Assembly: GCA_003151745.1 (NCBI GenBank) | Contig: PLYJ01000220.1 | Coordinates: forward strand, 1-42,706 | DNA: 42,706 bases | From: Bacteroidota bacterium | GTDB lineage: Bacteria; Bacteroidota; Bacteroidia; AKYH767-A; 2013-40CM-41-45 | Direction: 5' to 3' | In this document: positions 1 to 42,706 of the stretch, piece after piece | Position numbering within the stretch: the first letter of the stretch is position 1 | Layout of the letters: each line of letters opens with the position of its first letter | The notes under the pieces: model-generated | Told to the model about the DNA's origin: nothing | Databases searched by the model: none | Seen by the model: the letters and a program-made list of their open reading frames with translations, nothing else | Position numbers and translations under genes: made by a program

Positions 1-2645
1 CCGTTGGTGCCTCCGTTACAACTAATATTGGTCTGTGCAGGAGTGATAGCCAGAGGCGCGGGTTGAGTGATGGTGATGCTCTGTGAGGTGAAACAACCCA
101 TAGAGTCGGTGACGGTACATACATACGTAGCAGGAGGGAGTCCTGTAGCGATGGAGGTTCCTTGTCCTCCTCCTGGTGCAGGTACCCAGCTGTAAGTATA
201 GATGAGTCCGGTACCTCCTGTTGCATTGACGGTTGCTGTTCCATTTGCATTTCCGTTACAGCTTTCATTGGTTTGCGAAGGTGCAACACTCAGAGGGGTA
301 GGCTGTGTGATCGTAAATGACTGAGAGATGGTGCAGTGATTAGAGTCGGATACTGTACAATTGAATGTACCTGATGACAGTCCGGTTGCAAAAGCTGTTC
401 CCTGACCTCCGGTTGGAGGAGGGGTCCAGTTATAAGAATAAGTTGGAGTGCCACCGGTAACATTCACAGTAGCTGTTCCGTTAGTCATTCCTCCGCAGCT
501 TGGATTGGCTTGAGAGGGTGTCACTGCAAGCAGTGCTGGTTGGGTGATGGTGAATGTTTGTGAAGTGGTGCAACCATTCACATCGGTAACCTGACAGTTA
601 TAGACACCAGGCGCAAGTCCGGTTGCAGAAGCAGTGCCCTGGCCTGCACCAATGGTGCCTCCGCTCCATACATAGGTATATGCAGCTGTTCCTCCGGAAA
701 CGTTCACATCGGCAGAACCATTTCCGTTACCGTTACACGTAACATTGGTTTGGGTAGGCGCTGCGTTGAGTACGTTTGGCTGAGTGATCGTAAAGTTTTG
801 TGTGGTGCTGCATCCGTTTGCATCGGTCACAGTACATACATAGGTATTCGGGCAAAGACTAGATGCCGTCTGAGCGCTTCCGCCTCCATTGGTCCATGCA
901 TAAGTATACACACCGGTTCCGCCACTGGCTGTGGCTGTGGCGGTTCCGTTACAGGCTGCATTACATTTCACATTGGAACTTGTTGGGGCAATGGCAAGAG
1001 CAGCAGGCTGTCTGATAGTATCTGATTGTGTGACTAAACATCCGGTTGCATCGGTGATGGTACAGATATAGGTTCCGGCACAAAGCGCGCTGGCGGTGGC
1101 TGTTCCTTGTCCAGCGCCAGGAGCAGGACTCCAGTTATAGGTGAGGGGTGCTGTTCCTCCGGAGGCTGTAACAGTGGCGGATCCGGTACAAGCCGCATTG
1201 CAGGTGATGTTGGTAGCGGTAGAGGAGGCTGTTGGGCCTCCGGTATTGTTTACAGAAACGTTTACCGGGTCGGCGCATCCGTTTCCATCTGTTATCGTAC
1301 AGATATAAGTTCCGGCTGCAAGACCGGTGACACTGGCTGTTCCTTGTCCACTGGTGATGGTTCCTCCGGTCCAGTTATACACCAGTCCACCTGTTCCGCC
1401 ACCGGCAGGAGAGACAGAAGCTGATCCATTACTGAGTCCGCAGGATGCATTGCCGGAGGATGGAGTTGCTGTAATAGCCGCAGGCTGTGTAATGGTGGCC
1501 GATTGTGTGGTAGTACATCCATTGGCATCTGTGATGGTGCAATTATAGGTTCCGGCACAAAGCGAGCTGGCGGTAGCGGTGCCCTGACCTGCACCCGGAG
1601 CAGGGCTCCAGTTATATGTAAGTGTTCCTGTTCCACCAGATGCATTGACCGTTGCACTTCCATTACAAACACCATTACATAATGGGTTTGAAGGTGCTGA
1701 GAGAGTGGAGGTAGGGCCTCCGGCAGTATTAATTGTTACGGAGGTTGTTTGCGTACACCCTTTTGAATCATGTATGGTACAGTTGTACACACCGGGAGCT
1801 AAACCGGAAACACTTACAGTACCCTGTCCAGCTCCTGGAGCCGGGTTCCAAACATAGGTATAGCCAGGAGTTCCTCCTCCGGGAGTCACACTCGCTGTTC
1901 CGGTAGAGCTGGTACAAGCAGATGGGGCTGAACCGGCAACAGAGAGGGTAAGAGGTGTAGGTTGGTTTATAGTAGCAGAGGTTGTAGTCGTGCAGCCTTT
2001 GCTATCGGTAATCGTGCATATATACGTTCCGGCAGGTAAGTTGCTTGCTGTCTGTGTAGATTGTGTAGGTGCAGAGTTCCAGAGGTAGGTATATCCTGCT
2101 GTTCCACCGCTTGGGTTTGCAGTTGCAATACCATTGCTTCCTCCGTTACAGGTTGCATCTGTTTCAACATTAGTAGCGCTAACCGGTGTGGGCTGGTTAA
2201 CAGTAATGTTGGCTGTTCCGGTACATCCTTTGGAATCTGTAATGGTGCAGACGTAAGCGCCGGCAGGTAAATTGGTTGCTGTCTGTGTACTTTGCGTAGG
2301 GGCGGAGTTCCAGAGGTAAGTGTATCCTGCTGTTCCTCCACTTGGGTTTGCGGTGGCTGTTCCGTTACTGCCTCCATTACAACTGGTGGCTGTTTGCGTA
2401 GCGGAGCCTGTCACCGCGCTTGGGGTGGTTATCGTGAATACATGATTGGCAGAACATCCCTGGGAGGTTGTGACCGTGGCTGTATAGCTGCCGGCTCCTA
2501 CACCGGCTATAGAAGAAACGTTACCGGCGCCATTGCTCCAGGAATAAGTGTATGGACCTACGCCACCACTGGCGACTACCGATGCTGAACCTGTGGTTCC
2601 TCCATTACAGACCGGATTTGCAGAGGTTGGAGTAAGTGATGGTGG
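1..2645 (-). repeat. Tandem SprB repeats, about 236-bp period
   Basis: The 3' part of the adhesin gene in this window is an in-frame tandem array of about 11.1 units. Units 2 and 3 (about 1950-2410) are nearly the same at the protein level, sharing GGTAGYTYLWNSAPTQSTQT. Units 5 and 7 share NWSPAPGAGQGTATAS. This suggests recent unit duplication. The array is coding, and unit number may vary between strains or be collapsed in assembly. Confidence 0.88.
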
Positions 2646-4070
2646 TGCGTTAAATACCACCACCGCACTGATAGTGATAGGACATCCGGCGTTTGGTGCA
2701 GGAAGTGAATAAGTCAGAGAATAAGTTCCGGGAGTGTTGACCACAATGGTGGCGGTGGTGTTAGAGCCCACAATACCGGGACCGGACCAGGAGTAAGTAG
2801 TGCCCGATGGTAAGGTGGGAGCAGAGATGGTTTGATTGCTTCCGGCACAGACAGGTGCACCAACGTTGGCAAACTGAAGTGGACCACAGGAACCATCGAC
2901 ATAAGCATATCCGAAGTGTCCACCTGGGACACATCCCGCCATGTAAAACATGAGGATGACCTGACTGCCAATAACAGGGCTCAGGTCAACCGTATTTCCA
3001 CTCCATTTAGAGAAGAAGACAGGGGCGCCTCCGGCAGTAGAAGCGGAAGTTCCGTAACCGGAAGGGGGTACACCCGTGGTAGCTTCCTGAAAATACCCGG
3101 AACAAGCTACAACCTCAGTAAGTGTATCTGCTGCTGAAACAATATCCGCAAAAAAGAAAGGCTGCTCACCGGCAGGGTGACTATTATCGTTCAGAAGGAT
3201 GTTGTAGTTATAGGTTAGAAGACAATTCGCTGCAGTAACGGTGTATGGGAGCATAAGAATTTCACCGGCCGACTCCGACGTTGACCAGCTGGGAGGACAG
3301 CCGGGACAACCGCCTCCGTTGGTTGGCACCTGGTTGCTGTAGTCACAGGATCCGGCAAATCCGGCACCAATATTTACAGTTTTATCGCCGATACGGGCGG
3401 AGAAAGCTCCTCCACCAGGCATCTTCATAGGAAGGTTGCTATAAGGATCGGTGCCGGCGCTGACCAGTGTAACACCCACACAAGAGGTTCCGAAAGCAGC
3501 ATTCGGGCCTCCTACAAATGGATTCTGACCTCCACCGGGAGCACCCGTAAGCGGTGCAAGGCCGTAGTAGTAAAGAGTTTGATAGGTACCATCATAATCA
3601 TCCCAACCCATACTTCCCGACCAATTGCTCATATCGCCTTGCTCCCAATCGAGATTCTGACAGCTGGAAGCCAATGGGGCAGGGGGAGGTGGGGTGCTAC
3701 GTTGAGTCTGAGTAATATTCTTTTTGGGTGCAGCTTGTGTTGGAATAGCAATGCTCCTGCCCTGAATCTTGATTCTTTTGAAGCCAGATGGAGCGACACC
3801 ATTATATGGAATCTGATAAACGGAAACCGGAAGACGGTATTTATTCTGCATAAAAGCCTTCTCCTGCCGGAACATATAAATGTTTTTTTCAGTTTCAGAA
3901 AGATTGGCTTTAACGCTGTAGGCCCCCATGCTATTGAAAGCAGCGTTGAAATCAAATCCGTTCAGGGTATCTCCCTGGAAAAACTGGTACCTCGAAGGAA
4001 TAATAGTCTGTGCTATCATCGCAGAGGACATTCCAAGGATGACCAAAAGAGCGAGTAGTTTCTTGTTCAT
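1..4070 (-). CDS. Giant SprB-repeat surface protein, C-terminus beyond window
   Basis: One open frame runs on the minus strand from an ATG at 4070 to the left edge without a stop (1356 codons), so the C-terminus is missing. Residues 1-20 are a signal peptide (MNKKLLALLVILGMSS..., cleavage near A20-Q21). Residues about 134-400 form a Cys/Gly/Trp-rich beta domain of unknown function. Residues about 405-475 look PKD/Ig-like. From about residue 477 there are 11 complete repeats of 74-80 residues and the start of a twelfth, each with C-N-G...G-(S/T)-A-T...GG-T..Y-(T/S)-Y-x-W near the front and a GTYxCTxTDxxGC motif near the back. This is the pattern of the SprB repeat, known from the Flavobacterium gliding adhesin and other T9SS-exported surface proteins. 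A T9SS sorting domain would be expected past the edge but is not seen. Likely role: adhesion or gliding. The family is fairly sure; the function is inferred. Confidence 0.9.
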   Translation of the reverse strand, partial: MNKKLLALLVILGMSSAMIAQTIIPSRYQFFQGDTLNGFDFNAAFNSMGAYSVKANLSETEKNIYMFRQEKAFMQNKYRLPVSVYQIPYNGVAPSGFKRIKIQGRSIAIPTQAAPKKNITQTQRSTPPPPAPLASSCQNLDWEQGDMSNWSGSMGWDDYDGTYQTLYYYGLAPLTGAPGGGQNPFVGGPNAAFGTSCVGVTLVSAGTDPYSNLPMKMPGGGAFSARIGDKTVNIGAGFAGSCDYSNQVPTNGGGCPGCPPSWSTSESAGEILMLPYTVTAANCLLTYNYNILLNDNSHPAGEQPFFFADIVSAADTLTEVVACSGYFQEATTGVPPSGYGTSASTAGGAPVFFSKWSGNTVDLSPVIGSQVILMFYMAGCVPGGHFGYAYVDGSCGPLQFANVGAPVCAGSNQTISAPTLPSGTTYSWSGPGIVGSNTTATIVVNTPGTYSLTYSLPAPNAGCPITISAVVVFNAPPSLTPTSANPVCNGGTTGSASVVASGGVGPYTYSWSNGAGNVSSIAGVGAGSYTATVTTSQGCSANHVFTITTPSAVTGSATQTATSCNGGSNGTATANPSGGTAGYTYLWNSAPTQSTQTATNLPAGAYVCTITDSKGCTGTANITVNQPTPVSATNVETDATCNGGSNGIATANPSGGTAGYTYLWNSAPTQSTQTASNLPAGTYICTITDSKGCTTTTSATINQPTPLTLSVAGSAPSACTSSTGTASVTPGGGTPGYTYVWNPAPGAGQGTVSVSGLAPGVYNCTIHDSKGCTQTTSVTINTAGGPTSTLSAPSNPLCNGVCNGSATVNASGGTGTLTYNWSPAPGAGQGTATASSLCAGTYNCTITDANGCTTTQSATITQPAAITATPSSGNASCGLSNGSASVSPAGGGTGGLVYNWTGGTITSGQGTASVTGLAAGTYICTITDGNGCADPVNVSVNNTGGPTASSTATNITCNAACTGSATVTASGGTAPLTYNWSPAPGAGQGTATASALCAGTYICTITDATGCLVTQSDTIRQPAALAIAPTSSNVKCNAACNGTATATASGGTGVYTYAWTNGGGSAQTASSLCPNTYVCTVTDANGCSTTQNFTITQPNVLNAAPTQTNVTCNGNGNGSADVNVSGGTAAYTYVWSGGTIGAGQGTASATGLAPGVYNCQVTDVNGCTTSQTFTITQPALLAVTPSQANPSCGGMTNGTATVNVTGGTPTYSYNWTPPPTGGQGTAFATGLSSGTFNCTVSDSNHCTISQSFTITQPTPLSVAPSQTNESCNGNANGTATVNATGGTGLIYTYSWVPAPGGGQGTSIATGLPPATYVCTVTDSMGCFTSQSITITQPAPLAITPAQTNISCNGGTN

Positions 4071-4755
4071 GACTTTTGTATTAGAGATCATTTCTGGAGT
4101 GAATCAGGTCTGTTTGAAAGCCTGCCTCCTCTCTGTATTTTAATAACGCGATTTCAAGAAAGAGATAACAAGTTGAACAGGCCGATTTCCAGCCGTAATA
4201 TTTCAGGGAAGAAACTCAAAAAATCCCTGTTTTTATCCAATTAAGAAGCAAATGTTATCTTACGAATATACTGAAAATTCAAGGGAAAACAGTATAAAAA
4301 CAGGAGAAACAACGCCCCGGTCCTTACCGAATTCTAGAATGCCATCTGGTTTTTATCCAAAAAAACCATTTTCTGGGAAAGGAAATCTTTGAGTTGTCTT
4401 CATAGTTGGTTTCAAAATCTGGTTTTAGACAGTCTCATTTTACAAAATCAGACCGCGCAAAAAATCAATCAGTTGGTATTCAGATAATTAAATAAGACCC
4501 TTACAAAGCATCTACCAGAAATCTTGACTTCCCAGACTTGCATCAAGCTGCACTCTGCATTTTGAGCAGAACTGAGTTTTTGAAGTAAATCAGATAGGAA
4601 ATAGGGTTAACCCCTTGTTTTTCAATAGGAAACCTAACTATAAAGCGACGAACAGATTCTCCTCCCTGAAACGATCTTTAGATCATATCGCACAGCAGTA
4701 TGTTTCTCTGTAAAACCTAGGTATAAAGACGTATTTTTTTAATTATTCTTCAATT
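4071..4755. other. Long AT-rich non-coding stretch upstream of adhesin
   Basis: No convincing gene is seen. It holds the divergent upstream regions of the adhesin (minus) and the basic-repeat gene (plus). Visible small structures are an inverted repeat CAGGGA...TCCCTG at 4204-4229 followed by five T, an A/T-rich hairpin at 4348-4367 (TGGTTTTT/AAAAACCA), and a GGGTTAACCC palindrome at 4604-4613. No TAnnTTTG promoter for the adhesin could be placed close to its start. Confidence 0.5.
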
Positions 4756-4792
4756 TCTTGTCTCGGGAATGCCATCTCACTTGTTTAACCGT
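4756..4792 (+). promoter_or_regulatory. Candidate ECF-type promoter/regulatory element, copy A
   Basis: This stretch aligns without gaps to 7535-7571, upstream of the ECF sigma gene. It begins with TCTTGTC, ends with CTTGTTTAACCGT, and 28 of 37 positions match. It lies 55 bp before the ATG at 4848. Since the other copy sits directly before an ECF sigma gene, a promoter read by that sigma factor is a reasonable inference. No -35/-10 assignment from known ECF families was possible. Confidence 0.5.
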
Positions 4793-4847
4793 AAGTAGAA
4801 TGTTTAATTTAAAAATGAATACATGTATTAAATGAGAAACTAATAAA

Positions 4848-5312
4848 ATGAAACCAATAAAAGAGATGACTATGAAAACATTTATAGATAAACGAAGAAA
4901 CAGAGCTTTGACGGAAAAGGTATTCAATAAGTTTGGAAGAACACCCCTCATTCCGAAAAAGAAAGTGTTTGTTCCTGAAGAGAGAAGATCATTCTCCAAA
5001 GAGAATGATATCATCCTCCAAAGAAAAGTTCTTATTCATAAAAAGAACAGAATCAAATTTAAAGAGGGCAGATCCTTTCCCAATGAGAAAAAAGTCATTC
5101 TTCCGGAGAAGAGATCAAACACGAAAAGGATAGATGTGATCTTTAAAGAGAGGGTTTCATTCACTGAAAGAACAAAAAAATTTCTGGTGAAAAAGGAAAT
5201 GATCTTTGAAGGAATGATATCAATCCATAAAAGAGAAGTACTGTTTCATTTAGGAACAAGAACGTATCCTTACGGAAAGCCTGAAACGCTGCACCGAACA
5301 GATACGGACTGA
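4848..5312 (+). CDS. Lysine/arginine-rich 14-residue-repeat protein, unknown function
   Basis: This 154-residue protein is not recognised. It has 26 Lys and 16 Arg (27% basic), and the charge is strongly positive. Residues 37-134 divide into about seven units averaging 14 residues, each roughly K-x-x-h-h-h-x-E/K-K/R-x-S/L-F (for example KKVFVPEERRSF, KKVILPEKRS, RIDVIFKERVSF). The DNA shows the same period of about 42 bp. There is no signal peptide, Cys or membrane segment. The start at 4848 is the first ATG in frame; 4866 is an alternative. An upstream element shared with the ECF sigma gene supports transcription. Other frames across this purine-rich stretch are also partly open, so coding is likely but not certain. 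Possible roles such as nucleic-acid or envelope binding are guesses. Confidence 0.55.
   Translation: MKPIKEMTMKTFIDKRRNRALTEKVFNKFGRTPLIPKKKVFVPEERRSFSKENDIILQRKVLIHKKNRIKFKEGRSFPNEKKVILPEKRSNTKRIDVIFKERVSFTERTKKFLVKKEMIFEGMISIHKREVLFHLGTRTYPYGKPETLHRTDTD
4956..5249 (+). repeat. Degenerate 42-bp (14-aa) tandem repeats
   Basis: Seven units of 39-45 bp, all multiples of three, lie inside the 4848 gene. The protein pattern is kept better than the bases: a basic residue pair, two to four hydrophobic residues, a charged turn, then Ser/Leu-Phe. Unit sizes kept to whole codons favour a translated repeat over a purely DNA one. Confidence 0.55.
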
Positions 5313-5405
5313 TTTTAACCCGGGTTACCTCCAGGGATCTGATGAATACCGGTTAAAGAAGACTCTGGAGTATTTTGAGTACGCATACCAATCACGAAGT
5401 CCAAA

Positions 5406-5423
5406 TGAAGTGGCGCCACTTCA
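5406..5423. promoter_or_regulatory. 18-bp perfect palindrome before the FnIII-like gene
   Basis: TGAAGTGGCGCCACTTCA is its own reverse complement. It lies 57 bp before the ATG at 5481 and is not followed by a T-run, so it is not a usual terminator. It could be a dimeric repressor site or an mRNA hairpin. A TTGTTTAAC string at 5438-5446 just downstream resembles part of the shared ECF-linked element. Confidence 0.4.
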
Positions 5424-5480
5424 GGGTGAATGCGCGGTTGTTTAACAAACGCTTAATTATAAACATAAAAACAAAATAAC

Positions 5481-6137
5481 ATGAAAAAGTCAATTTTTAT
5501 TATGGCGATACTGGTGGTAAAGAAACCGGTGGTCGTTCTGAATCTGAGAAAGAAAACGGTCGCCCAGCTGATCGTTGATTCGAAAGCCTATGTGGCAGGT
5601 ATATCAGGGAATGTTGCTACGTTCCCTACGCCGAGTCCGGCGCTCTCAGATATTACCACGTTAATCAGCAATCTGGAAGCTTCGTCTTCTTCTGCGGAGA
5701 CGCATGCTAAAGGAGCTGTTCCCAAGAGAGATGCCGACCGTGCTGCATTGGAGCTCAAATTAAAAGATTTGGCACATTATGTAGAAACCATCTGCAGAGC
5801 CAATGCGAGTAGCGCAGCCTCTATTGCCAAAATGGCCAATATGACGCTCAAAACGCGCACGGCTCCACAGAAACAGGACTTCGTAATGACCCCGCTGCTC
5901 ACTCCGGGTGAGTTGCTGATGACGGCCAAATCGGAAAAAGGAAGAGTTACTTTTAACTTTGAACTGAGTACCGACATCACGAATCCAAGTCTTTGGAAAA
6001 GTGTGCAAAACAGGTCTATTGCTCATGCCAAGGTAACCGGTTTAGTGAGTGGAACCCGTTATTACGGACGGGTAAGCCGAACTGACAAGACCGGAACCTA
6101 CCAGGTAGGGCAGGTATTGAGTGTGGTCATACACTAG
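5481..6137 (+). CDS. Small fibronectin type III-like protein
   Basis: The 218-residue product has a helical N-terminal half (about residues 20-115, with KAYVAGISGNVATFPTP and a helix ending in LAHYVETICRAN). It ends in a beta-rich C-terminal half (about 130-218) with W..V....I..A.V.GL..GTRYYGRV, the usual end of a fibronectin type III fold. Proteins of this size and layout are common in Bacteroidota and have no established role. There is no clear signal peptide; the first 13 residues are only weakly hydrophobic. A strong terminator follows. The upstream basic-repeat gene is 168 bp away, with a palindrome in between, so separate control is possible. Confidence 0.7.
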   Translation: MKKSIFIMAILVVKKPVVVLNLRKKTVAQLIVDSKAYVAGISGNVATFPTPSPALSDITTLISNLEASSSSAETHAKGAVPKRDADRAALELKLKDLAHYVETICRANASSAASIAKMANMTLKTRTAPQKQDFVMTPLLTPGELLMTAKSEKGRVTFNFELSTDITNPSLWKSVQNRSIAHAKVTGLVSGTRYYGRVSRTDKTGTYQVGQVLSVVIH

Positions 6138-6189
6138 GCTCTGTTGGGTGTTGTCACTGAAGTGAAGGCTTCAGAAAGCAACGCAGTAT

Positions 6190-6230
6190 AAACCGGCTGC
6201 CCTTTCGCGAGGGGTGGCCGGTTTTTTTTT
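6190..6230 (+). terminator. Intrinsic terminator after the FnIII-like gene
   Basis: AAACCGGC (6190-6197) pairs with GCCGGTTT (6217-6224). There is a further inner GCCC/GGGG pairing around a CGCG-containing loop, and a run of T continues to 6230. It closes the 5481 unit 36 bp before the next gene. Confidence 0.85.
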
Positions 6231-6265
6231 CCTACATTGCATCCGTCTTTAAATACTCCTGTTGT

Positions 6266-7237
6266 ATGGAACTGAAACCTGAAATTGTTGCCCGCATAGA
6301 GAAGCTGGATGAAAAGTATAAGGCTATGGGCCAGAACCTGACCTCCTACCTGGATGGTTTGCTGTTTGCGGATTACCTTACTTACTGGGATTATATTCAC
6401 CTCGATACCTTGCTGAGCCTCCAATCGCCAAAGACCAGTTTCCCCGATGAACAAGTGTTTATCATGTACCATCAGATTACAGAATTGTATTTCCGTCTGT
6501 GCATGGTAGAGTTTGAGCAGCTTGAAAAAAAGAAGACCATGGATGTGGATTATTTCATTTCCAAACTAGGCCGCATCAATCGTTATTTTGATGCATTGAT
6601 TTCTTCTTTCGATATCATGGTGGATGGAATGGATGTTGCACAGTTTATGCAGTTCCGCATGTCGCTCCTTCCGGCCAGTGGTTTCCAGAGCGGACAATAC
6701 CGTATGATCGAAATCTGTTCCACTGATTTTGTGAACCTCATCACCAAAGATCAGGGTACTAAATACAGCGGCATCTATACCGATTCCATGATAGACGGGA
6801 TGTATGAACATATGTACTGGAAAGCCGGAGCCACAGAACTGTCAACCGGTCAGAAAACGCTTACACTCGAGCAGTTCGAAAAGAAATATTCTCCTGAATT
6901 CCTTTCCCTCGCCAAACGTTTCAGGACCCGCAATCTGAGCGCGATTTATCATTCATTAAGTGCAGACCAGCAAAAAGAGGAAGCCCTCATCAACGCGCTG
7001 AAACATCTGGATGTGAATGTAAACATCAACTGGAAGCTGAGCCACTACCGGTCAGCGGTTCGTTACCTTCAGAAAGACCCGGTGGATATTGCTGCTACGG
7101 GAGGAACCAACTGGCAGAAATACTTGCCTCCGCGTTTTCAGCGCATCAGCTTCTTCCCCTATCTCTGGAACAATGAAGATATGGAGAACTGGGGGAAGAA
7201 TTGGGTGAAGGCGAATGTGTTTGGTAAAAAGGACTAG
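6266..7237 (+). CDS. kynA: Tryptophan 2,3-dioxygenase
   Basis: The 323-residue protein is a heme enzyme that opens the tryptophan indole ring to N-formylkynurenine, the first step of the kynurenine pathway. Family motifs are clear: LLSLQ (50-53), FIMYHQ (65-70, matching the distal Phe/His pair of the Xanthomonas enzyme), QFRMSLLPASGFQSGQYR (129-146, with R131 in the position that binds the substrate carboxylate), H260 as probable proximal heme ligand, and ATGGTNWQKYLPP (277-289). The length is normal to slightly long. No other kynurenine gene is adjacent, but a RidA protein resembling 2-aminomuconate deaminase is at 36914-37327. It is flanked by terminators on both sides, so it is probably monocistronic. 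Confidence 0.93.
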   Translation: MELKPEIVARIEKLDEKYKAMGQNLTSYLDGLLFADYLTYWDYIHLDTLLSLQSPKTSFPDEQVFIMYHQITELYFRLCMVEFEQLEKKKTMDVDYFISKLGRINRYFDALISSFDIMVDGMDVAQFMQFRMSLLPASGFQSGQYRMIEICSTDFVNLITKDQGTKYSGIYTDSMIDGMYEHMYWKAGATELSTGQKTLTLEQFEKKYSPEFLSLAKRFRTRNLSAIYHSLSADQQKEEALINALKHLDVNVNINWKLSHYRSAVRYLQKDPVDIAATGGTNWQKYLPPRFQRISFFPYLWNNEDMENWGKNWVKANVFGKKD

Positions 7238-7322
7238 ACTCCCTTTCGATCAGACCCCCGTAGTTTTATATACGCTTACAAAAAACAAAGAATATGTTTC
7301 ATGCAGAGCATTGAGTCAGCAT

Positions 7323-7350
7323 AAATCAGGGGAGGCAAGTCTCCTGATTT
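7323..7350 (+). terminator. Probable terminator after tryptophan dioxygenase
   Basis: AAATCAGG (7323-7330) pairs with CCTGATTT (7343-7350) with some extension inward. Only a broken T tract (CTTAAATT) follows, so it may be a weak terminator. Confidence 0.6.
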
Positions 7351-7605
7351 CTTAAATTGAACCCCCTTTTTCCTCTTCCATCAAAATCAAAAACCCGGCA
7401 TGATATCTGAACAATATGCAAGGCCGTGTCCACTCTTTTAATACCCCCTGAAATCGGAGAACGAAAAAAGGGGCCTCCAAAAAGTGAAAAATAATGTCCT
7501 TGATATTCAGCCAATTACAAAATATTTGGGGGTGTCTTGTCCTCAAAAGGCATTCTCGCTTGTTTAACCGTTAGAAAAGGGATTGAAAAAAGGAATAACC
7601 AGGTC
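7351..7605 (+). other. Leader region of the ECF operon
   Basis: No separate gene is supported in this stretch before the sigma factor. The sigma reading frame stays open upstream to a TTG at 7537, but that start would place the shared regulatory element inside the coding region and add residues unlike the family. The region is therefore read as leader and promoter. Confidence 0.55.
7535..7571 (+). promoter_or_regulatory. Candidate ECF-type promoter/regulatory element, copy B
   Basis: This is the partner of the element at 4756-4792, with identical ends TCTTGTC and CTTGTTTAACCGT at the same spacing. It ends 34 bp before the preferred sigma start at 7606, a position fitting an autoregulated ECF promoter. 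Its function is inferred from position and sharing only. Confidence 0.5.
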
Positions 7606-8091
7606 ATGACAGTTCAAGAATACAACCGATCGGTAGATGATTTTTCAGACGCACTTAAACGGTTCGTGGAACGCGTAACCATGGATAATAAAGTGGCTGA
7701 AGATATAGTTCAGGATGTGTATGAAAAAGTTTGGAGGAATCTGGAGTTAGTAGAGAATAAAAACCTGAAGGCTTATTTATTCACTTCTGCAAATCAGCTT
7801 ACGATTAACCACTTGACCCGCGAGAATGTTTTTAAGAGTATCGAAATGAAACCTGTGGATGAATATCAGCATTCGGGTGATTATTCAGATGTACAAGATG
7901 TTCTTTTTCATGCCATGAATGTTTTGAATCCGATGCAAAAGATGTATTTGTTAATGCGGGAATATGAAGGATTTGAATACGAAGAAATTGTAAAAATGAC
8001 AGGAGCAGACATCGTTTCAATCAAGAAATCGGTGTTCAGAGCAAAACAAGTATTACAAAAATATTTAGTTGATCCAGGCAAATTAGTATAA
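7606..8091 (+). CDS. ECF RNA polymerase sigma factor
   Basis: The 161-residue protein has sigma region 2 (about 11-75; DNKVAEDIVQDVYEKVWRN and AYLFTSANQLTINHL) and sigma region 4 (about 100-155; LNPMQKMYLLMREYEGFEYEEI, then the helix-turn-helix ending in SVFRAKQVLQKYL). It directs RNA polymerase to specific promoters. The ATG at 7606 was chosen because it begins just before region 2 and leaves the shared promoter-like element upstream; the frame itself extends to a TTG at 7537. The anti-sigma gene follows after one base, so the two are translated together. A GIN-domain gene completes the operon. Confidence 0.9.
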   Translation: MTVQEYNRSVDDFSDALKRFVERVTMDNKVAEDIVQDVYEKVWRNLELVENKNLKAYLFTSANQLTINHLTRENVFKSIEMKPVDEYQHSGDYSDVQDVLFHAMNVLNPMQKMYLLMREYEGFEYEEIVKMTGADIVSIKKSVFRAKQVLQKYLVDPGKLV

Positions 8092-8092
8092 C

Positions 8093-9172
8093 ATGGAACC
8101 CATCAACCAACATAACTATGAAGCGTATTTCCTCGATTACTTCGAGGGCAGTCTTCCAGCTGAAGAAGTAGCTGAGTTGATGCTCTTTCTGGAAAAGCAC
8201 CCTTCCCTAAAAGAGGAATTCGAAAGCTTTGAAAACATTTCCCTGCTCCCGGAAACAGATGCGGTCGTATTTGCCGGAAAAGAGAAAATGAAAATGCCGG
8301 AAATAACCCTGGAAAATTATGAAGTCTATTTTCTGGATGAGTCGGAAGGAGCTCTGAATCAGAAAGAGCAGCAGACGTTGAAATATTTTCTTTCTCAGCA
8401 CCCCGAGCTGGAGCCTCAATTAACAGCTTGCCGGGAGATTAAGCTCATTCCTAATCAAAGCGTGGTTTTTGAAAACAAGAAAAAGCTATACAGAACGCCG
8501 GCTGATTTTGAAAAAGCCCAGAACACAATCCAAGGCGGAAGAGTGATCAGTCTGCCAAGAACAGCATTGATCGCCGTGGCGGCAGCAGCAACGGTTGTAT
8601 TGTTAGTGGGCATGTGGCTGTTCTTTCAACCCCAGGACAACGGCCAGTCCTGGGGCGGAACAGCCTTTCATGTGCAAATATCACCGGCTCCTCAGCATAC
8701 CATCATGGTTGCTTCAAACATACCACAGGCAAAAACGTTACACCCATCTTCAGTAAAAGAGCATAAGGGCGCTAAACAAACAATGCTTGTCCTCACTTCA
8801 TGGCCATCCAATCAGACACAGTTGGATCAGGCACCTGAAGATCAGCAAATGCCAGATCTTCAAATGATGGCAGTGCAATCCCAAATGGAGGTACGGGCCC
8901 CTGTTCAGGTTGAAAAGAAAAAGGAATTCATGAATCTGAAAGAATATGCTTCTTCAAAGTTCCTGGGAGGGATGCTTGGAACTGCTGCACCATCTTCGGC
9001 AAGAAAACATCCGGGTTGGGAAATGATAAAGCTGGCAAGCCGTGGTTTCAACAGGATTTCAGATCGAAAAATAATTATACACGAGGATTATGACCACAAC
9101 GGGGAACTGGTTTCATACGCGGTGAACGCTGGTACCCTAAGCTATTCAAAGGCCGTAAAGGAGAAAGAATAA
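8093..9172 (+). CDS. Membrane anti-sigma factor with duplicated N-terminal domain
   Basis: This 359-residue protein starts one base after the sigma stop. Residues 9-66 and 76-132 are tandem copies of one module: YEAYFLDYFEGSL...FLEKHPSL versus YEVYFLDESEGAL...FLSQHPEL, each ending in a V-V-F-x-x-K-x-K-like stretch. One transmembrane helix follows (about 157-178), then a Gln/Pro-rich region of about 180 residues expected in the periplasm. This is the layout of an inner-membrane anti-sigma factor that holds the sigma in the cytoplasm. No zinc HxxxCxxC motif or FecR domain was seen. The assignment rests on position, topology and the N-terminal pattern. Confidence 0.78.
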   Translation: MEPINQHNYEAYFLDYFEGSLPAEEVAELMLFLEKHPSLKEEFESFENISLLPETDAVVFAGKEKMKMPEITLENYEVYFLDESEGALNQKEQQTLKYFLSQHPELEPQLTACREIKLIPNQSVVFENKKKLYRTPADFEKAQNTIQGGRVISLPRTALIAVAAAATVVLLVGMWLFFQPQDNGQSWGGTAFHVQISPAPQHTIMVASNIPQAKTLHPSSVKEHKGAKQTMLVLTSWPSNQTQLDQAPEDQQMPDLQMMAVQSQMEVRAPVQVEKKKEFMNLKEYASSKFLGGMLGTAAPSSARKHPGWEMIKLASRGFNRISDRKIIIHEDYDHNGELVSYAVNAGTLSYSKAVKEKE

Positions 9173-9302
9173 TTGAATCAATACGCATCCGTAAACAGGG
9201 ATTGTCTGCAGCACTCCCCAAAGTAAAACAACAAACAAATAAACTCCCGGGTTGAAAACACAATCCGGCAAACGAAACAAAAACACTCTAAAACATAAAA
9301 CA
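9173..9302 (+). other. Gap between anti-sigma and GIN-domain genes
   Basis: 130 bp without a terminator hairpin or clear promoter. Read-through from the sigma/anti-sigma genes is likely. Confidence 0.5.
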
Positions 9303-10733
9303 ATGAAAACGTATCTATTATCAGCCAGCCTCTTGCTTCTGATTGGTGTTCCTGTCCTGGCACAGGTGAAAGCCGATCGGCAGGTGGGAGATTTCAATGG
9401 AATCAATTTGAAAGGCGCTATTAAAGCCAATATTACACAGGGACAAACCAATCAGGTGTCGCTGGAAGCCGATTCACAGGAAGAGCTGGATGCTCTCAAG
9501 ACCGAAGTAAAAGACGGGATTCTGATGATCAGGGAAGACAAGCATGGTTCCGGCAATGTGAAAATAAATATCACCGTGAAAGCCCTGAAGGAAATCGAAG
9601 TAAGCGATGCCACCGAGCTGCGCTCTACCGGGCCGATCACTGCAGATGAAATCACCATCAAAGGCAGTGGAGCAGGTGATGTGCGCATGGAATGTGTGGC
9701 CAAAAAGATTATTGTAACGCTCAGCGGAGCCGGCGATGCACATCTGAGCGGGACCACCGATATGCTGGAGGCTCATATTTCGGGAGCAGGAGACCTTAAA
9801 GCGTTTAAACTGCTTGCGCAAAAAGCGGAGATCACAAGCTCCGGTGCCGGAGATGCCAAAGTCAATGTTGTACAAAGTCTTCATTCCTCTGTTTCGGGTG
9901 CAGGAGATGTGGTGTATATAAATGAACCCGCAGAAAAAAGTGTAGAGGTGAGCGGTGCCGGTTCTGTCAGACAGTCGCACAGCAAATCAGATTCCGGAAA
10001 GAGCAGCTCTGACACTACTAAACTTTCGGTGGGGCATCACAAGGTCTTTATATGTGATGATGATGGCGACGACAAGGACGACGGTAAAGACGACCTGGAG
10101 CATAAGTTCAAACACTGGAGCGGACTGGAAATGGGGGTGAACGGATTGAGATCAGGCGCAAAAGATGGCATGACTCTTCCCAAAGGATCGGAGTATATGC
10201 AGCTGGATTATGGAAAATCACTCAGCTTCAACCTCAATCTCTTTGAGAAAGATTTTCACCTCCATGGTGAATTCGTGAACCTTGTTACGGGTCTTGGATT
10301 TGAGTTCAATCATTATGGATTGCAGAATAAAGTCAGCCTGAGGTATGACAGTGTCTACACTACAGCCAAAAATGAAAACAACACCAGTTTCAAAAAGAAC
10401 ACTCTTAACGAAAGCCTCCTGACCGTGCCTCTGATGCTTGATTTTAATACCAGCAGCAACCCGGACCGCAACTTTCACTTCTCCGTGGGAGTGATCGGAG
10501 CATGGAAAATTGGCGCTAAGACCCGTCAGAAATATATGGATACCGATGGGAAAGAAGTTTCACTTGTCAAGAGCAACGACTATAACCTGAACCCCTTCCG
10601 TTATAGCCTGACTGCAAGGGTGGGATACAAGAATGTGGGCCTCTTTGCACAATACGCCATGAGCGAGTTTTTTAAACCCGGTCATGGTCCGGAGCTTTAT
10701 CCGGTCTCCGCAGGAATCAGTCTGCACCTGTAG
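9303..10733 (+). CDS. GIN-domain protein fused to an outer-membrane barrel-like domain
   Basis: The 476-residue protein starts at ATG 9303, which gives a clean signal peptide (MKTYLLSASLLLLIGVPVLA). In-frame codons back to 9252 add a hydrophilic stretch and are not used. Residues about 25-225 are a GIN domain (DUF2807, putative autotransporter adhesin head type), with the turn SGAGD or GSGAGD recurring at 121, 141, 160, 180, 198 and, as SGAG, 217, as in a beta-helix. Residues 251-264 are Asp-rich (CDDDGDDKDDGKDD), possibly metal binding. Residues about 273-476 are beta-strand-rich with alternating aromatics and look like a small outer-membrane barrel of the PorT/OMP type. It is the third gene of the ECF operon, suggesting an envelope component controlled by, or sensed by, the system. 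The head-plus-barrel reading is inferred. Confidence 0.8.
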   Translation: MKTYLLSASLLLLIGVPVLAQVKADRQVGDFNGINLKGAIKANITQGQTNQVSLEADSQEELDALKTEVKDGILMIREDKHGSGNVKINITVKALKEIEVSDATELRSTGPITADEITIKGSGAGDVRMECVAKKIIVTLSGAGDAHLSGTTDMLEAHISGAGDLKAFKLLAQKAEITSSGAGDAKVNVVQSLHSSVSGAGDVVYINEPAEKSVEVSGAGSVRQSHSKSDSGKSSSDTTKLSVGHHKVFICDDDGDDKDDGKDDLEHKFKHWSGLEMGVNGLRSGAKDGMTLPKGSEYMQLDYGKSLSFNLNLFEKDFHLHGEFVNLVTGLGFEFNHYGLQNKVSLRYDSVYTTAKNENNTSFKKNTLNESLLTVPLMLDFNTSSNPDRNFHFSVGVIGAWKIGAKTRQKYMDTDGKEVSLVKSNDYNLNPFRYSLTARVGYKNVGLFAQYAMSEFFKPGHGPELYPVSAGISLHL

Positions 10734-10798
10734 CAGTAAGCTTCAAGGGGGTCGGATCATATCTTAGGTTGAAATATAGATTGTCGACAGATCCCCTG

Positions 10799-10829
10799 GC
10801 GTCTTGCAGAATCTTGCAAGACGCTTTTT
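10799..10829 (+). terminator. Intrinsic terminator of the ECF-GIN operon
   Basis: GCGTCTTGCA (10799-10808) pairs perfectly with TGCAAGACGC (10815-10824) over a six-base loop and is followed by TTTTT. Confidence 0.9.
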
Positions 10830-10831
10830 CG

Positions 10832-10839
10832 TACATTTG
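10832..10839 (+). promoter_or_regulatory. TAnnTTTG -7 element for the carboxylase gene
   Basis: TACATTTG matches the Bacteroidota -7 consensus and lies 20 bp before the ATG at 10860. A TTG at 10814-10816 in the preceding terminator could be the -33 element, but at 15 bp the spacing is short. Confidence 0.6.
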
Positions 10840-10859
10840 CCCATACCAAGGACCTACGT

Positions 10860-12404
10860 ATGCAAACCAAAATCGATCTGCTGAATACTAAAATTGCTCA
10901 GGCTCAGTTGGGCGGAGGAGTGAAAAGAATTGAATCCCAGCACAAGAAGGGAAAACTCACAGCCAGGGAACGGTTGCATTTTTTGATGGATGAAGGTTCG
11001 TTTGAAGAAATCGGGATGTTCGTTACCCACCGTTCGAATGAATTCGGACTGGAGCGTGAAAAATACCCGGGTGATGGAGTAGTGACCGGATATGGAACGA
11101 TCAACGGAAGAATGGTCTATGTGTTTTCCCAGGATTTCACTGTTTTTGGAGGATCCCTTTCGGAAACACATGCAGAAAAAATATGCCGCATCATGGATCT
11201 GGCCATGAAGAACGGAGCACCCGTCATCGGTTTAAATGACAGTGGAGGTGCCAGGATTCAGGAAGGAGTGGTGTCTCTCGGTGGTTATGCAGATATCTTT
11301 TACAAGAATACATTGGCCTCCGGAGTGGTGCCCCAGATCTCTGCCATAATGGGCCCCTGTGCAGGTGGAGCTGTTTACTCACCAGCCATTACCGATTTTA
11401 TAATGATGGTCGAGAACACTTCCTACATGTTCGTGACAGGCCCCAATGTAGTCAAGACAGTGACCCATGAAGAAGTGACGAGCGAAGAGCTCGGAGGTGC
11501 ATCGACTCATTCTGCCAAATCCGGTGTTACCCATTTTTCATGTGCCAACGAAATTGAGTGCATCAATAATATCAAGAAGCTGCTGAGCTATATGCCGCAG
11601 AATTGTGAAGATGGGGCTCCGATGCTTCCCTATGAAACCTCCGGCAGTGAATTGCGTCCGGAGCTGAATAGCCTGGTTCCTGAAAGCCCGAACCAACCTT
11701 ATGATATGCGTGATGTTATTACAGGGGTTATCGATACTGATACATTCCTGGAGGTACATAAAAATTACGCAGAAAATATTGTGGTGGGCTTCGCCCGTCT
11801 TGCTGGACGGAGTATTGGAGTGGTTGCGAATCAACCGGCTTTCCTGGCGGGGGTACTCGACATAAAATCTTCTGTTAAAGCTGCACGTTTTGTTCGCTTT
11901 TGTGACTCGTTCAATATTCCTCTCCTTGTATTTGAAGATGTACCTGGTTTTTTACCCGGCACGGATCAGGAGTGGAATGCAATCATTACCAACGGAGCCA
12001 AACTGCTTTATGCATTTTGTGAAGCAACGGTTCCGCGTATAACGGTTATCACCAGAAAAGCTTACGGGGGTGCATATGATGTGATGAACTCGAAGCATAT
12101 CGGCGCAGATATGAATTATGCCTGGCCCTGTGCTGAAATAGCAGTTATGGGTGCCAAGGGTGCTGCAGAAATAATTTTCAAAAGCGAAATTATGGCTGAT
12201 AAAGACCCGGTGGCTAAACTGAAGGAGAAAGAAACCGAATACATCAAACATTTTGCTAACCCTTATCGTGCCGCAGAAAGAGGATATATTGATGAAGTAA
12301 TCAGGCCGGAGGAGACAAGGACCAAACTTATTTCTGCATTCCGGATGCTGGAAAATAAGGTAGACAAGCTACCGAAGAAAAAACACGGCAACATCCCTCT
12401 TTAA
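10860..12404 (+). CDS. pccB: Acyl-CoA carboxylase carboxyltransferase (propionyl/methylmalonyl-CoA type)
   Basis: The 514-residue protein is the biotin-dependent carboxyltransferase subunit that moves CO2 from carboxybiotin to an acyl-CoA. N-terminal half: [32 protein letters not shown], and [22 protein letters not shown] with the following [12 protein letters not shown] oxyanion motif. C-terminal half: [34 protein letters not shown], and [25 protein letters not shown]. The length matches PccB/MmdA. No biotin carboxylase or biotin carrier gene is adjacent, so it could act in a carboxylase or in a Na+-linked methylmalonyl-CoA decarboxylase-type complex. It is convergent with the histidine kinase, 8 bp between stops. 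Confidence 0.92.
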
Positions 12405-12412
12405 AGAATTGA

Positions 12413-14125
12413 TTAACTGAGGTTGAAATAGAAAGTGGCTCCTTTTCCGGGCTCACCTTCTGCCCATACATGGCCTCCATGTTTGACAACAATACGCTCC
12501 ACGATGGCGAGGCCAAGACCGGTCCCATCAAACTCATTCTGTTGATGGAGCCTTTGAAATACCCGGAAAAGTTTATCGGAATATTGCTGATCAAATCCTA
12601 CTCCGTTATCTCTTACAAAATAAATGACCTTTCCGCCTTTATCCAGTGCGCCGAATTCAATAACAGGAGTAGCGGTTTTTGAAGAATATTTCAAGGCATT
12701 AGAAAATAAATTGATAAGCACGAGCTTGAGCATGGCTTTATCACCTTCAGAAGGAGGGACCTCGCTGAATCTGATTTCCGGTTTGTTTCCTTCGAAAGTG
12801 CTGGATGCCTCTTTCAGTGCAAGGGTGCCCAGTTCATTCATGTCTACCTTGATACGCACTATTTCTTGCCGGCCCAGTTTAGCAAACTCAAGCAGGTCCT
12901 GAATGAGGGTGGAGAGACTTTGAGAAGTTCTCCGGAGCATGGACAGCATTTGGATCCCTTCCGTATCCAGTTTATCAGCATAATTTTCTTCAAACAACCT
13001 AGCCAGGCCATTCATGCCATTCAGCGGAGCTCTAAGGTCATGTGCAACAGAATAGCTGAAAGCTTCCAGTTCCTGGTTGAGCTGGAGGACTGCATCCTGT
13101 TGTTTTTTAATATCCGTAATGTCTTCCGATATGCCCACCAGATAAAGAGGATCCCCTTTATCATCCATTATCGTGATTTTATGTGTACGGAGCCACCGTT
13201 CTCCCTTGAAACGGGTCTTTATCGGCTCCTCATTGACGGTGACTGCAGTTTCAGATTTCATTGCGGCCCGGTCTTTCTCCGTAAAAAAATTGGCCTGTTC
13301 TACGGGAAACAGATCATAATCATTCTTACCAAGCAGGTCCTTGCTTGAATAACCCAGAAGATCTTCCCCAGCTTTGTTAAACCGGAGAAAACGAAGAGAA
13401 GGCGCATCTTTGACAAAGATCATATTCGGGATATTTTCAAGAATGGCTGTTGTGAAATAATCCGAATTCTTAATAGCTCCTTCAGCCCGGTTTCTTCGTT
13501 TAATTTCTATCCTCAACAAAAAGTAAATGGCAGTAAGGAGGATCAGTGCACCCAGTGTGCCTAGAAAATTCACAATCCCATTCAGACTTGCTGAAGTACG
13601 GAGTTTTTCGGAGCGCAGAGTGAGCAACCCTTTTTCTTCATCCTGCATCTCTGTCACAAGCTGACTTACATGGGCCATCATATTTCGACCTACTTTGCTC
13701 CGTGTAATTCCGGAAGTGGCATTTAATCCTTCTCTCTTTTGGGTAAGAATAAATTCATTTAAACGCTGAAGCCTGGCTATGGAACTGGAATCAAGCTGCT
13801 TTGCCCTTTTAGTCTGTATTGGATTATCACTGACAAGCGCTTCCAGTTTTTTCTGATCTGCAATACGTTGAAGCCCGGCAGCAGAAAACATTTCGAGGAA
13901 GTCATCATCATTCGAAATAATATATCCACGCGCACTGGATTCTCCATTTTTGACATCCTGTAAAATAGCAGAAAGAGATTCCATCACCCGGTGGGTGTGA
14001 TCAATCATATCCGCAGATTCAACGAAGCGCTTTCCTGTTTTAAAAGAGACATAACCAATTGCTGCAAGCAATGTGAGAGATAAAGCAAACCCAAGCAGTA
14101 TAGTCTTCTCGAAAGAAAGTTTCAT
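12413..14125 (-). CDS. CHASE3-PAS hybrid-less sensor histidine kinase
   Basis: This 570-residue inner-membrane kinase has TM1 (about 9-29), a periplasmic CHASE3-type helical sensor (about 30-180, with the NGESSARGYIIS motif), and TM2 (about 184-205). A PAS domain follows (about 222-340, with NIPNMIFVKDAPSLRFLRFNKA and YLVGISEDITDIK). The HisKA helix carries the probable phosphorylated H362 in YSVAHDLRAPLNG. The HATPase domain has NLFSNALKYSS, DNGVGF, and GTGLGLAIVERIVVKHGG. No receiver domain is present and no response regulator is next to it, so it is an orphan kinase here. Phytochrome-like and light or redox sensing relatives share this kinase core, but the signal cannot be read from sequence. 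Confidence 0.92.
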   Translation of the reverse strand: MKLSFEKTILLGFALSLTLLAAIGYVSFKTGKRFVESADMIDHTHRVMESLSAILQDVKNGESSARGYIISNDDDFLEMFSAAGLQRIADQKKLEALVSDNPIQTKRAKQLDSSSIARLQRLNEFILTQKREGLNATSGITRSKVGRNMMAHVSQLVTEMQDEEKGLLTLRSEKLRTSASLNGIVNFLGTLGALILLTAIYFLLRIEIKRRNRAEGAIKNSDYFTTAILENIPNMIFVKDAPSLRFLRFNKAGEDLLGYSSKDLLGKNDYDLFPVEQANFFTEKDRAAMKSETAVTVNEEPIKTRFKGERWLRTHKITIMDDKGDPLYLVGISEDITDIKKQQDAVLQLNQELEAFSYSVAHDLRAPLNGMNGLARLFEENYADKLDTEGIQMLSMLRRTSQSLSTLIQDLLEFAKLGRQEIVRIKVDMNELGTLALKEASSTFEGNKPEIRFSEVPPSEGDKAMLKLVLINLFSNALKYSSKTATPVIEFGALDKGGKVIYFVRDNGVGFDQQYSDKLFRVFQRLHQQNEFDGTGLGLAIVERIVVKHGGHVWAEGEPGKGATFYFNLS

Positions 14126-14252
14126 TCGTATTAAAAATTAAATAGACGTTCTGCTGAATTGAATAAAGTGATTATGGACTAAATGTACTAAAAAGGATGC
14201 TGAAAAGTAGAATTTTCAATAGGCGAGGAAGTGGACGACAGTAAGAAGTATA

Positions 14253-15563
14253 TCAATCCGCAATCAGTTTTCCGGAGGCAAGAATTCCGTTTGGAGAGAT
14301 GATGCGGAAAAAATAAAAACCGGAGGGAAGAGACTCTCTTTCGATTTCGAATGAAGAACCAAGGATAGAGAAGGTTTTTACTTTTGAGCCCTGAGCATTG
14401 AAGAGCTCCAGCAAGGCCTCACCTGCATAAGGATGACCGAGTAATTCCATTGTAGCGGAGGTGCTGAAGGGGTTAGGATAGAGATGCACTCCGTATTCAT
14501 TTTGGTGCTCTTCAATCCCAAGCATACTATTCCAGGAAGCGATGTAATTGGCAGTACTGTTTCCTGCAATGGTAAAGGCGCCTCCGGCATAGAGAGAATT
14601 CTGATAAGGTTGCAACACCGATACATAAGCATCTGTTCCAGGGCCAGCAGAATACCAGGAGGTACCACTCCAGGCACCGAAGTGGTTAGCATGATAAGGC
14701 CCCGTGCGGAGAAACTGACCTCCGGCAAAGAGTATAGAGTCGTATATGGCAAGCGTCATGACGGTAGTATCGGTTCCAGATCCAAGGGTATCCCACACCG
14801 TTCCGTTCCAACTGGCAATGTACGGGGCATAGGTGCTACCGGCATGTCGAAAAAGGCCGCCAGCAACGAGCTGGTTTTTGAAAGGTTGAAGTGCATAAAC
14901 AGAGGAGCCGCTATCCATTCCCCCTCCCACAGGGGTCCAGGTTGTACCATTCCACATGGCAATGCTATTGACGGGGACAGATCCGCTTAACGTAAAATTT
15001 CCTCCGGCGTATACATTGCCATTGTATGATCCCAGAGAGAAGACGACATTATTCAACCCAGAGTCAAGAGCCATCCAGGAGGATCCGTTCCATTTGGCTA
15101 TATTGTTTGCAGCGATATTACCTGCAACAGAAAAGCTTCCTCCGGCATAAAGTTCATTATTGAAAACGGTAAGTGCACCCACCGATCCATTAAGCCCCCC
15201 GCCTACCGAACTCCAGATAGTATCGTTCCAGACAGCCAGACCGCTGACGGTATCCGTGCCTGCAATGTCGAAAATGCCACCTGCATATAGTTTACCCTGG
15301 TAAGGACATAAAGCATAGACCCAGCTGTTTACACCAAGGCCCACGGAATCCCATTGAACCCCGTTCCACCGGGCAATATTGTTGATGGGTTTGGAGCCGG
15401 CACTGTCGAATAACCCGCCGGCATACAACTTTCCGTTAAAGACAGCCATGGCCGAAACCCTTGAATTGAGAGCCATCCCGGAATCGAGTCTGGACCAGTT
15501 TTGAGACCAGGCTTGAATTCCTATGATTATAAAGAAGAGAAAAGCTCCGGTTCTTTTAAGCAT
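14253..15563 (-). CDS. Secreted seven-repeat propeller protein with T9SS type A sorting domain
   Basis: The 436-residue protein has a signal peptide (cleaved near residue 20, ...IIIGIQAWSQ). It then has seven repeats of about 50 residues with the core L-Y-A-G-G-x-F...AG...N-x-I-A-x-W-N-G-x-x-W. The extra strand before repeat 1 (WSRLDSGMALNSRVSAM) matches the ends of other repeats, and repeat 7 lacks its own, as expected for a circular seven-bladed propeller closed by N- and C-terminal strands. The last 80 residues (LYPNPFSTSATMEL...LPSGFYFFRI...SGKLI) are a type A T9SS sorting domain. It is 44 bp downstream of metH on the same strand, so some read-through is possible. Binding partner unknown. 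Confidence 0.87.
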   Translation of the reverse strand: MLKRTGAFLFFIIIGIQAWSQNWSRLDSGMALNSRVSAMAVFNGKLYAGGLFDSAGSKPINNIARWNGVQWDSVGLGVNSWVYALCPYQGKLYAGGIFDIAGTDTVSGLAVWNDTIWSSVGGGLNGSVGALTVFNNELYAGGSFSVAGNIAANNIAKWNGSSWMALDSGLNNVVFSLGSYNGNVYAGGNFTLSGSVPVNSIAMWNGTTWTPVGGGMDSGSSVYALQPFKNQLVAGGLFRHAGSTYAPYIASWNGTVWDTLGSGTDTTVMTLAIYDSILFAGGQFLRTGPYHANHFGAWSGTSWYSAGPGTDAYVSVLQPYQNSLYAGGAFTIAGNSTANYIASWNSMLGIEEHQNEYGVHLYPNPFSTSATMELLGHPYAGEALLELFNAQGSKVKTFSILGSSFEIERESLPSGFYFFRIISPNGILASGKLIAD

Positions 15564-15607
15564 TCATCAGATTAATAGGGACAAAGCAAAGCTAACCCAT
15601 TTTTTGA

Positions 15608-18600
15608 TCAGTAGGCCAGGTTTGGACCAAGCCAGCGCTCTGTTTCCTGAAGGGAAAGAGCTTTTCGTGTGGCATAATCGACTACCTGGTCCTTCTGAAT
15701 TTTTCCAACACCAAAATAGTGTGAACCGGGATGAGCAAAATACAATCCGCTAACCGCTGCAGTAGGAAACATAGCCAAACTTTCTGTGAGTGTGATGCCG
15801 GCATTTTTACTGGCATCAAGTAGGTTGAAAAGAGTTGTCTTTTCAGTATGGTCGGGTTGTGCCGGGTATCCGGGTGCAGGCCTGATTCCAGTATATTCTT
15901 CCCGGATGAGCTGCGTTTTATCCAAAGCCTCTTCCCTGGCATAGCCCCAGAACTCTGTGCGAAGGCGTTTGTGCAGGAGCTCAGTGAAAGCTTCTGCAAG
16001 ACGGTCAGCCAAGGCTTTCAACATGATAGCAGAATAGTCATCATGATCCTTCTCGAATTTTTTTACGTGTTCATCAATTCCAATTCCTGCGGTAACGGCA
16101 AAGGCCCCGATATAATCCACCACGGGAGCATGTCCGTTCAAGACCCTGGGCCTGATAAAGTCAGCAAGGGCTACATTAAACTGCCCTGCAGGCTTCTTGG
16201 TTTGTTGTCTGATGGTATGAAATACAGCTCTTACTTTTTTGCCGGTCTCGTCTTCATATACTTCTACATCATCTCCGATGCTGTTAGCCGGATATATACC
16301 AATGACAGCCTTCGCCTGCAACCATTTTTCTTTGATCACCAACTGAAGCATCTTGTTAGCATCATCAAAAAGTTTTTTCGCTTCCACACCTCTCTCTGGA
16401 TCATTGAATATTTTCGGATAGCTGCCCTTCATCTCCCAACTGTGGAAGAAGGGTGTCCAGTCAATATATTCAGCAATTTCAGCAAGGGAATAATTGTCAA
16501 ATACTTTGTTTCCAAGGAAGGCCGGTTTGACTGGAGAAAGCGTATCCCAGTCAGTCGCAAACTTATTTGCTCTTGCTTCTGCAATCGGAATGAATTTATT
16601 CTGTGCCTGCGCATTCTTATTCTGCTCGCGAAGACGCACATAGTCGGCTTCCACCTCCTTCATAAATGCAGGACGTAACTCTTTTGAGATAAGGCTGCTT
16701 GCAACAGGAACGGATTTGGAGGCATCATTGACATGAACCACCGGGAACGAATAGTTCGGCGCGATCTTCACTGCTGTATGAACACGTGAAGTAGTGGCCC
16801 CTCCGATGAGGAGCGGAATGTTCATCCCAAGGCGTTCCATCTCTTTGGCCACATGCACCATCTCATCCAGTGATGGTGTGATAAGACCGCTGAGGCCGAT
16901 GAGGTCTACTTTCTGCATACGAGCCTCGGAGAGAATCTTATCACAGGAGACCATTACACCCAGATCAATAATTTCATAATTGTTACAGGCCAGTACTACC
17001 CCTACAATGTTTTTGCCAATATCATGCACATCCCCCTTAACGGTTGCCATGAGGATTTTACCCGCATTTTTCTGAACAGAACCACTTTTCTTCTTTTCCT
17101 CTTCCATGTATGGGAGCAGGTAAGCAACAGCCTTCTTCATCACCCGTGCACTTTTCACAACCTGAGGAAGAAACATCTTACCACTTCCAAAAAGATCCCC
17201 GACTATATTCATTCCTGCCATGAGCGGACCTTCGATAATGTCGAGCGTGCGCGGATATTTCTGTCTGCACTCTTCCACATCCCCATCAATAAAATCGACA
17301 ATGCCTTTTACCAATGCGTGGCTTAGCCGTTCTTCCACAGGTGCTTTTCTCCATTCTTCATCTTTTACATCTTTTGCTTTTCCAGCACCACGAATAGTTT
17401 CCGCATGGGTGACTAAGCGTTCCGTAGCATCATCACGTCGGTTGAGCAGTACATCTTCCACGAGCTCCAGCAAGTCTTTGGGGATTTCATCATAAACCTG
17501 CAGTTGCCCGGGATTCACAATTCCCATATCCATTCCATTTTTCACGGCATGAAACAGGAAAGCAGCATGAATGGCTTCCCGAACATGATCATTTCCGCGG
17601 AAAGAAAAGGATACATTCGAAACACCTCCACTCACTTTTGCATAAGGAAGGTTTTCCTTGATCCACTTGGTAGCATTGAAAAAGTCAAGAGCATTCAAAC
17701 GGTGTTCTTCCATTCCGGTTGCCACAGGAAAAATATTCGGGTCGAAAATAATATCCTGTGGGGGAAACTTCACCACTTCGGTGAGAATCTTGTAAGCCCT
17801 GCTGCAGATCTCAATCCTTCTTGGCAGTGAATCGGCCTGGCCCTGTTCATCGAAAGCCATAACGATTACGGCAGCTCCGTAACGTTTTACTTTTTTAGCC
17901 TGTTCGATAAAAACAGCTTCCCCTTCTTTCATGGAAATGGAATTGACGATACCTTTCCCCTGAATACATTTCAACCCGGCTTCTATGACGTAAAACTTAG
18001 AAGAGTCGATCATGATCGGAACTTTTGAAATATCCGGTTCGGATCCGATAAGGTTAAGGAATTTGGTCATGGCCGCAACGGCATCCAACATACCCTCGTC
18101 CATATTAATATCGATCACCTGCGCACCTCCTTCAACCTGATCCCTGGCAATGGAGAGGGCTGCTTCGTAATTTCCGTCAATGATAAGTTTTGCAAACTTT
18201 CTGGATCCGGTTACGTTGGTTCGTTCTCCGATATTCATGAAATTTGATTCCGGGAGAAGGGTTACCGGTTCGAGTCCACTCAGCCTGAGATATGGCTCAA
18301 CAACCGGGATTTTTCTTGGTGTCGCTTTGGCTGCATGTTCAGCAATGTGCGAGATATGGTCTGGTGAAGTGCCGCAACAACCTCCGACAATGTTTATAAA
18401 ACCACTGTCCAGAAAGTCATGGATCTGATGGGCCATCTGGTCGGGTGTCTCGTCATATTCTCCAAACTGATTAGGCAGTCCCGCATTCGGATAAGCACTG
18501 ATGAAAAAAGGAGCCTTCTGGCTCAGCTCTTCCAGGTATGGTCTCATGTCTTTAGCGCCAAGGGCACAGTTAAGACCAATGCTGAGCAGGTTTACATGGC

Positions 18601-19294
18601 TCACTGAATTCAGGAATGCTTCCACAGTCTGGCCCGATAAAGTCCTTCCACTTGCATCAGTAATGGTTCCGGAAATCATCACCGGAAGTTCTTTTCCTTT
18701 TTCTTCGAATACTGTTTGAGCAGCGAATAAGGCTGCTTTGGCATTAAGCGTATCGAAGATGGTTTCGATCAGGATGATATCCACACCCCCATCTACCAGG
18801 GCCCTGATCTGTTCGGTATAAGCATCCAGTACCTGGTCCCACGTTACAGCCCTGAATCCTGGATCATTAACATCCGGAGAAAGTGAAAGTGTACGATTCG
18901 TTGGACCAATAGCACCGGCCACAAAGCGAGGTTTTGAGGGATTGGCTGCGGTAAACTCGTCTGCACAGGCCCGAGCAATTTTAGCGGAACAAAGATTCAT
19001 CTCTGTAACGAGTGATTCCATGTGATAATCGGCCATGGAAATCTTATTGGCATTGAAAGTATTTGTCTCAATGATATCTGCCCCCGCCTTCAGGTATTCT
19101 TTATGAATGGAGGAAATAACATGTGCCTGAGTAACAGATAATAAGTCGTTGTTTCCCTGGAGGTCGCTTTGCCAGTCGGAGAAACGAGTGCCCCGAAAAT
19201 CTTTTTCTGTCAGCTTGTAAGGCTGGATCATAGTGCCCATCGCACCATCAATCACCAGAATGCGTTTCTTGAGTTCAGTTCGGATATTGGTCAT
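15608..19294 (-). CDS. metH: Cobalamin-dependent methionine synthase
   Basis: The 1228-residue protein is full length and transfers the methyl group of methyltetrahydrofolate to homocysteine through cobalamin. Domains in order: homocysteine-binding barrel (DGAMGTM near residue 16; zinc cysteines in GLNCALG and in [12 protein letters not shown]), pterin-binding barrel ([23 protein letters not shown]), helical cap, B12 domain with [11 protein letters not shown] (lower cobalt ligand His), and AdoMet activation domain ([15 protein letters not shown]...[20 protein letters not shown]). Upstream are a SAM-I riboswitch and a good TTG/TAnnTTTG promoter, so expression should fall when SAM is plentiful. 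metF and metE are not seen in the window. Confidence 0.97.
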
Positions 19295-19350
19295 AATTCA
19301 GTTTAATGTTTTCGTAGGTGTTCTGCTATTTGGTCCGGAGGATAGAAATA

Positions 19351-19378
19351 AAAAAGCCCCTCTGTTTAGTCAGAAGGG
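19351..19378 (-). terminator. Riboswitch-controlled terminator before metH
   Basis: Read on the minus strand, CCCTTCTG (19378-19371) pairs with CAGAGGGG (19364-19357), one G-U included, over ACTAAA, then C and a T-run. It sits between the SAM aptamer and metH (start 19294). Its 5' arm region AGTCAGAA/TTCTGACT complement (19368-19375) can instead pair with 19413-19420 at the 3' end of the aptamer, forming an antiterminator. Confidence 0.85.
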
Positions 19379-19417
19379 ATCGTCCATGTAGTTGAGTACA
19401 TTTCCAATTGGTTTCTG

Positions 19418-19523
19418 ACTTATCTCTCGCAACAATGCTGCGGACGAGTTGGCACCTTCATGAAATAAATCATGGGTTGCCAAGGTTTCTCAGGGCGTAT
19501 TCCCTCCACCTTTCCGGATAAGT
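19418..19523 (-). ncRNA. SAM-I (S-box) riboswitch aptamer
   Basis: On the minus strand the leader shows the conserved S-box parts in order: ACTTATC for P1 5' side (19523-19517), GGAGGGA (19507-19501), a CCCTGAGAAACC-type core, GGCAACC (19481-19475), the CATGA...TCATG hairpin, AAGGTGCCAACTC (19458-19446), and GAGAGATAAGT closing P1 (to 19418). These match the known SAM-I consensus closely. SAM binding would stabilise P1, free the terminator arm and stop transcription before metH. Confidence 0.92.
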
Positions 19524-19541
19524 ATTAGTAAGAACGAGCAA

Positions 19542-19571
19542 CAAAGATAAGGAGGTTTGATGAAGTAACAA
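19542..19571 (-). promoter_or_regulatory. metH promoter (TTG-N19-TAnnTTTG)
   Basis: On the minus strand TTG (19571-19569) is followed after 19 bases by TATCTTTG (19549-19542), an exact match to the Bacteroidota housekeeping promoter. Transcription would start near 19535, just before the SAM-I aptamer. Confidence 0.85.
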
Positions 19572-19590
19572 AATCTGGATAAAATTCAGC

Positions 19591-19863
19591 CTAATTCTTT
19601 GAGCCTTGTCTTTTGGCCCTGAACTGTTTATAAAGTCCAAACAGTTGTTTACGAAACAGGAGGAACAGAATAATGTAAGGTAGCGCCATCATGTAGAGGA
19701 TGGCCTTATTGATCCCTCCTGCAGCGCTTCCCCCGCCCTGCTGATCTGACATGGGAATCATTTTACACTGAGAACAACCCTGTGCGGAAACACCAGTGTT
19801 CAGCAATAAAAACACCAGCAACAGGACTGTGGAAAAAACGAGATAACAGTTACGGAGCCTCAT
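19591..19863 (-). CDS. Small membrane protein with CxxC-Met motif
   Basis: The 90-residue protein has a signal peptide or first membrane helix (about 7-27, ending VSAQ). It is followed at once by GCSQCKMIPMSDQQGGG, with Cys30, Cys33 and two Met within seven residues, a Gly/Ser-rich spacer, a second membrane helix (about 53-70), and a basic tail. It lies 23 bp downstream of the DUF420 gene and is probably in the same operon. In Bacteroidota, small proteins like this tend to occur near DUF420/SCO and cytochrome oxidase assembly genes. The Cys/Met cluster could bind copper or be redox active, which is inference. No named family was recognised. Confidence 0.72.
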   Translation of the reverse strand: MRLRNCYLVFSTVLLLVFLLLNTGVSAQGCSQCKMIPMSDQQGGGSAAGGINKAILYMMALPYIILFLLFRKQLFGLYKQFRAKRQGSKN

Positions 19864-19886
19864 GATAGAGACAAAGATAAGCTATT

Positions 19887-20420
19887 TTAGGACGGGTAAT
19901 AAGGAGAAATCATGAGGTAAACAACAACCCCTGTAATGGTTACATAGAGCCAGATAGGGTAGGCCCAGTGCACGAGTTTTTTATGTTTTTCCACGTTCAT
20001 CTGAAAGCCTCGGTGAAAAGAAAGAAGAACCAGGGGCAGCACAATGGCCGCCAGAATAATATGGCTGATCAGGATGCAGAGATATAGTGGACGAATAGGA
20101 TTGTCGGATGGAAAAACAGCTTCGTGGGGAATAAGCCAGTGGTAGGTAATGTAAGAGAGCAGAAAAGTGGAGGAAAGGATAAAGGCTGTGATGTTTATCT
20201 TCCGGTGAGCTGCAATATTTTTTTGCCGGATAAAGTAAAAGGAAAGAAGAAGCAGGAAAGTGCAGGTGCCATTAAGCAGTGCATTGAGTTTGGGTAGCTT
20301 AAAAACAAATGCAGGTGTAACGTCCGGGACTGGGAGAATTTTTTTGTTCAGGATAATAACGGCCCCGAAAACGACTACGGATACAATCATAATCAGACGA
20401 AAGATGGTTTTGTCGCTCAT
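19887..20420 (-). CDS. DUF420 family membrane protein (possible cytochrome oxidase assembly)
   Basis: The protein of about 177 residues has five membrane helices and conserved histidines in AAHRKIN, YITYHWLIPHE, LISHIILA and EKHKKLVHWAYPIWLY, the DUF420 pattern. Bacillus members (CtaM type) are needed for cytochrome oxidase maturation. The ATG at 20420 is preferred over one at 20441, because the latter lies in a TACTTTTG -7 element (20446-20439 on the minus strand). It is followed closely by the CxxC membrane protein. The rest of the usual oxidase cluster is absent, so the pair may be a displaced fragment of it. Confidence 0.82.
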   Translation of the reverse strand: MSDKTIFRLIMIVSVVVFGAVIILNKKILPVPDVTPAFVFKLPKLNALLNGTCTFLLLLSFYFIRQKNIAAHRKINITAFILSSTFLLSYITYHWLIPHEAVFPSDNPIRPLYLCILISHIILAAIVLPLVLLSFHRGFQMNVEKHKKLVHWAYPIWLYVTITGVVVYLMISPYYPS

Positions 20421-20438
20421 GGTTTTTTTGAAGAGACA

Positions 20439-20446
20439 CAAAAGTA
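20439..20446 (-). promoter_or_regulatory. TAnnTTTG -7 element for the DUF420 gene
   Basis: TACTTTTG on the minus strand lies 18 bp before the ATG at 20420 and helps choose that start. A properly spaced -33 TTG was not found. Confidence 0.55.
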
Positions 20447-20465
20447 GGACTTTTGTGCAAAGAGA

Positions 20466-20912
20466 TTAATAATAAATAAAAGTTAATTGTGCAGTGATAT
20501 GTTTTGCTCCCCAGCGTTTGATGTAGGCCAGGTTTCCAATAGCATTGTATTCGAATGTATATCGCTCTACCGGGCCTTTGAAATACTCAACGAGTCTGTG
20601 CTGGCTATCGAACACGGCAGGTTTATACTGAGGGCCCGGCCCGGATTTGAGGCTTTTCATCAGGGTATCATTAGACGGGGGAAAGTTGAAATGGGCAATG
20701 CAATAAGAAACATCAAAAGTAGGGGCCACATCAAGACCTGTTGTGTCCTGCAGATAACGCTGATCAAAAATCTTTTGCTCCCCTGCAACAGGGCCGTAGT
20801 TGTCAAACTTGATAACCTGGACCTCGTGGATCTGTTTTTTCTGGGCCGACGCAAGGAGGCTGCACCCGAACAGGAAGAAAAAGGCGATGCAGAAACGCTT
20901 AGAATTAAACAT
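20466..20912 (-). CDS. Secreted protein of unknown function
   Basis: The 148-residue protein has a signal peptide (MFNSKRFCIAFFFLFGCSLL, cleavage after ASA near residue 23). The mature part is beta-rich and ends in a stretch like a single YD/RHS-type strand pair (RLVEYFKGPVERYTFEYNAIGNLAYIKRWG). No family was recognised. It starts 35 bp after the OmpA-like gene stop on the same strand, so the two are probably co-transcribed. It may be periplasmic or surface-bound. Confidence 0.7.
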   Translation of the reverse strand: MFNSKRFCIAFFFLFGCSLLASAQKKQIHEVQVIKFDNYGPVAGEQKIFDQRYLQDTTGLDVAPTFDVSYCIAHFNFPPSNDTLMKSLKSGPGPQYKPAVFDSQHRLVEYFKGPVERYTFEYNAIGNLAYIKRWGAKHITAQLTFIYY

Positions 20913-20947
20913 GATTGGCTCGTTTATAAAAAAGAATTAAGCCCTTC

Positions 20948-21979
20948 CTAGTTTGCTTCGAGTGCTTTGAAAATCTCATCCATCTTCGGAGTCAGGATGA
21001 TTTCTGTACGGCGATTCTTTTTACGGGCTTCGGCGGTCTTAGACGGATCCAGAGGGAAATATTCACCTCTGCCTGCTGCAGATAGTCTTTTCGGGTCTAC
21101 ATCCGCACTGGAAAGCAGGATCTTTACGATTGAGGTTGCACGTAAGGTGCTCAGGTCCCAATTATCTTTTATGGCTCCGGTCCCACTCATAGGGACATCA
21201 TCCGTATGTCCTTCTACCATCACATTGATGTCTTTATTTTGTTCGAGAACTTTGGCGAGATTTTTCAGTGCCTCTACACCTTTTGCTTCTACCTTGGTAC
21301 TGCCGGAGGCAAAGAGCAAGCTTTCATCCATGGATACATAAACTTTGCCGTTCTTCTGAGTGATCGTGAGGCCTTTGCCTTCAAAGCCAAGGAGTGCGTC
21401 AGAAAGTTTTTTCTTCAGATCAGATACAGCCTGGTCCTTGGCCTTTAGAGCATCTTCCAGTTCTTTTACTCTGGCTTCACGCATCTTAAGCTGGGTGTTG
21501 AGTGCATCCAGATCCTTTTGTTTTTGATTCAATTCATTTTGTTTGGCATCCAGTTGAGCAGCAAGTCTTTTGAGCTCATCTTGTTTACGCATGAGTTCTT
21601 CCTGTGTTCCATTGAGCTGGCCGCTGAGTTTATTGTTTTCGTCAGCCATTCCGTTTCGAAGCTCTTTATTTTGTTTCATGATCAGATCATAATTTGACAT
21701 GAGCTGAGCATACTGGTCTGTTTTTAAACGGAGAGAAGTGCCCAAAATATTGGTATCGTTCCGGAGCCCGGAAAGCCGTTTGTCGGAATCCGCCATTTTA
21801 GCTTTCGTTTCATTGAGCTCTGTTTCCATCGACTGGCGCGTTGTTTTTGTTGCTTCCAGTTCAGTTTCACAATTCCGTCGCTTGGATTGCTCTTCCTCTA
21901 ACTGACGCTGAGGCACGCAAGAGAACAGTAAAGTGCTGATTATTAATGAGAAGGCTGCTTTATATACGATTTGGCGCAT
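20948..21979 (-). CDS. OmpA-family peptidoglycan-binding lipoprotein with long coiled coil
   Basis: The 343-residue protein has a lipobox STLLFSC with Cys21 as the lipidated residue. A Glu/Lys/Gln-rich coiled coil follows (about 25-200, heptad-like, with ELKRLAAQLDAKQNELNQKQ). The OmpA C-terminal domain (about 215-335) has SLLFASGSTKV, VEGHTDDVP, NWDLSTLRATSIVKIL, AAGRGEYFPLD and RRTEIILTP, including the Asp and Arg that hold the diaminopimelate of peptidoglycan. It would anchor the outer membrane to the wall across a long spacer. The layout also resembles MotB-like stators but lacks their N-terminal helix. Confidence 0.92.
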   Translation of the reverse strand: MRQIVYKAAFSLIISTLLFSCVPQRQLEEEQSKRRNCETELEATKTTRQSMETELNETKAKMADSDKRLSGLRNDTNILGTSLRLKTDQYAQLMSNYDLIMKQNKELRNGMADENNKLSGQLNGTQEELMRKQDELKRLAAQLDAKQNELNQKQKDLDALNTQLKMREARVKELEDALKAKDQAVSDLKKKLSDALLGFEGKGLTITQKNGKVYVSMDESLLFASGSTKVEAKGVEALKNLAKVLEQNKDINVMVEGHTDDVPMSGTGAIKDNWDLSTLRATSIVKILLSSADVDPKRLSAAGRGEYFPLDPSKTAEARKKNRRTEIILTPKMDEIFKALEAN

Positions 21980-22000
21980 GGGTATTTCTTAGGGTTCGTT

Positions 22001-22008
22001 CAAAATTA
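22001..22008 (-). promoter_or_regulatory. TAnnTTTG -7 element for the OmpA-like gene
   Basis: TAATTTTG on the minus strand lies 21 bp upstream of the ATG at 21979. No TTG was found at the expected -33 spacing, so the call rests on the -7 match alone. Confidence 0.5.
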
Positions 22009-22091
22009 CATCCGAAATATGCTGTTCCCGGACCTCTTCCGATGAATTTATTAACATGCAGGAAACCTTTTCCGGTTGATATCGTAAAAAA

Positions 22092-22847
22092 ATGATTAAA
22101 GCAATGCCAAAAAATATGCCCAAACTCAGCCCACACTGGATCACCGAGAAGCACATTGATTTTGAGTATAAGAAATATACTTTACTTGCCTGGCTACAGG
22201 AGGTAGAGAGCCTTTTTGATCAGGTGCGGTTATATCCACCTTTGGCAGAACTTGTGGAACATTACCGGAATGCAAAAGCATTGAAAGAAAACAAACAGCA
22301 ACTGAGTGATTCATTTACTCAAAAGCTCCAGGGCATGGATATGGAGAACTTCAGACTCCTCTATGAGAAAGCAGCTGCAGATGATAACCTGATGGAGGAA
22401 ATCGAAAGCATTCTTGATTTCTCCCTGCCCCGTTTTGCGCTGGCACTGGAAGAAGGGAAGAAGATTTATGACATCGTGGAGAAATCAACTCAGATTATGC
22501 CAATCGGATTAGTACCTCTTAATTCGGATGCTGGTTATCTGTTTCTTCGGGGAGGAAAATCGGCTAGCACAGAAGTTTACGAGTACGAGGTCACTATTTT
22601 TGAACAACCGGATGATAAATACAGAGCCTTGCACACTACTTATGTGGCAAGCTATACGAGTAGCTTCATCCATAGCTATGTGTCTATCAAGACAGACCTT
22701 ATTCATGGCAATGCCAAACTCCCTAACCCTGCTGTATATGCTGTGGAGACAGAACAGCACATTCCGTTCACAGAAACGTTTCTGCCTGTAGCCAAGCGTC
22801 TGCTCATGCGCAGACTGAATACAGATTCACCCATTCAGAGTTATTGA
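22092..22847 (+). CDS. Conserved-looking protein of unknown function
   Basis: The 251-residue protein has a mostly helical N-terminal half (about 10-130: HIDFEYKKYTLLAWLQEVESLFDQVRLYPPLAELVEHYRN...). Its beta-rich C-terminal half (about 145-235) contains GLVPLNSDAGYLFLRGG, YEYEVTIFEQPDDKYRALHTTYVASYT and a VSIKTDLI strand. There is no signal peptide or membrane helix, so it is cytoplasmic. I do not recognise a family. It stands alone between the divergent OmpA-like gene and a bidirectional terminator. The true start may be the ATG at 22092 or one of two in-frame ATGs within the next 30 bp. Confidence 0.75.
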   Translation: MIKAMPKNMPKLSPHWITEKHIDFEYKKYTLLAWLQEVESLFDQVRLYPPLAELVEHYRNAKALKENKQQLSDSFTQKLQGMDMENFRLLYEKAAADDNLMEEIESILDFSLPRFALALEEGKKIYDIVEKSTQIMPIGLVPLNSDAGYLFLRGGKSASTEVYEYEVTIFEQPDDKYRALHTTYVASYTSSFIHSYVSIKTDLIHGNAKLPNPAVYAVETEQHIPFTETFLPVAKRLLMRRLNTDSPIQSY

Positions 22848-22867
22848 TTTTTCGAGAAATCAAAACG

Positions 22868-22908
22868 CATGAAAAAAGCCCTTCAGATTCTGAAGGGCTT
22901 TTTTCATG
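22868..22908. terminator. Bidirectional intrinsic terminator
   Basis: A near-perfect inverted repeat, with arms AAGCCCTTCAGA and TCTGAAGGGCTT, is bounded by A-runs on the left and T-runs on the right. It can end both the gene at 22092-22847 (plus) and the one at 22919-24661 (minus). The whole stretch from CATG to CATG is palindromic. Confidence 0.93.
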
Positions 22909-22918
22909 AAAGAGGTTT

Positions 22919-24661
22919 TTATTTTTTGGATTTATCCGGGTCAATCCAGACTTTGCTGAGATCTCTGAACTCCATTCCGTTTGCGTCGAAATTGCGAATG
23001 TTTTTCTGGAGCAGACGATCGATGTCCTCATAGTAAATAGGCATGAGGGCTGCATCGTCGGTCGCCACCTGATCAGCCATTTTGTAAAGATCGAAACGCT
23101 TTCTGGAGTCAATCTCCTTTTTAGCAGCTTCAAAGATTGAATCGAAACGGTTACTTCTGTATCGGCCCAGGTTTACATAGGATTTGTCTTCCTGGTGGGC
23201 AGGGATGTGTTTGCTGTAAAGAAGGTCGAGGAATATTTCAGGATCAGGGTAATCAGCAACCCATCCTGTACGGAAGAAAAGAGTCTTGCAGGTTTCCATA
23301 TTTTCCATGTGCTGAATCATCGGCATTTGCTCTGGCTTCACTTCGATATTCAGGTTTTCTTTCAGCATTTTGCAGATAACTTCTGCAACACTCATGTTGC
23401 GGTCTCCTCCATTACCATTGAGCTCAAGGGTAAGCTTAGGAAAACCCTTACCATCCGGATATCCGGCTTCAGCCAGAAGCTTTTGTGCCTTTTCTTTGTT
23501 AAAGCGGAAGCCACGGTAACCGGCTGTGTCATAATCTTTGAAGGCAGGAGGGATAACTCCATATTCTCCAGGTTCGCCTTCTCCTTGTAAAGTATAGGTA
23601 ACAATATTTTTGCGGTCAATGGCATAGTTGAAAGCCTGTCGCACCTTCATGTTATTGAACGGAGGAAGAGTCTGCTGAAAGCCGTAGTAAGTGATACGGA
23701 GGGCAGGAACAGATTGCATTTCAAAATCGGAACCACCGTTCTTTGCTTCTTTCAGTTCACCCATCAGGGAGTGGATCATTTCTACAGGAATCTTGAATAT
23801 CATATCCAGTTCCTTGCTCCGGAACTTCAAGAGCTCTGCTTTTTTATCTTTAATAAAGGTGTAGTGGATAACATCCAGATAAGGGAGCTGGTTTCCGTAT
23901 TGATCTACGTTCCAGTATTTGTCATTACGCTCAAAAATTGCATACTCACCTCGCTTAATACTTTTTGCTTTAAATGGCCCTGTTCCTACACAGGTCATGC
24001 TCATATCTTCCTTGTATTTGTCTAATGCTTCCTTCGGATAGATCCAACAGCCCGGATGAATGAGGATATTCAGGAAACCGGAAAAAGATTGTTTAAGAGT
24101 AATTTCAAGAGTGTTCTCATCAACTACTTTTACACCCGAAACACCTCCTGCCAGAGGCTTTTTATCGATGGTTGACTGATAATATTCATCAGCACCCATG
24201 ACCCTGTTTTTAAACGTGATAGAAAAAACTTCATTGTTCGGGCTCATTTCACAGAGCTTGTCGAAACAGTATTTAAAGTCGGCCGCTTTCACTTCTCTTC
24301 CTTTTCCATCAGGGAAGCAAGGATCGTCATGGAAGAAAACACCTTTACGGATATGAAAGGTGTATTTGGTGGCATCTTCACTGACTTCGTATTTATCAGC
24401 CAGGCAGGGAAGAATGGTAAGGTCCTTCTGATTGAGCTTTACCAGGCCTTCATAAGCCATGCTAGCAACATGGAAACCGATCTCTTCGGTAATATCAAGC
24501 GGATAGAGGTTCCTGAAGTCGTCTACTTCATTCATTCTGAACACACCACCGGCGTGGACAGGTCCTTTTGTTGCACGCTCTTTTATTCCTGGTGTTTTAT
24601 CATTCCCGCAGGCCGTGAATAATACACATGCAGCGAGAATAGGAAGGATAAATTTCTTCAT
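22919..24661 (-). CDS. Peptide/oligopeptide ABC transporter substrate-binding lipoprotein
   Basis: The 580-residue protein has a lipobox (LFTAC, Cys18). It is a family 5 extracellular solute-binding protein (OppA/DppA type): EGLVKLNQKDLTILPCLADKYEVSEDATKYTFHIRKG is the usual N-terminal lobe signature, and further marks are VRQAFNYAIDRKNIV, KAQKLLAEAGYPDGKGFPKL and the C-terminal WVADYPDPEIFLDLLYSK. It captures peptides or similar ligands for an ABC importer. No permease or ATPase gene is adjacent, which is common in Bacteroidota. A TAATTTTG -7 element is at 24707-24700. Confidence 0.93.
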   Translation of the reverse strand: MKKFILPILAACVLFTACGNDKTPGIKERATKGPVHAGGVFRMNEVDDFRNLYPLDITEEIGFHVASMAYEGLVKLNQKDLTILPCLADKYEVSEDATKYTFHIRKGVFFHDDPCFPDGKGREVKAADFKYCFDKLCEMSPNNEVFSITFKNRVMGADEYYQSTIDKKPLAGGVSGVKVVDENTLEITLKQSFSGFLNILIHPGCWIYPKEALDKYKEDMSMTCVGTGPFKAKSIKRGEYAIFERNDKYWNVDQYGNQLPYLDVIHYTFIKDKKAELLKFRSKELDMIFKIPVEMIHSLMGELKEAKNGGSDFEMQSVPALRITYYGFQQTLPPFNNMKVRQAFNYAIDRKNIVTYTLQGEGEPGEYGVIPPAFKDYDTAGYRGFRFNKEKAQKLLAEAGYPDGKGFPKLTLELNGNGGDRNMSVAEVICKMLKENLNIEVKPEQMPMIQHMENMETCKTLFFRTGWVADYPDPEIFLDLLYSKHIPAHQEDKSYVNLGRYRSNRFDSIFEAAKKEIDSRKRFDLYKMADQVATDDAALMPIYYEDIDRLLQKNIRNFDANGMEFRDLSKVWIDPDKSKK

Positions 24662-24699
24662 ATGAAAGTGACTTGGTACTGTTTAGAGGGGCTAAAATA

Positions 24700-24707
24700 C
24701 AAAATTA
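24700..24707 (-). promoter_or_regulatory. TAnnTTTG -7 element for the substrate-binding protein gene
   Basis: TAATTTTG on the minus strand lies 38 bp before the ATG at 24661, giving a leader of about 30 bases. No -33 match was found. Confidence 0.5.
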
Positions 24708-24766
24708 TTGATTTAAAGACAGAATAGTAGGTATTTATGAGCCATTTAGGTAATAAGAAGGAAAAA

Positions 24767-25537
24767 TCAATCAAAATTCAGTTCCAAGGTAAGCGGGCAA
24801 TGGTCGGAATGCTTTGCTTCAGGCAAAATGGAGGCATTCAAGAGCTTCTTCTTCATGGGTTCACTCACCAGATGGTAATCAATTCTCCAGCCCAGGTTCC
24901 TGGCCCTTGCATTTTGACGGAATGTCCACCAGGTATAATGATGTGGTTCCTGATTAAAATGCCTGAATGAATCAATAAATCCGCTTTTCATGAACCCGTC
25001 AATCCATTCCCTTTCTTCCGGTAAAAAACCGGAAGAATTGGCGTTACTAACCGGATTATGAATATCTATTGCCTTATGACAGATGTTATAATCTCCAGAA
25101 ATGACAAGATTTGGGCGCTCTTTTTTGAGTTTTCCTATGTATTTCTGGAAATCTGCAAGCCATTTCATCTTAAAAGCCTGGCGTTCATCCCCGCTGGACC
25201 CGGAGGGCATATAAACACTGATCACCGAGACATCCCCGAAATCAGCCCGCAGCACGCGCCCTTCGGCATCGTAAATCTTCATTCCACACCCAACCACTAC
25301 TTTGTCGGGTTTCATCTTAGAGAGAATAGCCACTCCGGCATACCCCTTTTTCTCAGCAGGGTGCCAGTAAGAATGATAACCAGCCTTTTCAAACAGGGTC
25401 AAGTCCAGTTGCTCAGGGTTGGCTTTTATTTCCTGCAGACATACAATATCAGGGTCAACCGTTTTCAGCCAATCCAGCCATCCTTTGCTGATCGCCGAAC
25501 GGATACCATTTACATTATAAGAGATAATTTTTTTCAT
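24767..25537 (-). CDS. xth: Exodeoxyribonuclease III
   Basis: The 256-residue protein belongs to the AP endonuclease/exonuclease III family for base-excision repair. Motifs: YNVNGIRSA, CLQEIKA (metal-binding Glu), GYHSYWHPAEKKGYAGVAIL, VYMPSG, SGDYNICHKAIDIHNP, WTFRQNARARNLGWRIDYHL, and KHSDHCPLTLEL (catalytic His). The ATG at 25537 begins directly at MKKIISYNVNGIR; the in-frame extension up to 25648 would add a hydrophobic stretch unlike the family and run into the divergent promoter region. It is divergent from the large outer-membrane protein gene at 25695. Confidence 0.95.
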   Translation of the reverse strand: MKKIISYNVNGIRSAISKGWLDWLKTVDPDIVCLQEIKANPEQLDLTLFEKAGYHSYWHPAEKKGYAGVAILSKMKPDKVVVGCGMKIYDAEGRVLRADFGDVSVISVYMPSGSSGDERQAFKMKWLADFQKYIGKLKKERPNLVISGDYNICHKAIDIHNPVSNANSSGFLPEEREWIDGFMKSGFIDSFRHFNQEPHHYTWWTFRQNARARNLGWRIDYHLVSEPMKKKLLNASILPEAKHSDHCPLTLELNFD

Positions 25538-25595
25538 AAACATACGTTTTAAAAAGAATGAAAAGGCAACCAGCAGGGTTGGAGAAATGAAGGCG

Positions 25596-25662
25596 AAATA
25601 TACGAATTCGGCGCATTGCAATATCCGCGTCAACTTCACGTTCTTCAATAGTTCGTATATTT
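25596..25662. promoter_or_regulatory. Divergent promoters carried on an 11-bp inverted repeat
   Basis: AAATATACGAA (25596-25606) is the exact reverse complement of TTCGTATATTT (25652-25662). Each arm contains a TATATTT -7-like element pointing outward, one to xth (minus) and one to the 25695 gene (plus). Since the -7 sequences differ from TAnnTTTG at the last base, strength is uncertain. The symmetry may also be an operator. Confidence 0.5.
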
Positions 25663-25694
25663 ATACCAATAGCCAAAGGGTTGTGTAAACAGTA

Positions 25695-28600
25695 TTGCGT
25701 TTTTCAAAGCACATATTCCTCCTTTTTTATTTACTTTCCTTAGCTCTGCTCGGCAGCGCACAAAGTGAAAGCCGGGCTCGCGTAAAGAAAATCAGGGTTG
25801 TTTCAGACACCCTTGTTCTGGATTCCCTGAGTCTGATTCCGGGAACAATCCAGCTCTCAGCCTCCGGAAAAACACTTGACACCAGTACCTATTCCGTACT
25901 TTTCAGCGAATCCAAAATTGTTTTCCGGAAAAGGCCGGAAGATACGTTGAGTGTTCAATACAAGGTATTTCCATACCTCTTTACGGAAACACGTAAACAC
26001 AAAAACATACCACAGCTCCGGCCCGACAATCGTGGTTTTATCAATTCATATATATACACCGCCGCAAACCCCGAGAATGATATTTTCAGAATGGAAGGAC
26101 TGACGAAGAGCGGAAGTATTTCCAGAGGAGTGAGTTTCGGAAACAGCCAGGACCTGGCTGTCAATTCCAGTCTGAATCTTCAGCTCTCCGGAAAACTATC
26201 CAATGATGTAGATATTCTACTTGCCGCTTCCGATCAGAACATCCCGATCCAGCCCCAGGGAAATACTCAAAACCTGCAAGAGTTTGATAAAGTCTTTATC
26301 CAGCTTTCCAATAAAACATCCAAACTCATCGCCGGGGATTTTGTCGTCACTAAACCGACAGGCTATTTTCTCAACTACAATAAAAAGGCACAGGGGGTTG
26401 GTTTCTCAACCTTGTTTGGGACAGGGATGGATCCCAAAGATACGGTGGGCCAGGGGCATATGCGGGTATCCCTGAGTGCTGCAATTTCAAAAGGAAAATT
26501 CGGAAGACAACAGATCCAGGGTGAAGAAGGAAACCAGGGCCCGTATGTTCTGAAAGGAAATGAAAACGAACCTTATATCATTATCCTATCCGGTAGTGAG
26601 AAGGTATATATCGACGGACAGCTTCTGAAGCGTGGACAGGAATTTGATTATGTCATTGACTACAACACAGCCCAGGTTATTTTCACCGCCCGGAACCTGA
26701 TAACGAAAGACCGCAGGATCATCGTGGAGTTTCAATATTCCGACAAAAATTACGCGCGCTCACTCGTAAACTTTAATGATGATTATGTGAAAGACAAATT
26801 CAAAATGCATTTCAATATTTATTCTGAACAGGACAGCAAAAATCAGCCTTTGCAGCAAAGCCTGAATGACCAGCAGAAATTACTCATGCACAACATCGGA
26901 GATACACTTTCCAAAGCATATTATCCGGCAGTGGATAGCGTGGCCTGGTCAAATAGTCTGGTATTATACAGGAGGCCTGTGCATGGAGATACCATCGTCA
27001 ATGCTATTGATTATCCTGGAGTCTATGTGTATTCGAATGACCCTCAGGTATCGCATTTTCAGTTGAGTTTTAGCAATGTGGGACAAGGCAATGGAGACTA
27101 TATCAACATTCCTTCGAGTGCAAACGGACGGGTGTTCCAATGGGTTGCGCCTATTGGCGGGGTGCATCAGGGAAGTTACGCACCAGTGATCTTGTTGGTT
27201 ACTCCCAAGAAGAAACAGATGGTTACACTAGGGGGGGAATACCAGTTTAACCGGAACACCTATCTCAGTATGGAAGGCGCAATCAGCGACTATAATCAAA
27301 ACACCTTTTCGCCTTATGATCATGATCATGATGTAGGTACCGCTTTTAGGATGCTGCTAAGCAACAAAACATTCCTGGGAGAGATCCTCCCGGACACTTC
27401 CAAAACAGCGAAGGATGCACGAAAGAAAACAAAAGCCGATAGTATTAAAGCACTGCAGGCTATACAAGCTCCCCCACCGTCTTCTTCCATGCCGATCCTT
27501 CCGGCCTTGAATGATAATTCTCTCAATAAGTGGATTTTCACAAAAACGCTGAATTATGAATATACCCAGCATGATTTCAACGCTATTGAACGCTACCGGT
27601 CGGTGGAGTTTGAGAGGGACTGGAATACAGGCACACTTCCTTTTGTGAGCGATCAACATGTCATCAATGCCGGATTGGTGGTCAGCCGAAACCGGTATGG
27701 CAGTCTCGGTTATACACTTAGCAGTCTTATTGAAGGAAGTGAATATTCTGGTTTGCAGAATGCAGTGAGTGGAATGTTCAATCAAAAAGGTTTTATCATT
27801 AAAGCGGATGCAAGTTTGCTGGGTTCGCGCGGATCACAGAGCAATACGCAGTTCCTCCGACATCATGCAGATATTTCCAAGCACTTCCGGAAAATCACCA
27901 TCGGAGTTAGTGAACAACAAGAAAGGAATATTCTGAAAACAGCAGGGACAGATAGTCTCATGACCTCCAGCTTTAACTTTCTGGAATGGCAGGCTTATGT
28001 GGAAAATGCAGATACGATGAAGAACAGGTATAGGGTAAGCTACAAACAGAGGCATGATTTCGGGGCCAAAGACAATCAATTCTCACCACTTTCGGTATCA
28101 CAGGATATGAGTTTCTCCTTATCGCTACTTAAAAACAGAAAGAGCGAACTAAAAACGAATATCACTTACCGGGAACTACAGGTGCTGGACCAAACCCTTA
28201 CTGCCCAGAAGCCGGAAAACTCCCTGGTAGGACGGGTTGATTATAACCTCCACCTGTGGAAAGGTTTGCTCACCTCCGGTACCTTCTACGAAGCCGGCTC
28301 CGGGCTGGAACAGAAAAAAGAATACTCTTATGTGCTTGTCCCTGCCGGGCAAGGACAATACACCTGGGTAGATTATAACGGGGATGGGATTAAACAACTC
28401 AATGAATTTGAAATAGCACTTTACGCCGATCAGGCTACTTATATAAAGGTGTTCACGCCGACCGACCAATATATTAAAGCCTTCACAAATCAGTTCAGTG
28501 AAAACATCATGATTAAGCCTGCGGCGTTGTGGGCCAACAAAACAGGCTGGAGGAAGGTGGTAAGCTATTTCTCTGAACAGGCAACATATCGTGTCGACAG

Positions 28601-29324
28601 GAAGACTACTGACCAGCACCCCGAAGAGGCCTATAATCCTTTTCTGAACTCCACACTGGATACAGCACTGGTTACCCTTAATTCTTCATTCCGGAATACT
28701 GTTTATTTTAATCAGAACAACCCGGTGTTCGGAGCTGATATAAATTTTCAGGATGTACGGGGAAAATCGCTGCTCACATCGGGCTTTGAATCGAGGGTTA
28801 ATGACTTCTATGAGCTTCATGTAAGATGGAACCTGAATAAAACATTCGGGTTGATATTTACAGGAAAAGAAGGGCAGAAGAGTAATTCATCTCAGTTGTT
28901 TGCATCCAGAAATTATCAACTGAACTATCTTACCCCAGAATTGAAACTGACAATCCAGCCGAATACGAAATTCAGGCTCGCGCTCGATTATATCTATACG
29001 GAAAAAAAGAACGACCCGGATCTTGGAGGAGAGACTGTTTTCTCCAACAATCTGGGTGCGGAGGTTAAATACAATATCCTTACAAAGGGAAGTATAAATG
29101 CCAAGGTGAATTATATTCAACTGAACTATAATGGTTCGCCAAACAGCGCAGTGGCATATGAAATGCTCGATGGTTTAAAGTCGGGAAAAAACGCAACCTG
29201 GTCTTTGAGTTACCAGCGTACGCTCTCGAATAATATCCAGGTAAATATAACCTACGATGGACGCCAGAGTGAGAACTCTAAGATGATACATACCGGAGGA
29301 GCTTCTGTACGGGCATTTTTCTGA
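25695..29324 (+). CDS. Large outer-membrane protein with SprA-like N-terminal region
   Basis: The 1209-residue protein has a signal peptide (KHIFLLFYLLSLALLGSAQ). The conserved stretch at about 133-205 (GSISRGVSFGNSQDLAVNSS, LQLSGKLSNDVDILLAASDQNIPIQPQGNTQNLQEFDKVFIQL) strongly recalls the plug-proximal part of SprA, the T9SS translocon. However, SprA is about twice as long, so this is a shorter relative or an unrelated protein with the same motif. The rest is beta-strand-rich and ends in a terminal Phe (VRAFF), as outer-membrane barrels do. The start is TTG 25695: an in-frame TAA at 25686-25688 closes the frame upstream and no ATG precedes the signal peptide. The stop is 2 bp from the convergent protease stop. 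Confidence 0.75.
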   Translation: MRFSKHIFLLFYLLSLALLGSAQSESRARVKKIRVVSDTLVLDSLSLIPGTIQLSASGKTLDTSTYSVLFSESKIVFRKRPEDTLSVQYKVFPYLFTETRKHKNIPQLRPDNRGFINSYIYTAANPENDIFRMEGLTKSGSISRGVSFGNSQDLAVNSSLNLQLSGKLSNDVDILLAASDQNIPIQPQGNTQNLQEFDKVFIQLSNKTSKLIAGDFVVTKPTGYFLNYNKKAQGVGFSTLFGTGMDPKDTVGQGHMRVSLSAAISKGKFGRQQIQGEEGNQGPYVLKGNENEPYIIILSGSEKVYIDGQLLKRGQEFDYVIDYNTAQVIFTARNLITKDRRIIVEFQYSDKNYARSLVNFNDDYVKDKFKMHFNIYSEQDSKNQPLQQSLNDQQKLLMHNIGDTLSKAYYPAVDSVAWSNSLVLYRRPVHGDTIVNAIDYPGVYVYSNDPQVSHFQLSFSNVGQGNGDYINIPSSANGRVFQWVAPIGGVHQGSYAPVILLVTPKKKQMVTLGGEYQFNRNTYLSMEGAISDYNQNTFSPYDHDHDVGTAFRMLLSNKTFLGEILPDTSKTAKDARKKTKADSIKALQAIQAPPPSSSMPILPALNDNSLNKWIFTKTLNYEYTQHDFNAIERYRSVEFERDWNTGTLPFVSDQHVINAGLVVSRNRYGSLGYTLSSLIEGSEYSGLQNAVSGMFNQKGFIIKADASLLGSRGSQSNTQFLRHHADISKHFRKITIGVSEQQERNILKTAGTDSLMTSSFNFLEWQAYVENADTMKNRYRVSYKQRHDFGAKDNQFSPLSVSQDMSFSLSLLKNRKSELKTNITYRELQVLDQTLTAQKPENSLVGRVDYNLHLWKGLLTSGTFYEAGSGLEQKKEYSYVLVPAGQGQYTWVDYNGDGIKQLNEFEIALYADQATYIKVFTPTDQYIKAFTNQFSENIMIKPAALWANKTGWRKVVSYFSEQATYRVDRKTTDQHPEEAYNPFLNSTLDTALVTLNSSFRNTVYFNQNNPVFGADINFQDVRGKSLLTSGFESRVNDFYELHVRWNLNKTFGLIFTGKEGQKSNSSQLFASRNYQLNYLTPELKLTIQPNTKFRLALDYIYTEKKNDPDLGGETVFSNNLGAEVKYNILTKGSINAKVNYIQLNYNGSPNSAVAYEMLDGLKSGKNATWSLSYQRTLSNNIQVNITYDGRQSENSKMIHTGGASVRAFF

Positions 29325-29326
29325 TG

Positions 29327-31408
29327 CTACCGTACTATCAGCTTTTGACTGACCGGTTTGTTATCTACAAGCAGTGTGACAAAGTACATACCGGGTTTAA
29401 GAGCATTCTGAGCGGAGAAGCCAAACTTATGCTCACCGGAGTTTAGCTGTTCGTCGGCGATGAATAGTACTTCCCGTCCAATGACATCTCTGACTCCAAT
29501 TTGAACATGCCTGGGCTCGGAGAGAGAGAATTCAATACTTGCGTTGCCGTCAGTAGGATTTGGGTAAAGAAGAACATTGCTTACTCCGGCAACTTCTTCC
29601 TGAATGCCGCTGAAAGCGGAGGCAATATTTAAATCATCAATAAAGATATCGTTCCCCCCATCAGTCTGAACCAGAAATTTTGCACGTACATCTGCATAAG
29701 CCTGCAGAGGGCCGAGAGATATTGTTTCAGTTCTCCACTGAGCAGCTGTTGGAACAAAGGAACCGGTGTTTACAGGTGCTGTTGCCAGAGTTGCACCGCT
29801 TTTGTTGTAACGGGCTATCCAGGTCTGACCGCAATCGGGAGAGAAGTAAACCAGGAGCCGGTCTGTATTGGTAGAAGCTTTAAGAGCCGCAGCTAGTTTG
29901 AATGTAACGGTGCCATTCGGAATATGGATAGCATCGAATGAAGGACTGATGGCAGCACTCTGCTCCCCTTTCAGATTGATGGAATTATGCAGGCGTAAGG
30001 AGGCCGTACCAGTAGCTGAAGCTATAGTGGTGCGTGCCCATGGATTTCCTTCTGCACAAACCATTATCCAGTCGTTGGTGACGGTTGTTGCATTCTCAAA
30101 ACTCTCCGTGTAAGCATTGGAAGAATATTGTGCAGTGGTCGGACTCACGATCACAAAGGAAGCCCGGGTAGTTGTGTTTGAACCACCGGAATTCGTTTCT
30201 GTAAGGCTTACACTATATGTGCCCGGAGTGTTGTATACAATCGCAGGAACGGAATCGGTGGAGGAGGAAGGAGTGCCACCCGGAAAAGACCAGCTCCAGG
30301 ATGCAGGCTGTCCGTTTTCTCTAACATATTGAAAGTTGGCTGTTCCGCCTGCACAAAGCATTACCGGGATAATGGGTTCAAAATCTGCTATTGGTTTGCA
30401 AGGAACGACAACACCATTAACTCCGGTGGCAGTCAAATTGGCATTTGACCAAAGGGTGCTGCGTTGAGCAGTAGTCGAAGTAAGGGCACTTAGCATTCGG
30501 TTGGCCTGACCATTCGTAAACATATGGGAGCAATAGGAATAATCCATAAAATTCTGATAATTTTCTTCCACACCGGCATTACAGATCATTGCTGCCGAAG
30601 GGCTTGACGGGCAATGGTCCCAGCCTTCTGTGATAGGGGTATCTGTAACCAGGTCATCCCCGCAGGCAACACCAGGAGCATTGGTATTGCCCCAGGGATG
30701 CTCCATATTGAGACAATGTCCTATTTCATGTGAAAGAGCTCTGGAGGTAAGTGGCTGGCTCGTTCCGATGTCACCGATATAATTAGAAAGAATAATAACC
30801 CCATCAATAGCCGGATTCAGGAAGCTTGAAGGAAGGTAAGCATAACCGGCAGCTCCGTTTGCAATGGATGAAACGACCCATACGTTGAGGTAGTTGGCCC
30901 TTGGCCAGGGATTGAGCTTGGCGTTATCACCAGCGTTGTACGTCAGCAGAGAATGAATCCTGTCAATACCGTTGGTACAGTTACCGTTCGGATCTTTCTG
31001 AGCAAGTTTGAAGGTGATCCCAACATTGGCAATGAGAGGTTTGAAGATGGCATCCACAGCAGCGGTGTCGGCGTTGAGCTTATTGTAATCCTCGTTCAGG
31101 ATTCGCATTTCACTATAAATCTGAGCATCCGGAATATTTTCTGAGCCATAATCATGAATAATATGAAAGACAACAGGGATCACATAGTTGGTTGAAGTAG
31201 TACGAGGATAACCCTGTCTGTAAGCGGCAGCATCCTGCTGACGAAGTGCTTCATTCTGCGCATCAAAATCGGCCTTCATGAGTGGGTTTTCTTTGAACAG
31301 TTTTTCCATTGCCTCTGTGGTTCCGCAATATTTGAGCCCATCAATGCCCTGAGAAAATCCAGCACCGGCCAGAAATGTAAAAAACCCGATAAGTATATAT
31401 CTTTTCAT
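29327..31408 (-). CDS. Secreted M43 (pappalysin-type) metalloprotease with PKD and T9SS domains
   Basis: The 693-residue protein has a signal peptide (to about residue 20), a pro-region, and a metallopeptidase domain about 75-330. The zinc site HEIGHCLNMEHPWG has His227, Glu228, His231 and His237, and the Met-turn is NFMDYSYC, both typical of family M43. Next come a PKD domain (about 345-420: WSWSFPGGTPSSSTDSVPAI, NTPGTYSVSL), a beta-sandwich region (about 430-610), and a type A T9SS sorting domain (VLLYPNPTDGNASIEFSL...LKPGMYFVTLLVDNKPVSQKLIVR). It would be exported and attached or released at the cell surface to degrade protein. The SDR gene ends 12 bp upstream on the same strand. Confidence 0.93.
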   Translation of the reverse strand: MKRYILIGFFTFLAGAGFSQGIDGLKYCGTTEAMEKLFKENPLMKADFDAQNEALRQQDAAAYRQGYPRTTSTNYVIPVVFHIIHDYGSENIPDAQIYSEMRILNEDYNKLNADTAAVDAIFKPLIANVGITFKLAQKDPNGNCTNGIDRIHSLLTYNAGDNAKLNPWPRANYLNVWVVSSIANGAAGYAYLPSSFLNPAIDGVIILSNYIGDIGTSQPLTSRALSHEIGHCLNMEHPWGNTNAPGVACGDDLVTDTPITEGWDHCPSSPSAAMICNAGVEENYQNFMDYSYCSHMFTNGQANRMLSALTSTTAQRSTLWSNANLTATGVNGVVVPCKPIADFEPIIPVMLCAGGTANFQYVRENGQPASWSWSFPGGTPSSSTDSVPAIVYNTPGTYSVSLTETNSGGSNTTTRASFVIVSPTTAQYSSNAYTESFENATTVTNDWIMVCAEGNPWARTTIASATGTASLRLHNSINLKGEQSAAISPSFDAIHIPNGTVTFKLAAALKASTNTDRLLVYFSPDCGQTWIARYNKSGATLATAPVNTGSFVPTAAQWRTETISLGPLQAYADVRAKFLVQTDGGNDIFIDDLNIASAFSGIQEEVAGVSNVLLYPNPTDGNASIEFSLSEPRHVQIGVRDVIGREVLFIADEQLNSGEHKFGFSAQNALKPGMYFVTLLVDNKPVSQKLIVR

Positions 31409-31420
31409 CTTTAGATTCTT

Positions 31421-32155
31421 TTAATGAGTAGGTTCAATGTCTTTAACGGATAACAATACTTCCGGAAATTCCGAAACATGATCAATGATATAGGCGTATT
31501 TTTTGGCAATAATGTCAGGGTGCAAAAGCTGATTTTCTATCTTATAATTTATAAAGTCATTCAGGCGATTGAAGTCGCCAGGTTCAGCTGAACGAATCTG
31601 ATCTTGCATGGCGGTATCAATAAGTCCCGGTGCAATTGAGAAAACCCTGAACTTGTATCCGAAAGCTGTTTTCTGTTCTTCCTCGACTACTTTGCTGAAG
31701 AGGTCAATACCTGCTTTTGAGGCGCAATATCCGGCCCAGGAACCGATTGGGTATTTACCTGCACCAGAGCTCACGTTCACAACTATTTTTTCGGCATTAG
31801 AGCTGTTGTATGCCCCAATAAAGCTATTCATCAGAATACTGGGGGAGATTAGATTCAGATTATAACTGGAGATAATAACATCAGCATCCAACTTTCCTAC
31901 TGGTCTTATCTGCCCAACCATGCCTGAATTGTTAATGAGTGCAATTCGTTTCGCATTATGATGAGGAGGGAAATGAAAATCCTTGGTTTTCTCAACATCA
32001 GTAAGATCAACCTGAAAATGGGAATAATTCTTATGGGATATGGAGCAGGTTCGGGAAATACCGATCACTCTATTATCAGGACCGGATTCAAGGTAATGTT
32101 CAGCCAGCGCTTTTCCCAGTCCCCGGCTTGTACCCGTGATGTAATAAAAATTCAT
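31421..32155 (-). CDS. Short-chain dehydrogenase/reductase
   Basis: The 244-residue protein has the SDR signature: ITGTSRGLGKALA for the nucleotide-binding loop, NNSGMVG, the catalytic Ser in VSSGAGKYP, and YCASKAG (Tyr-x-x-x-Lys). The C-terminal IAPGLIDTAMQ is typical. It most resembles the sepiapterin/benzil reductase branch, but the substrate cannot be read. The start at 32155 is used because MNFYYITG begins at the first strand; the ATG 30 bp upstream adds a polar extension. It may be co-transcribed with the downstream M43 protease. Confidence 0.9.
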   Translation of the reverse strand: MNFYYITGTSRGLGKALAEHYLESGPDNRVIGISRTCSISHKNYSHFQVDLTDVEKTKDFHFPPHHNAKRIALINNSGMVGQIRPVGKLDADVIISSYNLNLISPSILMNSFIGAYNSSNAEKIVVNVSSGAGKYPIGSWAGYCASKAGIDLFSKVVEEEQKTAFGYKFRVFSIAPGLIDTAMQDQIRSAEPGDFNRLNDFINYKIENQLLHPDIIAKKYAYIIDHVSEFPEVLLSVKDIEPTH

Positions 32156-32248
32156 GCTGATATGAGATGAAGAATAAATGTACAAATTAATAAATCACTC
32201 TCCAAATACGCATTCCAACATAAAGGGCAACTTGATGAAAGGGGTGGA

Positions 32249-33391
32249 TCAGGCGTTCAGTGCCTGTTTCAGATCGTCCAATAAATCCGATACATCTTCT
32301 ATTCCAACACTCAAGCGAAGCAAAGAGTCGACTACTCCGGCATGTTCACGTTCTGCCTTTGGGATTGAGGCGTGGGTCATGGTTGCCGGATGATTGATAA
32401 GGGATTCAACTCCGCCCAATGATTCGGCCAATGTAAATACCTTCATAGATGAAGCAATGCGGAAAGCATCTTCCTGCTTGTTTCCTTTTAACGAAAAAGA
32501 GATCATGCCACCAAAATCCTTCATCTGCTTTTTCGCAATTGCATGATTTGGATGGTCCGGGAATCCAGGCCAGTAAAGCCTATCTATTTTAGGATGTGTC
32601 TTTAGGTATTCTGCAATGATTCTGCCATTATAGCAATGCCGTTCCATACGGATATGCAATGTTTTAATACCTCTCAACACAAGGAAGCTATCCATTGGCC
32701 CGGGTGTTGCGCCACAGGAATTATGGATGAAGGCAAGTTCTGTATAAAGCTTTTCATCATTCAGGCATAAAGCTCCCATAATAACATCACTGTGACCACC
32801 GATATATTTAGTTACAGAGTGCATCACAATATCCGCACCCAGAGCAAGTGGGTTCTGAAGATAAGGAGAAGCAAATGTGTTATCTACGGCAAGAATGAGT
32901 TTGTGCTCCTTCGCAATTTTGGCACAGGCTTCAATATCGATAATCTGCATGGTTGGATTGGTAGGAGTTTCCAACCAGATCATTTTTGTTTTGTCGTTGA
33001 CATGTTTTTTGATGTTGTTCGCATCCTTCATGTCGATGAAATGAAACTTTAATCCGAAGTGGGCAAAAACTTTAGTGAACATGCGGTAAGTGCCCCCATA
33101 AAGATCATCTCCGGTTATCACTTCATCTCCGGGCCTGAGCAGTTTCACAATGGCATCGATGGAGCCCATTCCACTGGAGAAGCACAAACCATATTTTGCG
33201 CCTTCAAGCTCAGCCAGGCATTTTTCTAAAGCAGAACGGGTGGGGTTTTTACCTCTCGCGTAGGCATAGCCCTGGTGCTTGCCCGGACTTTCCTGCCAGA
33301 ACGTAGAGGTTTGATATATAGGGGTCATCACAGCACCTGTACTGGGATCTGGCACCTGACCGGCATGAATTGCTTTGGTTCCGAATTTCAT
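32249..33391 (-). CDS. metB: Cystathionine gamma-synthase/lyase family PLP enzyme
   Basis: The 380-residue protein belongs to the Cys/Met metabolism PLP family. Marks are FGTKAIHAGQ at the N-terminus, TPIYQTSTF, YARGKNPTR, the GMGSIDAIVKLLRPGDEVI stretch, DNTFASPYLQNPLALGADIV, the lysine in HSVTKYIGGHSDVIMG that binds PLP, and ESLGGVESLINHPATMTHA. It joins O-acyl-homoserine with cysteine, or cleaves cystathionine; the two activities cannot be separated by eye. The ATG 33391 is preferred over an upstream one at 33430, which lies in the promoter. It could feed homocysteine to MetH. Confidence 0.9.
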   Translation of the reverse strand: MKFGTKAIHAGQVPDPSTGAVMTPIYQTSTFWQESPGKHQGYAYARGKNPTRSALEKCLAELEGAKYGLCFSSGMGSIDAIVKLLRPGDEVITGDDLYGGTYRMFTKVFAHFGLKFHFIDMKDANNIKKHVNDKTKMIWLETPTNPTMQIIDIEACAKIAKEHKLILAVDNTFASPYLQNPLALGADIVMHSVTKYIGGHSDVIMGALCLNDEKLYTELAFIHNSCGATPGPMDSFLVLRGIKTLHIRMERHCYNGRIIAEYLKTHPKIDRLYWPGFPDHPNHAIAKKQMKDFGGMISFSLKGNKQEDAFRIASSMKVFTLAESLGGVESLINHPATMTHASIPKAEREHAGVVDSLLRLSVGIEDVSDLLDDLKQALNA

Positions 33392-33427
33392 GAAGAATGT
33401 TTTAAATGAATAAGAATGAAACGCGGA

Positions 33428-33461
33428 CAAAGATAATATTAATAATTTTGAGAGCCGTCAA
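33428..33461 (-). promoter_or_regulatory. Promoter of the metB-type gene
   Basis: On the minus strand TATCTTTG (33435-33428) is preceded by TTG (33461-33459) with a 23-bp spacer, at the upper end of the usual range. It overlaps the plus-strand promoter for the next gene. Confidence 0.6.
33443..33450 (+). promoter_or_regulatory. TAnnTTTG -7 element for the ArsC/Spx-like gene
   Basis: TAATTTTG lies 31 bp before the ATG at 33482 and faces away from the metB-type promoter. The two transcription units are divergent and overlap in control DNA. Confidence 0.55.
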
Positions 33462-33481
33462 AGGAATTAGTACGGAATCCT

Positions 33482-33835
33482 ATGAATACGATTTATTACC
33501 TCAGCACCTGCTCTACATGCAGCCGGATCATTAAGGAACTGTGTATAACCCCTCGTAATTTCCGGATGCAGGATATTAAAACGGAAAGAATCACTCCTGC
33601 ACAACTTGCGGAAATGCGTAAGAGAGCAGGTTCTTACGAAGCCCTTTTCAGCAGGGTAGCTTTAAAGTACAAAGCGCTTGGACTGGGACAACTGACACTG
33701 ACTGAAAAAGACTATGAGAAGTATATTCTTGAAGAATACACATTCCTGAAACGTCCTGTCATGCTAATCGGCAATGAAATTTTTGTTGGAAACTCAAAGA
33801 AAACGATTGAGGGAGCAAGATTGGCAATGAAATAA
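33482..33835 (+). CDS. ArsC/Spx-family thioredoxin-fold protein
   Basis: The 117-residue protein has CSTCSR (Cys10, Cys13) at the end of the first strand, as in Spx and other ArsC-family proteins, the helical middle RITPAQLAEMRKRAGSYEALFSR, and the late FLKRPVMLIGNEIFVGNSKKTIE with the cis-Pro strand. Classic arsenate reductases carry CxxS with three arginines, so a CxxC here points to a redox or regulatory role more than to arsenate. The EamA transporter begins 13 bp after its stop and is probably co-transcribed. Confidence 0.85.
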   Translation: MNTIYYLSTCSTCSRIIKELCITPRNFRMQDIKTERITPAQLAEMRKRAGSYEALFSRVALKYKALGLGQLTLTEKDYEKYILEEYTFLKRPVMLIGNEIFVGNSKKTIEGARLAMK

Positions 33836-33848
33836 CCTGCGTTGATAA

Positions 33849-34745
33849 ATGAACAAAACTCTGCGTGCGCATTTATCATTGCTTTCTGCAAACCTTATTT
33901 ATGCAGCAAGCTTTACTATTGCCAAGCAGGTAACGAATGGGCCGATTCATTCGTTCGGTTTGGTTCTGCTGAGAGTAAGTGGTGCGGTCATCCTTTTTTG
34001 GCTTACCGGAGCCATATTCGTCAGGGAAAAGGCTGATCGTAAAGACATTCCCCGTTTTGCCCTTCTGGCAGTCGTAGGAGTTGCTGTTAACCAGATGTGT
34101 TTTCTGAAAGGGCTCAGCCTTACCTCACCGATAAGTGCGGCAATTATGATGATTACCAGTCCAATCCTGGTCCTGATTATGGCCGCCATCATTATCAGGG
34201 AGCGGATCACTGCAATCCACGTGACAGGAATCTTGCTCGGTTTTGCCGGAGCGGCCTTCCTGATGATGGGAAATGCAAACTCGAATGGAAAGAGCGATAA
34301 TATTTCCGGTGATGTCTATGTTTTTATAAATGCTCTCTCCTGGGGAACTTACCTCGTCCTTGTTAAGCCACTGATGCTGAAATACAATACAGTTACCATA
34401 CTCCGGTGGGTCTTTCTCTTCGGCTGGATCCTCGTTTTACCCTTTGGGATGACCGAATTCGGTGAGGTGAGGTGGTCGGAGATGAGCGGCCATGATTGGT
34501 TTAATGCATTATTTGTGGTGTTCGCAACTACCTATCTGGCTTATATGCTGAATACCTATGCGTTGAAGGAACTCAGTCCTTCCGTGGTGAGCGCCTATAT
34601 CTACCTCCAACCCCTGCTGGCTGCAGCAATCGCATTGTATTTAGGCAGCGATAAGATAGATTGGCTAAAAGTAATCTCCGCAGGAATGATCTTCACCGGA
34701 GTATATCTCGTAAGTCGGCCCCGGAGTTTACAGAAGACAGATTAG
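33849..34745 (+). CDS. EamA-family drug/metabolite transporter
   Basis: The 298-residue inner-membrane protein has ten predicted helices in two EamA repeats (about 5-140 and 155-290). Typical marks are SANLIYAASFTIAKQV at the start, the TSPISAAIMMITSPILVLIMAAII helix, the second copy's TYLAYMLNTYALKELSPSVVSAYIYLQPLLAAAIAL, and a Lys/Arg-rich C-terminus. This family exports amino acids, purines or other metabolites; the substrate is unknown. Confidence 0.92.
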   Translation: MNKTLRAHLSLLSANLIYAASFTIAKQVTNGPIHSFGLVLLRVSGAVILFWLTGAIFVREKADRKDIPRFALLAVVGVAVNQMCFLKGLSLTSPISAAIMMITSPILVLIMAAIIIRERITAIHVTGILLGFAGAAFLMMGNANSNGKSDNISGDVYVFINALSWGTYLVLVKPLMLKYNTVTILRWVFLFGWILVLPFGMTEFGEVRWSEMSGHDWFNALFVVFATTYLAYMLNTYALKELSPSVVSAYIYLQPLLAAAIALYLGSDKIDWLKVISAGMIFTGVYLVSRPRSLQKTD

Positions 34746-34799
34746 CGTAATATCCCGTTAAGGATGTTTTTGTACTTTTACCCAAATAAAAAAACGGGG

Positions 34800-35669
34800 A
34801 TGATCAAGTCAATGACAGGTTACGGGAAAGCTATTTGTGAACTTCCGTCTAAAAAGATAACAGTGGAGGTGAGGTCACTCAATAGTAAGTCGTTTGATCT
34901 GAACTTGCGGACTCCAAGTGTTTATCGTGAAAAAGAACAAGAGATACGCTCCGAGATTGCCAAGCAGCTGGAGCGTGGTAAAATTGATTTCAGCATTTAT
35001 TCTGAATTTACCGGCGAAGCCGGATCCTTAACCATCAATCACACACTAGCCAAGAGCTATTACAAAGAGCTGAAAGGCCTTGCCGAGGAGTTGAAAGATC
35101 CAGGGAACGATCTGCTTGCACTCACTATGAAAATGCCTGAGGTCATGCGGGCTGAAAAGCAGGAGCTGGATGAAAATGAATGGACAACTCTTAGAATCTC
35201 TGTAGATGAAGCCATTCTGAACTTTCAACAATTTCGCCTGGATGAAGGGAAAAGCATATCGGATGATTTCGAAAAAAGGATCGGATTCATTATGGCTTCC
35301 CTCACGGAAGTGGAAAAGGCCGATATCCTGCGCATAAATAATGTAAGGGAACGGATTCGAAAAAACATTGCGGAGTTTGTAGAGAAAGAAAAAATTGATC
35401 AGAACCGTTTTGAGCAGGAACTTGTTTATTACATCGAAAAACTTGATGTTACAGAGGAGAAGGTAAGACTGAAGACCCATTGTGAATATTTCATCAAAAC
35501 GATGCAGGAGGATAGCAGTGGAAGAAAACTCGGTTTTATCACCCAGGAAATAGGACGGGAAATCAATACAATTGGGTCTAAGGCAAATGACGCAACCATT
35601 CAAAAGATCGTGGTGCAGATGAAGGATGAGCTCGAAAAGATAAAAGAGCAAGTGAACAATGTGTTATAG
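34800..35669 (+). CDS. yicC: YicC-family protein (endoribonuclease)
   Basis: The 289-residue protein begins with the family signature MIKSMTGYGKA. It continues with VEVRSLNSKSFDLNLRTPS, a charged helical middle, and the C-terminal DUF1732 end (CEYFIKTMQEDSSGRKLGFITQEIGREINTIGSKAND). Bacterial relatives are single-strand endoribonucleases that act on small RNAs. The ATG 34800 is used because it starts the signature; the frame reaches an ATG at 34764 that overlaps a TACTTTTA promoter-like element (34773-34780). It is first in the conserved yicC-gmk-nadD order. Confidence 0.93.
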   Translation: MIKSMTGYGKAICELPSKKITVEVRSLNSKSFDLNLRTPSVYREKEQEIRSEIAKQLERGKIDFSIYSEFTGEAGSLTINHTLAKSYYKELKGLAEELKDPGNDLLALTMKMPEVMRAEKQELDENEWTTLRISVDEAILNFQQFRLDEGKSISDDFEKRIGFIMASLTEVEKADILRINNVRERIRKNIAEFVEKEKIDQNRFEQELVYYIEKLDVTEEKVRLKTHCEYFIKTMQEDSSGRKLGFITQEIGREINTIGSKANDATIQKIVVQMKDELEKIKEQVNNVL

Positions 35670-35684
35670 AAAATAAGGACAAAT

Positions 35685-36275
35685 ATGAATACTGGCGGTA
35701 AACTCATAATCTTCTCAGCCCCGTCAGGTGCAGGTAAGACCACGATTGTTCACCATCTGCTTGATACATTTGTCGATTCTCTTGAGTTCTCGGTTTCTGC
35801 CACCAGCAGGCCCAGGCGAAGAGATGAGGTTGAAGGGGTTGATTATTACTTCCTGAGTGTAGAAGAATTCAAGCACCGCATTTCTATGGATGAATTTGTA
35901 GAATGGGAAGAGGTCTACAAAGATAATTTTTACGGTACCCTGAAGTCGGAAATAGAAAGGATCTGGAGAAAGGGGAAATGTGTAATTTTTGATGTGGATG
36001 TAAACGGAGGTTTAAACCTGAAGAACATATACAGAGAAAAAGCGCTTGCTGTTTTTGTAATGCCCCCATCCATCCAACACCTGGAAGACCGCCTCAGGAA
36101 AAGGGAAACGGAAACTCCGGAAAGTATTGCCAGGCGCATCGGGAAAGCCGAAGAAGAACTGAACAAATCCAAAGCTTTTGATAAAGTCATCCTCAACGAC
36201 GAGCTTCACAATGCGTTTGCTGATGCTGTGGAAATTGTCAAAGTGTTTCTGAGGATTTCCAATTCACATCCATGA
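35685..36275 (+). CDS. gmk: Guanylate kinase
   Basis: The 196-residue protein phosphorylates GMP to GDP. The P-loop is SAPSGAGKTT. Next are SATSRPRRRDEVEGVDYYFLS, EEVYKDNFYGTLKSE, DVDVNGGLNLK, FVMPPSIQHLEDRLRKRETE and KAFDKVILNDELHNAF. The length is normal. It starts 15 bp after yicC, and its last codons overlap the nadD start (ATGA), so the two are translationally coupled. Confidence 0.96.
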   Translation: MNTGGKLIIFSAPSGAGKTTIVHHLLDTFVDSLEFSVSATSRPRRRDEVEGVDYYFLSVEEFKHRISMDEFVEWEEVYKDNFYGTLKSEIERIWRKGKCVIFDVDVNGGLNLKNIYREKALAVFVMPPSIQHLEDRLRKRETETPESIARRIGKAEEELNKSKAFDKVILNDELHNAFADAVEIVKVFLRISNSHP

Positions 36276-36847
36276 AAATCGGACTCTTTTTCGGTTCCTT
36301 CAATCCGATTCACATTGGTCATATGGCCATTGCAAATTACATGGCTGAATTCACCGACCTGGACCAGGTATGGTTTGTGGTTACTCCTCATAATCCGCTC
36401 AAGCAAAAGAAAGGTCTCCTGGCAGATAACCACCGGCTTCAGCTTGTTAAGGAAGCCATCGGTGATTCACGGAAGTATAAGGCAAGCAATATTGAATTCA
36501 AGCTTCCTCAGCCTTCTTATACGGTCAATTCCCTTGCCCACCTTTCCGAGAAATATCCTCAGCATAAATTTGTATTGATAATGGGTTCTGATAACCTGCA
36601 AACATTTCACAAATGGAAGAACAGCGAATACATCCTCGAGGAGTATGAACTGTATGTATATCCCCGTCCTGAATCAGACGGAGGCACCTTAAAGACCCAC
36701 CCCCGGGTTAAACTGGTGCCTGCTCCTTTTATGGAGATCTCTTCTACTTTTCTCAGGGAGTCTATAAAAGCCAAAAAGGATGTACGTTTTTTCTTTCCTC
36801 ATGGTGCATATGAATATCTGAAAGAGATGCATTTTTACGAAAAGTAA
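36272..36847 (+). CDS. nadD: Nicotinate-nucleotide adenylyltransferase
   Basis: The 191-residue protein makes nicotinic acid adenine dinucleotide from NaMN and ATP in NAD synthesis. Nucleotidyltransferase motifs are GSFNPIHIGHMAIANY with the HIGH-type site, VTPHNPLKQKK, MGSDNLQTFHKWKN, and the C-terminal EISSTFLRESIK. It overlaps gmk by 4 bp and is last in the yicC-gmk-nadD unit. The following 66 bp show no terminator or clear promoter. Confidence 0.95.
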   Translation: MKIGLFFGSFNPIHIGHMAIANYMAEFTDLDQVWFVVTPHNPLKQKKGLLADNHRLQLVKEAIGDSRKYKASNIEFKLPQPSYTVNSLAHLSEKYPQHKFVLIMGSDNLQTFHKWKNSEYILEEYELYVYPRPESDGGTLKTHPRVKLVPAPFMEISSTFLRESIKAKKDVRFFFPHGAYEYLKEMHFYEK

Positions 36848-36913
36848 GTCCCTTCCGGGCTTTTGCACATCTCCCCCAAATACCCTAAATTCGCTGTCCT
36901 TTAAACAAACGAG

Positions 36914-37327
36914 ATGGACGGCAAAATCAACTCTTCCAAAGCTCCTGATCCTGTTGGATTATATCCCCATGCCAGACGTGTGGGAAATCTCCTGTTTCTG
37001 TCTGGTGTAGGTCCCCGTGAAAAAGGATCAAAAAAAATTCCTGGTGTTGAACTCGATCAGGATGGGAAAATAGCTTCCTACGATATAGAGATTCAGTGCA
37101 GGAGTGTTTTCAAAAACGTACAATATATTCTGGAAGATGCAGGCAGCAGCTGGGACAAAATTGTCGATGTGACCGTTTACCTCACGAATATGAAGGACGA
37201 CTTTCAGAAATACAATGCACTCTGGGCCGAATATTTCAAAGAAAACCTGCCCTGCCGCACTACGCTGGAGATTAACTGCCTGCCTACACCCATTGCTATA
37301 GAGCTTAAAGTAATTGCCACGATTTGA
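36914..37327 (+). CDS. RidA-family deaminase, resembling 2-aminomuconate deaminase
   Basis: The 137-residue protein is a YjgF/YER057c/UK114 member. Family marks: PVGLYPHARRVGNLLFLSGVGPRE at the front, the middle VQYILEDAGSSWDKIVDVTVYLTNM, and PCRTTLEINCLP with the Arg that holds the substrate carboxylate. The PHARR and SGVGPRE stretch is nearer to 2-aminomuconate deaminases of the kynurenine or aminophenol pathways than to housekeeping RidA, which begins differently. That would fit the tryptophan dioxygenase at 6266, but the link is inference. ileS starts 12 bp downstream. Confidence 0.82.
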   Translation: MDGKINSSKAPDPVGLYPHARRVGNLLFLSGVGPREKGSKKIPGVELDQDGKIASYDIEIQCRSVFKNVQYILEDAGSSWDKIVDVTVYLTNMKDDFQKYNALWAEYFKENLPCRTTLEINCLPTPIAIELKVIATI

Positions 37328-37339
37328 TTTTTATCATTT

Positions 37340-40300
37340 ATGAAGAAATACCCTGAATACAAACACCTTAACCTGAGTCAGACCGCAAAAGACATCCTGA
37401 AATTCTGGGATGAAGAACATATTTTTGAAAAAAGTGTAACCACTCGTGAAGGCAAAACCCCATTTGTGTTTTATGAAGGTCCCCCGAGCGCTAATGGGAT
37501 GCCAGGAATACACCACGTTATGGCAAGAGCCATCAAAGATATTTTCTGTCGTTATCAGACCTTGAAAGGAAAGCAGGTAAAGCGTAAAGCTGGATGGGAT
37601 ACACATGGACTCCCAATTGAACTGGCTGTTGAAAAATCTCTGGGTATTACCAAAGATGACATTGGAAAGAAGATTACGGTTGAAGAGTACAACCTGGCCT
37701 GCCGTAAGGAGGTCATGAAATATACTGATAAGTGGGAAGAAGTAACCCGCTTGATGGGTTACTGGGTAGATATGAAAGATCCTTATATCACCTATGAGAA
37801 CACCTATATCGAAAGTGTATGGTGGCTTCTTAATGACCTTTATAAAAAGAAATTGCTTTATAAAGGTTATTCTATTCAACCTTATTCACCTGCGGCTGGA
37901 ACCGGATTGAGTTCGCATGAGCTTAATCAGCCCGGATGCTACAGGAATGTAAAGGATAATACAGTTATTGCGCAGTTCAGACTGAAAACAAACGGTAAGG
38001 CACTTCCTAAAGGATTAGAAACAGCCGATACTTTTTTTCTTGCCTGGACAACAACACCATGGACTCTTCCTTCGAATACAGCATTGGCTGTTGGAAAGAA
38101 CATCTCTTATGTGCTTGTTAAAACGATAAACATTTATTCTCATCAACCGGTTTCCCTGGTTCTGGCCAAAGAACTTGTTGGAAAATACTTTCCTGAAAAA
38201 AACAAAGAATTAAAAATTGAAGATTATAAACCTGGCGATAAAAACATTCCTTTTAAAATCATAGCTGAATATAAGGGCTCAGACCTGGAAGGGATTACCT
38301 ATGAGCAACTCCTTCCATACGCCAAACCCGTTGATATGCCTGAAAAAGCTTTCCGTGTAATCCTGGGCGATTTCGTAACTACGGAAGACGGGACGGGAAT
38401 TGTGCATATCGCACCTACATTTGGTGCGGATGATATGCGCGTTGCGAAAGCTGCTGGTGTTCCTGCAATGCTCGTTATGGATGAAAATGGCAAAGCCGTT
38501 CCCCTGGTCGACCTTCGGGGAAGGTTCAGGCCAGAAATGAAAGATCCTGTTTTTGGCCTTGGAGGGGAGTTTGTGAAAGAAGCATACATGAACGATGAGG
38601 AGAAAGCAATTGAACTAGTCATCCAGAAAGACAAGCTGAAAGGCATTATCAAAGACACTTCCAAACTGGAATACCTGAATGTCGATAAGCGTATTGCGCT
38701 CAAACTGGAACAGGAGGGACTACTCTTTAAAAAGGAGGTGTATGAACATAATTACCCGCATTGCTGGAGAACAGATAAACCTGTCTTATATTATCCATTA
38801 GATAGCTGGTTCATCAAAACTACCGCTTACAAAGAGCGAATGATCGAACTTAATAAAACGATCAACTGGAAGCCGGAATCTACCGGTACGGGCAGGTTTG
38901 GTAATTGGTTGGAAAATTTAAATGATTGGAATTTATCACGCTCCCGCTTTTGGGGTATCCCTATTCCTATCTGGACCAGCGAAGACAGAACAGAACAAAT
39001 TTGTATCGCTTCTGCCGGACAATTAAAATCGGAAATTGATAACGCCATTGCTAAAGGTGTTATGAATGATAACCCTTTAGGTGTATTTATTCCAGGAGAT
39101 AACAGCGCAGAAAATTATAACACGTTTGATCTTCATAAACCGTATGCCGATTCCATTTACCTGGAACGCAATGGCAAAAAGCTTTTCCGTGAACCCGATC
39201 TGATTGATGTATGGTTCGATTCAGGCGCAATGCCTTATGCGCAGCTGCATTACCCGTTTGAGAACAAGGAATTGATCGATGAAAAAAAATATTTTCCTGC
39301 CGATTTTATTGCTGAAGGTGTTGATCAAACACGTGGTTGGTTCTTCACACTTCACGCGATAGGTACGATGTGTTTTGATTCTGTTGCTTTTAAAAACGTA
39401 GTGAGCAACGGTTTGGTGCTTGATAAGAACGGACAAAAGATGAGCAAGCGTTTAGGCAATGCTGTTGATCCTTTTGAAACAATTGAGAAATATGGTCCTG
39501 ATGCTACACGCTGGTATATGATCACCAACGCAGCGCCCTGGGATAATTTAAAATTTGATATTGAAGGTATCGGTGAAGTGCAACGTAAATTTTTCGGAAC
39601 ACTGCACAATACGTATTCATTCTTCTCACTTTACGCAAACGTTGATGGATTCAGCTATTCAGAGGCTGATGTGCCAATGAAGGACCGTGCAGAAATTGAT
39701 CGTTGGATCTTATCGGAACTGAATACTCTCATTAAAAAAGTAGATGAAGCGTATGACGATTACGAACCACATCGCGCCGGACGATTGATAGAAACCTTTG
39801 TTGATGAGCATTTGAGCAACTGGTACGTTCGTTTATGCCGCCGACGTTTTTGGAAGGGTGATTATTCGCTGGATAAAATTGCGGCTTACCAAACCTTGTA
39901 TCGTTGTATGGAAGTGGTAGCGCAACTTTCTGCGCCCATCGCGCCATTTTTTATGGACAGATTGTATTCCGATTTGAATTCGGTAACAGGTCGCGACAAA
40001 GCAGAATCAATCCATTTGAGCAATTTCCCGGTTGCCGATGCAACATTAATCGATAAAAATTTAGAAGAGAGAATGGAGCTTGCGCAAAAGATCTCTTCGA
40101 TGATCTTATCCATTCGCAAGAAAGAAAACATTCGCGTTCGTCAGCCGTTGAATAAAATTCAAATACCAATTTTGGATGACAGCTACAAAACAAAAATTGA
40201 GGCTGTTAAAGATTTGATATTATCGGAAGTGAATGTGAAAAATATCGAATTTATAGATGAATCGAATGCGGCAATTACCAAGAATTTGAAATTGAATTTC

Positions 40301-40810
40301 AAAACGCTCGGTAAAAAATGTGGCAAGAATATGAAAGCGGTTCAAACTTTTGCAAACGAAAATGCTCCAACCATTATTTCGAGTATTGAAAAAACCGGCA
40401 AATTTGAAATTAAGATCGATGATGAGGTGATTGAATTAGACAACGAAGATGTAGAGATCATTCCGGTGGATATCCCCGGATGGAAGGTGGCGAATTCAGG
40501 TCAATTAACCGTGGCACTAGATGTTACCATCACACCGGAGTTAAGGGAGGAAGGTCTTGCCAGAGAATTGGTGAACCGTATTCAAAACATCCGAAAAGAC
40601 TCTAATTTAGAGGTAACTGACAGAATAAGTGTAAAGATCATGAGAAATTCTGCGATAAATTCCGCTATAAAGAATAATTTGGATTATATTTGCGCTGAAA
40701 TTTTGGCATCGTCTATAGAACTTGTTGATAATGTGGAGTCTATAAATAGCTCAGAGATTGAATTAGATGAGGAAATAAAGACCTTAATTGCCATTACTAA
40801 ATTTAACTAA
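37340..40810 (+). CDS. ileS: Isoleucyl-tRNA synthetase, with a codon-use break inside
   Basis: The 1156-residue enzyme charges tRNA-Ile. PSANGMPGIHHVMARAIKDIF carries the HIGH-equivalent site, KRKAGWDTHGLPIE follows, an editing domain spans roughly 200-430, WFIKTT and NLNDWNLSRSRFWGIPIPIW are next, and KMSKRLGN is the second ATP motif. An anticodon-binding region (about 780-950) and a C-terminal tail complete it. Length and motifs are typical of Bacteroidota IleS and the frame is intact. Leucine codons change sharply near 38.75 kb: TTA/TTG are 7 of 43 before and 37 of 56 after. The gene may be a recombinant or an assembly join between two related genomes. Confidence 0.95.
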   Translation: MKKYPEYKHLNLSQTAKDILKFWDEEHIFEKSVTTREGKTPFVFYEGPPSANGMPGIHHVMARAIKDIFCRYQTLKGKQVKRKAGWDTHGLPIELAVEKSLGITKDDIGKKITVEEYNLACRKEVMKYTDKWEEVTRLMGYWVDMKDPYITYENTYIESVWWLLNDLYKKKLLYKGYSIQPYSPAAGTGLSSHELNQPGCYRNVKDNTVIAQFRLKTNGKALPKGLETADTFFLAWTTTPWTLPSNTALAVGKNISYVLVKTINIYSHQPVSLVLAKELVGKYFPEKNKELKIEDYKPGDKNIPFKIIAEYKGSDLEGITYEQLLPYAKPVDMPEKAFRVILGDFVTTEDGTGIVHIAPTFGADDMRVAKAAGVPAMLVMDENGKAVPLVDLRGRFRPEMKDPVFGLGGEFVKEAYMNDEEKAIELVIQKDKLKGIIKDTSKLEYLNVDKRIALKLEQEGLLFKKEVYEHNYPHCWRTDKPVLYYPLDSWFIKTTAYKERMIELNKTINWKPESTGTGRFGNWLENLNDWNLSRSRFWGIPIPIWTSEDRTEQICIASAGQLKSEIDNAIAKGVMNDNPLGVFIPGDNSAENYNTFDLHKPYADSIYLERNGKKLFREPDLIDVWFDSGAMPYAQLHYPFENKELIDEKKYFPADFIAEGVDQTRGWFFTLHAIGTMCFDSVAFKNVVSNGLVLDKNGQKMSKRLGNAVDPFETIEKYGPDATRWYMITNAAPWDNLKFDIEGIGEVQRKFFGTLHNTYSFFSLYANVDGFSYSEADVPMKDRAEIDRWILSELNTLIKKVDEAYDDYEPHRAGRLIETFVDEHLSNWYVRLCRRRFWKGDYSLDKIAAYQTLYRCMEVVAQLSAPIAPFFMDRLYSDLNSVTGRDKAESIHLSNFPVADATLIDKNLEERMELAQKISSMILSIRKKENIRVRQPLNKIQIPILDDSYKTKIEAVKDLILSEVNVKNIEFIDESNAAITKNLKLNFKTLGKKCGKNMKAVQTFANENAPTIISSIEKTGKFEIKIDDEVIELDNEDVEIIPVDIPGWKVANSGQLTVALDVTITPELREEGLARELVNRIQNIRKDSNLEVTDRISVKIMRNSAINSAIKNNLDYICAEILASSIELVDNVESINSSEIELDEEIKTLIAITKFN

Positions 40811-40822
40811 CACCAACAAAAA

Positions 40823-41878
40823 ATGGCTAAAAAAGCCCAAAAAGGTAAGCCGGTAAAGAAAGCCGTTAAACCTGCAAAAAAAGCAGTAACAAAAAAAACT
40901 GCCCCTAAGAAAATAGCTAAACCGGTAAAAAAAGCTGTTGCAAAAAAAGCTGCTCCTAAAAAAGTTGCCAAACCTTTAAAAAAGGTAGTGGCTACGAAAG
41001 TTGTTAAACCTGTAAAAAAAATAGTTGCTAAAAAGGCTGCTCCTAAAAAAGTTGCCAAACCGGTAAAAAAAGTGGTTGCTAAAAAAATTGTTAAAAAAGC
41101 AATTGCTAAAAAGGTTCTCCCTAAAAAAGCTATTAAGCCTGTGAAGAAGGTGGTTGCTAAAAAAATAGTGAAAAAAGTTATAACAAAAAAAATAACTAAA
41201 ATCGCTAAAAAAATTGTTGCTAAACCATTGGCTAAAAAACCTATTGCTAAACCAGTTCAAAAAATAGTTGCTAAACCTATTGTTAAAGCATTAGCAAGAC
41301 AAATTGTACCGGAGAAACAACCAGTTGTTATCAAGGCGATTATTCCTGTTGTTAAAAAACAAGCATCGGTTAGTAAGAAAAAACATGACCATGATTTGGA
41401 CATGGATAATAGCAGAGATGAGGCACCAATGGTAGTAGAATATAGAACGCCATCCATCCTTAAACCTATGGGACCAACTCCAAAACCACATATAAATACC
41501 GATACCAGAACTCGATACTCTGATGCTGAATTAAAAGAGTTCAAAGAATTAATTTTGAAAAAGCTCGCAGAAGCACAAAAGGATTTTGAATTATTAAAAA
41601 GCACTCTTTCTCACAAAGATGATCACGGAACGGATGACACTTCTCCTACATTCAAACTTTTAGAAGATGGTTCGGATGTATTGTCAAAAGAGGAGACGGC
41701 TCATTTAGCTAGTCGTCAGGAAAAATTTATTCAAAACCTACAGAACGCGCTAATCCGTATCGAAAACAAAACATATGGAATTTGCCGCGTTACAGGTAAG
41801 TTAATTTCAAAAGAACGCTTAAAAAGTGTACCGCATGCAACATTAGCTATTGAAGCTAAATTGGATCAACACGCTTAA
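40823..41878 (+). CDS. Histone H1-like tail fused to a DksA/TraR-like domain
   Basis: This protein has 351 residues. Residues 1-180 are almost only Lys, Ala, Val, Pro and Ile in repeats such as KKAAPKKVAKPVKKVVAKK, like the C-terminal tail of histone H1. An acidic/His linker (about 188-200) follows. Residues about 228-351 are a DksA/TraR-type domain: a long helix hairpin (FKELILKKLAEAQKDFELL), then YGICRVTGKLISKERLKSVPHATLAIEAK. A C4 zinc finger needs four Cys; only Cys321 is present, so zinc binding is lost, as in the Bacteroidota branch. The DksA part suggests an RNA polymerase secondary-channel or stress role; the tail suggests DNA or RNA binding. The position between ileS and lspA is conserved in Bacteroidota. 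Confidence 0.86.
   Translation: MAKKAQKGKPVKKAVKPAKKAVTKKTAPKKIAKPVKKAVAKKAAPKKVAKPLKKVVATKVVKPVKKIVAKKAAPKKVAKPVKKVVAKKIVKKAIAKKVLPKKAIKPVKKVVAKKIVKKVITKKITKIAKKIVAKPLAKKPIAKPVQKIVAKPIVKALARQIVPEKQPVVIKAIIPVVKKQASVSKKKHDHDLDMDNSRDEAPMVVEYRTPSILKPMGPTPKPHINTDTRTRYSDAELKEFKELILKKLAEAQKDFELLKSTLSHKDDHGTDDTSPTFKLLEDGSDVLSKEETAHLASRQEKFIQNLQNALIRIENKTYGICRVTGKLISKERLKSVPHATLAIEAKLDQHA
40850..41300 (+). repeat. Low-complexity Lys/Ala/Val/Pro-coding repeats
   Basis: Imperfect in-frame repeats of about 78-90 bp built on AAPKKVAKPxKKVVA (residues 43-57 and 72-86) and shorter KKIVKKxI units. The strand is very A-rich. Such tracts are prone to length change and to assembly error. Confidence 0.7.
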
Positions 41879-41882
41879 ACGG

Positions 41883-41916
41883 CCTCACCCCAACTCTCTC
41901 CAAAGGAGAGGGAGTT
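41883..41916. repeat. Candidate dispersed intergenic repeat with hairpin
   Basis: CCTCACCCCAACTCTCTCC begins a stretch in which CTCTCC (41896-41901) pairs with GGAGAG (41905-41910) over AAA, with AACT/AGTT outside. Elements of the form CCCCAACCCTCTCCAAAGGAGAGGG recur between genes in many Bacteroidota, so this is probably one copy; only one is seen in this window. Confidence 0.55.
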
Positions 41917-41942
41917 GTTAAACAATTTTAGTATGTTTTTTT

Positions 41943-41974
41943 AAAAGCTGTTCCATAAAAAGAACAGCTTTTTT
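41943..41974 (+). terminator. Intrinsic terminator after the DksA-like gene
   Basis: AAAAGCTGTTC (41943-41953) pairs with GAACAGCTTTT (41962-41972) over CATAAAAA, followed by more T. It separates ileS and the DksA-like gene from lspA. Confidence 0.9.
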
Positions 41975-42010
41975 GTTTTTAGATAAACTAAACTTTGCCG
42001 AGTATTTTTT

Positions 42011-42018
42011 TACTTTTG
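42011..42018 (+). promoter_or_regulatory. TAnnTTTG -7 element for lspA
   Basis: TACTTTTG lies 25 bp before the GTG start at 42044. A TTG at 41995-41997 is nearer than the usual -33 spacing, so only the -7 is firm. Its presence supports lspA having its own promoter after the terminator. Confidence 0.6.
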
Positions 42019-42043
42019 CATTAAAAATCAAAAACCTGTTTCT

Positions 42044-42694
42044 GTGAGAAAACCTCTGATCATCATATTTGTAATTTTACTGATCGACCAACTGATCAAA
42101 CTTTATGTAAAAACTCATTTTTTTCTTGGTGAAGAAGTGCATGTTGCCGGAAACTGGTTCATTATTCATTTTACAGAGAATAATGGAATGGCTTATGGTA
42201 TTGAGTTTGGCGGGAATTTCGGAAAATTATTTTTAAGTGTTTTTCGTATTGTTTTTGTAGCCGGAATAGCTTGGTATTTATGGAAGCTGACAAAAGAAAA
42301 AGGAGACACGTTATATATCATTTGTATTTCACTCATTTTTTCGGGCGCTGTAGGAAATATTATTGATAGCGTTTTTTATGGTGTGATCTTTAGCGACAGC
42401 AATTTTGAGGTTGCCCGATTTATGCCTGAAGAAGGCGGTTATTCAAGTTTTTTACATGGTAAAGTAGTAGATATGTTTTACTTCCCGATCATTGAAGGGC
42501 ACTTCCCAGATTGGTTTCCGTTTTGGGGAAGTGAAGAGTTTATTTTCTTCCGACCGGTATTTAACTTTGCTGATGCCTCCATCAGTATTGGTGTTGCGAT
42601 GATCTTATTATTTCAGAAACGTTTTTTTGATGAGAGGAAAGAAGTGGTTATGGAAGAGCCTGCCGTTGCAGCATCTGAAAATAAAGAAGGTTAA
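42044..42694 (+). CDS. lspA: Lipoprotein signal peptidase (signal peptidase II)
   Basis: The 216-residue protein cuts lipoprotein signal peptides in front of the lipidated Cys, so it serves the lipoproteins in this window. It has four membrane helices. LIDQLIKLYVK is at the N-terminus, FTENNGMAYGI the Asn/Gly motif, and GNIIDSVFYG comes before the active-site region. The catalytic aspartates are probably Asp143 (KVVDMF) and Asp177 (FNFADASISIG). A loop of about 30 residues between helix 3 and Asp143 and a Glu-rich C-terminal tail make it longer than the E. coli enzyme, as usual in Bacteroidota. The start is GTG 42044. Codon use is AT-rich, like the second half of ileS. Confidence 0.95.
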   Translation: MRKPLIIIFVILLIDQLIKLYVKTHFFLGEEVHVAGNWFIIHFTENNGMAYGIEFGGNFGKLFLSVFRIVFVAGIAWYLWKLTKEKGDTLYIICISLIFSGAVGNIIDSVFYGVIFSDSNFEVARFMPEEGGYSSFLHGKVVDMFYFPIIEGHFPDWFPFWGSEEFIFFRPVFNFADASISIGVAMILLFQKRFFDERKEVVMEEPAVAASENKEG

Positions 42695-42706
42695 CAATAA
42701 AAAAAG

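Follow-up and report, generated by a model that had tools for sequence, protein, structure and literature searches.

The stretch of DNA analysed here, 42,706 nucleotides of a contig from a Bacteroidota assembly that we call the window, carries two copies of a 37-bp element which, judged from sequence comparisons, are very probably promoters of an ECF sigma factor, one serving the autoregulation of the sigma gene and the other a locus made of a repeat array and a gene for a fibronectin type III (fn3)-like protein. The code linking sigma and promoter appears to have changed jointly, and differently in each lineage. In the circuit that we propose, RNA polymerase with the adjacent ECF sigma would read each 37-bp copy, and we infer that the sigma binds its two boxes, TTGTC and TTGTTTAA. 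The presumed membrane-type anti-sigma encoded beside the sigma would free it on a signal, and the freed sigma would act at copy 2 to transcribe the operon it belongs to and at copy 1 to give a transcript presumably comprising the 21-bp repeat array as well as the fn3-like protein gene. The circuit would be old and its recognition code would not: TGTAAC/CGTC boxes belong to the orthologs of most sampled Bacteroidia, whereas the window and two relatives, G390 and G311, would each use a box pair of their own, common to the sigma gene and the fn3 loci, with the recognition segments of the sigma altered. The features of the locus are collected in Table 1.

Table 1. Features of the sigma and fn3 loci, in window coordinates.
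Feature	Position	Strand	Remarks
Promoter copy 1 (putative)	4756..4792	+	-35-like TTGTC 4758-4762; -10-like TTGTTTAA 4781-4788
Degenerate 21-bp repeat array	4867..5286	+	20 units, no indels; between copy 1 and the fn3-like gene
fn3-like protein, 218 aa	5481..6137	+	Predicted helical N-terminal part and C-terminal fibronectin type III domain
Tryptophan-dioxygenase-like gene (TDO)	6266..7237	+	Between the two promoters; syntenic marker, not a proposed target
Upstream box CTTGATATTCAG	7500..7511	+	Resembles the imperfect palindrome CTGATTTTCAG; ~24 bp before copy 2
Promoter copy 2 (putative)	7535..7571	+	-35-like TTGTC 7537-7541; -10-like TTGTTTAA 7560-7567
ECF sigma factor, 161 aa	7606..8091	+	Sigma70_r2 12-73; Sigma70_r4_2 101-148
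Anti-sigma candidate, 359 aa	8093..9172	+	Directly after the sigma gene; one hydrophobic segment ~155-178, read from the sequence
DUF2807/beta-barrel protein	9303-10733		Separate gene after the anti-sigma candidate

An autoregulated ECF promoter with one target was already the reading of the first-pass annotation. The promoters of orthologous sigma genes and the promoters shared within G311 and G390 speak strongly for this reading, which is the best one, and the identity of the target had to be revised, as described below. The small local regulon that had also been proposed is not inherent to the system, given that a further relative, G288, has five fn3 sites and G311 has nine sites.

The earlier alignment of the two copies proved exact: they lie on the same strand at an offset of 2779 with 28 of 37 bases identical, and the ends held to be fixed, TCTTGTC on the left and CTTGTTTAACCGT on the right, are invariant in both. 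Copy 1 stands 5' of the repeat array and fn3-like gene, 55 bp before an ATG at 4848, and copy 2 stands 5' of the ECF sigma gene, 34 bp before the ATG at 7606. The element can be written as TTGTC-N18-TTGTTTAA, with the starts of the two boxes 23 bp apart; its spacer matches at 8 of 17 bases, and outside the 37 bp the likeness of the copies is at background level. Dinucleotide shuffles of the window gave 0 matches in 100. The genome-wide search that had been suggested as a check returned two matches in the 4.6-Mb assembly, both 5' of genes and both without a mismatch over the 20 fixed bases; there was no third copy at up to 3 mismatches over these bases, and a reversed-pattern control gave 0. 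A wider regulon in the window assembly was sought with loosened patterns and rejected, as these showed no excess over control: the 14-base core with 2 mismatches had 76 matches compared with 113 in the control, and thus there is no wider site set in this assembly. The element had also been said not to fit the housekeeping promoter, and indeed no TTG-N17-21-TAnnTTTG lies just 5' of either gene. No known RNA family was found at the locus, where a single DnaX-like match (6170-6226) stayed below threshold.

It should be kept in mind that the window probably derives from a G288-like organism whose DNA was binned with another genome, which would make the assembly chimeric. The tetranucleotide profile of the window correlates with those of G288 and G390 at r 0.84-0.93, as opposed to 0.61-0.81 with other contigs of its own assembly, and the profile also sets the window apart from the remainder of its contig. 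Composition by itself is not decisive for the provenance, since two genomes of the nominal family (G005 and G007) reach r 0.83-0.85 too. The carboxylase of the window is 88-91% identical to those of G311, G390, and a further genome, G372; the figures are 82% for the second carboxylase copy of the assembly and 78-83% for the nominal family. Given the probable chimerism, the absence of further sites elsewhere in the assembly is weak evidence, and the count of two sites is probably too low. An origin from a G288-like organism would explain why there are two sites in its own assembly and five in G288.

The comparison of upstream regions of orthologous sigma genes, likewise suggested at the outset, revealed a two-box ECF promoter of matching place and spacing. 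The window sigma, which carries only regions 2 and 4 as is the criterion for ECF group IV, is 32-40% identical to relatives found in many Bacteroidia genomes. Among 35 orthologous sigma genes (loci L006-L034 and L101-L106, the canonical orthologs below), 33 carry TGTAAC-N16/17-CGTC or a slightly altered form of it 13-53 bp ahead of the start codon; looser variants are found at the remaining two. The box starts of the orthologs are 22-23 bp apart compared with 23 in the window. TGTAAC-N16/17-CGTC is not present at the window sigma, where TTGTC-N18-TTGTTTAA is found at the same place; the window element therefore occupies the position expected of an ECF promoter, with other letters in both boxes.

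One rival reading, that the copies are operators through which a DNA-binding regulator other than the sigma controls both transcription units together, is unlikely; the agreement in place and two-box spacing with the ortholog promoters is one of the points against it. The fixed right block of 13 bp does exceed a typical ECF -10 box, and an extra palindrome-like box upstream of several copies leaves room for other regulators to act. Against this, the spacer varies freely in the window pair, and the boxes vary between genomes together with the sigma. Boxes resembling CTGATTTTCAG lie at a like distance from the sigma promoters in G311 and G390 and from the sites at the G288 loci L092 and L156 and the G390 locus L197. 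The box is thus kept at the sigma promoters of the three lineages despite their different core boxes; because of this retention, a second regulator may act there.

The order of the fn3, TDO, sigma, and anti-sigma genes is identical in the window, G390, and G311. The TDO is 84% identical to its counterpart in G311 and 77% to that in G390, and the neighbouring carboxylase is ~90% identical in both; the window sigma is only 36% and 27% identical, respectively, and among those genes that were compared full-length it changes fastest, with the anti-sigma candidate also poorly conserved. The canonical orthologs have a mean mutual identity of 52-62%, and the window sigma averages 34%. The sigmas of G311 and G390 are divergent as well, and neither has TGTAAC/CGTC. 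Sigma trees built with and without outgroups gave no firm placement of the divergent sigmas owing to their long branches.

Regions 2.4 and 4.2 of ECF sigmas face DNA. The recognition helix, an invariant QVKVYI(F/Y)RAR in the canonical orthologs, reads SIKKSVFRAK in the window sigma. Taking as conserved the positions that are the same in at least 90% of canonical orthologs, and with the boundaries of regions 2.4 and 4.2 set in this analysis, the window sigma keeps 23 of 30 conserved residues outside these regions and 13 of 28 inside (Fisher p 0.017). The G311 sigma keeps 27 of 30 outside and 20 of 28 inside, a weak difference (p 0.07), and the losses in the G390 sigma are not concentrated in regions 2.4/4.2. 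None of the three divergent sigmas retains residues 65 and 68 of region 2.4 or residues 138 and 141 of the recognition helix.

The promoters of the relatives bear directly on the assignment of the window element. The G311 sigma promoter reads TGGCACAAAA...TTGAGGATTCTAT, and eight further G311 sites read TGGAACAAAA...TCGAGGATT(A/C)TAT, seven of them before fn3 genes within ~1 kb and the eighth before a repeat array with no fn3 gene in 1.5 kb. The G390 sigma promoter recurs at exactly two loci, both fn3. Over the 37 bp, the G311 sigma site matches the eight other G311 sites at 27-33 positions and the fn3 sites of the window and G288 at 9-12; the G390 sigma site matches the sites of its own genome at 29-30 and others at 10-23; and the window sigma site matches those of the window and G288 at 28-29, those of G390 at 21-23, and those of G311 at 12-14. 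Altogether, sites match at 24-36 of 37 positions within a group (mean 30.1) and at 8-25 between groups (mean 12.6). By these comparisons, the sigma and its putative targets share a promoter within each of the three lineages, and the promoters differ between lineages. The sharing has its bounds: the element of the local sigma was not found at many fn3 loci elsewhere, nor at 5 of the 7 scored in G390. The canonical TGTAAC/CGTC was not found before fn3 genes either, the best score being ~9 compared with at least 18 for all but one true site. The fn3 loci of G372 share an upstream element of their own, with no sigma there to compare.

A class-wide scan for the window element at 2 mismatches gave chance-level matches except in G288, where four copies match in the spacer too and a fifth, looser copy was found by scoring. 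Each of the five stands 5' of a gene for an fn3-like protein of ~210 aa, related to that of the window. No recognizable sigma ortholog was found in the G288 assembly. This assembly also lacks the neighbouring carboxylase, which is present in all 18 other genomes tested, so the sigma locus is probably just missing from the G288 bin. Could both genes then be co-targets of a different sigma, with the local sigma not autoregulated? The presence of the element in G288 with no visible sigma ortholog would fit such a view, as would the several further ECF sigmas encoded in each genome. We nevertheless regard it as quite unlikely, since the ortholog promoters imply autoregulation and the version of the element tracks the local sigma in three genomes.

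The G288 copies also bring up the history of the element. The spacers of four of them are almost identical, and the region upstream of the window sigma resembles two G288 loci over ~98 bp, from which it seems certain that duplication took part. That the copies are nothing else than non-regulatory remnants of duplicated or mobile sequence is, however, highly improbable: the window pair conserves the boxes and neither the spacer nor the flanks, the pattern is repeated in three genomes with different sequences, and the copies of the window, G288, and G390 as well as eight of the nine G311 sites are correctly oriented 5' of the start of a sigma or fn3 gene.

With the copies read as sigma promoters, the target of copy 1 has to be named anew. 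The first-pass annotation had assigned to it a gene of basic repeats; the best reading of the open frame at 4848-5312 is a 21-bp repeat array in which one frame is open by accident, as a 21-bp period keeps one frame open for free, and the conserved target would be the fn3-like gene behind it. The autocorrelation of the array at lag 42 exceeds that of every one of 2000 shuffles. A protein role for the frame was considered and rejected: it has no Pfam, NCBIfam, or genome-contig relatives, with only weak repeat-like matches in the order, and at L193 and L194 none of the array's frames stays open for as many as 45 codons. Some arrays are open, with a 157-aa frame in G390, and some may be translated. 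For 37 of 45 fn3 genes, drawn from many genomes, the best lag of the upstream region is 21, 42, or 63, with unit sequences that are unrelated. In the window, at C50 of G390, and at those G311 sites that have arrays, the array follows the promoter and precedes the fn3 gene; several G288 loci have it 5' of the promoter, and hence the transcript need not include it.

The fn3-like protein is 57% and 55% identical to those of the syntenic genes in G311 and G390, and 31-33% to the proteins encoded downstream of the element in G288. It is predicted to be a helical bundle with an fn3 domain (AlphaFold pLDDT 85.6), and a structure search matched generic fn3 domains only; a role at the surface or in adhesion would be a guess. 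No such protein was found in phage or plasmid records. The open-licence literature searched held nothing relevant on 21-bp/42-bp repeats with fn3 genes in Bacteroidetes or on the TGTAAC promoter.

The locus has much in common with known systems. ECF promoters are usually identified through autoregulation (PMC3817407, PMC8103513), and like autoregulated ECF (group IV) sigmas the one here is a two-domain sigma with a promoter-like two-box element of its own at the expected place and a downstream membrane-type anti-sigma candidate; unlike them, its syntenic relatives each appear to use a different promoter. The protein after the sigma has one hydrophobic segment, as do its homologous positional counterparts in G311 and G390. 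It has no Pfam or NCBIfam match and is the putative cognate anti-sigma. The best NCBIfam match of the window sigma is NF058625, the PG0214/GFO_1088 family, at 88.1 bits and thus below the cut-off of 130. With the canonical orthologs as stand-ins for this family, the window sigma shares the N-terminal MTxxEYN and the operon logic, and differs in having neither the canonical promoter nor the canonical recognition helix. Like the ECF21 Das/Dma pairs of Bacteroides, whose Dma proteins are described as spanning the distance from the outer membrane to the cytosol (PMC13088901), the locus has a Bacteroidota ECF beside a membrane-type anti-sigma candidate; in the window, this 359-aa protein is followed by a separate DUF2807/beta-barrel gene.

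Within an ECF subgroup, promoter sequences are expected to be similar (PMC3817407), and against this expectation a syntenic locus shows three sigma/promoter codes in related organisms. A joint change in the specificity of a sigma and its targets thereby becomes testable with natural pairs. Autoregulated ECF sigmas are well known, but a syntenic locus with several natural codes whose targets changed in step was not found described in the open-licence literature searched. Orthogonal sigma/promoter sets have already been assembled across ECF subgroups, and this locus would supply new, naturally orthogonal pairs. The repeat arrays and fn3-like proteins, a family so far uncharacterised, gain a link to a regulator. 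We would tentatively go one step further, in a proposal we hold with more doubt than confidence: Bacteroidia may possess a multi-copy cassette of promoter, strictly 21-bp-periodic array, and fn3-like protein, served by a dedicated ECF sigma whose code has been repeatedly rewritten, sigma and many targets together in each lineage, as if selected for insulation from related systems.

By its composition and by the identity of the carboxylase encoded beside the sigma locus, the window (1-42706, contig G000:C269) groups with the genomes of genus g158 (G288 and G390) and not with the other contigs of its own assembly; in composition it also departs from the remainder of the contig that carries it. 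This contig is, as judged from these sequence comparisons, probably chimeric or misbinned.

Across the Bacteroidia, most genes of the multi-copy fn3-like family are preceded by strictly periodic repeat arrays (21, 42 or 63 bp), the unit sequences of which are unrelated to one another. No published description of such 21-bp-periodic arrays before fn3-like genes was found in the open-licence literature. In the window, a perfect 16-bp palindrome can be read in the stretch that separates the repeat array from the fn3-like gene. Four fn3 loci have in common a leader motif followed by TTAA-containing sequence, which together may form a small hairpin.

A palindromic box lies upstream of the sigma promoters and some of the fn3 promoters, and it is kept at promoters whose -35/-10 boxes are not conserved. 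In the related genome G372, three fn3 loci share an element that is a possible fourth promoter version, besides those of the window and G288, of G390 and of G311.

Elements upstream of the sigma and fn3-like genes
Feature	Window position	Other loci	Distance
Periodic repeat array	4867-5286	L143-L182	
Palindrome GAAGTGGCGCCACTTC	5407-5422		
Leader motif GCGAAAATCG		L147, L149, L152, L156	~100 nt before fn3 start
Box resembling CTGATTTTCAG	7500-7511	L092, L156, L107, L108, L197	
Element GCATA..ATACAAtcGTTCaTTGA		L167, L168, L169	~-625 to -721 from fn3 match
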